From positions 1 to 64,000 of the forward strand of contig CACMXJ010000003.1 in NCBI GenBank assembly GCA_902617625.1: a stretch of 64,000 nt of DNA. The letters are read 5' to 3'. A program made the translations under genes and the position numbers. The notes below the pieces were generated by a model. The model was given only the letters and a program-made list of their open reading frames with translations, ran no database searches and had not been told where the DNA came from. Each line of letters begins with the position of its first letter. Position 1 is the stretch's first letter. The DNA is from an uncultured Pelagibacteraceae bacterium. GTDB taxonomy: Bacteria > Pseudomonadota > Alphaproteobacteria > Pelagibacterales > Pelagibacteraceae. Of this stretch, positions 1-64,000 are shown piece by piece.

Positions 1-152
1 GCCTCTTTTTCATACATTTTTTTACTTATAATGTTAATTTTCTGATTTTTTTCCTGTATCATCGTAATTAAGCTCTCAAGCTCATTACAAGTTTCACGTG
101 AAACATTCAAATTGGAAATTTTGGAATAAGAATTTAAAATTAAGTTATCCAT
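1..152 (-). CDS. rsmG: 16S rRNA (guanine527-N7)-methyltransferase RsmG, N-terminal part (truncated by window edge)
   Basis: Reverse-strand translation [51 protein letters not shown] resembles the RsmG N-terminus (..W...INLIS); start overlaps the mnmG stop (TAATG). Confidence 0.8.
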   Translation of the reverse strand, partial: MDNLILNSYSKISNLNVSRETCNELESLITMIQEKNQKINIISKKMYEKE

Positions 153-2023
153 TAAGCTATATGCTTAATAGACTTTCTTTTGACGTGTGACAACAAAATA
201 TATACAGCTGCAGGAGTTATACCATCGATTCTTAAGGCTTGACCCATAGTTTTAGGCCTTATTTCTTTGAATTTAGCTTTTACTTCATTAGAAAGGCCTG
301 AAAATTGATCATAATCAATATTATCTGGTATTGTTAAATTCTCATCTCGTTTAAAAGCTAAAATATCGGCATTTTGTTTCTTTAAATATCCTCTGTAATG
401 AGAGTTGATCTCAATCTGCTCATCAATTTCATTCCCATAATCAGCGATTTCAGGCCAAATATTCCTTATTTTTGTCATATCAACACTTTTTTGAGTAAGA
501 ATTTCCTCTGCTGATCTAAAAACACCATCTTTTGCTATTTTTATTCCAAATTTATCTGCCTTAGAGGGTGAAATGTTTAAATTAGACATTTGGAGAGATA
601 TTTTGCTTAATTTATTGAATTTGTCTTCAAAGAGTTGTTTTCTAGTTTCTGATATTAAACCAATTTTAATTCCTTTATTGGTAAGTCTTAAATCTGCATT
701 ATCTGACCTAAGACTTAGTCTATATTCTGCCCGAGATGTAAACATTCTATAGGGCTCTGCAACACCTTTGGTAACCAAATCATCTATCATAACCCCAATG
801 TAAGCATCTGATCTATCTAATATGAAAGGCTCCATATTTTTTAAAGATAGAGCAGCATTAATTCCTGCTATAAGTCCCTGAGCAGCTGCTTCCTCATAAC
901 CAGTAGTTCCATTAATTTGACCAGCGAGATAAAGATTTTTTATTTTTTTTGTCTCCAGCGTTAAAAAGAGCTCTCTAGGGTCAATATAATCATATTCAAT
1001 AGCATATCCTGGTCTAATCACTTTTACATTCTCTAAACCATTGATATTGTTGAGTATTTCATGTTGCACAACCTCAGGTAGAGATGTAGATATGCCATTT
1101 GGGTAAATAGTATGATCATTTAGACCCTCAGGCTCTAGAAATATTTGATGTCTTGTCTTATCAGCGAATTTTACTATTTTGTCCTCAATAGAGGGACAAT
1201 ATCTAGGACCAACACCTTGTATGCTTCCGGAATACATTGCACTTTTAGATAAATTCTTTTCAATTATTTTATGAACTCTCTCGTTAGTATAAGTCATGGA
1301 ACAAGACACTTGTTTGTTTAAATTTTTTTTGGTCAGAAAAGAAAAAAAATATGGGTCTTGATCAGCAAATTGTTTTTCCAAGTTTTCAAAATTAATTGTT
1401 CTGGAATCTAATCTAGGAGGTGTCCCTGTTTTTAATCTTCCAATTTTGAAGTTATACTTTTCTAACTGTTCACTTAAACCTGTACTCGGTTTTTCATTAA
1501 ATCGTCCAGCAGGAGTTCTTTCATCGCCTATATGTATCAAACCATTTAAAAAAGTGCCTGTTGTTAAGATTAACTTGTTACAACTCACTTTGTTACCTTT
1601 AAGTGTGATAAATGCACTTATTTGGTTATTTTCAAAAATAAACTTTACTACAGGATCAGAAAAAATGCTTAAATTACAGTAGTTTACAAGTTTTTCTTGC
1701 ATAAATTTTCGATATAATGATCTGTCAGACTGAGTTCGTGGTCCTCTTACCGCTGGTCCTCTACTTCTATTTAATAACCTAAATTGTATTCCTGACTTGT
1801 CAGTAACCTCTCCCATAACACCATCTAAAGCATCTATTTCTCTAACCAAGTGCCCTTTACCTAAGCCTCCTATAGCTGGATTACATGACATTTCCCCAAT
1901 TGTATTTTTGTTATGCGTGAATAAAGCTGTATCTACCCCCAGTCTAGCTGAAGCCGCTGCAGCTTCACAACCAGCATGACCACCTCCAATAACAACTACA
2001 TCAAATCGTAAATCTTTTTTCAT
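152..2023 (-). CDS. mnmG: tRNA uridine-5-carboxymethylaminomethyl(34) synthesis enzyme MnmG
   Basis: 623 aa; [26 protein letters not shown] motif, [22 protein letters not shown], full-length MnmG/GidA. Confidence 0.98.
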
Positions 2024-2138
2024 GAGCTAAATTTATATTCGATTATGATATTTACAAGATTTCTGTTTTTATTTTAAAAAAAGTCTTATTTAACAGCAAA
2101 AATCGACAAAAAGGATCGAAAAACCAATAAAAATGCTA

Positions 2139-3470
2139 TTATTTTCCAATGCAAAAATCATTGAAAATACTACCTAATATCTCCTCTACATCAACTTTAC
2201 CAACAATCATACCTAGTTGTCTTGTGGCTAACCTTAAATCCTCAGCACCTTTATCAAAATCTTTTTTATCATTTTTGTCTGAAAAATTTTTCAAGTGTTC
2301 AACACACTGTAGCAAATGTTGTCTATGCCTTTCTCTTGTAATTAAGATATCTTCCTCTGAAATAAATTTATTTTCTAAATGGTTTTTTATTTTAGAAATT
2401 AATTTATCTATATTTAGATTTTCTTTGAGTGAAATCAAAACATGATTAAATTTAAAGACTTCAGGGTCTAATTCTTCTTTCAACAGATCTGATTTATTAA
2501 TGACTAAAATTGCGTCTTTTTTTAATAAATCGTTCAAAAATCCTTTAAAATCTGTACTTTTAGCATCCACCACTACTAGTTTTAGATCAGCATTTTCAGC
2601 CTTTTTTAATGATAATTTTATTCCTTTTTTTTCAATTTCATCTTTGGAGTCTCTTATGCCCGCTGTATCTGAAATTATAACTGGATAACCATCTATGTTT
2701 AAATGTGTTTCAATAACGTCTCTTGTGGTACCAGCAATTTCAGAGACTATAGCAACTTCCCTGTTTGATAAATTATTTAATAGACTAGACTTACCGGCAT
2801 TGGTTGGACCTACAATTGCAATTTTAAAACCTTCACGAATTATCTCCCCAACTTTTTGATCATTTAAAATTTTCTTGATCTCATTTAAGACGTTCAATGA
2901 ATCCTTTTTTATCTTTTTTAAGTTTTCTTCTGGCAAATCCTCCTCAGGGAAATCTATTTTTGCCTCTACAAATGACAAAATTTTCAATAATTTTTCTCTT
3001 AACTCATTAAATTTTTCTGAAGATTTTCCTTTCATCATTTTTACAGCTTGCAATCTCTGAATTTCAGTTTCTGCGGAGATCAAATCAGCTATACTCTCTG
3101 CTTTTAATAAATTTATTTTACCATTTTGAAAAGCAAGCTTCGTAAATTCACCTGGCTCTGCTAATCTACAATTTTCAACTTTTGAAATTTCATTTTGAAG
3201 AGCCAATACTACAGCCTTGCCTCCATGTACATGAATCTCAGCCATATCTTCTCCTGTGTAGCTCTGAGGGCCTGGAAACCATATAATAACGCCTTCATCA
3301 ATCAGCTCAGAAGTGTTGAAATTGTTTATTTTTCGAAGAGTTGCCATTCTTGGCTTAGGAATTTCTTTATTCGTAAGTTTTTTCAGTACCTTAGAGGTCT
3401 CTGAGCCTGAAATTCTGATTACTGCAACACCAGACACACCAGGGCCAGAGGATAAAGCGTAAATAGTCAT
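2139..3470 (-). CDS. mnmE: tRNA modification GTPase MnmE
   Basis: 443 aa; GPTNAGKSSLLN P-loop, EIAGTTRDVIE, C-terminal CIGK. Confidence 0.98.
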   Translation of the reverse strand: MTIYALSSGPGVSGVAVIRISGSETSKVLKKLTNKEIPKPRMATLRKINNFNTSELIDEGVIIWFPGPQSYTGEDMAEIHVHGGKAVVLALQNEISKVENCRLAEPGEFTKLAFQNGKINLLKAESIADLISAETEIQRLQAVKMMKGKSSEKFNELREKLLKILSFVEAKIDFPEEDLPEENLKKIKKDSLNVLNEIKKILNDQKVGEIIREGFKIAIVGPTNAGKSSLLNNLSNREVAIVSEIAGTTRDVIETHLNIDGYPVIISDTAGIRDSKDEIEKKGIKLSLKKAENADLKLVVVDAKSTDFKGFLNDLLKKDAILVINKSDLLKEELDPEVFKFNHVLISLKENLNIDKLISKIKNHLENKFISEEDILITRERHRQHLLQCVEHLKNFSDKNDKKDFDKGAEDLRLATRQLGMIVGKVDVEEILGSIFNDFCIGK

Positions 3471-3512
3471 AAATTTATTATAACTTTAATTTACTTAGAA
3501 AGAAAAACGAAA

Positions 3513-4781
3513 TTATGATGGTCTATTCATAGAGTTAAAAAACTCTGCATTATTTTTAGTATCTTTTAATTTTGAACTTATAAATTCGATAGCATCCATA
3601 GTGCCCATTGGAGCAATAATACGTCTAAGAACATTCATTTTTTGTAAATCGTTTTTATCAAAAAGTAATTCCTCTCTTCTGGTTCCAGATTTAGTTATAT
3701 CTATAGCTGGGTAAATTCTTTTGTCTGCGATTTTTCTATCAAGAACTGTTTCACTATTACCAGTGCCCTTAAATTCTTCGAAGATTACTTCATCCATTCG
3801 ACTACCAGTATCTATCAATGCTGTGGATATAATTGTTAATGATCCACCCTCTTCTATATTTCTAGCTGCACCAAAAAATCTTTTTGGTCTTTGCAATGCA
3901 TTAGCATCAACACCTCCTGTTAAAACTTTTCCAGAACTTGGAATTACTGCATTATAAGCCCTTCCTAATCTTGTAATTGAGTCTAATAAAATGACCACAT
4001 CCTTTTTATGCTCTGTTAGTCTTTTAGCTTTTTCAATAACCATTTCTGCTACAGCTACGTGCCTTTGCGCTGGCTCATCGAAAGTAGAACTTATTACCTC
4101 GCCTTTTACAGTTCTCTGCATATCTGTAACTTCCTCTGGCCGTTCGTCGATAAGTAAAACTATTAGATAACATTCTGGATAATTTTTAGCTATTGAGTTA
4201 GCTATACTTTGTAAAATCATAGTTTTTCCAGCCTTAGGAGGTGAAATAATTATTGATCTTTGTCCTTTTCCTATCGGACTTACTAAGTCTATTAACCTTG
4301 GTGTTAAGTCCTGCTTTTTGTCAGGTTTTGTCATCTCAACTTCCATAACCAATTGCTTATCTGGATATAAAGGAGTTAAGTTATCAAATGCTATTTTGTG
4401 CCTAGACTTATCTGGCTCCTCAAAATTAATTTTACTTACTTGTAAAAGAGCAAAATATCTTTCACCTTCTTTTGGTGCTCTCACAGGACCTTCTACTGTA
4501 TCCCCAGTTCTTAGACCAAATTTTCTTATCTGACTAGGGCTGACATAAATATCATCAGGTCCAGGAAGATAATTTGATTCCATTGCTCTTAAAAAACCGA
4601 ATCCGTCTTGGAGCAATTGCAAAACACCAGCACCAGTAATTTCCTCTTTTTCAGCTACCTTTTTCAAAATAGCAAAAAGAATTTCTTGCTTTCTTAGTGT
4701 GCTTGCATTCTCAATACCTAGCTCCTCTGCTTGAGTAATTAATTGTTCAGATGATTTAAGTTTTAATTCTTGAATGTTCAT
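3513..4781 (-). CDS. rho: Transcription termination factor Rho
   Basis: 422 aa; [43 protein letters not shown]; Walker [21 protein letters not shown]. Confidence 0.98.
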
Positions 4782-4846
4782 GATTAAAAATTATTAAGGA
4801 CTTAATAATGGTGAAAAGTATATATACTATTTATAAATATTCAACC

Positions 4847-5281
4847 CTAGATAGGCTTAAAAACTACCACAAATATGATTAATATAAGCAATAATGTGGG
4901 TATTTCATTAATAAATCGATAAAATTTATGTGAATGAGTATTAAGATCTAATTTAAATTGTCCTAAAATTCGACCCAGATATAAATGATAAATCGTTAAT
5001 AAAACCACAAATATAAGCTTTAAAATCATCCAAGTTTGCCCAAGTTGTTGAAATCCTATTTCGTGGATTAATAATAAACCAAATAACCATGACAGTATCA
5101 TTGCTGGTGTCATAATATAAAAAAAAAGTTTTCTTTCCATAACCTTAAATACATCTGACATAATTGGCTGATTGCTGTTTTGAGAATGATAAACAAAAAT
5201 TCTTGGAAGATATAGTAATCCAGCCATCCAAGAAATTACTGCTATTAAGTGTAATGATTTAAACAATAAATAGGTATTCAT
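4847..5281 (-). CDS. hemJ: HemJ-type protoporphyrinogen IX oxidase (UPF0093 membrane protein)
   Basis: 144 aa; LFKSLHLIAVISWMAGLLYLPRIFVYH and FRFxNEIPTLLLI-like C-terminus; next to hemH/hemE. Confidence 0.88.
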   Translation of the reverse strand: MNTYLLFKSLHLIAVISWMAGLLYLPRIFVYHSQNSNQPIMSDVFKVMERKLFFYIMTPAMILSWLFGLLLIHEIGFQQLGQTWMILKLIFVVLLTIYHLYLGRILGQFKLDLNTHSHKFYRFINEIPTLLLILIIFVVVFKPI

Positions 5282-5284
5282 TAG

Positions 5285-6283
5285 TTAAGTGTTTTTTTGG
5301 ATTAAAGATTTTAATAAAAATATATGATCATCGTTATCATTCAAACACGGCACCATATCAAAGTTTTCTCCACCAGACTCTAAAAAGCTCTCTTTTCCTT
5401 GAATTTGGATTTCTTCTAAAGTTTCAACACAGTCGGAAGAAAATCCCGGGCATATAGCTAAAACATTTTTTTTACCTTCTTTAGGTAAATTTTCTAAAGT
5501 TTTGTCTGTATAGGGTTGAAGCCATTTCTCAGGACCAAATCTAGATTGGAATGTTGTCTTAATTTCAACTGAGGTAAACTTTTCTGATATTAGTCTCGTT
5601 GTCTTGTGACAATAGCAATGATAAGGATCGCCTTTATCAAAATATTTTTGTGGTATTCCATGATAAGAAGCTAATATCAAATCCGGCTTCCAATTTATTT
5701 CTTTGATTTTCTTATTCAAAGAATTTACAAGCGCTTCTATATATAATGGATCCGACTCATAATGCGGCACTATTTTTAGAGATGGCTGCCATCTCATTTT
5801 CATAAGAGTTCTATATACTTCGTCACAGACAGTTGCAGTGGTTGCCGCGGCATATTGAGGATAAAGTGGGAGAATTGTTAAATTTTCACAACCCATTTCA
5901 TGAAGGGTTGCTATTTTGCTTTTTATGCTAGGATTTCCATATCTCATTGCGTAATCAATTATTAAATTTTTTTCAGATATTAGGTTTGAAAGTTTTTCTG
6001 CTTGCTTTTGTGTATAATATAAAAGAGGAGAAATGTTTTTGTCTTTCATCCAAATTTCTTTGTAAGCTTTGGCTGTTTTAGATGGCCGAAAGGTTAATAT
6101 AAAAACATTTAATATGATTTGCCAAATTATTGGATTAACTTCGATTACTCTTCCATCCGATAAAAATTCTTTTAGATATTTTCTTATATCAAACCAACTT
6201 GTTGAGTCAGGTGTTCCAAGATTAATAATTAAGACTCCAGTTTTTCCAAAATTAACCGGTGGGTGTTCTACTTTTTTTTCCAT
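5285..6283 (-). CDS. hemH: Ferrochelatase
   Basis: 332 aa; GVLIINLGTPDS, SYHGIPQKYFDKGDPYHCYCHKTTRL, FQSRFGPEKWLQPYTD. Confidence 0.97.
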   Translation of the reverse strand: MEKKVEHPPVNFGKTGVLIINLGTPDSTSWFDIRKYLKEFLSDGRVIEVNPIIWQIILNVFILTFRPSKTAKAYKEIWMKDKNISPLLYYTQKQAEKLSNLISEKNLIIDYAMRYGNPSIKSKIATLHEMGCENLTILPLYPQYAAATTATVCDEVYRTLMKMRWQPSLKIVPHYESDPLYIEALVNSLNKKIKEINWKPDLILASYHGIPQKYFDKGDPYHCYCHKTTRLISEKFTSVEIKTTFQSRFGPEKWLQPYTDKTLENLPKEGKKNVLAICPGFSSDCVETLEEIQIQGKESFLESGGENFDMVPCLNDNDDHIFLLKSLIQKNT

Positions 6284-7284
6284 TAATAATCCTTTACGGT
6301 TTTTACTAAGTAATCCATCATATTAGGGTCCGTTTCTGGAAGAACGCCATGCCCTAAATTAAATATATATGGATGATCTTTAAATATATCCAAATATTTC
6401 TTTGTTTCTTTTTTTAAGTTTTCTTTATTAGAAAGTAAAACTTTTGGATCCATTCCACCTTGAACAGGAATTTTTATTTCTTTATTAATTTTTGTTGGAT
6501 CAACCTCATAATCAATACAAATTGTGTCCGGTTTTATAATTTCACAATAGTCCTTATAATTTCTAATACCTCTTGGAAAGCAAATAACAGGTATATTTAA
6601 AGATTTAGTGTAATTAACCAAGCTTAGAGTGGGGTCATAGATATAATAAGGTAAATCTTTTTCTTTTAACAGACCAGCCCAACTATCAAAAATTTGAATT
6701 ATCTGAGCACCATTTTCAATTTGATTTTTAATGTGTATTTTTAAAAATTTATCTAAAATTTTTAGAACTTTATCAATTAAAAATTTGTCCTCGAAAAAAT
6801 TTTCATTCAAGCTTAATTTTGGTGATTTTTTATTAATCATATAAACTAATAAAGTCCACGGTGCTCCGACAAAGCCTATAGTAGTTTTATTTTTTGTAAA
6901 TTGGGAGCTACTAACTAATTTAATTAATTTATAAATAGGAGATAATTTTTCTACAAATTCAACTTCTTCAATATTCGAAATTTCTTTTAAGTCTAAGTTA
7001 CCAAGTAATGGGCCAAAATTTTTTTTAAATTCAACGATTTGGTTTAAACCATATGGTAACATTAAGATATCAGAAAAAATAATTGCTGCATCCAAATTGA
7101 ATCTTTTTAAGGGTTGTAAAGTGATCTCACTTGATAATTTTTCGTTAAGACATAATTTAATAAAATCAGGATTTTGTTTTCTTATTTTTCTAAATTCTGG
7201 TAAATATCTACCAGCTTGTCTCATTATCCAAATAGGATTAATATCACTTTTCTTGTTTATTATTACTTCTTCAATTGGAGACAT
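6283..7284 (-). CDS. hemE: Uroporphyrinogen decarboxylase
   Basis: 333 aa; PIWIMRQAGRYLPEFR, FSDILMLPYGL, NLGHGVLPETDP. Confidence 0.97.
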   Translation of the reverse strand: MSPIEEVIINKKSDINPIWIMRQAGRYLPEFRKIRKQNPDFIKLCLNEKLSSEITLQPLKRFNLDAAIIFSDILMLPYGLNQIVEFKKNFGPLLGNLDLKEISNIEEVEFVEKLSPIYKLIKLVSSSQFTKNKTTIGFVGAPWTLLVYMINKKSPKLSLNENFFEDKFLIDKVLKILDKFLKIHIKNQIENGAQIIQIFDSWAGLLKEKDLPYYIYDPTLSLVNYTKSLNIPVICFPRGIRNYKDYCEIIKPDTICIDYEVDPTKINKEIKIPVQGGMDPKVLLSNKENLKKETKKYLDIFKDHPYIFNLGHGVLPETDPNMMDYLVKTVKDY

Positions 7285-7347
7285 ATTAATGATTAAATAT
7301 AATTAATTGTAATGTTAGTATATTCTGTGAATAATGGTGATTATATT

Positions 7348-7360
7348 TATTGAACATTTT
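7348..7360. repeat. Left arm of 13 bp perfect inverted repeat TATTGAACATTTT in putative oriC
   Basis: Reverse complement AAAATGTTCAATA occurs exactly at 7518-7530. Confidence 0.9.
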
Positions 7361-7517
7361 ATAAACAGTTTATTAACATTTAAGATTTTAATTTTAATAA
7401 ATATATACACAAAATTGAAGCTTATTAACTAAATACACCAAATGATTACTGGAGATTTTAACATGTTTAATTTTGTTAATAAAAGCATTGTTTTACAACA
7501 TAAATTTTAAAATATGG

Positions 7518-7530
7518 AAAATGTTCAATA
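7518..7530. repeat. Right arm of 13 bp perfect inverted repeat AAAATGTTCAATA in putative oriC
   Basis: Reverse complement of 7348-7360. Confidence 0.9.
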
Positions 7531-7566
7531 TGATAAAAATAGTACAAATTTATACACATATTATAC

Positions 7567-8391
7567 ATGACTAACTTATATCAAATTTATCTTATATCAG
7601 ATGCAACTGGTGAAACTCTTGATCGTATTTTTATAGCTATCAAAGCTCAATTTAAGAATATAAATTATAAAATACATACATATTCTTTTACCAGAACAGA
7701 AAATCAAATTATAAAAATTTTAGAGAGCGCAGAAAAGGAAAAAAATTCAATAATTTTATACTCCATTGTTGATAGTAATCTGGCAAAATTTCTTGCAAAA
7801 AATAGTGACATGAAAAAAATTCCATGTTTTGGAGTGTTAGGCGATTTAATATTAAGTTTTTCAAAACTTTTAAATCAAAAAGCCTCACACCAACCAAGTG
7901 GACAATACGCTCTTGATGAAGAATATTATAAAAGAATTGAAGCAATTCAATTTACGATGAACCATGATGACGGAAATCTTGTAAAAGGAATAAAAGAGTC
8001 TGATATAATTTTGTTGGGAGTAAGTAGAACAAGTAAGACCCCAACCGCAATCTTTTTAGCTAATAAAGGTTTTAAAACATCCAACATACCCTTAATAAAT
8101 GAAAATTCTTTACCAGAAGTTTTAAAAGAAAACCCTAAAATCTCATGCATTATTGGATTAAATACTGAGCCAGAAAGGCTTGTGGAGATTAGAAAAAACA
8201 GGATGAATTCTCTTAAGGAAAATAAAAATAAATTATATACAAATTTAGAACAAATTAAAAAAGAAGTAGATATGGCAAAAAATACTTTTAAAAAATATAA
8301 ATGGCCATTCATCGATGTGACACGAAAATCTGTAGAAGAAACCGCAGCTTCTGTAATCAAAATATACGAAATATATAAAGAAAATGCCTAA
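7567..8391 (+). CDS. ppsR: Pyruvate, phosphate dikinase regulatory protein / kinase-pyrophosphorylase (DUF299)
   Basis: 274 aa; YLISDATGETLDRI, GVSRTSKTPTAIFLANKGFKTSNIPLI. Confidence 0.95.
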   Translation: MTNLYQIYLISDATGETLDRIFIAIKAQFKNINYKIHTYSFTRTENQIIKILESAEKEKNSIILYSIVDSNLAKFLAKNSDMKKIPCFGVLGDLILSFSKLLNQKASHQPSGQYALDEEYYKRIEAIQFTMNHDDGNLVKGIKESDIILLGVSRTSKTPTAIFLANKGFKTSNIPLINENSLPEVLKENPKISCIIGLNTEPERLVEIRKNRMNSLKENKNKLYTNLEQIKKEVDMAKNTFKKYKWPFIDVTRKSVEETAASVIKIYEIYKENA

Positions 8392-8968
8392 AATTATTCT
8401 AGCTTCTAAAAGCAAGGTTAGAAAAAAAATATTGGACAAAAATGATATTTTAAATGAGGTAAAACCATCAAATATCGATGAAGATATTGTGAAATTAAGT
8501 TTATTAAAAGAAAAAGCTACACCTGAAATCATATCAAAAAATTTAGCTGAATTAAAAGCCAACAAAGTAAGCAACAAATATATTGACGATTTAGTTTTGG
8601 GTGCTGATAGTGTAATTGATTTAGAGGGAGAACTCATATCAAAACCCAACGATAGAAATGAAGCTTTTGAAATTTTGAAAAAACTCAATGGTAAAAAACA
8701 TCATTTAATTAGTTCAGTTTGTATCTCCAAAAACGGATCTATGGTATGGAACTATACCGATAAAGCATTACTGACAATGAAAAAAATGACAGAGGAAGAA
8801 CTAAAAAAATATCTATTAAAAATTTCGGATGAAGCGTTATATGCTTATAATGTTTATCAAATAGAAGGTGAGGGAAGAGATTTATTCTCAAGTATTGATG
8901 GAAATGAAAATACAATAATGGGACTTCCAATTGAAAAAATTAAAAAATATTTAGATAAATATAAATGA
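8384..8968 (+). CDS. maf: Maf-like nucleotide pyrophosphatase
   Basis: 194 aa; IILASKSKVRKKIL, LGADSVIDLEGELISKP, GLPIEKIKKYL. Confidence 0.93.
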   Translation: MPKIILASKSKVRKKILDKNDILNEVKPSNIDEDIVKLSLLKEKATPEIISKNLAELKANKVSNKYIDDLVLGADSVIDLEGELISKPNDRNEAFEILKKLNGKKHHLISSVCISKNGSMVWNYTDKALLTMKKMTEEELKKYLLKISDEALYAYNVYQIEGEGRDLFSSIDGNENTIMGLPIEKIKKYLDKYK

Positions 8969-9759
8969 AAAAATATCTTGTAATTGGAAATCCTATTGAG
9001 CACTCACTATCACCCAAATTACACAATTATTGGTTTGAAAAAAATAATATTAATGCAAATTATGATAGAAAAAAAATAGATAAAAGCGAAATCCCAGGAA
9101 TTATTTCTGAAATTAGGGAGGATAAATTAGATGGAATAAATGTTACTGTTCCTTATAAAAGTGACGTCATTCCTTTTTTAGATACGTTAAGCAAAGAGTC
9201 TCAAATAACACAATCTGTTAATACTATATATAAACAAGATAGAAAACTTATCGGTCATAACACTGATATAAAAGGTTTTGAATTGAGTTTAAAGGAAACT
9301 CAATTTAATTTAGAAAACAAGACAATATTTATATTGGGAGCTGGAGGTGTTGTACCTTCTATAATTTATGCTTTAGAAAAAATAGGTAATTCTAAAATTA
9401 TAGTAAGTAATAGGACTAAGCAAAAAACTGACAACTTAAAAAAATATTTTTCAAATATCAGCGTAGTTGACTGGGGAGATCAACCTGAATTTGATATGAT
9501 TATTAATGCCACTAGTCTAGGCTTAAATAAAGAAGATAACATTGGTTTGAACTTCAAAAATATAAATAAAAAAAAACTATTCTACGATGTTATCTATAAT
9601 CCAAAAGAGACTAATTTTTTAAGAACTGGAAAAGACTTAGGTTGTCAGGTTTCTAATGGTAAAATGATGTTTATTTATCAGGCTTTAGAAGCGTTTAAGT
9701 TATGGCACAAAGTTGAACCAGAAATTAACGAAGAATTAAAGAAATTATTAGATTTATGA
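8965..9759 (+). CDS. aroE: Shikimate dehydrogenase
   Basis: 264 aa; VIGNPIEHSLSPKLHNYWF, GINVTVPYK, GAGGVVPSIIYAL. Confidence 0.96.
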   Translation: MKKYLVIGNPIEHSLSPKLHNYWFEKNNINANYDRKKIDKSEIPGIISEIREDKLDGINVTVPYKSDVIPFLDTLSKESQITQSVNTIYKQDRKLIGHNTDIKGFELSLKETQFNLENKTIFILGAGGVVPSIIYALEKIGNSKIIVSNRTKQKTDNLKKYFSNISVVDWGDQPEFDMIINATSLGLNKEDNIGLNFKNINKKKLFYDVIYNPKETNFLRTGKDLGCQVSNGKMMFIYQALEAFKLWHKVEPEINEELKKLLDL

Positions 9760-10325
9760 AAAGAATAGGCGTTTTAGGAGATATAGGTTCTGGCAAAACT
9801 TACATAGCTAAATCTTTTGGTTTTCCTGTATTTAACGCTGATTTAGAAGTTGCTAAAATTTATAAATATAACAGAAAAGTTTTTCAAAAATTAAAAAAAG
9901 AACTTCCAAATTATTTTGATTCTTTTCCCGTAAAAAAAAAAGAAATTATTAATGCAATTTTATCTAATAGGAAAAATTTAAAAAGAATTATTAAGATTGT
10001 TCATCGTGAAGTTAGAAAAAAAATGAATAATTTTTTAAGAAAGAACAAACATAAAAAATTTGTTGTATTAGACATTCCTCTTCTATTGGAGAATAAAATC
10101 AACAAAAAAAAAGATATATTAATTTTTGTTGAGTCTAAGAAATCAGAAATTTTAAAAAGATTAAAAAAACGAAAAAATTTTAATATGGAAATACTAAATA
10201 ATTTTAAAAAGATGCAACTATCGCTTGTCTTAAAAAAGAAAAAATCTCAATTTATAATTAAGAACAATTTTAAAAAAAATTCTGTTAAAGTTAGGGTAAA
10301 GGAAATTATAAAAAATTTAGTATGA
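9756..10325 (+). CDS. coaE: Dephospho-CoA kinase (divergent, Lys-rich)
   Basis: 189 aa; MKRIGVLGDIGSGKTYIAKSFGFPVFNADLEVAKIY; VVLDIPLLLENK; position between aroE and dnaQ. Confidence 0.9.
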   Translation: MKRIGVLGDIGSGKTYIAKSFGFPVFNADLEVAKIYKYNRKVFQKLKKELPNYFDSFPVKKKEIINAILSNRKNLKRIIKIVHREVRKKMNNFLRKNKHKKFVVLDIPLLLENKINKKKDILIFVESKKSEILKRLKKRKNFNMEILNNFKKMQLSLVLKKKKSQFIIKNNFKKNSVKVRVKEIIKNLV

Positions 10326-10984
10326 AAGAAATTGTATTAGACACAGAAACAACTGGTCTTTCAGTTAAAGAGGGGCATAGAATTGTAGAAATAGGGTGTA
10401 TTGAGTTAGATAATTTAATACCAACAAAAAAAAAATTTCATTGTTATTTAAATCCTGAAAGAAAAGTATCTGAAAAAGCTTTCGAAGTGCATGGATACTC
10501 AGATAGTTTTTTATCAGACAAAATGAAATTTAGAGAAATAGCTGATGATTTTCTAAGATTTATTAAAGATAAAAGATTAATAATTCATAATGCAGAATTT
10601 GATTTATCTCATTTAAATAATGAACTACAGATTGTCGGAAAAAATAAAATTGATAATGAAGTAATAGACACGGTATCACTAGCTAGAAATAAATTTCCTG
10701 GATCCCAAATAAGTTTGGATGCTTTATGCAAAAGATATAGGATAGACAATTCCAAAAGGGTCCAACATACAGCACTTATCGATTGTGATCTGCTAGCCAA
10801 AGTTTATATAAACTTAATCGATCAAAAAGAACCAACTTTAGATTTTAAAAATATAGAAGAAGACGTTTCAAAATTAGGCGCTGAAAAAGTTATTTATTCT
10901 AGAAAAATTATCGAACCATCTCCCGAAGAGCTTGAAAATCATCAAATTTATTTAAAGGCTTCTCTAAAAAAAAACTATTTTTAA
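10322..10984 (+). CDS. dnaQ: DNA polymerase III epsilon subunit
   Basis: 220 aa; EIVLDTETTGLSVKEGHRIVEIGCIEL, IIHNAEFDLSHLN. Confidence 0.96.
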   Translation: MKEIVLDTETTGLSVKEGHRIVEIGCIELDNLIPTKKKFHCYLNPERKVSEKAFEVHGYSDSFLSDKMKFREIADDFLRFIKDKRLIIHNAEFDLSHLNNELQIVGKNKIDNEVIDTVSLARNKFPGSQISLDALCKRYRIDNSKRVQHTALIDCDLLAKVYINLIDQKEPTLDFKNIEEDVSKLGAEKVIYSRKIIEPSPEELENHQIYLKASLKKNYF

Positions 10985-11409
10985 TGTAATCTATCTAAAT
11001 AAAGTTTCGTAAAATCAATTTTTTTCTCTAACTTGATATTAGGAAATCCAGAGTTGTGCATCATATCAGTAAATGATTTTTCTATATCAGAAACAACTGA
11101 ATTAGGCACGTCGCATAATATAATTTTTTCTAAATCTTTTTTTTCTTTAATAGACTCATCAATTTTTATTGCTACTGCGTAAATAATCTCAAAATGAGAT
11201 CTTTTAACTTTGGTGTCTTTGTGTTGAAATTTTAGTGTTATGATTACTTCAATCATTTTATTTTTAAGGGCTATTGATTTGATATCTATATCTAATTGAT
11301 ATTTACCAATATTATTTCCTGCAGACAGGTAAGTTTCAACGTCAGGTGTTTCGCTAGACATATCTTTTATGTATTTTGCTAAAATTTTAAATTTTTCTGT
11401 CATTGTCAT
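10981..11409 (-). CDS. secB: Protein-export chaperone SecB
   Basis: 142 aa; FKILAKYIKDMSSETPDVETYL, C-terminal region DFTKLY; synteny. Confidence 0.9.
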   Translation of the reverse strand: MTMTEKFKILAKYIKDMSSETPDVETYLSAGNNIGKYQLDIDIKSIALKNKMIEVIITLKFQHKDTKVKRSHFEIIYAVAIKIDESIKEKKDLEKIILCDVPNSVVSDIEKSFTDMMHNSGFPNIKLEKKIDFTKLYLDRLH

Positions 11410-11812
11410 CCTCTATATCTTCAAATTCCCCCTCAATAAAATCATTCTTTTTCATCTCTTTATTTTTAAATTTTTTATTAAATCTTCCTAACATTAACTT
11501 TCGTGTTATTGGGACGATTAATAAGAAACCAATCAGGTCAGTTGCAAATCCTGGTATGATTAACAGAACAGCTGCAAATGCTATTGCGGCACCAGAAATT
11601 AATTCGTGGGCTGGAATTTGATTTTTAATTATTTGCATCATTCCAGATCTCAGAGTGTTAATCCCTTCGTATCTGGCGTAGTACACTCCTACAACCGCAG
11701 TAAAAAATACCAAGAATATGGTGCTGAAAGCTCCTATTTGAGACCCGATCTTTATAAAAAGGTAAATCTCTACAATTGGGATTAAAATAACAGCTAAAAG
11801 TACTGTGTTCAT
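11387..11812 (-). CDS. fxsA: FxsA family membrane protein
   Basis: 141 aa; PIVEIYLFIKIGSQIGAFSTIFLVFFTAVVGVYYARYEG, LLIIPGFATDLIGFLLIVP. Confidence 0.9.
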   Translation of the reverse strand: MNTVLLAVILIPIVEIYLFIKIGSQIGAFSTIFLVFFTAVVGVYYARYEGINTLRSGMMQIIKNQIPAHELISGAAIAFAAVLLIIPGFATDLIGFLLIVPITRKLMLGRFNKKFKNKEMKKNDFIEGEFEDIEDDNDRKI

Positions 11813-11869
11813 TTGTCTTTAATGTAATTGTTAGTTGAAATTAATCAACATAGTAATTAAGTTTAGGTT

Positions 11870-12466
11870 ATGAATTATAGTTTTGAGTACATTGATATTA
11901 TTTTATTAGCAATGATTGCTGGCTTCATTTTTTTAAGACTTAGAGGAATTTTAGGTAAAAGAACAGGTTTTGAGGGAAAAGCCTCACCCCAGTTTGAGGA
12001 AATGTTGAAAAATATAAATCCTGAAACAAAAATTAATAAAAAAACTGATTTTGACGAAAATGCAAAAAAAGACTTTTTAAAAGGTGCTAAAATAGCATAC
12101 GAAACTATTATTACAGACTTTGGTGATACTGATAATAAATTGACAACAAGTAAGCCTTTATTAAGCAATAAAATTTACGATCAGTTTAACACTGCACTAA
12201 AAGAAAGAGGTAAAAGAGGTCATCTTGCAGAAATTACTTTTATTGGAGTAAATTCAGCGAATATAAAAGAGCATAAGTATTTAGGAAAAATTTTACAGGT
12301 AACTGTAGAATTTGTAGGTGAAGTAATCACCTGTATTAGAGATAAAGATAAAAAGATAGTTTCTGGAGACCCCGAAAAAATTAAGAAGATTTATGATACC
12401 TGGGTATTTTCAAGAGATACAAGTACTAATAATCCAAATTGGCAGTTAGTTGATACTCTTTCTTAA
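11870..12466 (+). CDS. Tim44/TimA domain protein
   Basis: 198 aa; N-terminal TM segment IDIILLAMIAGFIFLRLRGILGKRTGFE, C-terminal Tim44-like YDTWVFSRDTSTNNPNWQLVDT. Confidence 0.9.
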   Translation: MNYSFEYIDIILLAMIAGFIFLRLRGILGKRTGFEGKASPQFEEMLKNINPETKINKKTDFDENAKKDFLKGAKIAYETIITDFGDTDNKLTTSKPLLSNKIYDQFNTALKERGKRGHLAEITFIGVNSANIKEHKYLGKILQVTVEFVGEVITCIRDKDKKIVSGDPEKIKKIYDTWVFSRDTSTNNPNWQLVDTLS

Positions 12467-12880
12467 TTGAACAGTAATATTTCAGATAAAGACAAAAAGG
12501 ATTGGAAAGACTTTTTAGAAAAAAATGAAAAGTTACCAAATAAAGATTTAGAAAAAAAAGAGAATAAATTTCATATTACTAAATCATTAGATCTTCATGG
12601 TTACACACTTGATGAAGCAAACAAAAAAGTTGAAAGTTTTATAATTGATTGTTTCGATCAAAAAGTTTCCAAAGTTAAAATAGTTACCGGTAAAGGACTG
12701 CATTCTCAAAATGATAAAGACCCATATATTTCAAAGAAATTTGGTATTTTAAGAAATTCTGTTCCTGATTTTATTAAAAATAACCCCAGTTTAATGAAAA
12801 AAATTAAAACTATGACTGATGCTGAAATTGAAGATGGTGGGAGTGGGGCTTTTTATATTTTTTTAAAAAAAAAATTATAA
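12467..12880 (+). CDS. Smr domain protein
   Basis: 137 aa; [33 protein letters not shown] start. Confidence 0.88.
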
Positions 12881-14248
12881 AATAAATTTTGATAGATCTG
12901 TATCTTTGACAAGATTATCAAGATTTTTGTTTATATATTCTTTATTTATTGAGATTTTTTCACCAGATCTGTCAGTTGCAGTGAAACTAATTTCATCAAG
13001 GATTTTCTCTATTATTGTGTGTAATCTTCGAGCTCCTATATTTTCAACAGTTGCATTTACCTCTGACGCAATATTTGCTATTGCATCAATACCATCTTCA
13101 GTAAATTCAAGCTCAACATTCTCAGTCTTTAACAAAGCCACATACTGTTTGATTAAACTAAAATCAGGTTCTTTAAGAATTCTTTTAAAATCCTCACTTG
13201 ATAAAGCCTCTAGTTCAACTCTGATTGGGAGTCTTCCTTGTAACTCGGGGAGTAAATCAGAAGGCTTGGCTAATTGGAAAGCACCAGATGCAATAAATAA
13301 TATATGGTCAGTTTTTATAGGTCCATATTTTGTATTAACAGTTGTTCCCTCAATTAAAGGTAATAAATCTCTCTGTACACCTTCTCTAGATACATCTCCT
13401 CCGACTCTATCTGTCCTTCCAGAAATTTTGTCTATTTCATCTAAGAAAACAATCCCATTATTTTCGGTGGAGATCTTTGCAGCTTTAATTATTTTATCTT
13501 GTTCAATTAACTTATCAGATTCATCATTTATCAAAATTTCGTGAGATTCTTTTACTGTCATTTTTTTCTTTTTTTCCTGCTTGCCCATAGACCTCCCAAG
13601 CATCTCGCCAATATTAATCATTCCTACATTAGCACCTGGCATTCCAGGAATTTCAAATGATGTGCTATTGCCACCACTTTCGCTGACAGCTATTTCTATC
13701 TCGTTATTATCTAGATCACCATCTCTGAGTCTTTTTCTAAAGCTTTCTCTTGTAGCCGTACTTGCTTTTTTCCCAACTAAAGCATCTAATACTTTTTCTT
13801 CAGCTAATTTTTGAGCTTTTGCGTAGACCTCTTTTCTTTTTTTAACTTTTTCCATTGAAATTGCTATTTCAATTAAATCTCTGACAATTTGTTCCACATC
13901 TCTTCCAACATAACCCACCTCAGTAAATCTAGTTGCTTCAACTTTTACAAAAGGAGCCTCTGCTAATTTGGAAAGTCTTCTTGAAATTTCTGTTTTACCA
14001 ACACCCGTTGGCCCAATCATTAAAATATTTTTTGGCAAAACTTCATTTCTCATTTCACCTTTTAAAGCTTGTCTTCTCCATCTGTTTCGCAAGGCAACAG
14101 CAACCGCTCTTTTTGCTTTATTTTGACCAACTACAAACCTGTCTAGTTCAGAGACAATTTCTCTTGGTGATAAGGAGCTTACTAATGAAGCCTCCTCTTT
14201 CTGCTGATCCCCTTTAGGATGCAATTGAGTTACGTTTGATTTATCCAT
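12875..14248 (-). CDS. hslU: ATP-dependent protease ATPase subunit HslU
   Basis: 457 aa; [44 protein letters not shown]-terminus. Confidence 0.98.
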
Positions 14249-14763
14249 TATATTTTTTCAACTTTGACATTTTCATTTGTAAATACGCAGATATCAGCTG
14301 CAACTTTTATAGCTTTTTTTGCAACTTCTTCTGCTGATATATTGCTTTCCATTAAAACTTTCCCTGCAGCTAAAGCATAATTACCACCTGAGCCAATGCC
14401 AATAACATCACCCTCAGGTTCTAGAACGTCACCAGTACCTGAAATTATATAACTGTTACTCTTGTCACCTACCGCCATCAGCGCTTCTAATCTTCTTAGA
14501 TATTTATCAGTTCTCCAATCTTTAGCTAACTCTACAGCAGCTCTAGATAAGTTACCTGCATGCTTTTCTAATTTTCCCTCTAATCTCTCAAATAATGTTA
14601 AAGCATCAGCTGTTGATCCAGCAAAACCAGCTACGACATCTCTCTTTTCAATTTTTCTTACTTTTGAGGCAGTGCTTTTTACGACAGTATTGCCCATACT
14701 TACTTGGCCATCACCAGCTACTACCACTTCGTTGTTTTTTCTAACTAACACAATCGTTGTCAT
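14248..14763 (-). CDS. hslV: ATP-dependent protease peptidase subunit HslV
   Basis: 171 aa; [45 protein letters not shown]. Confidence 0.98.
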
Positions 14764-14854
14764 AGCTTATAAATGGATACTAAATTTGATACTTCAAGCC
14801 CAGGTTTAGTATTATTGCCATTATTGAATAATATATGTATACCTGTTTTTAATT

Positions 14855-15445
14855 ATGAAGCGTAAAGGCAAAATAAGCAGGAAAACAAAAGAAACAAGCA
14901 TTAGTGTTGATTTAAATATTGACGGTAAAGGTAAATACAAAATTGACACGGGAATAGGTTTTTTAAACCACATGCTTGAGCAACTATCTAAGCATTCCTC
15001 AATAGACATGAATATAAAAGCTAAAGGCGACACTCATATTGATCTACATCACACAACCGAAGATACAGGAATTGCTATTGGTGAAGCTTTGAAAAAAGCA
15101 CTAAAAAAATCTATTGGAATTAGAAGATATGCTCACGCAATGATCCCAATGGACGAAACTTTATCACGTGTAGCTATTGATATTTCAAATAGACCCTATT
15201 TAATTTGGAAAGTAAATTTAAAAGTAGAAAAGCTTGGCGAGATGGATACAGAACTTTTTAAAGAATGGTTTCAAGCGTTTTCTCAAGCTGCTGGAATTAC
15301 TCTTCACGTTGAAAATATTTATGGTGACAATAGTCACCACATTATCGAGTCTTGCTATAAAGGATTAGCGAGATCTTTAAGAACTGCATTGGAAATAGAT
15401 CCTAGGAATAAAAAAACCATTCCTTCTACAAAAGGTTCTTTATAA
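14855..15445 (+). CDS. hisB: Imidazoleglycerol-phosphate dehydratase
   Basis: 196 aa; [34 protein letters not shown]. Confidence 0.97.
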
Positions 15446-15450
15446 GTTTA

Positions 15451-16077
15451 ATGAACGTCACAATTGTTGATTATAAATCGGGCAATATAAGCTCGGTAAT
15501 AAACTCTTTTAGAGAAGTTGCAAAAGAAAAAGTAACTATCGAGGTTACCTCAGATTTAAATAAGATAAAATCAAGTGACAAAGTAGTTTTGCCAGGGCAG
15601 GGCTCATTTAAAAGTTGTGTGGATGCCTTGAGTGAAATTAAAGGTCTCACAGATACTTTAAATGAATTTGTAATAAATTATAAAAAACCTTTACTTGGAA
15701 TTTGTGTTGGCTTGCAGATGTTTGCTGATGTTGGTTATGAAGAAATTGAAACTAAAGGCTTAGGATGGATTTCAGGAAAAGTTTCAAAAATAGATAATCA
15801 GAACGGTAAGTATAAACTTCCTCATATTGGTTGGAATCAAATCAATATTGTCAAAGATAGTAAAATTTTTAAAGATATAGAAAATAATTCTCATATGTAT
15901 TTTGTTCATAGTTATGAATTTGTTCCAAATGATAAAAAAGTGATTTCAGCAACAACAGATTATTCATCAAATATTGTTTGCTCTGTTGAAAAAGAAAATA
16001 TTTTTGGAACCCAATTTCATCCAGAGAAGAGTGATAGGATTGGGCTTAAAATAATTGATAATTTTATAAGTTTGTAA
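15451..16077 (+). CDS. hisH: Imidazole glycerol phosphate synthase subunit HisH
   Basis: 208 aa; VDYKSGNISSV, LLGICVGLQMFAD, FGTQFHPEKS. Confidence 0.97.
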   Translation: MNVTIVDYKSGNISSVINSFREVAKEKVTIEVTSDLNKIKSSDKVVLPGQGSFKSCVDALSEIKGLTDTLNEFVINYKKPLLGICVGLQMFADVGYEEIETKGLGWISGKVSKIDNQNGKYKLPHIGWNQINIVKDSKIFKDIENNSHMYFVHSYEFVPNDKKVISATTDYSSNIVCSVEKENIFGTQFHPEKSDRIGLKIIDNFISL

Positions 16078-16078
16078 A

Positions 16079-16795
16079 ATGAAAATATTTCCCGCAATAG
16101 ATATTAAAGATAAAAAGTGTGTAAGATTAGTTAAAGGAGATTTTGATAATAAAACTGAGTATGAAATGTCTCCAATTGAACAAGCAGGAAAATATAAAGA
16201 TCATGGATTTAAAAATTTACACATAGTTGATTTAGATGGTGCTTTAACTGGTGAAACAGTAAATTTAGATATTATTCAGGATATAATTGGTAAATTTAAT
16301 TTAAAGGTTGAGGTTGGTGGTGGCATTAGAAATTCTGATAGCATTCAAAAATACATTGATGCTGGTGTAGAGAAAGTCATTCTTGGAAGTGCTGCTATTA
16401 AAGACAAGAACTTTTTAAAAGAATCTTGTGAAAAATTTCCAAATAAAATTGCATTAGGTTTAGATGCTAAAGACGGGTATTTGTCAGTATCTGGATGGAA
16501 AGAAAGTTCTAATCAATTAACTTTAGAGTATTTAAAAGAGGTCAATGAATATGGTGTTAGTAGATTAATTTATACTGATATTGAGAGAGATGGTATGAAG
16601 CAAAGTCCAAATTTTAATGAAACAATGAAAGTTGCTACGATGTCAAAGTGTCCTGTAATTATATCAGGTGGTGTTTCATCAATAGATGATATTAAAAAAG
16701 CGAGGAATTTAAAAAATGTTGAGGGTATAATAGTTGGTAAAGCTATTTATGATGGAGATATAAAATTAGAGGAATTAGTAAAAGAAGATGCTTAA
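16079..16795 (+). CDS. hisA: Phosphoribosylformimino-5-aminoimidazole carboxamide ribotide isomerase
   Basis: 238 aa; [38 protein letters not shown]. Confidence 0.97.
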
Positions 16796-17543
16796 AAACA
16801 GAATAATACCTTGTTTAGACGTAAAAAATGGTCGTGTTGTTAAAGGTATAAACTTTGTTGATCTAAAAGATGCAGGAGACCCTGTGGAACAAGCCAAAAT
16901 TTATAGCGATGGTGGAGCAGATGAAATTTGTTTTTTAGATATTACTGCTTCAAATGAAAATAGAGATACTATTTACGATGTTGTGGAGAAAACTTCAAAA
17001 AAATGTTTCGTGCCATTAACTGTAGGAGGTGGTGTTAGAAATATTGAGGATATTAACAAATTACTTAATTGTGGGGCTGATAAAGTTTCCATAAACACTG
17101 CAGCAGTTGAAAATTCAAAAGTTGTTATCGATAGTTCAAAAAAATTTGGGTCTCAGTGCATTGTAGTTGCAATTGATGCAAAAAAAAATGGAGATAAGTG
17201 GGAAGTGTTTACTCACGGAGGAAGAAATAATAGTGGTATTGATGCGTTGGAGTACGCTGAACAAATGGAAAAAAACGGTGCAGGGGAGTTATTAGTAACT
17301 TCTATGGATAGAGATGGAACACAAGTAGGTTATGATATTGATCTAATGTCAGGAATTTCATCTAGAGTAAATATCCCAGTTATCGCATCAGGTGGCGTAG
17401 GTAATTTAGATCACCTAGTGGATGGAATTAAATTAGGAAAAGCTAGCGCTGTTCTTGCGGCTTCAATATTTCACTATGGAAAACACTCGGTAAAAGAAGC
17501 CAAGGATTATTTGGACTCAAAAGGAATACCTGTTAGAATTTAA
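16788..17543 (+). CDS. hisF: Imidazole glycerol phosphate synthase subunit HisF
   Basis: 251 aa; [32 protein letters not shown]. Confidence 0.98.
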
Positions 17544-17544
17544 T

Positions 17545-17817
17545 ATGCTCAATACTTTAGAAAGTTTATTTAATCTTGCAAGAGAGCGAAAAAAAACTCC
17601 AGTAGATGGTTCTTACACTAATAAATTGCTTAGTGATAAATCGTTGAGCAAAGAAAAGATCCTAGAAGAAATTAATGAACTTATTGAAGCGGTAGAAAAA
17701 AATTCAAATAAAATTCATGAAGCAGCTGATGTTTTCTATCATCTGATAATGTATCTAGAGGCAAATGATGTGAAAATTGAAGATGTAATGGAAGAACTAA
17801 ACAAAAGAAAAAAATGA
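17545..17817 (+). CDS. hisE: Phosphoribosyl-ATP pyrophosphatase
   Basis: 90 aa; EEINELIEAVE..HEAADVFYHLIMYLEANDV; follows hisF. Confidence 0.93.
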   Translation: MLNTLESLFNLARERKKTPVDGSYTNKLLSDKSLSKEKILEEINELIEAVEKNSNKIHEAADVFYHLIMYLEANDVKIEDVMEELNKRKK

Positions 17818-18179
17818 GTTACGATGATAATAATATTTTTGCAAAAATATTAAGGGGAGAAATTCCTTGTAAAAAGATTTACGAGGATGATCACGTTTTG
17901 TCATTTCATGATATTAACCCACAAAAAAAAATTCATGTATTGGTAATACCTAAAGGAAAATATATTGATCTCGATGATTTTAGTCAAAACGCCTCTCCAG
18001 AGGAAATGGTTGGTTTATTTAAGGGTATAAACCTAGTTGCTAAAAAACTTGGGATATCAGTTGACGGTGGTAAAGGTTATCGAGCTTTAGTTAATATTTC
18101 TGAACACGGTGGTCAAGAGGTACCTCATTTACATTTTCATCTATTTGGAGGTGAAAAAGTTGGAAAGATGGTGGAGTGA
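17814..18179 (+). CDS. HIT family protein (HinT-like)
   Basis: 121 aa; NIFAKILRGEIPCKKIYEDD, GGQEVPHLHFHLFGG. Confidence 0.95.
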   Translation: MSYDDNNIFAKILRGEIPCKKIYEDDHVLSFHDINPQKKIHVLVIPKGKYIDLDDFSQNASPEEMVGLFKGINLVAKKLGISVDGGKGYRALVNISEHGGQEVPHLHFHLFGGEKVGKMVE

Positions 18180-18679
18180 GCATTAAAGTTGAAAGAAATT
18201 ATTTAGAAATTAACTCACTTAAAGACTTAAAAAAATCAAAATTTTCTCCAGATGATTGCTTAATTGATCTTAGTGATCCAACAGATTTTCAAATAAATAA
18301 ATTTTTTTATAAAAAAATCGGTAAAGAACATCGATGGACTGATCGATTAGTTTGGACAGATAAACAGTGGGTGGAATATATTTCTGACCAAAAGGTAAAA
18401 ACCTACATTCTTAAAAAAGCTGATGATATGGCTGGATATTTTGAACTTATTTTCCATAAGGAAAAAAAGGAGACAGAAATTGCTTATTTGGGTTTACTCA
18501 AAGAGTATCAAAATAAAAAATTAGGCTCTTTCCTTTTAACATCAGCTATAGAAAATTCTTTTTCTGAAAATACTAATAGAGTCTGGGTACATACTTGTTC
18601 TTTAGATCATAAAAATGCATTAAATAATTATATTTCAAGGGGCATGAGAGTCTATAAAACAGAATCTGTTTCAATTTAA
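18176..18679 (+). CDS. GNAT family N-acetyltransferase
   Basis: 167 aa; EIAYLGLLKEYQNKKLGSFLLTSAIENSF, RVWVHTCSLDHKNALNNYISRGM. Confidence 0.85.
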   Translation: MSIKVERNYLEINSLKDLKKSKFSPDDCLIDLSDPTDFQINKFFYKKIGKEHRWTDRLVWTDKQWVEYISDQKVKTYILKKADDMAGYFELIFHKEKKETEIAYLGLLKEYQNKKLGSFLLTSAIENSFSENTNRVWVHTCSLDHKNALNNYISRGMRVYKTESVSI

Positions 18680-19227
18680 TTTTGTTGAGGTAAATCAAAT
18701 AAATTACTATTTAATTTTTGATTTTTTTTGACCGAATCTAAAAAAGTGATACTAAGATTTTGATAAATATCTGTAGTTTGCCAACCGATCAAACTAAGAG
18801 TTTTATAATCAAAGAAAATATTCACCTCAAAATCTTCTTCAAAAAATTTAAAATTTACAAATTTATTATCTAGGATTCTTTCATTCAAATTTTCGATCTT
18901 ATTAATTAAAAATTTTTTATTTAATATTAAATTTAATGGTGTTCGTTTAAGGGGATATAGGTAATAGCTACTATTAGTTTTTATGACTATAGATTTTCCA
19001 TTGGAAACTAAAATTTTGTTATTTTTCAAATTATATTTACAAAATATTTTTTGTGGGTATGAAAGAGCGCAATGGCCATTTTCTGTTTTACCATTAACGT
19101 TTTGCTCAAAATTAAATGTCAAGTTATTAGTAGTTTCTAGATTTTGAATAATTTTTTGTTTAACATTTGCTGAAGCCTCAACAATTGAGAATAAAAGAAA
19201 TAAAAAAATTAATTTATTAATCATCAA
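18676..19227 (-). CDS. lolA: Outer-membrane lipoprotein carrier protein LolA family
   Basis: 183 aa; signal peptide, NLTFNFEQNVNGKTENGHCALSYPQKIFCKY; downstream of ftsK. Confidence 0.82.
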   Translation of the reverse strand: MMINKLIFLFLLFSIVEASANVKQKIIQNLETTNNLTFNFEQNVNGKTENGHCALSYPQKIFCKYNLKNNKILVSNGKSIVIKTNSSYYLYPLKRTPLNLILNKKFLINKIENLNERILDNKFVNFKFFEEDFEVNIFFDYKTLSLIGWQTTDIYQNLSITFLDSVKKNQKLNSNLFDLPQQN

Positions 19228-21344
19228 AGAACATCACGTTTTCCTACATGATTGGCCTTACTCACAACTCCCTCTTCTTCCATCATATCAATTATTCTTG
19301 CTGCTCGATTATATCCTATTTGTAGTTTTCTTTGTAAAAAAGACGTTGACGCTTTACCTTCAGTTTTTATTATCTCTACTGCTGTTTCATAAAGTTCATC
19401 CTTATCACCAATATTTTTAGATCCATCACCTATTTCTTTTTCATCTGCGAAATTTAGAATTTCGTCCACATAATCTGGTTCTGCTTGAGATCTTAAAAAA
19501 TTGTTAATATTTTCAATCTCATTGTCAGATACAAATGGTGCATGTATTCTTATAACTCTATTAGCAGATGACATATACAACATATCGCCTTTACCCAATA
19601 ATTGTTCAGCACCTTGTTCTCCTAATATAGTTCTACTGTCTATTTTAGATGTAACTTGGAAAGATATTCGTGTAGGAAAGTTTGCTTTAATTGTTCCCGT
19701 AATAACATCAACACTCGGTCTTTGAGTAGCCATGATAATGTGTATTCCAGCTGCCCTTGCCATCTGAGATAATTTTTGAATATAGTTTTCAATTTCTTTT
19801 CCTGCCACTAACATTAAATCAGACATTTCATCGACCACTACGACTATATACGGCATTGGAAGTTTATGTTTTGAGTTATAGCCATCTATATTTCTAACTC
19901 CTTCCTTAGTCATTAATCTGTATCTACTTTCCATCTCTTTAACCACCCAGCCTAAAACTGAGGCTGCCTTTTTTGCTTCTGTTATCACTGGACATAAAAG
20001 ATGAGGTACACCTTCATATGTTGATAGTTCAAGCATTTTAGGATCAATCAAAATAAATTTACATCTCTCAGGAGTATGTCGGTAAAGCAGTGATAATATT
20101 ATTGTGTTTATGCAAACCGATTTTCCAGACCCCGTTGTTCCAGCTATTAACAAGTGAGGCATTGAAGATAAATCGCCAACTATTGGGTTTCCAGATATAC
20201 TTTTACCTAAAGCGATCGGTAATTTAATTTCTTTTTTCTTGAAGTCAGAGTTATTCAAAATCTCACTCAAATAAACATTTTCTCTTGATGAATTAGGTAA
20301 TTCAATTCCAACTGTGTTACTTCCCGGAATGGTCGAAATTCTTGCTGACTCTGAACTTGTATTTCTCGCAATATCATCAGATAGATTTATAATCTTTGAA
20401 ACCTTTACACCAGCAGCAGGTTCAAATTCATTCAATGTGACTACTGGTCCATGACTTATTTTTTTGATTTTTCCATTAACACCAAAGTCTAATAATATTT
20501 TTTCTAAAAATTCAGGATCACTTAATTCGTTTTTTTCAGAATTCTCCCTTTCCTTTTTGGACAGAATTTTAAGTAAATCCAGGCTAGGCAATTTAAATTT
20601 TTGTATTTCAGTTTTTTTTATTTCATCGGCTTTTATAAAAGGTAAATCCTCTTGGATTAAATTTTTAATTTCCTCTTGTGGAATATATTCATTAATAACC
20701 TCACTCTTGTCTGTATAATTTTTATTATTTTTAGGACTGAGAAAATTAGTTTTTTTAACAAAATTAAAAAATTTCTTAAGACTAAAATTTACACTAAACA
20801 AAAAAAGTGCGATTATTAAGATGATTAATAAATAATAGGATATATTTTCGTTCAAAATTATTAAAGTTTTAAAAAAATTTTCATTTAAATAGTTTCCTAT
20901 AAAACCCCCATTACCATTAATAAAAAGGGCAAAAGTGGTATTATAAAAATTATTTAAAAATAGTGATCCAAAAATTGAATATAAAATTGAATAAAAAATA
21001 TTTTCAATTATTAAAAAAAAATCTTTTCTTAAAATGATATTTATACCAGTAAAAATTAGAGTTAATGAGACCAAATAAGAGACTAAACCGATTGATTGAA
21101 AAAAAACATCAGAAATATAACTTCCCCTAAAGCCCAAAAGATTTTTTATTTCCTTATTTTCAGGAAATATAAAATTTGGATCATCTGGAGAATATGAAAC
21201 CAATGAGACAAACAAAAAGATACCTGCAGACAATATTAGAAAACCAAATACTTCTGTTAACCTTTTAGCAATAAAAATAAGAGATATATTAACTATTTTT
21301 TTTATGTTCATATTAAGTGAATCAAATTTATCACTTTGTATCAT
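19224..21344 (-). CDS. ftsK: DNA translocase FtsK
   Basis: 706 aa; N-terminal TM segments; PHLLIAGTTGSGKSVCINTIILSLLY; C-terminal gamma domain LQRKLQIGYNRAARIIDMMEEEGVVS. Confidence 0.97.
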   Translation of the reverse strand: MIQSDKFDSLNMNIKKIVNISLIFIAKRLTEVFGFLILSAGIFLFVSLVSYSPDDPNFIFPENKEIKNLLGFRGSYISDVFFQSIGLVSYLVSLTLIFTGINIILRKDFFLIIENIFYSILYSIFGSLFLNNFYNTTFALFINGNGGFIGNYLNENFFKTLIILNENISYYLLIILIIALFLFSVNFSLKKFFNFVKKTNFLSPKNNKNYTDKSEVINEYIPQEEIKNLIQEDLPFIKADEIKKTEIQKFKLPSLDLLKILSKKERENSEKNELSDPEFLEKILLDFGVNGKIKKISHGPVVTLNEFEPAAGVKVSKIINLSDDIARNTSSESARISTIPGSNTVGIELPNSSRENVYLSEILNNSDFKKKEIKLPIALGKSISGNPIVGDLSSMPHLLIAGTTGSGKSVCINTIILSLLYRHTPERCKFILIDPKMLELSTYEGVPHLLCPVITEAKKAASVLGWVVKEMESRYRLMTKEGVRNIDGYNSKHKLPMPYIVVVVDEMSDLMLVAGKEIENYIQKLSQMARAAGIHIIMATQRPSVDVITGTIKANFPTRISFQVTSKIDSRTILGEQGAEQLLGKGDMLYMSSANRVIRIHAPFVSDNEIENINNFLRSQAEPDYVDEILNFADEKEIGDGSKNIGDKDELYETAVEIIKTEGKASTSFLQRKLQIGYNRAARIIDMMEEEGVVSKANHVGKRDVL

Positions 21345-21374
21345 CTAATTTTTCTTGTTAAAATTAAATTTATT

Positions 21375-22448
21375 ATGAAAGTATGTATATTAGGTGATAA
21401 CCTTACAAGCTTAGCTCTGGCAAAAGCTTTAGTCAAAAAAGAGATATTTGTTGATTTATTTTACAAGACAAAAAACACTAAAATAGATACTACTCGTACA
21501 ATCGGAATTTCAAAATCAAATATTGATTATTTTAATAGGGAAATATCAAATATTAAAAAAATGTTATGGCCAATCAAAAAGATAAAAATTTTTACAGAAA
21601 ACTCTAAAGACAAAGAAATTTTAAAATTCGAGGATCAAAAGGACAATCTTTTTTCAATCTTGAAGAATCAAAAAATATTTAATCAACTAATTATTGAACT
21701 TAAAAAGAGTAAATTTTTTAAATTTAAAAAATATAAAAAATCTGATTATTTAAGTTATGATTTGATAATAAATTGCGACATTAGAAATGAAATAACAAAA
21801 AAATATTTTTCAAAAAAATTTGAAAAGAAATACAATAGCATCGCATTCACAACAATTATAGATCACTTAAAATTATCGTCTAATAATGAGGCAATACAAA
21901 TCTTTACAAATGATGGTCCGATAGCATTTTTGCCAATATCAAAAGAAAAAACTTCAATCGTTTATTCTGCAAGAATGAAAAAAAACAAAACAGAATTAGA
22001 TGTCTATAAAATTATTAATAAGTTTAACCCTAAATATGAAATAAAGAAAATTCACAAAATTTCAAAATTTGATTTAAAATCAATTAATTTAAGGGAATAT
22101 TATAGAGATAACATTTTAGCTTTTGGTGATTTGTTGCATAAACTTCATCCTTTAGCTGGGCAGGGTTTTAATATGTCAATCAGAGATATAAGAGAGTTAT
22201 CAAAAATAATTGATTACAAAATAAAACTTGGTTTACCTATAGATCAAAGTGTATGTGTAAAATTTCAAAATAATATGAGAAGTAAAAATTTTGTTTTTTC
22301 AGAAGGAATTAATTTTATCTACGAATATTTTAATTCTGAAAATAAGATCGGAGAAGATTTGACTGACTCAACAGCTAGATTAATTGGACGGAATAAAATA
22401 TTAAATAAATATTTTAAAAATATCGCTGATATGGGTTTACAAAATTAA
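21375..22448 (+). CDS. UbiH/UbiF/VisC-like FAD-dependent monooxygenase
   Basis: Likely start MKVCILGDNLTSLALAKAL (internal to ORF 21336..22448); GDLLHKLHPLAGQGFNMSIRDIREL. Confidence 0.78.
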   Translation: MKVCILGDNLTSLALAKALVKKEIFVDLFYKTKNTKIDTTRTIGISKSNIDYFNREISNIKKMLWPIKKIKIFTENSKDKEILKFEDQKDNLFSILKNQKIFNQLIIELKKSKFFKFKKYKKSDYLSYDLIINCDIRNEITKKYFSKKFEKKYNSIAFTTIIDHLKLSSNNEAIQIFTNDGPIAFLPISKEKTSIVYSARMKKNKTELDVYKIINKFNPKYEIKKIHKISKFDLKSINLREYYRDNILAFGDLLHKLHPLAGQGFNMSIRDIRELSKIIDYKIKLGLPIDQSVCVKFQNNMRSKNFVFSEGINFIYEYFNSENKIGEDLTDSTARLIGRNKILNKYFKNIADMGLQN

Positions 22449-22449
22449 T

Positions 22450-23091
22450 TTATTGAAGAGTGGTATTATCAAATTGATCGTAAGTATAAGTATTTAAAAT
22501 TTCAGAAATTTTTGTTTTTCTAGTTTCCAGATTTTTAGCTTCTAATAAAACTTGTTTTTCCTCTAAACTAAATGGTGATGTCATTGCTAGAGCATTTATT
22601 GTTTCGTTTAAACTTTGTTTTTCTAGAGCTTTCCAATTAATGATAAATCCTCTTTTCTCAAATAAAGTTTTTAAATCTTTAAATATAAGTTCCAAATCAG
22701 AAAATTTTAAGTTTTCTTTTTTTTCATCTAGATCATCTAAAAAATTCTCAAAATTTATCTCAAACTCTCTATACTTTTTATTTGAATCTATTTCTTTTTT
22801 GATTTCAAATCTAATCACACCCTTTAGGTCAATTAAATATCTTCCATCATCAGCTTCTTTAAAGCTTGTAATTTTACCTAAACAACCAACTTTATGAAGT
22901 GAAGGTAATTTATTATGATCAAAATTCTTTGTAACTTTTGGTTGAACCATGCCTATAAACTTATCTGCTTTCATACTATCATTGACCATATCTATGTATC
23001 TTGGCTCAAAAATATTTAAGGGCACTGTAGTTTTAGGAAAAATTATAAAATTACTTAGCGGAAAAACAGGTATAGTTTTTGGAAGTTTCAT
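22450..23091 (-). CDS. LON-substrate-binding-domain (PUA-like) peptidase-S16-type protein
   Basis: 213 aa; IPVFPLSNFIIFPKTTVPLNIFEPRYIDMVNDSM. Confidence 0.88.
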   Translation of the reverse strand: MKLPKTIPVFPLSNFIIFPKTTVPLNIFEPRYIDMVNDSMKADKFIGMVQPKVTKNFDHNKLPSLHKVGCLGKITSFKEADDGRYLIDLKGVIRFEIKKEIDSNKKYREFEINFENFLDDLDEKKENLKFSDLELIFKDLKTLFEKRGFIINWKALEKQSLNETINALAMTSPFSLEEKQVLLEAKNLETRKTKISEILNTYTYDQFDNTTLQ

Positions 23092-23139
23092 AAGTTAATA
23101 AATATACTAATATTATAAAAATAATTTAAAGATAAAAAT

Positions 23140-23988
23140 ATGATAATTTGGCTCGCCTCTTACCCTAAAAATGGTAACACATGGTTAAGATCGTTGATAA
23201 GTGCTTATTATTATACAAAAGACGGCATTTTTCTTGGTGATAATCATCTAAAGAACGTTCAACAGTTTCCTGTAAAGAAATATTTAGAAAGTTTTGATTA
23301 TGACTTAACAATTCCAGGAGACACTTCGAGATTATGGGTTTTAGCTCAAGAAAAAATTAATGAAGACCGAAAGATAAAATTTTTTAAAACACATAATGCT
23401 TTAGTGAAATTGGGAAATAATGATTTTACAAATCGAGCTAATTCACTTTGTGGAATTTATATAGTAAGAGATCCTAGAAATGTTTTAGACTCAATGTCCA
23501 GACATTTTCAAATTGATCATGATAAAGCTTTAGAGGTAATGCAAGATAAAAAAAACTTTACTTACGACTTTAAAAAAAAAAAAGATTATAGTGATTATCA
23601 ATTTATTAGTTCTTGGGAATTAAATTATCAATCTTGGAAAAATAATAACTTTCTGCCAATAAAATTTTTAAAATATGAAGATTTATTTTCAGAAACTTTT
23701 TTTGTATTTAAAGAGATAATAGAATTTATAGATAAACTGACAAATAATAAAAATGGATTTAATAAAGAAAAAGCTAAAAATGCAGTCAAAACTACTTCTT
23801 TTGAAAACTTGAAAAGGATAGAAGAAACGAATGGATTTAGTGAGTTCATTATCTCACGCAAAGAAAAAAAAAAGGTACCTTTTTTTCATTTGGGACCTAA
23901 GAATAATTGGCAAAAAAACTTCAATAAAGAATTTATTGAGAAATTAAATAATATTTTTGAAAAAAATTTAAAAGAATTAAACTATTAA
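23140..23988 (+). CDS. Sulfotransferase domain protein
   Basis: 282 aa; IIWLASYPKNGNTWLRSLISAYY (PAPS 5'-phosphosulfate loop), YIVRDPRNVLDSMSRHF. Confidence 0.88.
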   Translation: MIIWLASYPKNGNTWLRSLISAYYYTKDGIFLGDNHLKNVQQFPVKKYLESFDYDLTIPGDTSRLWVLAQEKINEDRKIKFFKTHNALVKLGNNDFTNRANSLCGIYIVRDPRNVLDSMSRHFQIDHDKALEVMQDKKNFTYDFKKKKDYSDYQFISSWELNYQSWKNNNFLPIKFLKYEDLFSETFFVFKEIIEFIDKLTNNKNGFNKEKAKNAVKTTSFENLKRIEETNGFSEFIISRKEKKKVPFFHLGPKNNWQKNFNKEFIEKLNNIFEKNLKELNY

Positions 23989-24115
23989 GCGTGTTGGAAT
24001 TTAAAACATTGAGTTAAATTTCTAGCAAACTCTCGGCACAGTTTAGTTATAATTTCACAAAAAGCACTATTGCTTAATTTTTGAAAAGCTTATACCTTCA
24101 ACCCTTATAAAACAA

Positions 24116-24190
24116 GCGGGCATAGCTCAGTGGTAGAGCGTCTCGTTGCCAACGAGAAGGTCGAGGGTTCGACCCCCTTTGCCCGCTCCA
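24116..24190 (+). tRNA. tRNA-Gly(GCC)
   Basis: gcgggcatagctcagtggtagagcgtctcgttgccaacgagaaggtcgagggttcgaccccctttgcccgctcca: 7 bp acceptor GCGGGCA/TGCCCGC, anticodon GCC, GGTTCGA T-loop, encoded CCA. Confidence 0.98.
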
Positions 24191-24197
24191 TTAAACT

Positions 24198-24542
24198 ATG
24201 AATGATTTATTAAAAAAACAATGTGTTCCTTGTGAGGGAGGAGTTAAAGCTTTTGATATTTCTGAAATTCATAAATATCAAAAAAAAGTTGATGGTTGGG
24301 AGATCATTCAAAATGATAAAAAAGTTTATCTTTTAGAAAAAAAATTTGAATTTAAAAATTTTTTAGAAAGTCAAAAATTTGTCAATGAAGTTGGAAAAGT
24401 CTCCGAGGAAGAGGGTCATCATCCAGATATTATCTTTGGATGGGGTTATGCCAAGATAAATATCACAACTCATGCCATAGAGGGTTTATCTGAAAACGAT
24501 TTTATATTAGCTGCTAAAATTGACAATATATCTAATGCCTAA
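24198..24542 (+). CDS. phhB: 4a-hydroxytetrahydrobiopterin dehydratase (pterin carbinolamine dehydratase)
   Basis: 114 aa; VSEEEGHHPDIIFGWGYAKINITTHAIEGLSENDFILAAKID. Confidence 0.95.
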   Translation: MNDLLKKQCVPCEGGVKAFDISEIHKYQKKVDGWEIIQNDKKVYLLEKKFEFKNFLESQKFVNEVGKVSEEEGHHPDIIFGWGYAKINITTHAIEGLSENDFILAAKIDNISNA

Positions 24543-26067
24543 AATGACGAGTTTTTGAAAAAACCAAAACAGTATTCGTCTCGTTTGCAAATTTAATAAT
24601 TTCTTTATCTCTTATTGATCCAGAAGGCTGAACTATTGCACTAGCTCCTGACTGAACTAATTTTTCTATTCCGTCAACAAATGGGAAAAAAGCATCTGAT
24701 GCAGCTACTATTTCATTTTTGATTTTTGAAAACTTATTCATTTTATTTATTGCAATTTCACAACTGTCTAATCTACTAGGTTGTCCTGAACCAATGCCAA
24801 TAGTGGATTTATTATTAGCAAGAACAATGGCATTTGATTTTGTGTATCGACAAACATTAAATGCAAAAATTAAATTATCAAGCTGTGATTTACTTGGTTG
24901 TCTTTTCGAAACAATTCTAAAATCCTTCTTTGAAAAAATCTTTTTATCTTCTGATTGCATAAGTGTAAAATTATCTAAAGAGCTGAATTTCCATACTTCA
25001 CTGAATGAAATTTTTGAGGAGTCTATCAACCTAAGATTTTTTTTTGATTTTAATATTTTAAGAGCATTTTTATCAAAACCATTGGCGACAACTACTTCAA
25101 GAAAAATTTTATTTAGCATTAATGCGAGTTTTTGAGTAACCTTATAGTTACACGAAACAATACCACCAAATGCACTTATTGGGTCGGTCTCTAACGCATA
25201 TTTATAACTATCTAAATTATTTTTCAAAGCTGAGACACCACAAGGATTTCCATGTTTAACAATAACTGTACCAATATTTTTTGGAAATGATTTTGAAATT
25301 GTAATTGCAGCCAAAATATCACTGTAATTATTATAACTCAGAGTTTTTCCATGAATTTGTTCTAATTTATTTTTTTTATTTTGAGAATAGAAAGCACCCA
25401 TTTGGTGGGGGTTTTCTCCATACCTAAGATTTTCTATTAAATTAGTGTAAAGAATTTTTCTTTGAGGGAAATTGATATTGTTAAATTTATTTAAATAATT
25501 TGAAATTACGGCATCATAATAAGCAGTTTCACTAAAAGCTAGCCTAGACATTTTTTCTCTAAATTTAAGAGAAGTATTACCTTTATTTTTTTTTAATTCA
25601 TTTATAAGCTCTGAATATTGATCGGTAGAAGTTATTACAGTTACATCATTATAATTTTTGGCAGCAGCCCTGACCATAGTTGGCCCACCAACATCAATAT
25701 TTTCGATTATTTTTGAATGGTTTTTTATTTGTTCAATCGTTTTTTCAAATGGATAAAAATTTACTATTACTAAATCAATATTCTCAAAATTATTTCTTTT
25801 AATATCACTTAAGTGAGATTTGTTACTTCTTTTGTTTAAAATTCCAGCATGTATTTTTGGGTGCAAAGTTTTGACTCTTCCATTAAGTATTTCCTCAAAT
25901 CCTATAAAATCTGAAACATCTAAACATTTAAATTTAAGTTTCTTAATTAATTTAAATGTTCCACCAGTACTAATTATCTTGATATTATTTCTCCTCAACT
26001 CTTGTAATAAAGGCTTAAGATTAGATTTATCCGATAATGATATTAATGCTGATCTAATTTTTCCCAT
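24532..26067 (-). CDS. purH: Bifunctional AICAR formyltransferase / IMP cyclohydrolase
   Basis: 511 aa; ALISLSDKSNLKPLLQEL, GRVKTLHPKIHAGIL, NLRYGENPHQMGAFY, KHGNPCGVS. Confidence 0.98.
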   Translation of the reverse strand: MGKIRSALISLSDKSNLKPLLQELRRNNIKIISTGGTFKLIKKLKFKCLDVSDFIGFEEILNGRVKTLHPKIHAGILNKRSNKSHLSDIKRNNFENIDLVIVNFYPFEKTIEQIKNHSKIIENIDVGGPTMVRAAAKNYNDVTVITSTDQYSELINELKKNKGNTSLKFREKMSRLAFSETAYYDAVISNYLNKFNNINFPQRKILYTNLIENLRYGENPHQMGAFYSQNKKNKLEQIHGKTLSYNNYSDILAAITISKSFPKNIGTVIVKHGNPCGVSALKNNLDSYKYALETDPISAFGGIVSCNYKVTQKLALMLNKIFLEVVVANGFDKNALKILKSKKNLRLIDSSKISFSEVWKFSSLDNFTLMQSEDKKIFSKKDFRIVSKRQPSKSQLDNLIFAFNVCRYTKSNAIVLANNKSTIGIGSGQPSRLDSCEIAINKMNKFSKIKNEIVAASDAFFPFVDGIEKLVQSGASAIVQPSGSIRDKEIIKFANETNTVLVFSKTRHFRH

Positions 26068-27692
26068 TATATCTTTTTAATTTCCCATTTAATATTCTCT
26101 TCATTATTATTTAATGTTCCAGACACAAAAATATTTTGGTTCTCAATATATGAATTTTTATTACCGAAGTATAATCCATTATCAATATTAATTTCATAAT
26201 TATCACAAGTAAATTTCCAACCCTCATCCTCTAATTCTATTAAAATGGATTTGTTATCTTGAGTTTTCATTAATTTAATATTTGGTTCTAAATGAAATCG
26301 AATATCAAACTTGAAATTATAATTATTTTTTTTTCTAATAATTCTATCATTACCAACAAATTTCATTTGTTCAGGAAAAAATTCAATATTTCTCTCATGA
26401 ATTGATTTGAATTTTTTAAAATATCCATCATGCGCAGCATTGATTTTCCAATAATTTTTTTCAAACACAGAATTTTTTTGTGTAATTTTAAAACCCGATT
26501 TTAAAATTAACTTATCTTTCTTTTTTGTAAATTTGCACGAGGAATTATCATCAATTATTAAAGTACTGTGTGCAGCCGAAGATTTTGATATTTCATTAAG
26601 ATTTTGATTATTTTTTTTGTAATAACCACAATTGGTTATAAGTTTTCTTCCGTTTGAAATTATTTCAAATGAGAGAACGCCTGATTGATAGTCTTGAGTA
26701 TACTTAGGATTTGGTGAAGATCCCGCATCCATTGCCAGGCAAATTTTTTTATTTTTTAAAATTATGTAACCACCACAATCTTTATTTTCATTTTTAAATT
26801 TATAACCAAGTCTTTTTAAATAATGATCGAAATCATGCGTATTAGACTTATTATTACCATTAAACAAAAGATCAGTGTTTATATTTTGTCTTATGAAAGC
26901 ATAACTTTGTCCTAAATAATAAATATTTTCTTCTATGTGTTCTGGAACCTCAATTTGAGACTCTTTAAACCATTCTCTAATAATTATAAAATATTTTAAA
27001 AAAAATATTAACTGTTTTATGTTCCGTGAGTTTGTAAAACCTTGGTTGTCTATTGAGGAATTAGTAATTTTTTTCAGAAAATTTAAACCAACATTTAAAT
27101 AATTTTTCTCAATTTTATAACATAATCCTGTCAAAATTATTGCAGAGCAACCAATTATTTTATTTTCTAAATCTTTAGAGTTTTTTATTTCGTTTAATAA
27201 ATGATTTGTTTGTTTTTGAATCATATGATCAAACATTGATCTATATTCTTCATCACTTTCGTTATAAGAAAGTTGGTGGTTAGATAACCATGAAATTATT
27301 CTTTTTGCAGTAATATTAAATTCCCAACTCTCTTTTTTATATTTATTGTTTTTATTAATCCAATTTGAGATTACTTCTTGAGCTGATTTTTTTGAAGATT
27401 TTAAATCAAGACTAAAAAACCAAAAAAAATTATTTAGTTTTTCAAAATCTTTAGGTTTAATTTGGCTATTCCAAACTGTCTCTAGTTCAAAATCTTCAAT
27501 TTTATATTTCTTATTTTGATATTTGATTATCGATGAAAGTAAGTGAGGACTTGGTTTGTAGGTAAACTCATTATTAAAAGTTTTAGAAATCTTTTTTTCG
27601 TATAAACTTGATTTTTGATAAATACCTCTGAATTTTTTTTTTATTATTTCTGTAAACTCATTTAAAGTTTCAAAAAATTCATTTACCAGCAT
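26067..27692 (-). CDS. Heparinase II/III family protein
   Basis: 541 aa; DCGGYIILKNKKICLAMDAGSSPNPKYTQDYQSGVLSFEIISNGRKLITNCGYY, SAAHSTLIIDD. Confidence 0.9.
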   Translation of the reverse strand: MLVNEFFETLNEFTEIIKKKFRGIYQKSSLYEKKISKTFNNEFTYKPSPHLLSSIIKYQNKKYKIEDFELETVWNSQIKPKDFEKLNNFFWFFSLDLKSSKKSAQEVISNWINKNNKYKKESWEFNITAKRIISWLSNHQLSYNESDEEYRSMFDHMIQKQTNHLLNEIKNSKDLENKIIGCSAIILTGLCYKIEKNYLNVGLNFLKKITNSSIDNQGFTNSRNIKQLIFFLKYFIIIREWFKESQIEVPEHIEENIYYLGQSYAFIRQNINTDLLFNGNNKSNTHDFDHYLKRLGYKFKNENKDCGGYIILKNKKICLAMDAGSSPNPKYTQDYQSGVLSFEIISNGRKLITNCGYYKKNNQNLNEISKSSAAHSTLIIDDNSSCKFTKKKDKLILKSGFKITQKNSVFEKNYWKINAAHDGYFKKFKSIHERNIEFFPEQMKFVGNDRIIRKKNNYNFKFDIRFHLEPNIKLMKTQDNKSILIELEDEGWKFTCDNYEINIDNGLYFGNKNSYIENQNIFVSGTLNNNEENIKWEIKKI

Positions 27693-27693
27693 T

Positions 27694-28353
27694 CTACACT
27701 TCTTTAAGTGTTTCTATATTCTTTTTAATATTTCCGTTGTTTTCTTTAAATATTGTAGTTCCTGATACAAGAATATTTGCACCTGCATTTATTACATCTT
27801 TTGAATTTGAAAAATTTATTCCACCATCTACTTCAATATCGTAGTCATAATTTTTATCGTCTTTAAGTTTTTTTAATAGTTCAATTTTTTTAATAACGTC
27901 AGGAATAAATTTCTGCCCTCCAAAACCAGGATAAACACTCATGACTAAAATCAAATCCACATTTTTTAGTTCATTTTCAATTATGTTGACTTCTGTATTT
28001 GGATTTAGAGAAATACCAACCTTTTTTTTAAAACTTTTAATATGTTTAATTGATTCTGCTAAATTATCAGTGGCTTCAGGGTGTATAGTAATTATATCAG
28101 CTCCTGCGTCTGCAAAATCTTTTATATACTTATGGACAGGTGAAATCATCAAATGAACATCAAAGGTTAATTCTGAATGCTTTCTAAGAGTCTTAATGAC
28201 AGGAGGTCCAATAGTTAAATTTGGAACGAAATGACCATCCATTACATCAACATGTATCATATCTGCACCTGCGTTTTCGAGCCTCTTAATTTCATTTCCT
28301 AATTGACTGAAGTCAGCAGATAATATCGAGGGGGAAATTTGTATTTTTTTCAT
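27694..28353 (-). CDS. rpe: Ribulose-phosphate 3-epimerase
   Basis: 219 aa; ISPSILSADFSQLGNEIKRLENAGADMIHVDVMDGHFVPNLTIGPPVI. Confidence 0.98.
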   Translation of the reverse strand: MKKIQISPSILSADFSQLGNEIKRLENAGADMIHVDVMDGHFVPNLTIGPPVIKTLRKHSELTFDVHLMISPVHKYIKDFADAGADIITIHPEATDNLAESIKHIKSFKKKVGISLNPNTEVNIIENELKNVDLILVMSVYPGFGGQKFIPDVIKKIELLKKLKDDKNYDYDIEVDGGINFSNSKDVINAGANILVSGTTIFKENNGNIKKNIETLKEV

Positions 28354-28393
28354 AAGTTATTAAATTAACTAGTACCAAATTTTAAAATCTAAT

Positions 28394-28738
28394 TTAATTA
28401 AAAAATTGATAAATTTGTCTTGAAATCTCACTTTCTAACGGAAACGATAACATACCCATCACCGAGTATCCCAGGACCCAAGGCATAAAGTAAAACCTTA
28501 TCATGAAAAAAAACCAAGCAACATAAAGAGGCACGATTGGTTGTATGATAAAAGATGGAGTGACAGGTTTAAACAAGTTGATTAAAGGATTGGTAAATTT
28601 AACAAAGACTCTCATAAAAAAAAATTGAGAATCCTCTCTTTGAAAAATATTCATTGCAACTCTTCCAATTAAAGTCCACATGATTACCCCAAGAATATAG
28701 TCAATTATATATACTAAAGGATGAAAGTTAGCTGACAT
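28394..28738 (-). CDS. YggT-like small membrane protein
   Basis: 114 aa; IFQREDSQFFFMRVFVKFTNPLINLFKPVTPSFIIQPIVPLYVAWFFFMIRFYF. Confidence 0.6.
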   Translation of the reverse strand: MSANFHPLVYIIDYILGVIMWTLIGRVAMNIFQREDSQFFFMRVFVKFTNPLINLFKPVTPSFIIQPIVPLYVAWFFFMIRFYFMPWVLGYSVMGMLSFPLESEISRQIYQFFN

Positions 28739-28768
28739 TGAGAAATTTATATTGGAAAAAGACGGAAA

Positions 28769-28800
28769 TTAAAAGGGGCGAAATTAATCGCCCCTTAAAA
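28769..28800 (-). terminator. Rho-independent terminator after the actP-like gene
   Basis: Minus strand AAGGGGCG ATTAATTT CGCCCCTT followed by TTAATTT, directly downstream of the symporter stop. Confidence 0.8.
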
Positions 28801-28807
28801 AGATTAT

Positions 28808-30622
28808 TTAGTGTTGTTTGCCAAGGATCGATTTACCAGCTGGTACACGAACCTCATCAACCATTTTCTGCGTTGCAGCGTTTGGTGCTTGAGTCATTAA
28901 GCTGACTACAACCATTGCTACTAAGCTGACAGCTGAACCAAAGATACCAAACGTTAACTGAGTAATTCCTAAGAATCCACTTCCGCCTGTTCTTACCCAA
29001 ACTAGGTAAGCAGCACCAGAAACTAATCCTAAGAACATACCAGCAATAGCACCTTCTTTGTTAGCTCTCTTCCACCATACACCAAGTACAAGTGGGAAGA
29101 ATAGTCCTGACATCGCAAAGTCAAAAGCCCAGATTACTGAACCTAAGATACCCTGGATCTCAAGAGCTGCGATTGTTGCTCCTGCAAAACCAATTACTAC
29201 AAGTAATACCCTTGCAACAACTAGTCTCTTCGCAGTCTCAGCTTTTGGATCGATGATCTTATAGTAAACATCGTGTGAGATTGCGTTTGCAATTGCTAAA
29301 ATCAAACCATCGGCTGTTGACATGGCAGCGGCCATACCTCCAGCAGCAACTAGACCTGAGATTACATATGGTAATCCAGCTATTTCTGGAGTCGCTAACA
29401 CAACGGCTTTACCACCCATGAAAAACTCGTTTAATTCAAGAGTTCCATTTCCGTTAAAGTCGCTTACAAACATTAAGTTTGCTTGGTTCCAGTTTTGATA
29501 CCAATCTATCGATTGAACTTCAGCTATTGATTTACCGATAATACCTGTTGGTAGTGACGGATCAATCAATGACAACTTAGATAGTGTCGCTAACATTGGA
29601 GCAGAAGAATAAAGTAGGAAGATAAAGAATAATGACCAACCTACTGATTTTCTAGCTGCCTTTACACTTGGAGTAGTAAAATATCTCATCATAACGTGAG
29701 GCAATGAAGCTGTTCCCATCATCATCGCTAACGCTAATGAAATAAATGCCCAAGGTGTTGCGTTCACCGCTGAGTGAGCTTTAGTTATTCCAGCCAAACC
29801 TTTTGGTACTTCTTTTAGATTTTCAGCAGAGTTTTTAACAAAACCAAACTGAGCCTCTAATTCAGCTATTCTAGAAACTTCATCAGCTAACATGAAGTGT
29901 GGGAAGAAACCTGCACCCATTTTGTTACTGATCCAGAATACTGGTAATAAGTAAGCTATGATTAGTACGATATATTGAGCTACCTGTGTCCAAGTTACCC
30001 CTCTCATACCACCAAGCATTGAACAAAGTAAGATACTTATAAGTCCAACGTATACAGCGTATTGGAATGGAATATCAAGTGCAACAGATGCAATTGTACC
30101 TGTGGCGTTAATTTGTGCAGTCACGTAAGTAAATGAAGCAACAGTTAAAACTACTACCGCCATAAATCTACTTAAATTACCACCGTATCTTGTACCAATA
30201 AAATCTGGAACCGTGTAACAGCCAAATTTTCTTAGGTATGGTGCTAATAGTGATGCAACTAATACATATCCACCAGTCCAACCTACAAGTAGTGCCATAT
30301 AACCGTAACCTTTAAAGTAAATACCACCTGCCATTGCAACGAATGATGCACCAGACATCCAGTCAGCTGCTGTTGCCATTCCGTTGAACACAGTTGGTAC
30401 TTGTCTTCCAGCTACGTAATACGCATCAGCTTGTGCTGTACGTGATAGATAACCAATTATAGCATAGATGGCTACCGTGAAGGCAACGAAACAAATACCA
30501 ATTGTTTTCGCTGTCATACCCATCTGCTCGGCAATTGACATAATGATTATGAAAGCTAAAAAACCACCTGTATAGATTCCATAAACCTTAGGTAAATTGT
30601 CTATAAAATTACCTTTAATCAT
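28808..30622 (-). CDS. Sodium:solute symporter, cation/acetate symporter (ActP-like) subfamily
   Basis: 604 aa; YYVAGRQVPTVFNGMATAADWMSGASFVAMAGGIYFKGYGYMALLVGWTGGYVL; paired with DUF4212 and acs. Confidence 0.93.
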   Translation of the reverse strand: MIKGNFIDNLPKVYGIYTGGFLAFIIIMSIAEQMGMTAKTIGICFVAFTVAIYAIIGYLSRTAQADAYYVAGRQVPTVFNGMATAADWMSGASFVAMAGGIYFKGYGYMALLVGWTGGYVLVASLLAPYLRKFGCYTVPDFIGTRYGGNLSRFMAVVVLTVASFTYVTAQINATGTIASVALDIPFQYAVYVGLISILLCSMLGGMRGVTWTQVAQYIVLIIAYLLPVFWISNKMGAGFFPHFMLADEVSRIAELEAQFGFVKNSAENLKEVPKGLAGITKAHSAVNATPWAFISLALAMMMGTASLPHVMMRYFTTPSVKAARKSVGWSLFFIFLLYSSAPMLATLSKLSLIDPSLPTGIIGKSIAEVQSIDWYQNWNQANLMFVSDFNGNGTLELNEFFMGGKAVVLATPEIAGLPYVISGLVAAGGMAAAMSTADGLILAIANAISHDVYYKIIDPKAETAKRLVVARVLLVVIGFAGATIAALEIQGILGSVIWAFDFAMSGLFFPLVLGVWWKRANKEGAIAGMFLGLVSGAAYLVWVRTGGSGFLGITQLTFGIFGSAVSLVAMVVVSLMTQAPNAATQKMVDEVRVPAGKSILGKQH

Positions 30623-30882
30623 TAGTCATCTCCTCTTTCACTAAAGCCGAACTCTTCATCAATTTTTTCTTGTCTATTCGCAAACCAGAAAATTAGTATT
30701 ACGAAAATTCCAAGAGAACCTTGACATGTGAACCAATAAGTTAACGGATAACCAAATGGTCCCGTAACCTCGTTCATTTCAGCTCCGAATAGGAAGATGC
30801 CAATTGAGAAAACAAACCAAATTGCTAACGTCATAATTAGCAAACCTTTGGATTTTTCCCAGTGTTGTTCTTGTTTTGACAT
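30622..30882 (-). CDS. DUF4212 small subunit of sodium:solute symporter
   Basis: 86 aa; HWEKSKGLLIMTLAIWFVFSIGIFLFGAEMNEVTGPFGYPLTYWFTCQGSLGIFVILIFWFA. Confidence 0.93.
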   Translation of the reverse strand: MSKQEQHWEKSKGLLIMTLAIWFVFSIGIFLFGAEMNEVTGPFGYPLTYWFTCQGSLGIFVILIFWFANRQEKIDEEFGFSERGDD

Positions 30883-30987
30883 TTATACCTCTCTCTTTTT
30901 TAGTTATAACTGGCCAAAACCATAACCATTATGAAATAGATTTAAAGTGTTAAAATTGGTAAATTTACTAGCCTTTTCTAGTTATAA

Positions 30988-31632
30988 GTGTCAAAAATAG
31001 GGCTTTTTATGGGGAAATACAAATTAACATGGAGAGACTTAACTTGGCATGATTTCAAGACTTATCTTTTCGCCATGTTCAAAGCTTTCATTCCAAAGGG
31101 AAAAATTAGCAATTTGAATGAACTTGAAACTTTTATTCAAACAAAATCTGCCTGGGTGAGTCAGGTTACTCTTTACGGTTATCTTAAAACGAGGATGGGA
31201 ACTAGGTACGTTCTTCATTTCGAAAATGATACTTTTATGGACTCAGTAAACTTGGCAAAATGGAATATTTATTCAGTTGCTCTTCAAGATCTTACATTGT
31301 TTACATTTTCAAAATTGAAAGCGAATTTTAATTACCAAGACACAGAGAAAGCAAAAGAAATTTTTTTAAAAATTTTAGATGATGAAACGTCAAATAAGAT
31401 GCCAATTGATATCATTGAAAATGCAAAAAAAAGTTTTGATGAAAGGATACAAAATATTAATTGGGATGATCATCACAATGATTTACCTTTTAATCCTAGT
31501 GCTTTATCATTATATAAGTGGGCACCAATTGCAGAAGATTTAAAAACTTTAGATCGCAAAATTGTTCTCAATTCAGTAATTTTAAAATGGGATGTTGTAA
31601 AAAAAGAATTCAATGAAAGAATAAAATTTTAG
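30988..31632 (+). CDS. Conserved hypothetical protein
   Basis: 214 aa intact ORF with ordinary codon usage; no family assigned by eye. Confidence 0.75.
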
Positions 31633-33716
31633 GTATTTTTTCTATTTTCAACTAAGCTATCGACTACACCTGGATCAGCTAAAGTAGTTGTATCCCCTAG
31701 TTGTCCATGCTCGTTTGCTGCAATCTTTCTTAAAATTCTTCTCATTATTTTTCCAGATCTTGTTTTTGGAAGCCCTGGGGTAAAATGAATTAGATCTGGT
31801 GTTGCCAAAGGTCCTATTTGTTTTCTTACCCAAAGTTTTAATTCTCTATCCAAATCACCTGTTTCGCTCTCTCCAGCGTTTAAAGTTACATAACAGTACA
31901 ATCCATTTCCTTTGATATCATGAGGATATCCAACTACTGCAGCCTCAGCTACTTTAGGATGTGCAACAAATGCACTTTCAATTTCAGCAGTACCAAGGTT
32001 ATGACCGGAAACAATAATCACATCATCAACTCTACCAGTTATCCAATAGTAACCATCTTTATCTCTTTTACATCCATCTCCAGTGAAATATTTTCCATCA
32101 AATTGAGAAAAATATGTATCAATAAATCTTTGATGGTCACCGTATACAGTTCTCATCTGACCAGGCCAAGATTGAGCTATACAAAGTCTACCTTCACCCT
32201 CACCTTTTATTTCTTTACCGTCTTTATTCACAAGCACTGGTTTAATTCCGTAAAAAGGTTTTGTTGCTGATCCAGGTTTAAGCGGAATAGCTCCAGTTTG
32301 TGGTGCTATAAGAATTCCTCCTGTCTCTGTTTGCCACCAGGTATCAACTATTGGACATTTCGAATTTCCAACAGTTTTGTAATACCACATCCATGCCTCT
32401 GGATTTATAGGTTCTCCAACAGTTCCTAACAATTTTAAAGATTTTCTGGAAGTTTTATTCACTGGGCCATCACCCTCTCTCATCAAAGCTCTTATGGCTG
32501 TTGGTGCTGTATAAAAAGTATTTACTTTATACTTATCTACTATCTGCCACCACCTTGAGCTATCAGGGTAATTTGGAACACCTTCAAACATAATAGTTGT
32601 TGCACCATTAGCCAGTGGTCCATAAATTATATAACTATGACCAGTTACCCATCCAATGTCTGCTGTACACCAATAAATGTCATTTGGTTTATAATTGAAA
32701 ATATATTGATGAGTCATAGAAGCATAAACCATATATCCTCCAGTGGTATGCAATACTCCTTTAGGCTTTCCAGTTGATCCTGAAGTGTAAAGAATAAATA
32801 ACGGATCTTCTGCATTCATTTCTTCAGGTTCACAAGTGGTTGACACATCTTTAATCAAGTCGTGATACCACACATCTCGATCCTGATCCCAGTATACATA
32901 ATTACCGGTTCTCTTCACCACAATACACTTTTTGACATCTGGACAATTAGACAAAGCTTCATCTGTTGTTGCTTTTAAAGGGATAGTTTTGCCTCCTCTT
33001 ACCCCCTCATCAGCTGTAATTATATATTCTGATTTGCAATCATTCACTCTTCCCGAAATCGACTCTGCTGAGAAACCACCAAAAATTATTGAGTGGACTG
33101 CACCTATTCTTGCACAAGCTAACATAAGGATCGCTAATTCAGGTATCATCGTCAGATAAATAGTGACACGATCACCTTTTTGTATTCCTAGTTTTTTTAA
33201 ACCATTTGCAGCTTTTGAAACCTTTTGATGCAATTGTTTATAAGAAATTTTTTGAGTGTCCTTAGGATCATCCCCTACCCATATTATCGCAGTTTTATCT
33301 CTTTTGTCTTTTAAGTGACGGTCAATACAGTTAGCGGATGCATTTAGGGTGCCATCTTCGAACCACTTAATCTTTACTTCATCTTTACTATATTTTACAT
33401 CTTTAATTTTTTTGTAAGGTTTTATCCAAGTAATTCTCTTTCCTTCTTTTTTCCAAAATAAATTGTTATTTTTAATAGAGTCAGTATATTTTTTTTGATA
33501 TTGAGCTTTATTCGCTAAACTTCTTTTTACCCATTCAGGTTTAGTTTTAATAACTTGACCATTGGAGGATGTTTTGTCGATATTTTTCTTTTTAGATCTT
33601 TTTGCAGAGGTTCTTTTAGCTTTTGAGACTCTTCTTATTTTTCCTCTTTTTTTTAAAGATTTTTTTTTCTTTCTTTTTTTGGTTCTATTCTTTTTTGATT
33701 TCTTTTTTTTTGGCAT
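31629..33716 (-). CDS. acs: Acetyl-CoA synthetase with basic N-terminal extension
   Basis: 695 aa; [83 protein letters not shown]; residues 1-55 Lys/Arg-rich. Confidence 0.97.
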
Positions 33717-33721
33717 ATTTT

Positions 33722-34135
33722 TTAATATTTACTCATTTTATTTAAAATCTTCCAGCTTTTAGAGTCAATAGGCATTACAGATAATCTACTTTGTTTAATT
33801 AAAAATAAATGGCTTAAATCCTTGTTTTTTTTAATTTGCTCTAAAGACACTGGATTATCAAGTCTTTTCAAAAACTTAACAGTCACTGCAACAAATTTTC
33901 CTGATTTGTCCGTTTTATCAATATAATGTTCTTTCACAACTTCTACTATTCCAACAATTTCTTTTCCAATATTTGAGTGATAAAAAAAACATTGATCACC
34001 TTTTTTCATAGTTTTTAAATTTTTAGCTGCTTGATAGTTTCTTACACCATCCCAGGGTGCTCCTTTTTCACCAGCCTTTTTTTGTTGATCAATCGACCAA
34101 ACATCAGGCTCTGATTTAAGTAACCAGTATTGCAT
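33722..34135 (-). CDS. EVE domain protein
   Basis: 137 aa; [44 protein letters not shown]. Confidence 0.95.
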
Positions 34136-35208
34136 TATAATTTTACACCTGCTCCTTTTAAGAAATTAGCTTTTTCATCTAGTGCCCATCTGGGTTTTGC
34201 TGGATAATCTAGATTATTGAATTGATTTAATTTAAATTTTTCTAAGCCCACAATCCCTATCATTGCAGCATTATCACCACAGAGTTCTATTGAGGGAAAT
34301 ATACTTTCATAATTTTTTTCTTTACATAGATTGATTAACATTGATCTAATTTTTTTATTAGCTGCAACACCACCAGCAACAACAAAAGTTTTTTTTTTTA
34401 GATTATTTTTTTTTTCAAACTCTAAGAAAGCAATTTTTGTTTTTTTATACAAGATTTCTATTATTGTTTTTTGAAAAGAAGCTGCTAAATCAAATTTATC
34501 TTGCTCTGTATTTATTTCTTTTGATATTTTCAAAACTGCAGTCTTTAAGCCTGCAAATGATAAGTTACAACCCCCTCTGTTAATAATTGGCTTTGGTAAC
34601 TCATATCTTTCAGGATTTCCCTTATCAGCAAAAATTTCAATTTTGGGACCACCTGGAAATTCTATTCCTAATAATTTTGCGGTTTTATCAAATGCTTCAC
34701 CTAAAGCATCATCTATAGTTGTGCCCAATCTTTGATAATTTCCAAGTCCTCTAACATTTAAAAACTGTGAATGTCCACCTGAAATCAATAAAAATAAATA
34801 TGGGTAATCTAATACTGAATTAATTCTTGGACTTAAAGCATGACCTTCTAAATGATTAACCGCAATAAATGGTTTTTTAATTAAATTAGCAAAGGTTTTA
34901 CCAAAACTTAAACCAACCGATAAGCAAACAACTAATCCTGGTCCAGCCGTTGAAGCAACTGCATCTACTTCCTCTATTTTTTTTCCACTTTCATCTAAAG
35001 CCTTTTGAACAATCCAATCAATTTTTTCTAAATGGGATCGGGCAGCAAGTTCAGGAACAACTCCACCAAATTCTTTATGCACCTCTGATTGGCTAGAAAT
35101 AATATTAGAGAGAATTATTGGTATTCCTTGCTCATTTTCTGAAATCAAAGATGCTGCAGTTTCATCACAGCTAGTTTCTATTCCAAGAATTAAGGGTTTT
35201 TTATTCAT
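34135..35208 (-). CDS. tsaD: tRNA N6-adenosine threonylcarbamoyltransferase TsaD
   Basis: Start reassigned to MNKKPLILGIETSCDETAASL (ORF residue 50) to remove an implausible extension overlapping hemC; GHALSPRI, SGGHSQFL. Confidence 0.96.
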   Translation of the reverse strand: MNKKPLILGIETSCDETAASLISENEQGIPIILSNIISSQSEVHKEFGGVVPELAARSHLEKIDWIVQKALDESGKKIEEVDAVASTAGPGLVVCLSVGLSFGKTFANLIKKPFIAVNHLEGHALSPRINSVLDYPYLFLLISGGHSQFLNVRGLGNYQRLGTTIDDALGEAFDKTAKLLGIEFPGGPKIEIFADKGNPERYELPKPIINRGGCNLSFAGLKTAVLKISKEINTEQDKFDLAASFQKTIIEILYKKTKIAFLEFEKKNNLKKKTFVVAGGVAANKKIRSMLINLCKEKNYESIFPSIELCGDNAAMIGIVGLEKFKLNQFNNLDYPAKPRWALDEKANFLKGAGVKL

Positions 35209-35263
35209 ACAAATAGTTTTTAATAATTGTACAATCCTAATACAAGTAAGAAATGATTTTTTT

Positions 35264-36181
35264 ATGAAAAAGAAAATAACAATTGGATCTCGAGGAAGTA
35301 AGTTAGCATTATTATATGCACAAAAAGTAAAGGAGAAAATTATTGAGGTCACCAACTTTATTGATCAGGATATAAATATTGAAAAAATTTCTACCAAAGG
35401 TGATGAGATACTAGATACCAGATTATCTGATGTTGGTGGCAAAGGTTTGTTTTCAAGTAGTATCGAACAAAGGCTTCAAAAAAATAATATTGATATAGCT
35501 GTCCATGCATTAAAAGATATGCCAGCAATTGAAACTAATGGTCTTTTAACTGATACGTTTCTTGAACGAACTGATGCGAGAGAAATTGCAATAATTAATG
35601 GAAATAAAAAATTTAAAGATTTAAAACAGAATGCTGTTATTGGAACATCCTCTTATAGACGGCAATTTCAAATTAAAAAAATTAGACCTGATGTTAGTTG
35701 TAAACTTATAAGAGGGAATGTTGACACTAGAATTAAAAAATTAGCGGATGGTGAGTATGATGCGATAATTTTATCTTATGCTGGAATAAAGTACTTGAAA
35801 TTAGAAGATAAAGTTTCAGAAATTTTTTCTATTGAAGAAATAATTCCAAGTGCAGGACAAGGCATAATTGCTATACAGTGTAGAGAAAATGATAAAGATA
35901 TGATTTCAATGTTAAAAAAGATCAATCATAAAGAAACCTATCAAAGAGCACATGCTGAAAGAAATATTTTAAAAATTTTAGAGGGAGATTGTGAAACAGC
36001 AGTTGGAATTCATTCTAAAATAGATGAAAATAAAATTACAGTGGAAGCTGAGCTTTTCTCATTAGATGGTTCACAAAGATTTTATGAAAAAAAATCTGAC
36101 AAATTAGAAAATTTTAGAGAACTCGGTAATGAGATTGGTCAAATTTTAAAAACAAAATCGAATAATTCTTATAAAAGATAA
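35264..36181 (+). CDS. hemC: Hydroxymethylbilane synthase
   Basis: 305 aa; TIGSRGSKLALLYAQKVK, GKGLFSSSIEQRLQ, GDCETAVGIHS. Confidence 0.97.
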   Translation: MKKKITIGSRGSKLALLYAQKVKEKIIEVTNFIDQDINIEKISTKGDEILDTRLSDVGGKGLFSSSIEQRLQKNNIDIAVHALKDMPAIETNGLLTDTFLERTDAREIAIINGNKKFKDLKQNAVIGTSSYRRQFQIKKIRPDVSCKLIRGNVDTRIKKLADGEYDAIILSYAGIKYLKLEDKVSEIFSIEEIIPSAGQGIIAIQCRENDKDMISMLKKINHKETYQRAHAERNILKILEGDCETAVGIHSKIDENKITVEAELFSLDGSQRFYEKKSDKLENFRELGNEIGQILKTKSNNSYKR

Positions 36182-36182
36182 A

Positions 36183-36881
36183 ATGCATATTCTATTAACC
36201 AGACCTATAGAAGACTGTTCTGAAATGATCACCAAGTTCCAGTCTCTTGGTCATAAGGTTTCTCATTTACCTTTATTATCAATTAAAAAAATTCTGCATG
36301 AAGAAATAGATCTTTCTGAATTTAGGGGTATCATTTTTACAAGTTCTAACGCTGTAAGATTTTTAAATTTAACTGGACTTGATAAAAATATAAAATGTTT
36401 TTGTGTAGGGAATGCAACTGAAAAAGAAGCAAGAGGTCATGGTTTTTCTAATACAATTGCTGCAGGGGGAAACGTTCTAAATTTAAAAGAATTGATATTG
36501 CAGAATTTTGAGAAAACAGATGGTAAATTAGTTTATGTAAGTGGAGAAAACATTTCAGTTGATCTTGATAATCAACTTCAAAATGAGGGATATGAAGTAA
36601 AAAGATTAATTAACTACGAAACTGTACATAATGAAAAATTTGATAATGATTTTATTAATAAGTTAAAACTTGATATACCCGATATGGTTTACGTTTATTC
36701 ACAAAATAGTGCATCAAGTCTTTTAAAATTTATAAAATTTAATCAGCTAGAGAGTCATTGGATGAGTACTAATTTGATGTGTATAGGCGAAAAAACATCA
36801 GCTAAATTAAATGAAATTAAGTGGAAAAAGATATTTCTTTTTAATCCTGGAGAAGAGGAATTTTTGTTATATAAAATTTAA
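36183..36881 (+). CDS. hemD: Uroporphyrinogen-III synthase
   Basis: 232 aa; ILLTRPIEDCSEM, IIFTSSNAVRF, CVGNATEKEARGHGF; follows hemC. Confidence 0.92.
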   Translation: MHILLTRPIEDCSEMITKFQSLGHKVSHLPLLSIKKILHEEIDLSEFRGIIFTSSNAVRFLNLTGLDKNIKCFCVGNATEKEARGHGFSNTIAAGGNVLNLKELILQNFEKTDGKLVYVSGENISVDLDNQLQNEGYEVKRLINYETVHNEKFDNDFINKLKLDIPDMVYVYSQNSASSLLKFIKFNQLESHWMSTNLMCIGEKTSAKLNEIKWKKIFLFNPGEEEFLLYKI

Positions 36882-36883
36882 CT

Positions 36884-37969
36884 ATGGAAATAATAAATAA
36901 TTTTTCTGAAGTCTTTTTATCAGTCTGGAATAGAGGGATATTAGGAGTAGATATTTTTCAAATATTAATTGGTATTGGAATATTTTTAATTTTTCTAATT
37001 TTTAGAGGATTAATAAGTAAACTTATTATTAAAAAATTAGAGATAATTTCTAAAAGAACTACTAATAAATTAGATGATACTTTTGTGTCTGCATTGATTG
37101 GACCAGCAAGATTTTTACCAATTGTTTTGGGGTTTTTTATAGCAAGTTATTACATGACTTTTTCAATTGAAGGAAGAGAAGTTGTTGACACAATAAATAG
37201 AACATTAATAACAATTTTAATCTTTTGGGTGATGCATCAAATTATTGAACCTGTGTCTTATATTTTAAGTGGACTTGATAAACTTTTAACAAGAGAGTTA
37301 ATTGGATGGATCATTAAATCCTTAAAAATACTAATTTTTATTTTAGGTCTAGCTGCTGTATTAGAACTTTGGGGAATAAAGATAGGACCAATTATTGCTG
37401 GTCTTGGTTTATTTGGTGTTGCTGTGGCTTTGGGTGCCCAAGATTTATTTAAAAATTTGATTTCAGGTATTTTAGTTCTAGTTGAAAAAAGATTTAAAAT
37501 AGGTGATTGGATATTAGTAGAGGGAATTATAGAAGGTATAGTTGAAAAAATTGGGTTTAGATCAACAACAATAAGAAAGTTTGATAAATCTCTTGCAATT
37601 ATTCCTAACTTTCAATTTGCTGAAAATGCAGTTGTAAATGTTAGTGAAACTTCAAACTGGTTAATAAGTTGGATTATAACTCTTCAATATGACACAACAG
37701 TTGATCAATTAAAAACTATAAGAAATGAAATTGAAGATCACATTCAAAAAAGTGAGGACTTTAATACTAGTATAGGAATTGCAGTAAGAGTTGACAAATT
37801 TTCTGATAGTTCAATTGATATGTATGTTCGTTGTTTTACTAAATCAGACAGTTGGAACGAGTGGTTATCGGTAAAAGAGAAATTAGCAATTGAAATAAAA
37901 AAGATTGTTGAAAAAAATAAAGCATCTTTTGCATTCCCAAGTTCATCTATTTATATAGAAAAAAAATGA
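36884..37969 (+). CDS. MscS family mechanosensitive ion channel
   Basis: 361 aa; AGLGLFGVAVALGAQDLFKNLISGILVLVEKRFKIGDWILVEGIIEGIVEKIGFRSTTIR. Confidence 0.93.
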   Translation: MEIINNFSEVFLSVWNRGILGVDIFQILIGIGIFLIFLIFRGLISKLIIKKLEIISKRTTNKLDDTFVSALIGPARFLPIVLGFFIASYYMTFSIEGREVVDTINRTLITILIFWVMHQIIEPVSYILSGLDKLLTRELIGWIIKSLKILIFILGLAAVLELWGIKIGPIIAGLGLFGVAVALGAQDLFKNLISGILVLVEKRFKIGDWILVEGIIEGIVEKIGFRSTTIRKFDKSLAIIPNFQFAENAVVNVSETSNWLISWIITLQYDTTVDQLKTIRNEIEDHIQKSEDFNTSIGIAVRVDKFSDSSIDMYVRCFTKSDSWNEWLSVKEKLAIEIKKIVEKNKASFAFPSSSIYIEKK

Positions 37970-38256
37970 TAGCCATTTTTTATTTAGCTTTACAAATATT
38001 AAAGCTTTATTCCTACGTAGTAATAGCGAATGTAATTATTAGCTGGTTGGTTGCTTTTAATGTTTTAAATACACAAAATAGATTTGTTTATTCAATTTTA
38101 GAATTAACATATCGTTTAACAGATCCTATACTTAATAAAATTAGACGATTTTTACCTAATTTAGGATCCTTGGATATCTCACCCATTATATTACTTCTAT
38201 TGATTTGGTTTATAGAAATGTGTATGAAGCTCTACATCGCACCTTTAATTTTTTAA
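37966..38256 (+). CDS. YggT family membrane protein
   Basis: 96 aa; VVIANVIISWLVAFNVLNTQNRFVYSILELTYRLTDPILNKIRRFLPNLGSLDISPIILLLLI. Confidence 0.92.
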   Translation: MIAIFYLALQILKLYSYVVIANVIISWLVAFNVLNTQNRFVYSILELTYRLTDPILNKIRRFLPNLGSLDISPIILLLLIWFIEMCMKLYIAPLIF

Positions 38257-38261
38257 AACTT

Positions 38262-39107
38262 ATGATTCTAATTGACGGAAAAAAAGCAGCAGCTGAGTTA
38301 AGAGCAGAACTTAAACAAGAAGTAACTGAGTTAAAGAACAAGTATAATAAAGTACCAGGTTTAACGGTGATTTTGATTGGAGAGCTTACCCCTAGTCAAA
38401 TATATGTTAGGAATAAAGAGAAATCAGCAAAAGAGGTTGGTTTAAAGTCTGACGTAATTAAATACCCAGACTCTGTGGAAGAAAAAGTTATTTTGGACAA
38501 GATTAATGATCTAAATAAAGATGAGAGCGTTTCAGGTATTTTAGTTCAGTTACCTTTGCCAAAACATATCGATAAACAGAAAATTATTGAGGCTATTCAT
38601 CCGTCCAAAGACGTTGACGGATTTCATCCTATGAATGTTGGTAATCTTTCTTCAGGAAACGAGAGTTCCGTACCCTGTACTCCACTAGGCTGTTATTTAT
38701 TAATTAAAAAAATTGAGCCAAACTTAAGTGGAAAAAAAGCAGTTGTAGTTGGAAGATCTAATCTAAATGGAAAACCAATGACACAACTTCTTTTAAAAGA
38801 AAATTGCACTGTAACAATTACTCACTCAAAAACAAAAGATCTCAAGGCTGAATGTTTAGAAGCAGATATTATTATAGCTGCTGTCGGTATCCCTGAACTT
38901 GTTAAAGGAGATTGGGTTAAAAAAGACACAATCGTAATTGACGTTGGAATTAACAAAACAGATAAAGGTATTGTTGGCGATGTTGCATTTGATGAAGTTT
39001 CAAAAAATGCTAAAGCATTAACACCAGTTCCAGGCGGAGTTGGACCAATGACAATCGCTTGTTTATTAAAAAATACTGTAGAGTGTTTCAAAAGATCGCA
39101 ACTTTAA
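38262..39107 (+). CDS. folD: Methylenetetrahydrofolate dehydrogenase/cyclohydrolase
   Basis: Start MILIDGKKAAAEL (internal to ORF 38205..39107); GILVQLPLPKHID, VVGRSNLNGKPM, PVPGGVGPMTIACLL. Confidence 0.97.
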   Translation: MILIDGKKAAAELRAELKQEVTELKNKYNKVPGLTVILIGELTPSQIYVRNKEKSAKEVGLKSDVIKYPDSVEEKVILDKINDLNKDESVSGILVQLPLPKHIDKQKIIEAIHPSKDVDGFHPMNVGNLSSGNESSVPCTPLGCYLLIKKIEPNLSGKKAVVVGRSNLNGKPMTQLLLKENCTVTITHSKTKDLKAECLEADIIIAAVGIPELVKGDWVKKDTIVIDVGINKTDKGIVGDVAFDEVSKNAKALTPVPGGVGPMTIACLLKNTVECFKRSQL

Positions 39108-39143
39108 AGTTACAACCTATTAAATTTTTTGATATTTTGAGGC

Positions 39144-39347
39144 GTGAAGAAACCTAAATATCCATATAGAATTGCAATTGTATTCTTAATTTTAACGGTT
39201 CCTACTATTGGAGCAACTCAATTGGGCTGGTACTTATATGATCAACAAACGGGTTTTGATTATGGTATGATTGTAGGAACATTTTCAGTTATATATGCAG
39301 CTTGGCTAATGTATGAAAAAAATTGGAGAGAAGAGGACGATGATTAA
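39144..39347 (+). CDS. Small membrane protein, conserved hypothetical
   Basis: 67 aa, GTG start, two predicted TM stretches. Confidence 0.6.
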   Translation: MKKPKYPYRIAIVFLILTVPTIGATQLGWYLYDQQTGFDYGMIVGTFSVIYAAWLMYEKNWREEDDD

Positions 39348-39350
39348 GTA

Positions 39351-39617
39351 ATGGAAAAATTAATTTTTTTTGGACTGGTAATTCCTATTTTATTCTTTGT
39401 TTTATATTTAGGGACGAGAGCTATCATGAGTGGTGTTAGCGCTAAACAAGCTAACCAAGCAAACAAAGATGAAAATGAAATAGATGACAATAATGAGGAA
39501 TCAAATTCTGATAAATCGTTGAGTAATGAGTTAGAAAAACTTAATGCACTAAGAGAAAGTGGTGTATTAACTCAAGAAGAATTTGAAAAGGCAAAAAATA
39601 AATTATTAAATAATTAA
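39351..39617 (+). CDS. SHOCT domain small membrane protein
   Basis: 88 aa; N-terminal TM, C-terminal LEKLNALRESGVLTQEEFEKAKNKLL. Confidence 0.8.
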   Translation: MEKLIFFGLVIPILFFVLYLGTRAIMSGVSAKQANQANKDENEIDDNNEESNSDKSLSNELEKLNALRESGVLTQEEFEKAKNKLLNN

Positions 39618-39620
39618 AGA

Positions 39621-40520
39621 TTAATTTGCTCTTGTTAAAAGCAATAGAGTTGCACCAGCTATAAAAATCAAAATACCTAAAATTTCAATAAAAGTTATTT
39701 TTTCTTTAAAGAGATATTTTGAAGAGATGTAACTAAAAAATATTTCAATTTGGCCAACAGCTCTAACAAAAGATGCTTGAATCAAAGTGAAAGCAAAAAA
39801 CCAGGATAGTGTCGCTAAAAAACCAGCTAATCCAGTCAAACAAATTTCAAATTTATTATTATAAAATTTTTTGAATTCCGATTTTTCAAAAATTATCAGA
39901 TATGCAGTAATGATTATAGTTTGAATTATCAAAGCAAAAAAAACTGTAGTAAGCGCTTTATCAAAGTTAGAGGAAAAATTTTCTAGTGTTAGTGCTGCTG
40001 CTCTAAAATAGACAACACTGAGACCCAATAAAAGTCCTGCTCCCAATCCAATAAGAGTTACCTTTGAAAAAAAATTCTTAAAAAACAATTTATAATTTTT
40101 GATCGAAATAATGATAACTCCAAGTGTTGCAATTATTATTCCAAAAACACCAAGCAAATTTAATTTATCTTTTAATATGATATATTCAAAGATCGCAATT
40201 TGAATAACTTCCGTTTTACTTAGTGAAGTACCAACAACGAAATTCGAAAATCTAAAAAGGTATAATAGCGTTATTGTAAAAGTAACTTGTAAAATAGATC
40301 CTAAAAAAGTGAAAAAAATAAAGTTAGTTTGATTAATGATATCTGAAACGACATTAAAGTCATGAAAAAGAAAAAATAATATAAATGCAAAAGGTAAAGC
40401 AAAAGCAAATCTTACATAAGCAGATGCTACCAATGATAAATCTTTATTTAATTTTTTCTGTAAAGAAGTTCTTAGATTTTGAAAAAAAGCTGCTAAAATT
40501 GTAAAAACGACCCAATTCAT
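39621..40520 (-). CDS. EamA/DMT family transporter
   Basis: 299 aa, ~10 hydrophobic segments; SLSKTEVIQIAIFEYIILKDKLNLLGVFGIIIATLGVIII. Confidence 0.83.
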   Translation of the reverse strand: MNWVVFTILAAFFQNLRTSLQKKLNKDLSLVASAYVRFAFALPFAFILFFLFHDFNVVSDIINQTNFIFFTFLGSILQVTFTITLLYLFRFSNFVVGTSLSKTEVIQIAIFEYIILKDKLNLLGVFGIIIATLGVIIISIKNYKLFFKNFFSKVTLIGLGAGLLLGLSVVYFRAAALTLENFSSNFDKALTTVFFALIIQTIIITAYLIIFEKSEFKKFYNNKFEICLTGLAGFLATLSWFFAFTLIQASFVRAVGQIEIFFSYISSKYLFKEKITFIEILGILIFIAGATLLLLTRAN

Positions 40521-40578
40521 AAATTTATTTAATTATAATCTTTTATTCGAATTAAGTAGTTACTTATATTTAAAAAAA

Positions 40579-41643
40579 CTAGTTTTTCTCCATCAGCCAG
40601 AGAGCGTCTTCTCCTAAAAAGTAAACTTTTCCGTTATCTGGATGGACTTGTATATCTCTTATTCTTCCAATTTTATTTTTAAATATGATTTCTTCTTTTA
40701 CATTAGATAAGTCGTCAAATATTAATTTTCTCAAGGATTTATCTTTTAGTGAAGTAATTAAAGCATGTCCATTCCATTCACTAAACTCTTTTCCTTTGTA
40801 AATTGTGATCGCACTTGTTGCTATGGATGGAACCCAATATTGTATCGCTTTTGTAAAACCTGGTTTCCATTTTGGACCGATAGGAATACCTGAATAGTTT
40901 GTCCCTCCCCAACCTAAAATTTTCCATCCATAATTTTCACCTTTTTTTGCTTCACCAAACCAATCCCCACCTCTCGCTCCATGATTACTCATATAAATTT
41001 TTTCATCAAATGGTGATAAAGTTAGACCTTGAGGATTTCTAATACCTATTTGATAAATTTCAGGTAACCAATCTGATTTACCCTGAAATTTTGGATTATC
41101 TTTTGGGATACTTCCGTCAATATTTATTCTAATGATACTACCAGGATGCTTTGTAGGATCTTGTGCAATCATACCTTGACCTCTTTCACCAGCAGACGCA
41201 AAAAGATAACCATCTTTGATCGCCAATCTTGATCCAAAGTGATATCCAGAGTCAATAGGTGGGTTTGCTTGAAAAATATTTTTAAATATTAAATCTTTTT
41301 CATTAAATTTCGATTTTGCTATTGAGGTACTAGTTTTCCAATTTCCTCTATTTTCGGTATAAGAAACATAGACAAAATCATCTTTATAAAGAATATCTAA
41401 TAAACCACCCTGTCCATGTTCTAAATAATTAAGATTGTGATTTAATGAAGAAATTTTTTTAGAATTAAGGTCTATTAATTTAATTTCTCCACTTTTTTCG
41501 GTAATTAATAATTCTGTATCATTAATAAAAGTAGATCCCCATGGACCTTTTAAATTTACAATCTTCTTAAATCTTAAATTATCAGCGAATGAATAATTTA
41601 TAAAAAGTGTAAATAAAAAAATTGTAACAAGCGTTTTTTTCAC
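40579..41643 (-). CDS. PQQ-dependent sugar dehydrogenase (soluble aldose dehydrogenase family), secreted
   Basis: GLTLSPFDEKIYMSNHGARGGDWFGEAKKGENYGWKILGWG; probable GTG start at 41643 with signal peptide VKKTLVTIFLFTLFINYSFA, removing the overlap with the SDR gene. Confidence 0.9.
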   Translation of the reverse strand: MKKTLVTIFLFTLFINYSFADNLRFKKIVNLKGPWGSTFINDTELLITEKSGEIKLIDLNSKKISSLNHNLNYLEHGQGGLLDILYKDDFVYVSYTENRGNWKTSTSIAKSKFNEKDLIFKNIFQANPPIDSGYHFGSRLAIKDGYLFASAGERGQGMIAQDPTKHPGSIIRINIDGSIPKDNPKFQGKSDWLPEIYQIGIRNPQGLTLSPFDEKIYMSNHGARGGDWFGEAKKGENYGWKILGWGGTNYSGIPIGPKWKPGFTKAIQYWVPSIATSAITIYKGKEFSEWNGHALITSLKDKSLRKLIFDDLSNVKEEIIFKNKIGRIRDIQVHPDNGKVYFLGEDALWLMEKN

Positions 41644-41644
41644 T

Positions 41645-42355
41645 TTAAGAAAGTTTTGATCTACCACCATCAACAGCAATGATTTGACCTGTAACCCAAG
41701 AACTGTCATCAGTAATAAGAAATTTTGCAAGAGAGGCAGAGTCCTTACCTTCACCTAATCTTTTTAAAGGATGGGCTTTAGCTATGCCATCTGCCAATGC
41801 TTTATTTTTTAACATTGGCTCAGCAATTTTTGAGTTAGTCAAACTAGGTGCAATACAGTTTACCCTAATATTAGGAGCAAATTCTGCTGCTAAAGAAACA
41901 GTTAAACCCTCAACAGCAGCTTTTGTAGAAGCAATTATAGCGTGATTTGTAAAACCTCTTTGAGCTGCAACTGTAGAAAATAAAACTACTGAACCTTTAT
42001 TTTTTTTTAAACTATCCTGGTATCCTTTTATGACTTCTACCGCTGAATATAAGTTTAATTTCATACACTTATTAAAATCTTGCTCATTAACCATTCTCAA
42101 AGGTTTTAAATCAATCGAACCTACACAATAGGCAATTCCTTTTACATCAGAAATATCATTTTTAATCTTTTCCACAAATCCATCTTGCAAAACATCAGCT
42201 ATTGTAAAACTACAACCTAATTTATCAGAAATATTTTTTGTTTCATTTTCATTTCTGCCGACTAAATGAACTGAATTTCCCGAATTTACTAATTGTTCAG
42301 CTAAACTAGATCCGATTGAACCTGTCGCACCAAGAATAAGATATTTTTCTGACAT
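41645..42355 (-). CDS. SDR family oxidoreductase
   Basis: 236 aa; YLILGATGSIGSSLAEQLV, AIIASTKAAVEGLTVSLAAEFAPNIRVNCIAPSLT, VTGQIIAVDGG. Confidence 0.93.
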   Translation of the reverse strand: MSEKYLILGATGSIGSSLAEQLVNSGNSVHLVGRNENETKNISDKLGCSFTIADVLQDGFVEKIKNDISDVKGIAYCVGSIDLKPLRMVNEQDFNKCMKLNLYSAVEVIKGYQDSLKKNKGSVVLFSTVAAQRGFTNHAIIASTKAAVEGLTVSLAAEFAPNIRVNCIAPSLTNSKIAEPMLKNKALADGIAKAHPLKRLGEGKDSASLAKFLITDDSSWVTGQIIAVDGGRSKLS

Positions 42356-42382
42356 AAAAATTTTTATTAGTTATATTTAATT

Positions 42383-43873
42383 ATGAAGTTATTTTTTATA
42401 CTGGGCAATCAATTATTTCCATCAAAATACTTGGATCGCTTCAAAAAAGACCACCTAATTTTTATGGCAGAGGATTATCAATTATGTACTTATGAAAAAC
42501 ATCATAAAAATAAGATACTTCTCTTTTTGTCATCGATGCGTTCACATGCGGAAAACCTCAGAAAAGATAAGTTTAAATTAGAATATTTTAAAATTGAGGA
42601 TAAAGAATTTAAAGACAACTATTTAAAAAAATTAAAAAAAATAATTAATTCAAAAAAAATAAAAGAGATTTCAAGTTTTGAAGTCGAGGATAAATTTTTT
42701 GAGAAAAAAATAAATCAATTCGTAAAAAAAGAAAAGATCAAATGGAATATTATTCAAACTCCGATGTTTTTGAACTCAAGAGATGAATTTAAACAATATC
42801 TATCTAAATCAAAAAAACCTTTCATGGCAACTTTTTATAAGGAAGTGAGAAAGAAATCTGGAATATTAATGGGTTCTGATGGAAATCCGATTGGAGGCAA
42901 ATGGAGTTTTGATGAAGATAACAGAAATAAGTTACCAAAAAATATTTCTATTCCAAAGTTCCCTAAAATTAATGAAACAAATCATACAAAAAAATTAAAA
43001 CCTATTATTGAAAAACTATTTAAAGATCATCCAGGAACAACCAAAAATTTTTGGTTTGCTACAGAGCATAATGATGTGGTCAAATTATTGAATTTTTTCA
43101 TTAAAGAAAAATCTAATTTATTTGGTGATTATGAGGACGCAGTGGATCAAAAAGATAATATCTTATTTCACAGCGCTTTAAGTCCTTATATCAACCTTGG
43201 TTTAATCACACCTGAATTTATTATCAAAAAAGTTTTAGATTTCCATAAAAGTAAAAAAATCAGATTAAATTCTTTAGAAGGTTATGTTCGTCAGGTTATA
43301 GGATGGAGAGAATTTATGAGAGGTATTTATCAAAGTTATTCAAACGAAATGGAAACTGGAAATTTTTTCAAACAAAATCGTAAAATGAAAAAGTCATGGT
43401 ATGATGGAACGACAGGTTTACCTCCATTAGATTACGCAATTAAAAACGCATTAAATTTTGGATGGTCTCATCACATTGAAAGATTAATGATTTTATCAAA
43501 CATCATGAATCTTTGTGAAATAAAACCTAATATTGTTTACAAATGGTTTATGGAGATGTTTGTCGACTCCTCTGATTGGGTTATGGTTCCAAACGTGTAT
43601 GGTATGGGATTATTTAGCGATGGGGGAATTTTTGCAACCAAACCATACATTTGTGGATCAAGTTATTTTATGAAAATGATGGATTTTAAAAAAGGTGATT
43701 GGTGCAATACTATGGACGGGCTTTACTGGAGATTTATAGATCGCAATAGAAAGTTTTTTTTAAAAAATCCAAGACTTTCAATGATGGTAAGAATATTTGA
43801 TAAAATGAAAGTGGATAGAAAAAAATTAATTTTGTCGGCTGCAGATAAATTCATTAAAGAAAACACAGTTTAG
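42383..43873 (+). CDS. Cryptochrome/deoxyribodipyrimidine photolyase-related (PhrB/FeS-BCP-like) protein
   Basis: 496 aa; ILGNQLFPSKYLDRFKKDHLIFMAED, EGYVRQVIGWREFMRGIYQ, YGMGLFSDGGIFATKPYICGSSYFMKM. Confidence 0.93.
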   Translation: MKLFFILGNQLFPSKYLDRFKKDHLIFMAEDYQLCTYEKHHKNKILLFLSSMRSHAENLRKDKFKLEYFKIEDKEFKDNYLKKLKKIINSKKIKEISSFEVEDKFFEKKINQFVKKEKIKWNIIQTPMFLNSRDEFKQYLSKSKKPFMATFYKEVRKKSGILMGSDGNPIGGKWSFDEDNRNKLPKNISIPKFPKINETNHTKKLKPIIEKLFKDHPGTTKNFWFATEHNDVVKLLNFFIKEKSNLFGDYEDAVDQKDNILFHSALSPYINLGLITPEFIIKKVLDFHKSKKIRLNSLEGYVRQVIGWREFMRGIYQSYSNEMETGNFFKQNRKMKKSWYDGTTGLPPLDYAIKNALNFGWSHHIERLMILSNIMNLCEIKPNIVYKWFMEMFVDSSDWVMVPNVYGMGLFSDGGIFATKPYICGSSYFMKMMDFKKGDWCNTMDGLYWRFIDRNRKFFLKNPRLSMMVRIFDKMKVDRKKLILSAADKFIKENTV

Positions 43874-44001
43874 TGAAAAAAGAAAATTTACCAATTAAGA
43901 TTTGTCCAATATGTAATAGACCATTTAAATGGAGAAGGAAATGGAGACTCAATTGGGAAAAGGTTAGGTATTGTTCAAAAAAATGTTCATCAAAAAAATG
44001 A
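43873..44001 (+). CDS. DUF2256 small zinc-ribbon-like protein (absent from ORF track)
   Basis: 42 aa GTG-start ORF MKKENLPIKICPICNRPFKWRRKWRLNWEKVRYCSKKCSSKK; overlaps photolyase stop (TAGTG) and next start (ATGA). Confidence 0.88.
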   Translation: MKKENLPIKICPICNRPFKWRRKWRLNWEKVRYCSKKCSSKK

Positions 44002-45428
44002 AAAATCTTACTCGATATTTGATTTTGATTTTATTTGTAATTCTTACAAATAATACTCGTGCAGAATTTTTTGAGGATCTATCAAAAATTATTGAAAATA
44101 ATGAAAAAAGGCTCAGCTACGGTATCTCAGTAACAGATTTTAATATGGATGGAAATTATGAGTTTTTAGTAACAGGATTTGGTTATCCTAATCTAGCTTT
44201 ATCTTTTAAGGATGGAAAATTAAAGAATCTAAATCAGCAAAAAATTTTTTCAGATACTTTAAAAAGAACTATAGGAGTTGCTGCGTGTGATATCGATAAA
44301 GATGGCTTTGAAGAAATTTACTTTCTAAATACAGATACATATAGTGGGGATAAAAAATATTCAGATAGATTATTAGATATAGAAGATAATTATTATTTTG
44401 ATTTATTCGAATTAGAAAAAAATAAAGAAAACCTAAATTTAACAGCAGGAAGATCTGTAGTTTGTGTAGATAGAAAGGGAGATGGTGAATATGGAGTCTA
44501 TGTAGCAAATTACGGAGGCCCGACCAGATTTTATGAGATTGAAGATGAACTGATTAAAGATAAGGCTCAGAGTTTAAATCTTAATAATATCACTGGTGGA
44601 AGAGCAGTGGTATCAGGACATATCTTGTCGAATAGAGCAGATATTTTTGCAGCAAATGAAAGGGGAGCAAATTTTCTTTATAAAAATAATAATGGAAATT
44701 TTGAAGATGTAGCATTTGATTACAGAGTAGATGATGAAATTCAAAATGGGAGAGGTACAGCTTTATCAGACATATATTATCGAGGCAGATTAGATATTCT
44801 GAGTGGTAATTGGCTTGGATATCATAGAGCCTGGGTTTTGGAAAAAAACGAATTTAAAGACATAGGAAATAAAGATTTTGATAAACCCTCTAGAATTAGA
44901 ACAATTATTTCTGCAGATTTTGATAACGATGGTTTTGATGAAGTTTTTATGAACAATATAGCAGAACCAAATAAATTATTTCGTATCAAAGATGATGGAA
45001 AATTTGAACAGATAAATTTTGAAGTTGGTCTCGAAGCTAATGGGTATGGAACTGGGGCAGCAGTCGCAGATATTGATAATGACGGAGTTTTAGAATTGTT
45101 AGTTGCTCGCGGTGAAAGTAAAGAACAACCATTAACTTTGTATAAAGCAAAAGTTAACAAAGAAAATAAATACCTAAGAATTAAACCGTTAAATAAATAT
45201 GGTGCACCAGCTAGAGGAGCTACGGTAACATTAATAACTAATAAAAGAAAGCATTCCAAAACCATTGATGCTGGATCTGGTTACTTATGTCAAATGGAGC
45301 CTGTGGCACATTATGGAATTAGAAAAAATGAAAAAAATTTTAAAGTAGAGATTAAATGGACCAATGGAACAAAAAAAATATTCAATGTAAGTGAGTTAAA
45401 TCAAACAATTACCATAAAGCAAAAATGA
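43998..45428 (+). CDS. Secreted FG-GAP/VCBS-repeat CRTAC1-like protein with ASPIC/UnbV C-terminus
   Basis: Start MKNLTRYLILILFVILTNNTRA; repeats DFNMDGNYEF, DIDKDGFEEI, DFDNDGFDEV, DIDNDGVLEL; C-terminal RGATVTLITNKRKHSKTIDAGSGYLCQMEPVAHYGI. Confidence 0.88.
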   Translation: MKNLTRYLILILFVILTNNTRAEFFEDLSKIIENNEKRLSYGISVTDFNMDGNYEFLVTGFGYPNLALSFKDGKLKNLNQQKIFSDTLKRTIGVAACDIDKDGFEEIYFLNTDTYSGDKKYSDRLLDIEDNYYFDLFELEKNKENLNLTAGRSVVCVDRKGDGEYGVYVANYGGPTRFYEIEDELIKDKAQSLNLNNITGGRAVVSGHILSNRADIFAANERGANFLYKNNNGNFEDVAFDYRVDDEIQNGRGTALSDIYYRGRLDILSGNWLGYHRAWVLEKNEFKDIGNKDFDKPSRIRTIISADFDNDGFDEVFMNNIAEPNKLFRIKDDGKFEQINFEVGLEANGYGTGAAVADIDNDGVLELLVARGESKEQPLTLYKAKVNKENKYLRIKPLNKYGAPARGATVTLITNKRKHSKTIDAGSGYLCQMEPVAHYGIRKNEKNFKVEIKWTNGTKKIFNVSELNQTITIKQK

Positions 45429-46114
45429 AAAAATTTTTAAATCTTTCTTTGATAATATTTCTAATATTATTTCAGCTTAAATCGTTTGCTGAAGAAAAAA
45501 ACTATCACAAGGAGCTTATTACTGATTGGTCAAGAATATTTCCTGATAAAAATAGAAATGCGGCAGGACCTAAGTTTTTTAAATATATTATTGATAAAAA
45601 AATTACTTATAAGGATTTTATTGAATTTAATAAATTATACTGTGCAGTTTCTGGATCTTTGATTGATCCAAATAGCGACTCAGAATTTTTATTTGTTGAA
45701 GAAACTAAAACCAAAAAAAAAATTTGTGGAAATTATTATAGATGCTGTGTTCCATGTTCATGTGATCTTATGAAGTATTCTGAAACTCAAAAAATGAAAT
45801 ATGAATTTAAAGATGGTTTGAAAGAATTTTATGTTTTAACAATCAAAAATCCTTGCGATAAACAGGATTTCCCAAACAGAGTAAATAAAGATTATTTTTG
45901 TGATGGTAAAAAAATTAATAAATCAGAGGTATATAGTCTTGATGATCGAATAGTTATAGGTTTGCTACATAATGGGAAAAGTTGTGAAAAAGATGAAATA
46001 GATTTTGTTAAAAGCCATCAAGTTACTGGTAGGTATTGTGAGTTAAGAAACAATACACCTTTAGAGAATTTAGATGCTGGAATGGGTGATATTTTCATAA
46101 AATTGGCAAGATAA
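45425..46114 (+). CDS. Secreted cysteine-rich hypothetical protein
   Basis: 229 aa; signal peptide; about ten Cys including YYRCCVPCSCDLM; overlaps the stop of the CRTAC1-like gene (ATGA). Confidence 0.75.
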   Translation: MKKFLNLSLIIFLILFQLKSFAEEKNYHKELITDWSRIFPDKNRNAAGPKFFKYIIDKKITYKDFIEFNKLYCAVSGSLIDPNSDSEFLFVEETKTKKKICGNYYRCCVPCSCDLMKYSETQKMKYEFKDGLKEFYVLTIKNPCDKQDFPNRVNKDYFCDGKKINKSEVYSLDDRIVIGLLHNGKSCEKDEIDFVKSHQVTGRYCELRNNTPLENLDAGMGDIFIKLAR

Positions 46115-46142
46115 ATTTTATATACTAATTTTTAAAACTCAA

Positions 46143-46280
46143 ATGAGCAAAAAAAGAAAAAAATTAAAAAAGAAAAATCCAATGGCCAAATTATTGAGCT
46201 CAACAATGCTCAGAAATAAAATAGTAAAAAATAAAAAAAAAATTTATAATAGGAAAAAATTCAAGTTGGAAAACGAGTAA
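46143..46280 (+). CDS. Short basic protein, tentative ArfA-like
   Basis: 45 aa ORF MSKKRKKLKKKNPMAKLLSSTMLRNKIVKNKKKIYNRKKFKLENE (absent from ORF track because of length); pattern recalls ArfA core NxxxxLLxxxxxRxxVxKNKK..YxRK. Confidence 0.55.
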   Translation: MSKKRKKLKKKNPMAKLLSSTMLRNKIVKNKKKIYNRKKFKLENE

Positions 46281-46285
46281 AAAGT

Positions 46286-46507
46286 ATGAATAATAAGATT
46301 TTTGAATGGGCAGGAGTTATAACTGCAATACTATATTCATTATTTGTAGCTATGAATATTGGCATAGAATTTTTTGGTTTTTGTTTGTTACTTATTTCCG
46401 CAATTTTAATTGGAATTTGGGCCTATAGGGGTGGTCACAGAGGAATATTATTTTTACAATTTTTTTATGCTACAGCAGGAATCATTGGGATGTTTAGGTG
46501 GTTTTAA
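46286..46507 (+). CDS. Small membrane protein, hypothetical
   Basis: 73 aa; two to three hydrophobic segments, RGGHRGILFLQFFYATAGIIGMFRWF. Confidence 0.65.
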   Translation: MNNKIFEWAGVITAILYSLFVAMNIGIEFFGFCLLLISAILIGIWAYRGGHRGILFLQFFYATAGIIGMFRWF

Positions 46508-47643
46508 TTAAAAGTTGTAATTATTTTAGGAATATAATTTTTAAAATTAAAAAAACCTTTATTACAATACTGCCATGAATATTGATCGAGTTTTCTATAT
46601 AAAAAATCTATTTTTAAATTATTTGAATTTAAATAATCCAGGTTTTCACCGACTGTTGGATATAACGCTATAACTTTTTTGCTTATATTTTTAATCTCAC
46701 TTATATCTACCACTTCACAATTGATAGAATTATTTTCTAACCTTTGTTTTTGATCATCTACTAAAAGAGCTTTAAATTTAATAACTTTTTCACTTAGTTT
46801 GATAGATCTATTTTCATTTTTATTTGAAATTATGTAAATTTTTTTAAATTTATGATTATGAAAATCTGTGGTTTCAAATGATAAATTATTTTCAAAAATA
46901 AAAAGATTTTTATCATCTATATTTTTATTACTAAAATCTTGTTTAACTATTGAGTAAGTTTTTTCAGAAACTTTTGGAGGAGCGTTTTCGTTTAATTTAA
47001 TATTATTAAATCTATTATTAGTGAATTTTTTAATATTCCACTCGCTCGCTAAATAGTGTTTTCCTTGTGTTTGAATTCCAGCTACCCATCTCCAACCAAG
47101 AGTATTAGATGCAGAGTCACCATCGTAAAGATGTTGCATAAAAAATTCTGCTCCTAATTGCCAGGGTAATTCTAATGTAAAAATCCAAATACTAGCCAAC
47201 CACATCCTAGTATGATTATGTAAATAATTATTTTCTTTAAGTTCTGTTACCCAGTAATTAAAGCATTCAATATTGGTTTTTCCATCTATTGCATTTTTGT
47301 AATTTTGGCTATCTTTATATTCTTCTCGAATTTTATTTAACTCTACTAAGTAATCTGTCCAAACGTTTGGTCTTAATTCTAGCCAACCCTTCCAATATGT
47401 TCTCCACAAAACTTCTTGAATAAATTTCTCATTCTTCGAAAAAGAAAATTTGCTAAGTGATTTTTCAATTACCTCCTTCTCGTTGATTATCCCATGGGTG
47501 ATATATGGAGACAAACCAGATATATTTGTTCTATTCTCTGGACCAAAATCAAAATTTCTTAGTTTGGAATATTCAGAGAGATTTTCTTCAACAAAATTAT
47601 TTAATCTATTTAAGGCCGCAGCCTTTGAGGCTTCAAATTTCAT
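46504..47643 (-). CDS. Photolyase FAD-binding domain protein with C-terminal alpha/beta extension
   Basis: 379 aa; RNFDFGPENRTNISGLSPYITHGII, FIQEVLWRTYWKGWLELRP, LHNHTRMWLASIWIFTLELPWQLGAEFFMQHLYDGDSASNTLGWRWVAGIQTQGKHY. Confidence 0.9.
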   Translation of the reverse strand: MKFEASKAAALNRLNNFVEENLSEYSKLRNFDFGPENRTNISGLSPYITHGIINEKEVIEKSLSKFSFSKNEKFIQEVLWRTYWKGWLELRPNVWTDYLVELNKIREEYKDSQNYKNAIDGKTNIECFNYWVTELKENNYLHNHTRMWLASIWIFTLELPWQLGAEFFMQHLYDGDSASNTLGWRWVAGIQTQGKHYLASEWNIKKFTNNRFNNIKLNENAPPKVSEKTYSIVKQDFSNKNIDDKNLFIFENNLSFETTDFHNHKFKKIYIISNKNENRSIKLSEKVIKFKALLVDDQKQRLENNSINCEVVDISEIKNISKKVIALYPTVGENLDYLNSNNLKIDFLYRKLDQYSWQYCNKGFFNFKNYIPKIITTFN

Positions 47644-47649
47644 TTTGAT

Positions 47650-48030
47650 TTATTTTGATTTTTTTTTCTTTAAACCAAGCTTGTCGCTATGTCTTAATCT
47701 TAAAATAACAATTGCACCAGCAATCAGAACAATGGCAATAGCTTCATAAACTAATGCTGTTGGATCCATTTCCTTACCTTGAAGAATAATAAATCGTGCT
47801 AAAGCAGTAATTGCAATTAATAATGGAAGGGTAATACTAATTGATTGTTGGTTCCAAAAAACTCTTACCATTGCTAGCACTTCTAGATAAAGAAACATTA
47901 ATAATAAATCAGCTAAGGTTACTGATCTATTCTCGAACATTTTGTACATTTCTATACCGACTGCAATAACTGTACTTATTAAAATGATAACCATTAAAAT
48001 AAGCTGTAAATTTTTTGCTATTTTTTCCAT
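47650..48030 (-). CDS. PsiE-like membrane protein
   Basis: 126 aa; LLMFLYLEVLAMVRVFWNQQSISITLPLLIAITALARFIILQGKEMDP. Confidence 0.8.
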   Translation of the reverse strand: MEKIAKNLQLILMVIILISTVIAVGIEMYKMFENRSVTLADLLLMFLYLEVLAMVRVFWNQQSISITLPLLIAITALARFIILQGKEMDPTALVYEAIAIVLIAGAIVILRLRHSDKLGLKKKKSK

Positions 48031-48488
48031 TATTTATCTTTACTAAAAGGTAACCATTTTTCAAACACTGATTTTGAAGAACCTTCATAAGGAATTGAAT
48101 AAGAATATGGATTTGGACTTGTTAATACTTCAATGCCTTTTGAAAAAACAAATATAAATACAATCACAAAAACAAGAACCATTATTTTAAAAGGGTCAAA
48201 ATTTTTTGTTTTAAAAACACTAGCTGAATTTTCTTCTGCTCTATGGAAATGCTTAAAGGTCATATACACGGCAAAGATTAAACCAATATGAGCTAAAAAA
48301 AGACCAGTCCAACCAAAAACAAAAGTCGTGTAAGAAAAAACATATAAACTAAAAACTGTAGTCCATATAAAACTTAAGACTAATAAAATTTGCAACCTAA
48401 CAGTTTTAGGAAGAGAACGGAGATCATTTTTACTATCATCAAACAAAATGTTTGCTGTATCTCTCATCCAATTTTTTAGTGATTCCAT
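48030..48488 (-). CDS. Hypothetical membrane protein
   Basis: 152 aa; 3 hydrophobic segments; overlaps start/stop with the PsiE-like gene. Confidence 0.65.
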   Translation of the reverse strand: MESLKNWMRDTANILFDDSKNDLRSLPKTVRLQILLVLSFIWTTVFSLYVFSYTTFVFGWTGLFLAHIGLIFAVYMTFKHFHRAEENSASVFKTKNFDPFKIMVLVFVIVFIFVFSKGIEVLTSPNPYSYSIPYEGSSKSVFEKWLPFSKDK

Positions 48489-48551
48489 GTTTCTAAGATA
48501 TAACTAAAAATAAATTTAACAAACTATAAATTGTCCTAAAACTTATTAATA

Positions 48552-49730
48552 TTAGAGTTTTTTCTTATGATAGTTAATAAATCTTTCAACATTAGATTTA
48601 TTAAATGTTTTATTCTCTTCAAAAGAAACTTTTTTCATTGAGTATGCATTACTTTTTGTAATTCTAGATTGGATGGTAATATTCCCTTTGTATAGCTTAA
48701 GTTTTACAGACCCATTAACCTTATTTCTTTTTTGATCGACAATTCTTTGTAACTTAAATCTTTCTTTTGAGTACCAATAACCATTGTAAATCAATTCGGC
48801 GTATCTTGGCATAATTGAATCTTTCTTGTGCATCGTTTCTTTATCCAATGTCACTGACTCAATAGCTCTATGAGCGTGAATCAAAACTGTTCCACCTGGT
48901 GTTTCATAAACTCCTCTTGATTTAATTCCAAGAAATCTATTTTCAACTAGATCAACTCTTCCAATGCCATTTTTTCCAGCAATAAAATTCAATTTTGTAA
49001 GAATGTTTTCAGGATTTAATTTTTTTCCATTTATTCCAACAGGATCACCATTTTTAAAATTAATCGAAACAAAAGTTGGTTTATTCGGTGCTTTTTCAGG
49101 AGAGATTGTTCTTTGAAAAATAAATTCTGGTGCTGAATTTTTTGGGTTCTCTAAAATTTTACCCTCAGTAGATGTATGAAATAAATTATCATCAACAGAA
49201 AAAGGGGGTGCGCCTTTTTTATCTTTTGGGATAGGTATCCCATGTTTTTTTGCATAATTAATTAAATCACTTCTAGATTTTAATTTCCAGATTCTCCAAG
49301 GTGCAACAACCTTTATCTTTGGACCAAAATAGTGATAACCTAATTCAAATCTTACCTGATCATTTCCTTTTCCTGTAGCACCATGAGACACTGCATATGC
49401 TTTAAATTTTTTTGCTATTCTTATTTGGTCTTTGGCGATTAATGGTCTTGCAATTGAAGTTCCTAATAAATAAACACCTTCATAAATCGCATTAGCTCTT
49501 ATCATTGGAAAAACATAATCTTTTACGAAAAGATTTTTTAAGTCTTTAATTATAATCTTTTTGACGCCAAATTTTTTAGCATTATTTATTATTTTTTTTC
49601 GATTGATCTCTTGTCCTATATCAGCAGTGTAACAGATGACTTCTGCGTTATAATTTTCTTGAAGCCATTTAAGAATTATCGAAGTATCTAATCCTCCTGA
49701 ATAAGCAAGTACAATTTTTTTTTTGGACAT
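48552..49730 (-). CDS. argG: Argininosuccinate synthase
   Basis: 392 aa; KIVLAYSGGLDTSIILKWLQENY, HGATGKGNDQVRFEL. Confidence 0.98.
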   Translation of the reverse strand: MSKKKIVLAYSGGLDTSIILKWLQENYNAEVICYTADIGQEINRKKIINNAKKFGVKKIIIKDLKNLFVKDYVFPMIRANAIYEGVYLLGTSIARPLIAKDQIRIAKKFKAYAVSHGATGKGNDQVRFELGYHYFGPKIKVVAPWRIWKLKSRSDLINYAKKHGIPIPKDKKGAPPFSVDDNLFHTSTEGKILENPKNSAPEFIFQRTISPEKAPNKPTFVSINFKNGDPVGINGKKLNPENILTKLNFIAGKNGIGRVDLVENRFLGIKSRGVYETPGGTVLIHAHRAIESVTLDKETMHKKDSIMPRYAELIYNGYWYSKERFKLQRIVDQKRNKVNGSVKLKLYKGNITIQSRITKSNAYSMKKVSFEENKTFNKSNVERFINYHKKKL

Positions 49731-49731
49731 T

Positions 49732-50397
49732 TTAATCTCTAAGATTAACAGTTAAGTTTGCAGAGATAATCACTCTCTCTTTATCCCCAGAGTAAGGTTT
49801 AGATCCGTGATAAAGAAAACTAGGCCATACTAAAAGTCGACCTTCTTTTGCAGTGAATAAATGAGTATCTTCTCTAAGATATTTTGAACCAAAATCATTT
49901 TTTGACGTAGCGTTATAGGGCCTTATAAAATAGGTAGAACCATTTTGGATTGAAGCATCAGCACCCACTTGAACGTAATAAACACATGACCAACTAAATC
50001 CATCATGATGATGTGGATAAACGATGCCACCTTTATTGTATCTTATAAACCAAGACTCATTAATATTTACTTTATATTTTTTTTCTTCCTCGTTTAGTTT
50101 ATCAATAAATTTTTGATTTGTTATTTTACTCACATCCAGAACTGATTTTGCAATAAAGTGAAAAAGTTTTTTTAATATTTCACTATCTTCATTATGTAAG
50201 TCATAATTACTTTGATAAAGATTATGATTTCCAACATGATCTTTATCTCTTAATTGACTATTTCCATCAGGTAATTTTTTTTCATATAGTTCGAAAAAAT
50301 TTAATAATTCCTCTTTGATTTGTGGATGATTATCATTTTGAAAATCTCCAATATTTAAGGGCCATAAACTATGAATATTTTTTACATCATGGCTCAT
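49732..50397 (-). CDS. Putative 2OG-Fe(II) oxygenase (TIGR02466-like)
   Basis: 221 aa; SWFIRYNKGGIVYPHHHDGFSWSCVYYVQV, LLVWPSFLYHGSKPYSGDKERVIISANLTVN. Confidence 0.85.
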   Translation of the reverse strand: MSHDVKNIHSLWPLNIGDFQNDNHPQIKEELLNFFELYEKKLPDGNSQLRDKDHVGNHNLYQSNYDLHNEDSEILKKLFHFIAKSVLDVSKITNQKFIDKLNEEEKKYKVNINESWFIRYNKGGIVYPHHHDGFSWSCVYYVQVGADASIQNGSTYFIRPYNATSKNDFGSKYLREDTHLFTAKEGRLLVWPSFLYHGSKPYSGDKERVIISANLTVNLRD

Positions 50398-50403
50398 TAA
50401 AAT

Positions 50404-50916
50404 TTATGCACAACTTTTTTTTGCTAAATTATAAGCTTTAGTAAATCCTAGAAGAGAATAATGATCAATGGTTTGAGATCCTTTTTCGTTATACCCGGTA
50501 ACCATAATTCTAGATCCTTTTTTCATAACTTTAACCATAATATTTTCTTTTTTATTACTAGTCATCCAGGCGAAACCTTGTTGTTTAAGGTCAAATTTGA
50601 ATTTGTTATTTCCAGATGTTGCTAAAACAGTATTATTTTTATTAAATTCATATCCAGCAGTCGCACTAATTTCGTTAGTAATTTTTTCATTAGGTCTAAA
50701 GGTGACAAATAATCTTGCATCCCTTTTATCATTTTTAGGTGCTTGCAAAACTGGTATCGATTGAGCAAAACATATTTTACCTGATGCTTCTGAGATTACT
50801 AAAACTTCCCAATCTTTAAACTTTCCAACTTTTTTTAAGTTCTCTGCAAAACTTTTCGAAAGTGAGATAAATAAGATAATTAATGACAGATAAAAAATTT
50901 TTTTAATTATGGACAT
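50404..50916 (-). CDS. Invasion-associated locus B (IalB) family protein
   Basis: 170 aa; signal peptide; FKDWEVLVISEASGKICFAQSIPVLQAPKNDKRDARLFVTFRP, SLLGFTKAYNLAKKSC. Confidence 0.82.
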   Translation of the reverse strand: MSIIKKIFYLSLIILFISLSKSFAENLKKVGKFKDWEVLVISEASGKICFAQSIPVLQAPKNDKRDARLFVTFRPNEKITNEISATAGYEFNKNNTVLATSGNNKFKFDLKQQGFAWMTSNKKENIMVKVMKKGSRIMVTGYNEKGSQTIDHYSLLGFTKAYNLAKKSCA

Positions 50917-51947
50917 GGATTTGGATAAATGTTTTGAACTCCGTTAATTTCATTAATAACTTCTTCTGATAGATTTATATTTACACTTTCTATGTTAGTT
51001 TTCAACTGATCCATTGTCGTAGCACCGATTATAACAGAAGTCACAAAAGGTTGAATTTCACAAAATTTTAATGACATTTGGGTTAAATCAATATTATTTT
51101 TTTTTGCAATCTCAAAGTATGAGTCGACAGCCTTTGTAGTATTAGGTTTATCGTATCTAGTCCAAAAATCACCATCCCTCTCTAATCTAGAATTTTTAGG
51201 CATTTGATTATTTCTATATTTTCCGGTTAAATATCCACTTGCAAGAGGTGAATATGCTAATAAACCAACCTCTTCTCTAATGGAGATTTCTGCTAAGCCT
51301 ATCTCATATGTTCTATTTAATAAGTTATAAGGATTTTGAATTGACATCATTTTTGGTAAATTATTTTCCTTTGATACCTGAAGACATTTAGATACACCCC
51401 ATGGAGTTTCATTTGATAGACCAATTTCTCTAATTTTTCCCTCTTTTATAAACTTTTGTAAATTTTCGAGAACATCCTCAAACTTATTCCAACTTTTATT
51501 ATCTTCTTTATGTTCGTAACCTAAACGTCCAAACATATTAGTTTTTCTCTCTGGCCAATGTAATTGATAAAGATCTATGTAATCAGTTTTCAATCTTTTA
51601 AGACTATCGTTTAATGCAATAGTCATATTTTTAATACCATAACTATTTTCTCCTCCTCTAATATAACTTCTAGAAGGCCCTGCAACTTTTGTTGCTAATA
51701 TGATTTTGTCTCTCTTTTTTGTTTTTTGAAACCAGTTACCAATTATTCTTTCAGTTAGACCAAAAGTTTTTTCTTTTGGGGGTATGGAATATAATTCTGC
51801 AGTATCCCAAAAATTAACTCCTTGATCGAGCGCATAATCCATCTGCTCGAAACCTTCCTCTTCTGTATTTTGTTCACCCCAGGTCATAGTTCCGAGACAA
51901 ATTGTGCTAACATCGAGGTCAGTATTGCCTAATTTTTTATAATTCAT
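50907..51947 (-). CDS. Aldo/keto reductase (Tas-like)
   Basis: 346 aa; YKKLGNTDLDVSTICLGTMTWGEQNTEEEGFEQMDYALDQGVNFWDTAELYSIPP. Confidence 0.94.
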   Translation of the reverse strand: MNYKKLGNTDLDVSTICLGTMTWGEQNTEEEGFEQMDYALDQGVNFWDTAELYSIPPKEKTFGLTERIIGNWFQKTKKRDKIILATKVAGPSRSYIRGGENSYGIKNMTIALNDSLKRLKTDYIDLYQLHWPERKTNMFGRLGYEHKEDNKSWNKFEDVLENLQKFIKEGKIREIGLSNETPWGVSKCLQVSKENNLPKMMSIQNPYNLLNRTYEIGLAEISIREEVGLLAYSPLASGYLTGKYRNNQMPKNSRLERDGDFWTRYDKPNTTKAVDSYFEIAKKNNIDLTQMSLKFCEIQPFVTSVIIGATTMDQLKTNIESVNINLSEEVINEINGVQNIYPNPCP

Positions 51948-52024
51948 TAGTATTTTACAATTTTAGTCATTCATTGTTTTTTTGATATCTTGAATAATTA
52001 ATAAAAGATTATATATATTACACC

Positions 52025-52789
52025 ATGGAATTTAATAAAAAAGGTATACTAGGTAGAGCAAAAGAGGCTGCACAACAATCAACAGCAGTAACAGATGAAG
52101 GCTTAAGAGCCTACATGTTAAAAGTATATAACTACATGGCAACGGGAATCCTTATGACAGGGATAATTGCCCTTCTAACTTTCAAAATGTCTGTTGTGAC
52201 TGATAGCTCAGGATCTATAGTTGGATTAACTCAAGTGGGTAACGCGATCTATATGTCTGGGCTAAAATGGCTAGTAATGTTAGCTCCGCTTGGTATCGTG
52301 TTTTACATGAGCTTTGGTATAAATAAAATGAGTGCAGCTAAAGCGCAAACAACTTTTTGGATTTTTGCTGCATTAATGGGTCTGTCTCTTTCGTCAATTT
52401 TATTAGTTTATACTGGCATGAGTATCACAAGAGTATTTTTCATTTGTTCTGCAACATTTGGAGCAATGAGCATATATGGATATACAACAAAAAGAGACCT
52501 AACAAAATTAGGATCTTTTTTAATGATGGGTTTAATTGGTATTATTATAGCATCAATAGTTAATATATTTATGAAGTCTTCAATGATGTATTTTGTAATT
52601 TCTATTTTAGGTGTTTTAATTTTTGTAGGACTTACTGCTTACGACACGCAAAAAATTAAAAACATGTATGCAGCTAGTGACACGGGTGAATTAATGGGCA
52701 AAAAAGCTGTGATGGGTGCATTAACGCTTTATTTAGACTTTATTAATTTATTCATAATGTTGCTGAGACTTTTTGGTCAAAGAAGATAA
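52025..52789 (+). CDS. Bax inhibitor-1/YccA family membrane protein
   Basis: 254 aa; GLRAYMLKVYNYMATGILMTGIIALLTF, GLTAYDTQKIKNMY, ALTLYLDFINLFIMLLRLFGQRR. Confidence 0.95.
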   Translation: MEFNKKGILGRAKEAAQQSTAVTDEGLRAYMLKVYNYMATGILMTGIIALLTFKMSVVTDSSGSIVGLTQVGNAIYMSGLKWLVMLAPLGIVFYMSFGINKMSAAKAQTTFWIFAALMGLSLSSILLVYTGMSITRVFFICSATFGAMSIYGYTTKRDLTKLGSFLMMGLIGIIIASIVNIFMKSSMMYFVISILGVLIFVGLTAYDTQKIKNMYAASDTGELMGKKAVMGALTLYLDFINLFIMLLRLFGQRR

Positions 52790-52790
52790 T

Positions 52791-53132
52791 TTAAAGTTTT
52801 TTCCAATTTATATTTGTTAATAAATTTTTCAGATCAAAAGAATTTTTTAATATTTTACCATTAGCATCTATTATTAGATATTTTAAATTTTTGTTTTTTG
52901 GATTAAAATTTTTACAAATTTTATAAAGTGCATTTTCAGCAGCATTTTTAAAAATACTGAAACCAATTTGTTTACTCGAAATGCTTAAACCATAATCTTT
53001 CCAAGAGCCCTCCGAAACCATTTTTGCATATAGATCTAAAATAATTTTTAATTCATTTTTCTCAAAAAAATGTTTTTCTTCAATATTCTTCTTACTAATA
53101 TTATCAATTATAAGACGTAAATTATTATTCAT
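52791..53132 (-). CDS. DUF2794 family protein
   Basis: 113 aa; FEKNELKIILDLYAKMVSEGSWKDYGLSISSKQIGFSIFKNAAENALYKICK. Confidence 0.82.
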   Translation of the reverse strand: MNNNLRLIIDNISKKNIEEKHFFEKNELKIILDLYAKMVSEGSWKDYGLSISSKQIGFSIFKNAAENALYKICKNFNPKNKNLKYLIIDANGKILKNSFDLKNLLTNINWKKL

Positions 53133-53682
53133 TTGTTTTATATTTGTTTATTAAACTTATTTGAAAAGCAGTGAATATAAATGTAATTGGTAAAAGTCCC
53201 CACACTTTAAAGTTTACCCAAAACTCTTCAGATTGAGTTCTCCAAACTATCTCATTAAGTATTGCAAGGCCTAAAAAGAAATATATCCATCTTTTATTTA
53301 GTATTTCCCATCCCTCATCAGTAAGTGAGATAGATCCACCCATTAATTTTTTAAGAACAGGCTCATTTGTGAAGTATCTTCCAAATATCAGAGCGAATGC
53401 AAAAAGAATATTTATAATTGTTGGTTTAATATAAATAAAAACTGGATTATTAAAGTAAATTGTTAATCCACCAAAGAAAGCAATCAAAACTCCACTTAGC
53501 AAAGGAACTTTTGGTATTTTTTTTTCTAAAACCCAAACAATTGCTAATGCAATAATTGTCGCAACAATAAATGGAGGAATGGCAATTTTTAAATCTTTTC
53601 CACTATCGTAGTAGTAGTAAAAAAAAATTACTAGAGGTCCAAAATCTGTTAAAAACTTTAAAAAAGATTTGTTCACAGGCAA
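53125..53682 (-). CDS. Inner-membrane septation protein A family (YciB/IspZ)
   Basis: 185 aa; FLTDFGPLVIFFYYYY, GLTIYFNNPVFIYIKPTIINILFAFALIFG, NEIVWRTQSEEFWVNFKVWG. Confidence 0.93.
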   Translation of the reverse strand: MPVNKSFLKFLTDFGPLVIFFYYYYDSGKDLKIAIPPFIVATIIALAIVWVLEKKIPKVPLLSGVLIAFFGGLTIYFNNPVFIYIKPTIINILFAFALIFGRYFTNEPVLKKLMGGSISLTDEGWEILNKRWIYFFLGLAILNEIVWRTQSEEFWVNFKVWGLLPITFIFTAFQISLINKYKTNE

Positions 53683-53761
53683 GATATTAACATAAATAAT
53701 ATTTTCATAAAAACTTTTAATTTTTCTTATTGATTTTTGTTTTTAAATACCCATACTAAAT

Positions 53762-54085
53762 ATGATGGCAATTCAAAAAGCTAAATTTTCAATTGGAGAC
53801 ATAGTGAAACATAAACACTTTGACTTTAGAGGTGTAATTTATGATGTTGATTTTGAATTTAATAATTCAGAAGAATGGTATCAATCGATTCCAAAAAATG
53901 TAAGACCAAGAAAAGATCAGCCTTTTTATCATCTGTTAGCTGAAAATGATGAAATCACATACGAGGCGTACGTTTCTGAGCAAAATCTTCTGGTTGATGA
54001 GTCAGATGAACCAATTAAACATCCTTTAATTGAGGAAATTTTCTCTGGAAAAAAGGGATCTAGCTATTTCAAGCTATCTAATTAA
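53762..54085 (+). CDS. hspQ: Heat shock protein HspQ
   Basis: 107 aa; AKFSIGDIVKHKHFDFRGVIYDVDFEF, RPRKDQPFYHLLAENDEITYEAYVSEQNLL. Confidence 0.94.
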   Translation: MMAIQKAKFSIGDIVKHKHFDFRGVIYDVDFEFNNSEEWYQSIPKNVRPRKDQPFYHLLAENDEITYEAYVSEQNLLVDESDEPIKHPLIEEIFSGKKGSSYFKLSN

Positions 54086-54153
54086 ATAAATCACTTTTTT
54101 AACACATTTAGCTCAAACCTTTGACACAGCAATTTGCTTTTATGAGGATAATT

Positions 54154-54224
54154 CTGATCAAGGGTGCTACTTATTTACCCTTCGTTATTATCTCCCTCTG
54201 GCATTCTTGATCAGGCAGTTTTTT
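54154..54224 (+). ncRNA. Candidate structured RNA (sRNA or ccmC leader element)
   Basis: 14 bp stem CTGATCAAGGGTGC (54154-54167) / GCATTCTTGATCAG (54201-54214; two G-U pairs), 33-nt CU-rich loop, T6 at 54219-54224; TTGACA at 54121-54126 upstream. Confidence 0.5.
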
Positions 54225-54246
54225 CATAATAGATATAACCTCATAT

Positions 54247-54954
54247 ATGTTTAAATATTTTGAACCAAATAAAATTTTTTCGATAACATCAAAAGCTCCT
54301 AAGTATGTACTATTTTTATTTATTGTCATTCTTTCAATAGGATTAACCGAAGCATTAATTTTGTCTCCTGAAGATTATAAGCAGAGTCACTCTGTCAGAA
54401 TAATGTATGTTCATGTCCCAGCAGCTTGGATTTCACTTGGAATTTTTTCAGCTATTACTTTTTTGTCTATAGTTGGATACATTTTTAAAATAAGGAATTT
54501 TTTTTTAATCGCAAAAAGTTTGGCACCCTCTGGGTTGGTATTTAATATAATAGCTCTTGTTACTGGTTCCATATGGGGCAAACCCACATGGGGAACATGG
54601 TGGGCTTGGGACGCCAGAATAACTTCAATGTTAATTCTAGCACTGTTTTACATAATGTATCTTGTTGCATGGAGAATTTTTGAAGATAATGATAAAGTGT
54701 TTAAAGTCACGTCGATTATCACAATCTTGGGAATTATTAATGTTCCGATAATTAAGTATTCAGTAGATTGGTGGAATACATTACATCAACCAGCTTCAAT
54801 CAACATATTCTCGAAGTCTTCAATTCACATATCGATGCTGTTTCCATTAATGACAATGACTGCGGCATTTGCCCTATTTTCTCTACTGATTTTTTTAATG
54901 AAATATAATACAGAACTGATAAAAATTAAGAATAAAGGGTTAGATAGATTATGA
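54247..54954 (+). CDS. ccmC: Heme exporter / cytochrome c maturation protein CcmC
   Basis: 235 aa; MYVHVPAAWISLGIF, GKPTWGTWWAWDARITSMLILALFYIMY, WWNTLHQPASI. Confidence 0.97.
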   Translation: MFKYFEPNKIFSITSKAPKYVLFLFIVILSIGLTEALILSPEDYKQSHSVRIMYVHVPAAWISLGIFSAITFLSIVGYIFKIRNFFLIAKSLAPSGLVFNIIALVTGSIWGKPTWGTWWAWDARITSMLILALFYIMYLVAWRIFEDNDKVFKVTSIITILGIINVPIIKYSVDWWNTLHQPASINIFSKSSIHISMLFPLMTMTAAFALFSLLIFLMKYNTELIKIKNKGLDRL

Positions 54955-55178
54955 TTGAAAATTTATTTTTTATGAATGGATATGGACTGTATGTTTGGTC
55001 AGCATTTTCATTTACTTTAGTGAGTTTTTTGACACTTTTTTTGGTCATTAAAATTCAATACAAAAAAGAAAAAAATAAATTTATAGCAAAATTTGGATCT
55101 TTAAATTCTGAGAGAGCAGCTTTTGCAAAATCTCAAAGTATCAATAAAGAGATTTTGTCAAATACTTCAAACATTTAA
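54951..55178 (+). CDS. ccmD: CcmD-like heme exporter subunit
   Basis: 75 aa; FFMNGYGLYVWSAFSFTLVSFLTLFL between ccmC and ccmE. Confidence 0.8.
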   Translation: MIENLFFMNGYGLYVWSAFSFTLVSFLTLFLVIKIQYKKEKNKFIAKFGSLNSERAAFAKSQSINKEILSNTSNI

Positions 55179-55188
55179 CTTTTGAAAC

Positions 55189-55608
55189 ATGTATGGGCGA
55201 AAAGTTAAGTTAAGATTTTTTTTTATACTATTAATAATTATAACTTTAGCGTTATCAGTCTTTTTACTAGTTAAGTCTTTAGAGGAAAACGTTATTTTTT
55301 TTAAATCTCCAACAGAAATTAAAACTTTAAGTGAAATTGGTAAAAAGAAAATTAGAATAGGAGGAATGGTTAAAAAGAACTCTATAACTATGATTTCAAA
55401 AGAAATTAAATTTATTGTTACAGATTTTAAAAACGAGATAAATGTTGTTTATTCTGGGGTTGTACCGAATCTTTTTGGTGAGGAGAAAGGTGTTGTTGCT
55501 GAGGGATATTTAAAAGATAAAAATTTTTTTTTAGCTACAAAAATTTTGGCTAAACACGACGAAAATTATATGCCGCCAGAAGTTAAGGCTGCATTAGAGG
55601 AGAAATAA
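55189..55608 (+). CDS. ccmE: Cytochrome c maturation heme chaperone CcmE
   Basis: 139 aa; [44 protein letters not shown] (heme-binding HxxxY). Confidence 0.96.
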
Positions 55609-55610
55609 AT

Positions 55611-57488
55611 TTGGCGAGTTTAATAGGTTCTTATTCATTAAGTTTCGGACTTCTTTTTTCAGTTTTTATTATCTTTTTTTCAGTCAGAAATTTAAGAAAT
55701 GCTGAAATCTTAGATAAAAAAATAATATCTTTTACATTTATACAATTTTTTTTTGTAGTCATAAGTTTTTTTGGATTAATTATCTCTTTTATTAACTCAG
55801 ATTTTAGCAACGAAACTGTTTTTAATCACTCTCATACGACTAAACCATTATTTTATAAAATCTCAGGAACTTGGGGTAATCATGAGGGTAGTTTATTGTT
55901 ATGGTTGCTAGTATTAACTTTATTTATTTCAATTTTTTTAATTAAATCTAATCAACAGCCAAAAAAGTACAGAATTTTTACCTTATTATTTCAACAAATA
56001 ATAATTGTAGGTTTTTTTGTTTTTTTAATTAAAACTTCAAGCCCATTTAATTATATTTTTCCAACACCAAATGAGGGTTTAGGTTTGAACCCAATTTTAC
56101 AAGATCCTGCTTTAGCAATACATCCACCAATTTTATATTTAGGTTATGTAGGTTCTTCGATAATTTTCTCGTCAGCACTTGCTGCCATGGTTACGTCATA
56201 TGTATCAAAAGAATGGGCGAGGCATATTAAACAATGGGTTTTAGCATCTTGGGTTTTTCTTACATTAGGAATTTTACTTGGATCTATTTGGGCTTATTAT
56301 GAATTAGGTTGGGGTGGTTTTTGGTTTTGGGATCCAGTTGAAAATGTATCTTTAATGCCATGGTTTGCACTAACAACTTTACTTCACTGTATATTAGTTT
56401 TGGAGAAGAAGAAAATATTAACTTCATGGGCCATGATACTGTCAATTGCAACTTTTGCTTTGAGTATGAGTGGTACTTTTTTAGTAAGATCTGGAATTTT
56501 AAATTCAGTTCATACATTTGCTAATGATCCAGAGAGAGGTTTATTTATTTTGATTTTTCTTTTTACACTTATTTTTTTATCTATTTTTATTTTCATTTTT
56601 TTTCATTCAGAGAAAGAAAAATTAGAAAATAATTTTTTTTGGCTTAGCAAGGAGACATCTATTTTAGTTAATAATTGGTTTATGATGTACTTTTTATCAG
56701 TAGTTTTAATAGGAACAATTTATCCAATATTTTTAGAAGTTTTAACCGCAAATAAAATATCTGTTGGACCACCTTTTTATAACAAACTCATATTGCCTTT
56801 CTTAATTCCATTTTTAATAGCTATGGCAATTGGGCCAAATCTTAATTGGGTTAAATCAGATTTTAAAGATAAGTTTTATATGACAATATTTTTAGTAATA
56901 TCTTTTTTGTTATCAGCATTAATAATTAAACAATTTGATATAAATTTTCTGATTAACACAATTTTGGTTACTTCTGCTTTCTTTTTATTTTTTTCTACTT
57001 CTAGAGAATTTTTTGTTAAAAGATTTAGAAATTTATCTCAGAACATTGCTCATTTTGGTTTTAGCTTATTAATTTTAAGCATTTTATTTAATAATATTTT
57101 TTCTAATGAGGTAATTACTAATCTAAAAATTGGTGAAACTTTTGAGACTGAAAAATTCTCAATAAATTTTGAAAACGTCGAGCAAGAAGATGAAAAAAAC
57201 TTCAAAGCAATTATAGGAAAATTTAATGTACAAAATTTGGATGGCTCATCAGATATCCTCAATCCTGAGCTAAGAATATATAATCAACCAAATATAATTA
57301 CTAGTGAGGCTGATATTAAAACTAACTTACTCACAGATAAATTTATGACAATGAATTATGTTCAGAACCAGGAATACTTCAATATTAGATATCAAGTTAA
57401 ACCTTTCATGATTTGGATATGGGTTTCAGTAATATTAATAAGTTTTGGTGGTTTTTTAAGTTTTTTTAAAAAGAAATATGAAGTCTAA
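55611..57488 (+). CDS. ccmF: Cytochrome c heme lyase CcmF
   Basis: 625 aa, TTG start; SGTWGNHEGSLLLWLL, LQDPALAIHPPILYLGYVG, GWGGFWFWDPVENVSLMPWF. Confidence 0.97.
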   Translation: MASLIGSYSLSFGLLFSVFIIFFSVRNLRNAEILDKKIISFTFIQFFFVVISFFGLIISFINSDFSNETVFNHSHTTKPLFYKISGTWGNHEGSLLLWLLVLTLFISIFLIKSNQQPKKYRIFTLLFQQIIIVGFFVFLIKTSSPFNYIFPTPNEGLGLNPILQDPALAIHPPILYLGYVGSSIIFSSALAAMVTSYVSKEWARHIKQWVLASWVFLTLGILLGSIWAYYELGWGGFWFWDPVENVSLMPWFALTTLLHCILVLEKKKILTSWAMILSIATFALSMSGTFLVRSGILNSVHTFANDPERGLFILIFLFTLIFLSIFIFIFFHSEKEKLENNFFWLSKETSILVNNWFMMYFLSVVLIGTIYPIFLEVLTANKISVGPPFYNKLILPFLIPFLIAMAIGPNLNWVKSDFKDKFYMTIFLVISFLLSALIIKQFDINFLINTILVTSAFFLFFSTSREFFVKRFRNLSQNIAHFGFSLLILSILFNNIFSNEVITNLKIGETFETEKFSINFENVEQEDEKNFKAIIGKFNVQNLDGSSDILNPELRIYNQPNIITSEADIKTNLLTDKFMTMNYVQNQEYFNIRYQVKPFMIWIWVSVILISFGGFLSFFKKKYEV

Positions 57489-57996
57489 ATTTATTCCACT
57501 AATTTTAATTTTTATTTTTTCAATTACTTTTGTAATTTTTTTTAAGGGATTAAAAAATTCAAATATTTATACTCCAAATACCAACCTAAAAAAAGAGGTT
57601 CCATCATTTGAGTTAAAATCTTTTGAGAATAATTCTATTATTATTTCAGAAAAAATTTTTAAAGATAATAAGTATTATTTGATGAACATATGGGCATCAT
57701 GGTGTGTCCCCTGTAAGGAGGAACATAAATTTTTAATGAAATTAAAAAAAGATGAAAGAATAGAATTGATAGGATTTAATTATAAAGATAACTTTAAAAA
57801 TGCCTCAAGTTTTTTAAAAGATTTGGGCAATCCTTACAATATAATTGTATCAGATAAGGATGGCACAGCATCAATTGAATGGGGTGCTTATGGGGTGCCA
57901 GAAAGTTTTTTAGTGCATCAAAATAAAATTATTAAAAGATTTATTGGTCCAATAAACAATAAGGACTTATTAGAAATTGAGAAAATAATAAGATGA
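57478..57996 (+). CDS. ccmG: Thiol:disulfide interchange protein CcmG/DsbE
   Basis: 172 aa; NIWASWCVPCKEEHKFL, EWGAYGVPESFLV. Confidence 0.94.
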   Translation: MKSKFIPLILIFIFSITFVIFFKGLKNSNIYTPNTNLKKEVPSFELKSFENNSIIISEKIFKDNKYYLMNIWASWCVPCKEEHKFLMKLKKDERIELIGFNYKDNFKNASSFLKDLGNPYNIIVSDKDGTASIEWGAYGVPESFLVHQNKIIKRFIGPINNKDLLEIEKIIR

Positions 57997-58355
57997 AATT
58001 TATTAATATTTTTTTGATTATAAGTATAATTTTGAATTTTAATCTCTTAAAGGCAGATGAAATTAAAACTGAAAATAAAATAGCTAAAAATTTGAGATGT
58101 TTAATTTGCCAAGGACAGTCAGTTTATGACTCAGACTCAGAATTTGCGATAAGTCTAAAGTTAGTTATTAAAAATAAAATCCAACAAGGCCTGAGCGAGG
58201 AACAAATTTATAGTTTTTTAAAAATGAAATATGGAGAATGGATATTGTATGATCCAGTTTTCAACAGAAATACCTATTTTTTGTGGCTATTGCCTATCTT
58301 GATATTCTTAGCTGGTGGTGCAATAATCATTAAAAGGTTTTATAATAAAAAATAA
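57993..58355 (+). CDS. ccmH: Cytochrome c-type biogenesis protein CcmH/CcmL
   Basis: 120 aa; KNLRCLICQGQSVYDSDSEFAISLKLVIKNKIQQGLSEEQI (LRCxxCQ). Confidence 0.95.
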   Translation: MKFINIFLIISIILNFNLLKADEIKTENKIAKNLRCLICQGQSVYDSDSEFAISLKLVIKNKIQQGLSEEQIYSFLKMKYGEWILYDPVFNRNTYFLWLLPILIFLAGGAIIIKRFYNKK

Positions 58356-58370
58356 TCTTAATTAGGTAAA

Positions 58371-58880
58371 ATGATTTTAAAAAGAATTTTTTTAGTTTTA
58401 TTAATTTTGACTTTGCCTTCAAAATTATTTGGAGATACCGATATTGATGATAACTACCATCAATTTAATTTATACCTTGGGAATTTTGATTTTAGTGATG
58501 ATAATCAAAAATCAACGTTGTTAGGTTTTCAGCATCAAAATGAAAATTTAAAAAGAAACACATTTCTAGGAAATATTTCACCGATTACTGGAGGTTTCAT
58601 AACTGCTAATTCCGCTGCCTATGTTTATACAGGTGTTGAGTGGAATATGAACATGGGCCCATTTTTTATCACTCCAAGCTTTACTCCCGGACTTTACCAT
58701 GAGGGGGATGGAAAGGACCTTGGGCATCTGCTTGAATTTAAGTCGGAATTACAGCTTTCTTACAAAACCACTGATACAACTAATTTTGCCGTATCATATA
58801 ATCATGTGTCAAATGCAAGTTTAGGAGATAAAAATCCTGGGGCAAATAGTTATATGTTTAATTTGCTCAAAAAGTTTTAG
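58371..58880 (+). CDS. PagL-like acyloxyacyl hydrolase / outer-membrane protein
   Basis: 169 aa; signal peptide; FFITPSFTPGLYHEGDGKDLGHLLEFKSELQLSYKTTDTTNFAVSYNHVSNASLGDKNPGANSYMFNLLKKF. Confidence 0.8.
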   Translation: MILKRIFLVLLILTLPSKLFGDTDIDDNYHQFNLYLGNFDFSDDNQKSTLLGFQHQNENLKRNTFLGNISPITGGFITANSAAYVYTGVEWNMNMGPFFITPSFTPGLYHEGDGKDLGHLLEFKSELQLSYKTTDTTNFAVSYNHVSNASLGDKNPGANSYMFNLLKKF

Positions 58881-58888
58881 GAAAGATC

Positions 58889-60040
58889 ATGAATTTAAAA
58901 GATTGTCACAATTTTAGTGATTTTAGAAAATTAGCTCAAAAAAGGTTACCATCACCAATCTTTCATTATATTGATGGTGCAGCAGATGATGAAGTTACAT
59001 ATGCTAGGAATACTAGCGCATTCGATGATGTGGATTTAGTTCCAAATGTTTTGAGAGGAGTTGAAGAAGTCGATTTGTCTACGACGATATTTGGAAAAAA
59101 ATTAGATTTACCTTTTTATTTATCACCAACAGCTTTACAGAGACTTTTTCATTACGATGGAGAAAGAGCAGTTGGAAGAGCGGCAAAAAAATTTAATACA
59201 ATGTTTGGAGTTTCAGCTTTAGCCACAGTTAGTGTTGAGGAAATTTCCTCAATGATTGATACACCTAAGATGTTTCAGTTTTATTTTCATAAAGATAGAG
59301 GTTTAAACGACTCTTGTTTAGAAAGAGCTAAAGCAGCAAATTTTGATGTGATGGCTTTGACAGTTGATACTATTACAGGAGGAAATAGAGAGAGAGACTT
59401 AAGAACAGGATTCACCTCTCCACCAAAGTTAACTTTAGCAAGTTTATATAGTTTTGCTACTAAGCCGATGTGGGGAATTAATTATCTAACAAAAGGTAAA
59501 TTTGAATTACCTCATTTACAAGATTTTGTGAAAGAAGGCACCGATGTTAACTCATCAATCGGAAATTATTTTTCGACTATGTTGGATCAATCTATGAATT
59601 GGAAAGACGCTGAAAACCTTTGTTCTAAATGGGGAGGTCATTTCGCTCTCAAAGGAATTATGAGTGTAGAAGATGCAAAAAGAGCAGTAGACATAGGATG
59701 CACGGGTATAATGGTATCAAATCATGGTGGAAGACAGTTAGATGGATCTAGAGCGCCCTTTGATCAACTTGCAGAAATAGTTGATGCAGTTGGTGATAAA
59801 TTAGACGTGATTTGTGAAGGTGGAATTCACAGAGGCACACATATGTTAAAAGCTTTATCATTAGGCGCAAAAGCTTGTTCTGGTGGAAGATTATATCTTT
59901 ATGCTTTAGCAGCTGGAGGTCAAGCAGGTGTCGAACGAGCTTTAGAAAAATATAAAGCTGAACTAGTGCGTGACATGAAACTTATGGGGTGCACTAAGAT
60001 AAGTGATTTAAATAGAAGTAATTTAAGATTCAGAAAATAG
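58889..60040 (+). CDS. FMN-dependent alpha-hydroxy-acid oxidase/dehydrogenase, copy 1
   Basis: 383 aa; LPSPIFHYIDGAADDEVTYARNTSAFDDVDLVPNVL, GIMVSNHGGRQLDGSRAPFDQLAEIVDAVGDKLDVICEGGIHRG. Confidence 0.95.
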   Translation: MNLKDCHNFSDFRKLAQKRLPSPIFHYIDGAADDEVTYARNTSAFDDVDLVPNVLRGVEEVDLSTTIFGKKLDLPFYLSPTALQRLFHYDGERAVGRAAKKFNTMFGVSALATVSVEEISSMIDTPKMFQFYFHKDRGLNDSCLERAKAANFDVMALTVDTITGGNRERDLRTGFTSPPKLTLASLYSFATKPMWGINYLTKGKFELPHLQDFVKEGTDVNSSIGNYFSTMLDQSMNWKDAENLCSKWGGHFALKGIMSVEDAKRAVDIGCTGIMVSNHGGRQLDGSRAPFDQLAEIVDAVGDKLDVICEGGIHRGTHMLKALSLGAKACSGGRLYLYALAAGGQAGVERALEKYKAELVRDMKLMGCTKISDLNRSNLRFRK

Positions 60041-61191
60041 TGGTTTTAAAAGATTGCTATAATTTTAATGATTTTAGAAATCTAGCAAAAAAAAAACTTC
60101 CTTCACCAATTTTCCATTATATTGACGGCGGTGCCGATGATGAGACGACTTTAAAAAGAAATACTGAAGCTTTTAACCAATGTGATTTAGTTCCAAATAT
60201 CCTAGCAAGTGTTGGTAAGCCAGATTTATCCACCACCATATTTGGTAAGAAGATTGATATGCCAATTTTTTTATCTCCTTGTGCCATGCAAAGATTATAC
60301 CACCATGACGGAGACAAAGCTTCAGCTAGAGCAGCTGAAAAATTTGGAACTTTTTATAGCATGTCAACAATGGCAAACAATACTATAGAAGAGATTTCAA
60401 ATATTTCTGGTGGACCAAAATTGTTCCAATTATATGTGCACAAGGATCAATCAATTACAGATGACTTAATAGATAGATGTAAAAGATCAGGTTTTAATGG
60501 AATGTGCTTAACTGTGGATACATTAGTTGCAGGAAATAGAGAGAGAGATCATAGAACCGGATTTACAACACCGCCTAAATTGACTTTGCAAAGTTTAATG
60601 AGTTTTGCGTCACATCCTAGTTGGGTTTTTAATTATTTAACACATGGAAAATTTAAACTAGCTAATGTGGCATCAAAGACTGATAAAGGAACTAACATTG
60701 CTAAATCTGTTATAGAATATATTAATGAGCAATATGATCCTTCAATGAATTGGAAAGATGCAGAGTACTGCGTTAAAAAATGGAATGGTCCTTTTGCATT
60801 AAAAGGTGTCATGAGTGTTGACGATGCAAAAAGAGCAATTGATATTGGTTGTACTGCAATTATAATTTCAAATCATGGAGGTCGTCAACTTGATGGATCT
60901 CGATCACCTTTTGATCAAATAAAAGCAATTTCAGATGCAGTGGGAGATAAGCTAGAAATAATCTTAGATGGTGGGGTAAGGAGAGGAACACATGTCCTAA
61001 AAGCCTTAGCAGCTGGGGCAAAAGCCTGTAGTTTTGGAAAAATATTTTTGTTCTCTTTAGCCGTAGGTGGACAGTCAGGTGTTGAGCATTTACTGAAAAA
61101 CATGCACGATGAGATAAATAGAAATATGGTATTAATGGGTTGTAAAAATTTAAAAGAGTTGAATAGTTCAAAATTAATTTATAGAAATTAG
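60040..61191 (+). CDS. FMN-dependent alpha-hydroxy-acid oxidase/dehydrogenase, copy 2
   Basis: 383 aa, GTG start overlapping upstream stop (TAGTG); AIIISNHGGRQLDGSRSPFDQIKAISDAVGDKLEIILDGGVRRGTHVLKALAAGAKACSFG. Confidence 0.95.
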   Translation: MVLKDCYNFNDFRNLAKKKLPSPIFHYIDGGADDETTLKRNTEAFNQCDLVPNILASVGKPDLSTTIFGKKIDMPIFLSPCAMQRLYHHDGDKASARAAEKFGTFYSMSTMANNTIEEISNISGGPKLFQLYVHKDQSITDDLIDRCKRSGFNGMCLTVDTLVAGNRERDHRTGFTTPPKLTLQSLMSFASHPSWVFNYLTHGKFKLANVASKTDKGTNIAKSVIEYINEQYDPSMNWKDAEYCVKKWNGPFALKGVMSVDDAKRAIDIGCTAIIISNHGGRQLDGSRSPFDQIKAISDAVGDKLEIILDGGVRRGTHVLKALAAGAKACSFGKIFLFSLAVGGQSGVEHLLKNMHDEINRNMVLMGCKNLKELNSSKLIYRN

Positions 61192-61208
61192 ATAAAAATA
61201 TAGAAATT

Positions 61209-62375
61209 ATGAAGTTAGCTAAAAGTTTAGAAAGATTAGGAACTGAGTCTGCATTTACAGTCCTTGCAGAAGCAAAAAAATTGGAAGCTCAGGGAAAACC
61301 AATGATCCATTTAGGATTGGGACAACCAGACTTTAAAACTCCAAAACATGTAGTTGAGGCAGCAAAAAAAGCACTTGATGATGGACATCATGGATATGTA
61401 ATGTCGAATGGTATTCCTGAATGTCGACAAGCTGTTACGAGGTGGATAAAAAAACGTTACAATGTTGATATTAATTTTGAAAGAATTTTAATCATGCCAG
61501 GTGGTAAGCCAACAATGAGTTATGCTATTCAATGCTTTGGTGAACCTGGAGCAGAGATTATACACCCAACCCCTGCTTTTCCAATTTATGAGTCTATGAT
61601 TAATTATACAGGCTCAACTTCAGTCCCATATGATTTAACAGAAAATAAAGATTTAAAATTCGATCCAGACAAAATATTATCTATGATAACAGATAAAACC
61701 CGTTTGTTAATTTTAATAAATCCCAATAATCCAACAGGGAGCTTTGTTGAGAAAAAAGACGTAGATGTTTTAGCTGATGGTTTGAAAAAGCATCCTCATG
61801 TAACAATATTAAGTGATGAAATTTATAGCAGACAAATTTTTGATGGAAAAGAAATGCCAACATTTTTTAATTATCCAGAATTGAGAGAAAGATTAATTGT
61901 ATTAGAGGGATGGAGCAAAGCTTACTCAATGACTGGGTGGAGACTTGGTTGGAGTTTTTGGCCAGAGCATTTAGTTGAACATGTTAATAAATTACTAATT
62001 AATAGTGTTTCATGTGTTAATGCTGCAGCTCAATTTGCTGGTATTGCCGCATTGGATGGACCAGATGACTCTATAGATGCAATGATGGAAAAATTTACTC
62101 AAAGAAGAGACTTAATTTATAAAGGTTTAAATGATCTACCAGGTGTAGAATGTAGTCTACCTGGAGGGGCTTTTTATGCATTTCCTAAAGTAATCGGTAC
62201 AGGTATGAATGGTGCTGAGTTTGCAAGAAAGGCTATGCATGAAGCAGGAGTAGCAATAGTTCCTGGATCAGCTTTTGGTGAAACTTGCCAAAATTATGTT
62301 AGATTTAGTTTTGCTGCATCAAGAGATAATATTTCACAAGCATTGGAAAATATAAAGAAAATGCTATCTAAATAA
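61209..62375 (+). CDS. Pyridoxal-phosphate-dependent class I aminotransferase
   Basis: 388 aa; GLGQPDFKTPKHVVEAAKKALDDGHHGYVMSNGIPECRQAV, INPNNPTGSFV, GWSKAYSMTGWRLGW. Confidence 0.95.
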   Translation: MKLAKSLERLGTESAFTVLAEAKKLEAQGKPMIHLGLGQPDFKTPKHVVEAAKKALDDGHHGYVMSNGIPECRQAVTRWIKKRYNVDINFERILIMPGGKPTMSYAIQCFGEPGAEIIHPTPAFPIYESMINYTGSTSVPYDLTENKDLKFDPDKILSMITDKTRLLILINPNNPTGSFVEKKDVDVLADGLKKHPHVTILSDEIYSRQIFDGKEMPTFFNYPELRERLIVLEGWSKAYSMTGWRLGWSFWPEHLVEHVNKLLINSVSCVNAAAQFAGIAALDGPDDSIDAMMEKFTQRRDLIYKGLNDLPGVECSLPGGAFYAFPKVIGTGMNGAEFARKAMHEAGVAIVPGSAFGETCQNYVRFSFAASRDNISQALENIKKMLSK

Positions 62376-62414
62376 GGTATATTTTTTTAGCAATATTTAT
62401 TAATATCACTTCTT

Positions 62415-63788
62415 ATGAACGATCAAGTACAGGCAGAGCTAAAAAAAATTTTTAATGGAAGATTCTCAACTTCTGTATCCACGAGAACAAATTATGCTAG
62501 AGGTGAAGATACTTATGATCCAATTTTATCAAAAGCTGTAGTATTTCCAGAAACTAATCAGGAGGTTTCTCAAATATTAAGACTGTGTAATGAACATAAA
62601 ATTCCTGTGGTGCCATTTGGTACAGGTACCTCCTTAGAGGGTAATGTGGTTGGAAATGAAAAAGGGATAACTATAAGCCTTGAAAAAATGAATAAAATTT
62701 TAAGTGTTAATGCTGAGGACTTCGATTGTAGGGTGCAAGCCTGCGTTACAAAAGAACAATTAAATGAATATCTTAGGGAGGACGGCGTCTTTTTTCCAAT
62801 TGATCCAGGTGCTAATGCAGCTATCGGAGGTATGGCTTCCACATCCGCCTCAGGAACAATGGCAGTTAAATACGGCACTATGAAAACTGTAATTACTGGT
62901 CTGACTGTCGTTTTGCCTAATGGAGATATCATTAACACAGGAGGAAGGACAAAAAAAACCTCAGCAGGTTATAATCTAACTAATTTATTTATTGGTTCTG
63001 AAGGAACTTTAGGAGTTATAACGGAAGTTCAATTGAGGCTTTCTCCTATACCAGAGAGTATAATGTCAGCTGTTTGTCATTTCCCAACTTTAGAAAAAGC
63101 TGTTCAAACTGCACAACAAGTTATTCAGTATGGGGTCCCAATTGCAAGAATTGAAATGTTAAATAAAGATCAAATGGGAATAAGTATAAATTATTCAAAA
63201 TTAAAAGATATTGAGGAAACGCCAACATTATTTTTTGAATTTCATGGATCAGAATTATCTAATAAGGAAAATATCAAAATAGTAGAGGAAATATCCAAAG
63301 ATAATAATGGAAGCTCTTTTAAGTGGGCAAAAGATTTAGAGGAAAGAAATAAACTCTGGCAAGCAAGATGGGACGTTTACTATTCTGTAAAAGCTTTGAT
63401 AAATAATGGAAGAGTTTATTCAACTGATGTGTGTTTACCTATTTCAAATATAACAGAGTGTGTAAACTACGCAGAGGAACAAGCAAAAAAATTTGGACTT
63501 AGAGCTCCAATGGTGGGCCATCTAGGAGATGGAAATTTTCACGTATTGTTACCTTTTGATCCTGAAAATAAAGAAATGTATAAAAAGATAAGAGAATTTA
63601 ATGATTTATTAATTAAAAAGGCCCTAGAACTTAAAGGAACAATTACTGGAGAACATGGTGTAGGCCTTCATAAAAAAGAATATCTTTTAAAGGAGCATGG
63701 AGACAATATTCCTGTTATGAAATTGATTAAAAGAAGTATTGATCAAAATAACATAATGAATCCAGGCAAGATATTTGATCTTAATTAA
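62415..63788 (+). CDS. FAD-linked oxidase (D-lactate dehydrogenase / glycolate oxidase GlcD-like)
   Basis: 457 aa; PVVPFGTGTSLEGNVV, GANAAIGGMASTSASGTMAVKYGTMK, GEHGVGLHKKEYL. Confidence 0.95.
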   Translation: MNDQVQAELKKIFNGRFSTSVSTRTNYARGEDTYDPILSKAVVFPETNQEVSQILRLCNEHKIPVVPFGTGTSLEGNVVGNEKGITISLEKMNKILSVNAEDFDCRVQACVTKEQLNEYLREDGVFFPIDPGANAAIGGMASTSASGTMAVKYGTMKTVITGLTVVLPNGDIINTGGRTKKTSAGYNLTNLFIGSEGTLGVITEVQLRLSPIPESIMSAVCHFPTLEKAVQTAQQVIQYGVPIARIEMLNKDQMGISINYSKLKDIEETPTLFFEFHGSELSNKENIKIVEEISKDNNGSSFKWAKDLEERNKLWQARWDVYYSVKALINNGRVYSTDVCLPISNITECVNYAEEQAKKFGLRAPMVGHLGDGNFHVLLPFDPENKEMYKKIREFNDLLIKKALELKGTITGEHGVGLHKKEYLLKEHGDNIPVMKLIKRSIDQNNIMNPGKIFDLN

Positions 63789-63800
63789 TAAAAATATTTT

Positions 63801-64000
63801 ATGAAAAAAATTTTGGTTACAAGGAAATTAATCAAAGAAAGCGAGGATAAAGCTTCTAAAACATTTGAACCAATATTCAATTCTAATGACGAGCTATACT
63901 CACAATCAAAAGTCATAGAGATGAGCCAAGGTTGTGATGGGATCCTATCCTCTTTAACTGATAAGATGGATAAAGAAACTATTAATAAGTTACCTGATAC
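63801..64000 (+). CDS. D-2-hydroxyacid dehydrogenase / glyoxylate reductase, N-terminal part (truncated by window edge)
   Basis: MKKILVTRKLIKESEDKASKTFEPIFNSNDELYSQSKVIEMSQGCDGILSSLTDKMDKETINKLPDT. Confidence 0.8.
   Translation, partial: MKKILVTRKLIKESEDKASKTFEPIFNSNDELYSQSKVIEMSQGCDGILSSLTDKMDKETINKLPD

Follow-up and report, generated by a model that had tools for sequence, protein, structure and literature searches.

A hemE-linked candidate replication origin with an 11-bp phased row of DnaA-like boxes in a Pelagibacteraceae (SAR11) genome

The window analysed here, a 64-kb stretch of DNA from an uncultured Pelagibacteraceae (SAR11) bacterium, contains a 282-bp intergenic gap (7285-7566) at which the direction of transcription changes. 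The minus-strand block ends at 7284 with hemE (uroporphyrinogen decarboxylase, 6283-7284, minus strand; TIGR01464, 307 bits against a cut-off of 303), and the plus-strand block begins at 7567 with ppsR (DUF299/COG1806, a PPDK-PEP synthase regulator, 7567-8391, plus strand; NF003742, 298 bits against a cut-off of 225). The gap is 83% A+T, which is above the genome average (the genome of the congener G082 is 29% G+C), and it is the largest non-coding gap of the window. Two larger apparent gaps in a crude gene map were discounted, given the ORFs inside both, and no other true divergent gap in the window exceeds 105 bp. The first-pass annotation had reported an AT-rich gap of 282 bp at this minus/plus flip and had named several sequences within it; the gap, the sequences and their coordinates are all confirmed.

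Close to the flanking genes, the gap also carries conserved elements that are distinct from the boxes described below. An A/T element at 7309-7320, located 25-35 bp upstream of hemE on the hemE strand, is likely part of the hemE promoter, situated inside the origin. At the other end, a conserved TTATACATG at 7561-7569 spans the ppsR start codon, 11 bp past the rightmost DnaA box, and may be either an additional weak box or a promoter element.

The gene context is that of a known class of alphaproteobacterial origins. The experimentally mapped Caulobacter origin is flanked by hemE and a DUF299 gene and carries CtrA and IHF sites (PMC1914354). The first-pass annotation had noted that the origin lies beside these two genes in Caulobacter, Rickettsia and other alphaproteobacteria, and both flank the gap here. 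Like the hemE/COG1806 origins of Caulobacter crescentus (Cori) and Rickettsia prowazekii, the gap is rich in A/T and contains several DnaA boxes between these flanking genes, whereas those origins exceed 400 bp and the SAR11 gap is shorter, at 282 bp (PMC1914354). We assign the gap with high confidence to the hemE-linked class. In the listed genomes of family f2 of the same order (e.g., G091-G099), no match to ppsR was found, while hemE was found in most.

Six boxes that match, or resemble, the DnaA consensus TTATNCACA are found in the gap. The two perfect boxes lie near its edges: the left one reads TGTGAATAA at 7326-7334 (minus strand, where it is TTATTCACA), and the right one reads TTATACACA at 7550-7558 (plus strand). 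Between them, three DnaA-like boxes, TATTGAACA (array box 1, 7348-7356), TTATAAACA (array box 2, 7359-7367) and TTATTAACA (array box 3, 7370-7378), follow one another on the plus strand in exact 11-bp steps, so that the second and third lie +11 and +22 bp from the first. A further TTATTAACA, at 7474-7482 on the minus strand, is oriented opposite to the array. Both the number of perfect TTATNCACA sites in the gap (2, against 0.07 expected; P about 0.002) and the number of sites within one mismatch of it (6, against 1.3 expected; P about 0.002) are well above expectation.

The conservation of these boxes was examined in orthologous gaps extracted from 155 Pelagibacteraceae loci (some of which represent the same contig counted twice), and in a divergent subset of 74 loci with pairwise identities below 85%. 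Most of the 155 loci have a gap of 279-285 bp (full range, 261-292 bp), so that gap length is nearly constant even though the identity of ppsR drops to about 65% across the loci. Length differences other than multiples of three argue against a hidden gene. In a position-by-position test of the divergent subset, the six conservation peaks are the six boxes, each kept, with no more than one mismatch, in 66-88% of the 74 loci, whereas the median at other positions is 1%. The left perfect box heads the list of conserved 9-mers and is the most conserved 9-mer of the gap (one mismatch or fewer in 88% of divergent loci), a frequency shared by the opposite-strand box at 7474 (88%) and followed by that of the right perfect box (80%). 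Array boxes 1, 2 and 3 are retained with at most one mismatch in 70%, 66% and 77% of divergent loci, respectively, and with at most two in 92%, 96% and 95%.

The spacing of the array is also conserved. Across the related gaps, same-strand boxes 11 bp apart were observed 50 times against 3.5 expected, and those 22 bp apart 44 times against 4.5 expected; overall, same-strand boxes set 10, 11 or 22 bp apart are some 10 to 14 times as frequent in the gap set as in shuffles. Of 151 congeneric genomes, 12 contain the triple-array pattern, each a single time, and none contains it in reversed form. In all seven of the genomes in which ppsR was also located, the pattern falls inside the hemE-ppsR gap. 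The array spacing of E. coli is likewise an 11-bp repeat (a 9-bp site plus 2 bp). The phasing in SAR11 is what would be expected of DnaA oligomers lined up head to tail along directly repeated boxes, as in the left and right arrays of E. coli (PMC4285127; PMC10316083). The E. coli origin, as described in the 2011 work cited in PMC4285127, resembles the SAR11 gap in that a regularly spaced same-strand row of weaker boxes has strong boxes near its edges. The SAR11 gap differs in having just three array boxes and one box on the opposite strand, in its flanking genes, and in its weak boxes, which are TTATNAACA-like.

The first-pass annotation had missed the three-box array and had instead described a symmetric architecture, in which a 13-bp inverted repeat (TATTGAACATTTT, 7348-7360; AAAATGTTCAATA, 7518-7530, minus strand) enclosed an "almost pure A/T" core; the layout is in fact that of a box array, and the core between the 13-mers measures 82% A+T. 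It had also suggested that the 13-mer is a second, possibly lineage-specific motif paired with the DnaA boxes. A paired motif recognised by an origin-specific protein would accord with the exactness of the 13-bp match, the sole such pair in its own genome. However, an inverted repeat of at least 13 bp was reached in 5 of 150 first-order Markov shuffles (about 3%), and the longest inverted repeats in related gaps follow about the same distribution as in shuffles. The left arm is accounted for as array box 1 plus TTTT, and in relatives it takes the form NNNNNAACATTTT, running on into the array. The right arm varies freely: it is kept only in the closest relatives and is probably non-functional. 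It holds no DnaA-like box, and none is conserved at its start (one mismatch or fewer in 0% of divergent loci). When the conservation of the 13-mer was assessed, as the annotation had proposed, the exact left arm was kept in just 13 and the exact right arm in just 7 of the 155 loci. Given its chance-level length and the poor conservation of its right arm, the 13-mer was rejected as a lineage motif, and a second, paired recognition function is most improbable.

The conserved words could alternatively be promoter or regulator sites in what is merely a divergent hemE/ppsR promoter region, with DnaA acting at most as a transcription factor. The two genes are indeed divergent, two promoters inside the gap could account for part of the conservation, and the conserved element at 7309-7320 resembles a hemE promoter element. 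Nevertheless, six DnaA boxes with 11-bp phasing are unexpected for simple promoters, every other true divergent gap in the window is far shorter, and the region of the GC-skew minimum and the highest genome-wide box density coincide at this gap, as detailed below. We consider a promoter-only function very unlikely.

The genome itself is assembled in 27 contigs; the whole-chromosome evidence comes from two closed congeners, G082 (fully read) and G012 (about 80% read, with missing stretches interpolated). In G082, the region of the cumulative GC-skew minimum extends over approximately 880-943 kb and spans the gap, at 910.4 kb; the maximum lies 686 kb away in a circle of 1.44 Mb, and is thus nearly opposite. 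In G012, as read and interpolated, the picture agrees, with a minimum plateau at approximately 1.22-1.30 Mb, the gap at 1.262 Mb, and a maximum near 0.62 Mb. The minimum is a broad one, of about ±30 kb, and the gap falls within about 30 kb of the shift in both congeners. The GC-skew and DnaA-box checks suggested in the first-pass annotation both favour the gap, which ranks first in the window for DnaA-box clusters and is, in G082, the densest cluster genome-wide of sites within one mismatch of TTATNCACA (7 in 300 bp). Over the stretches of G012 that were read, only the hemE-ppsR gap has two perfect boxes within 300 bp, and a rival cluster near 1,324.4 kb has 6 sites within one mismatch, one more imperfect box than the gap. 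This cluster (about 1,324,393 on C1), with six DnaA-like sites in 300 bp, lies on the ppsR side of the gap, about 62 kb away, and could be a DnaA-titration site or a product of chance.

The breadth of the skew minimum also bears on the idea that replication begins elsewhere near it, for example at dnaA, and that the gap is a cluster which titrates DnaA or serves regulation. E. coli is known to carry DnaA-binding clusters outside its origin, and the distance of dnaA from the gap is itself conserved: in the seven closed congeners (G012, G082, G212, G213, G216, G217 and G218), dnaA is always 61-64 kb away and on the hemE side. Against this stand the position of dnaA off the skew minimum in G082 and G012, the two genomes examined, the lack of a top-ranked box cluster at dnaA in the whole of G082 and the part of G012 that was read, and the gene context of the gap, which is that of the proven Caulobacter origin. 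An origin at dnaA or another nearby site is accordingly hard to credit.

Synteny, congener GC skew, genome-wide box density and box conservation together support the proposal of the first-pass annotation that the gap is oriC. On this sequence evidence, chromosome replication in this Pelagibacteraceae bacterium very probably starts in the 282-bp hemE-ppsR gap. This location matches established knowledge, so the surprise is modest. No description of a SAR11 oriC was found in the literature searched; what is added here is the box-level map and the 11-bp phased array for SAR11, the location of the origin itself having already been expected.

An intact DnaA is encoded in the genome, and a scheme of initiation can be proposed from the arrangement of the boxes. 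DnaA would first bind the two strong boxes, TTATTCACA (7326) and TTATACACA (7550). An ATP-bound DnaA oligomer would then spread cooperatively over the weaker same-strand boxes at 7348, 7359 and 7370, with an additional opposite-strand box at 7474. These oligomers would destabilise the A/T-rich DNA at approximately 7380-7470, leading to helicase loading, and the 13-bp inverted repeat would have no separate role. The A/T-rich middle of the gap (7380-7460), which has low column conservation, is a candidate unwinding region (DUE); nearest-neighbour stability profiles gave no consistent minimum.

The regulatory sites of Caulobacter are another point of difference. The SAR11 gap, unlike the Caulobacter origin, contains neither the TTAA-N7-TTAA CtrA site (0 in 7285-7566) nor the IHF consensus WATCAANNNNTTR, although the latter is that of E. 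coli and may not apply here; three HU/IHF-family genes are present in the genome. Three OmpR-type DNA-binding regulators were found (PhoB, a ChvI/CreB-like protein and a degenerate winged-helix protein), and CtrA is not among them. Because the assembly is 92.6% complete, the absence of CtrA is likely but short of proven. A CtrA-controlled origin was rejected, as the gap is without the site and CtrA was not found in this 92.6%-complete genome. At least one TTAA-N7-TTAA is present in 43% of the 74 related gaps, compared with 21% of shuffles, and since this is somewhat above chance, a regulator with that preference may exist elsewhere in the genus. CtrA sites are usual but not universal in hemE-linked origins, being absent in some Wolbachia and Ehrlichia (PMC1914354), and their absence is therefore not taken to exclude the gap from the class. 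We tentatively suggest, as a possibility somewhat short of an even chance, that the SAR11 origin is CtrA-free and hemE-linked, that the repressor layer usual in alphaproteobacteria is gone, and that timing is set by DnaA filling the 11-bp-phased three-box array.

Few cell types in the ocean are more abundant than SAR11 bacteria, and methods that derive growth rates from origin-to-terminus coverage depend on the true origin. At least one such tool, GRiD, assigns dnaA-bearing fragments to the origin (PMC7852909). With dnaA 61-64 kb from the origin in closed congeners, coverage tools that equate the origin with dnaA would be slightly off. The box-level map opens the way to direct tests of initiation control in a streamlined bacterium that is apparently without CtrA. 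If the suggested mode of timing is true, the CtrA-free three-box array would amount to a simplified switch for initiation in the most abundant bacteria of the ocean.
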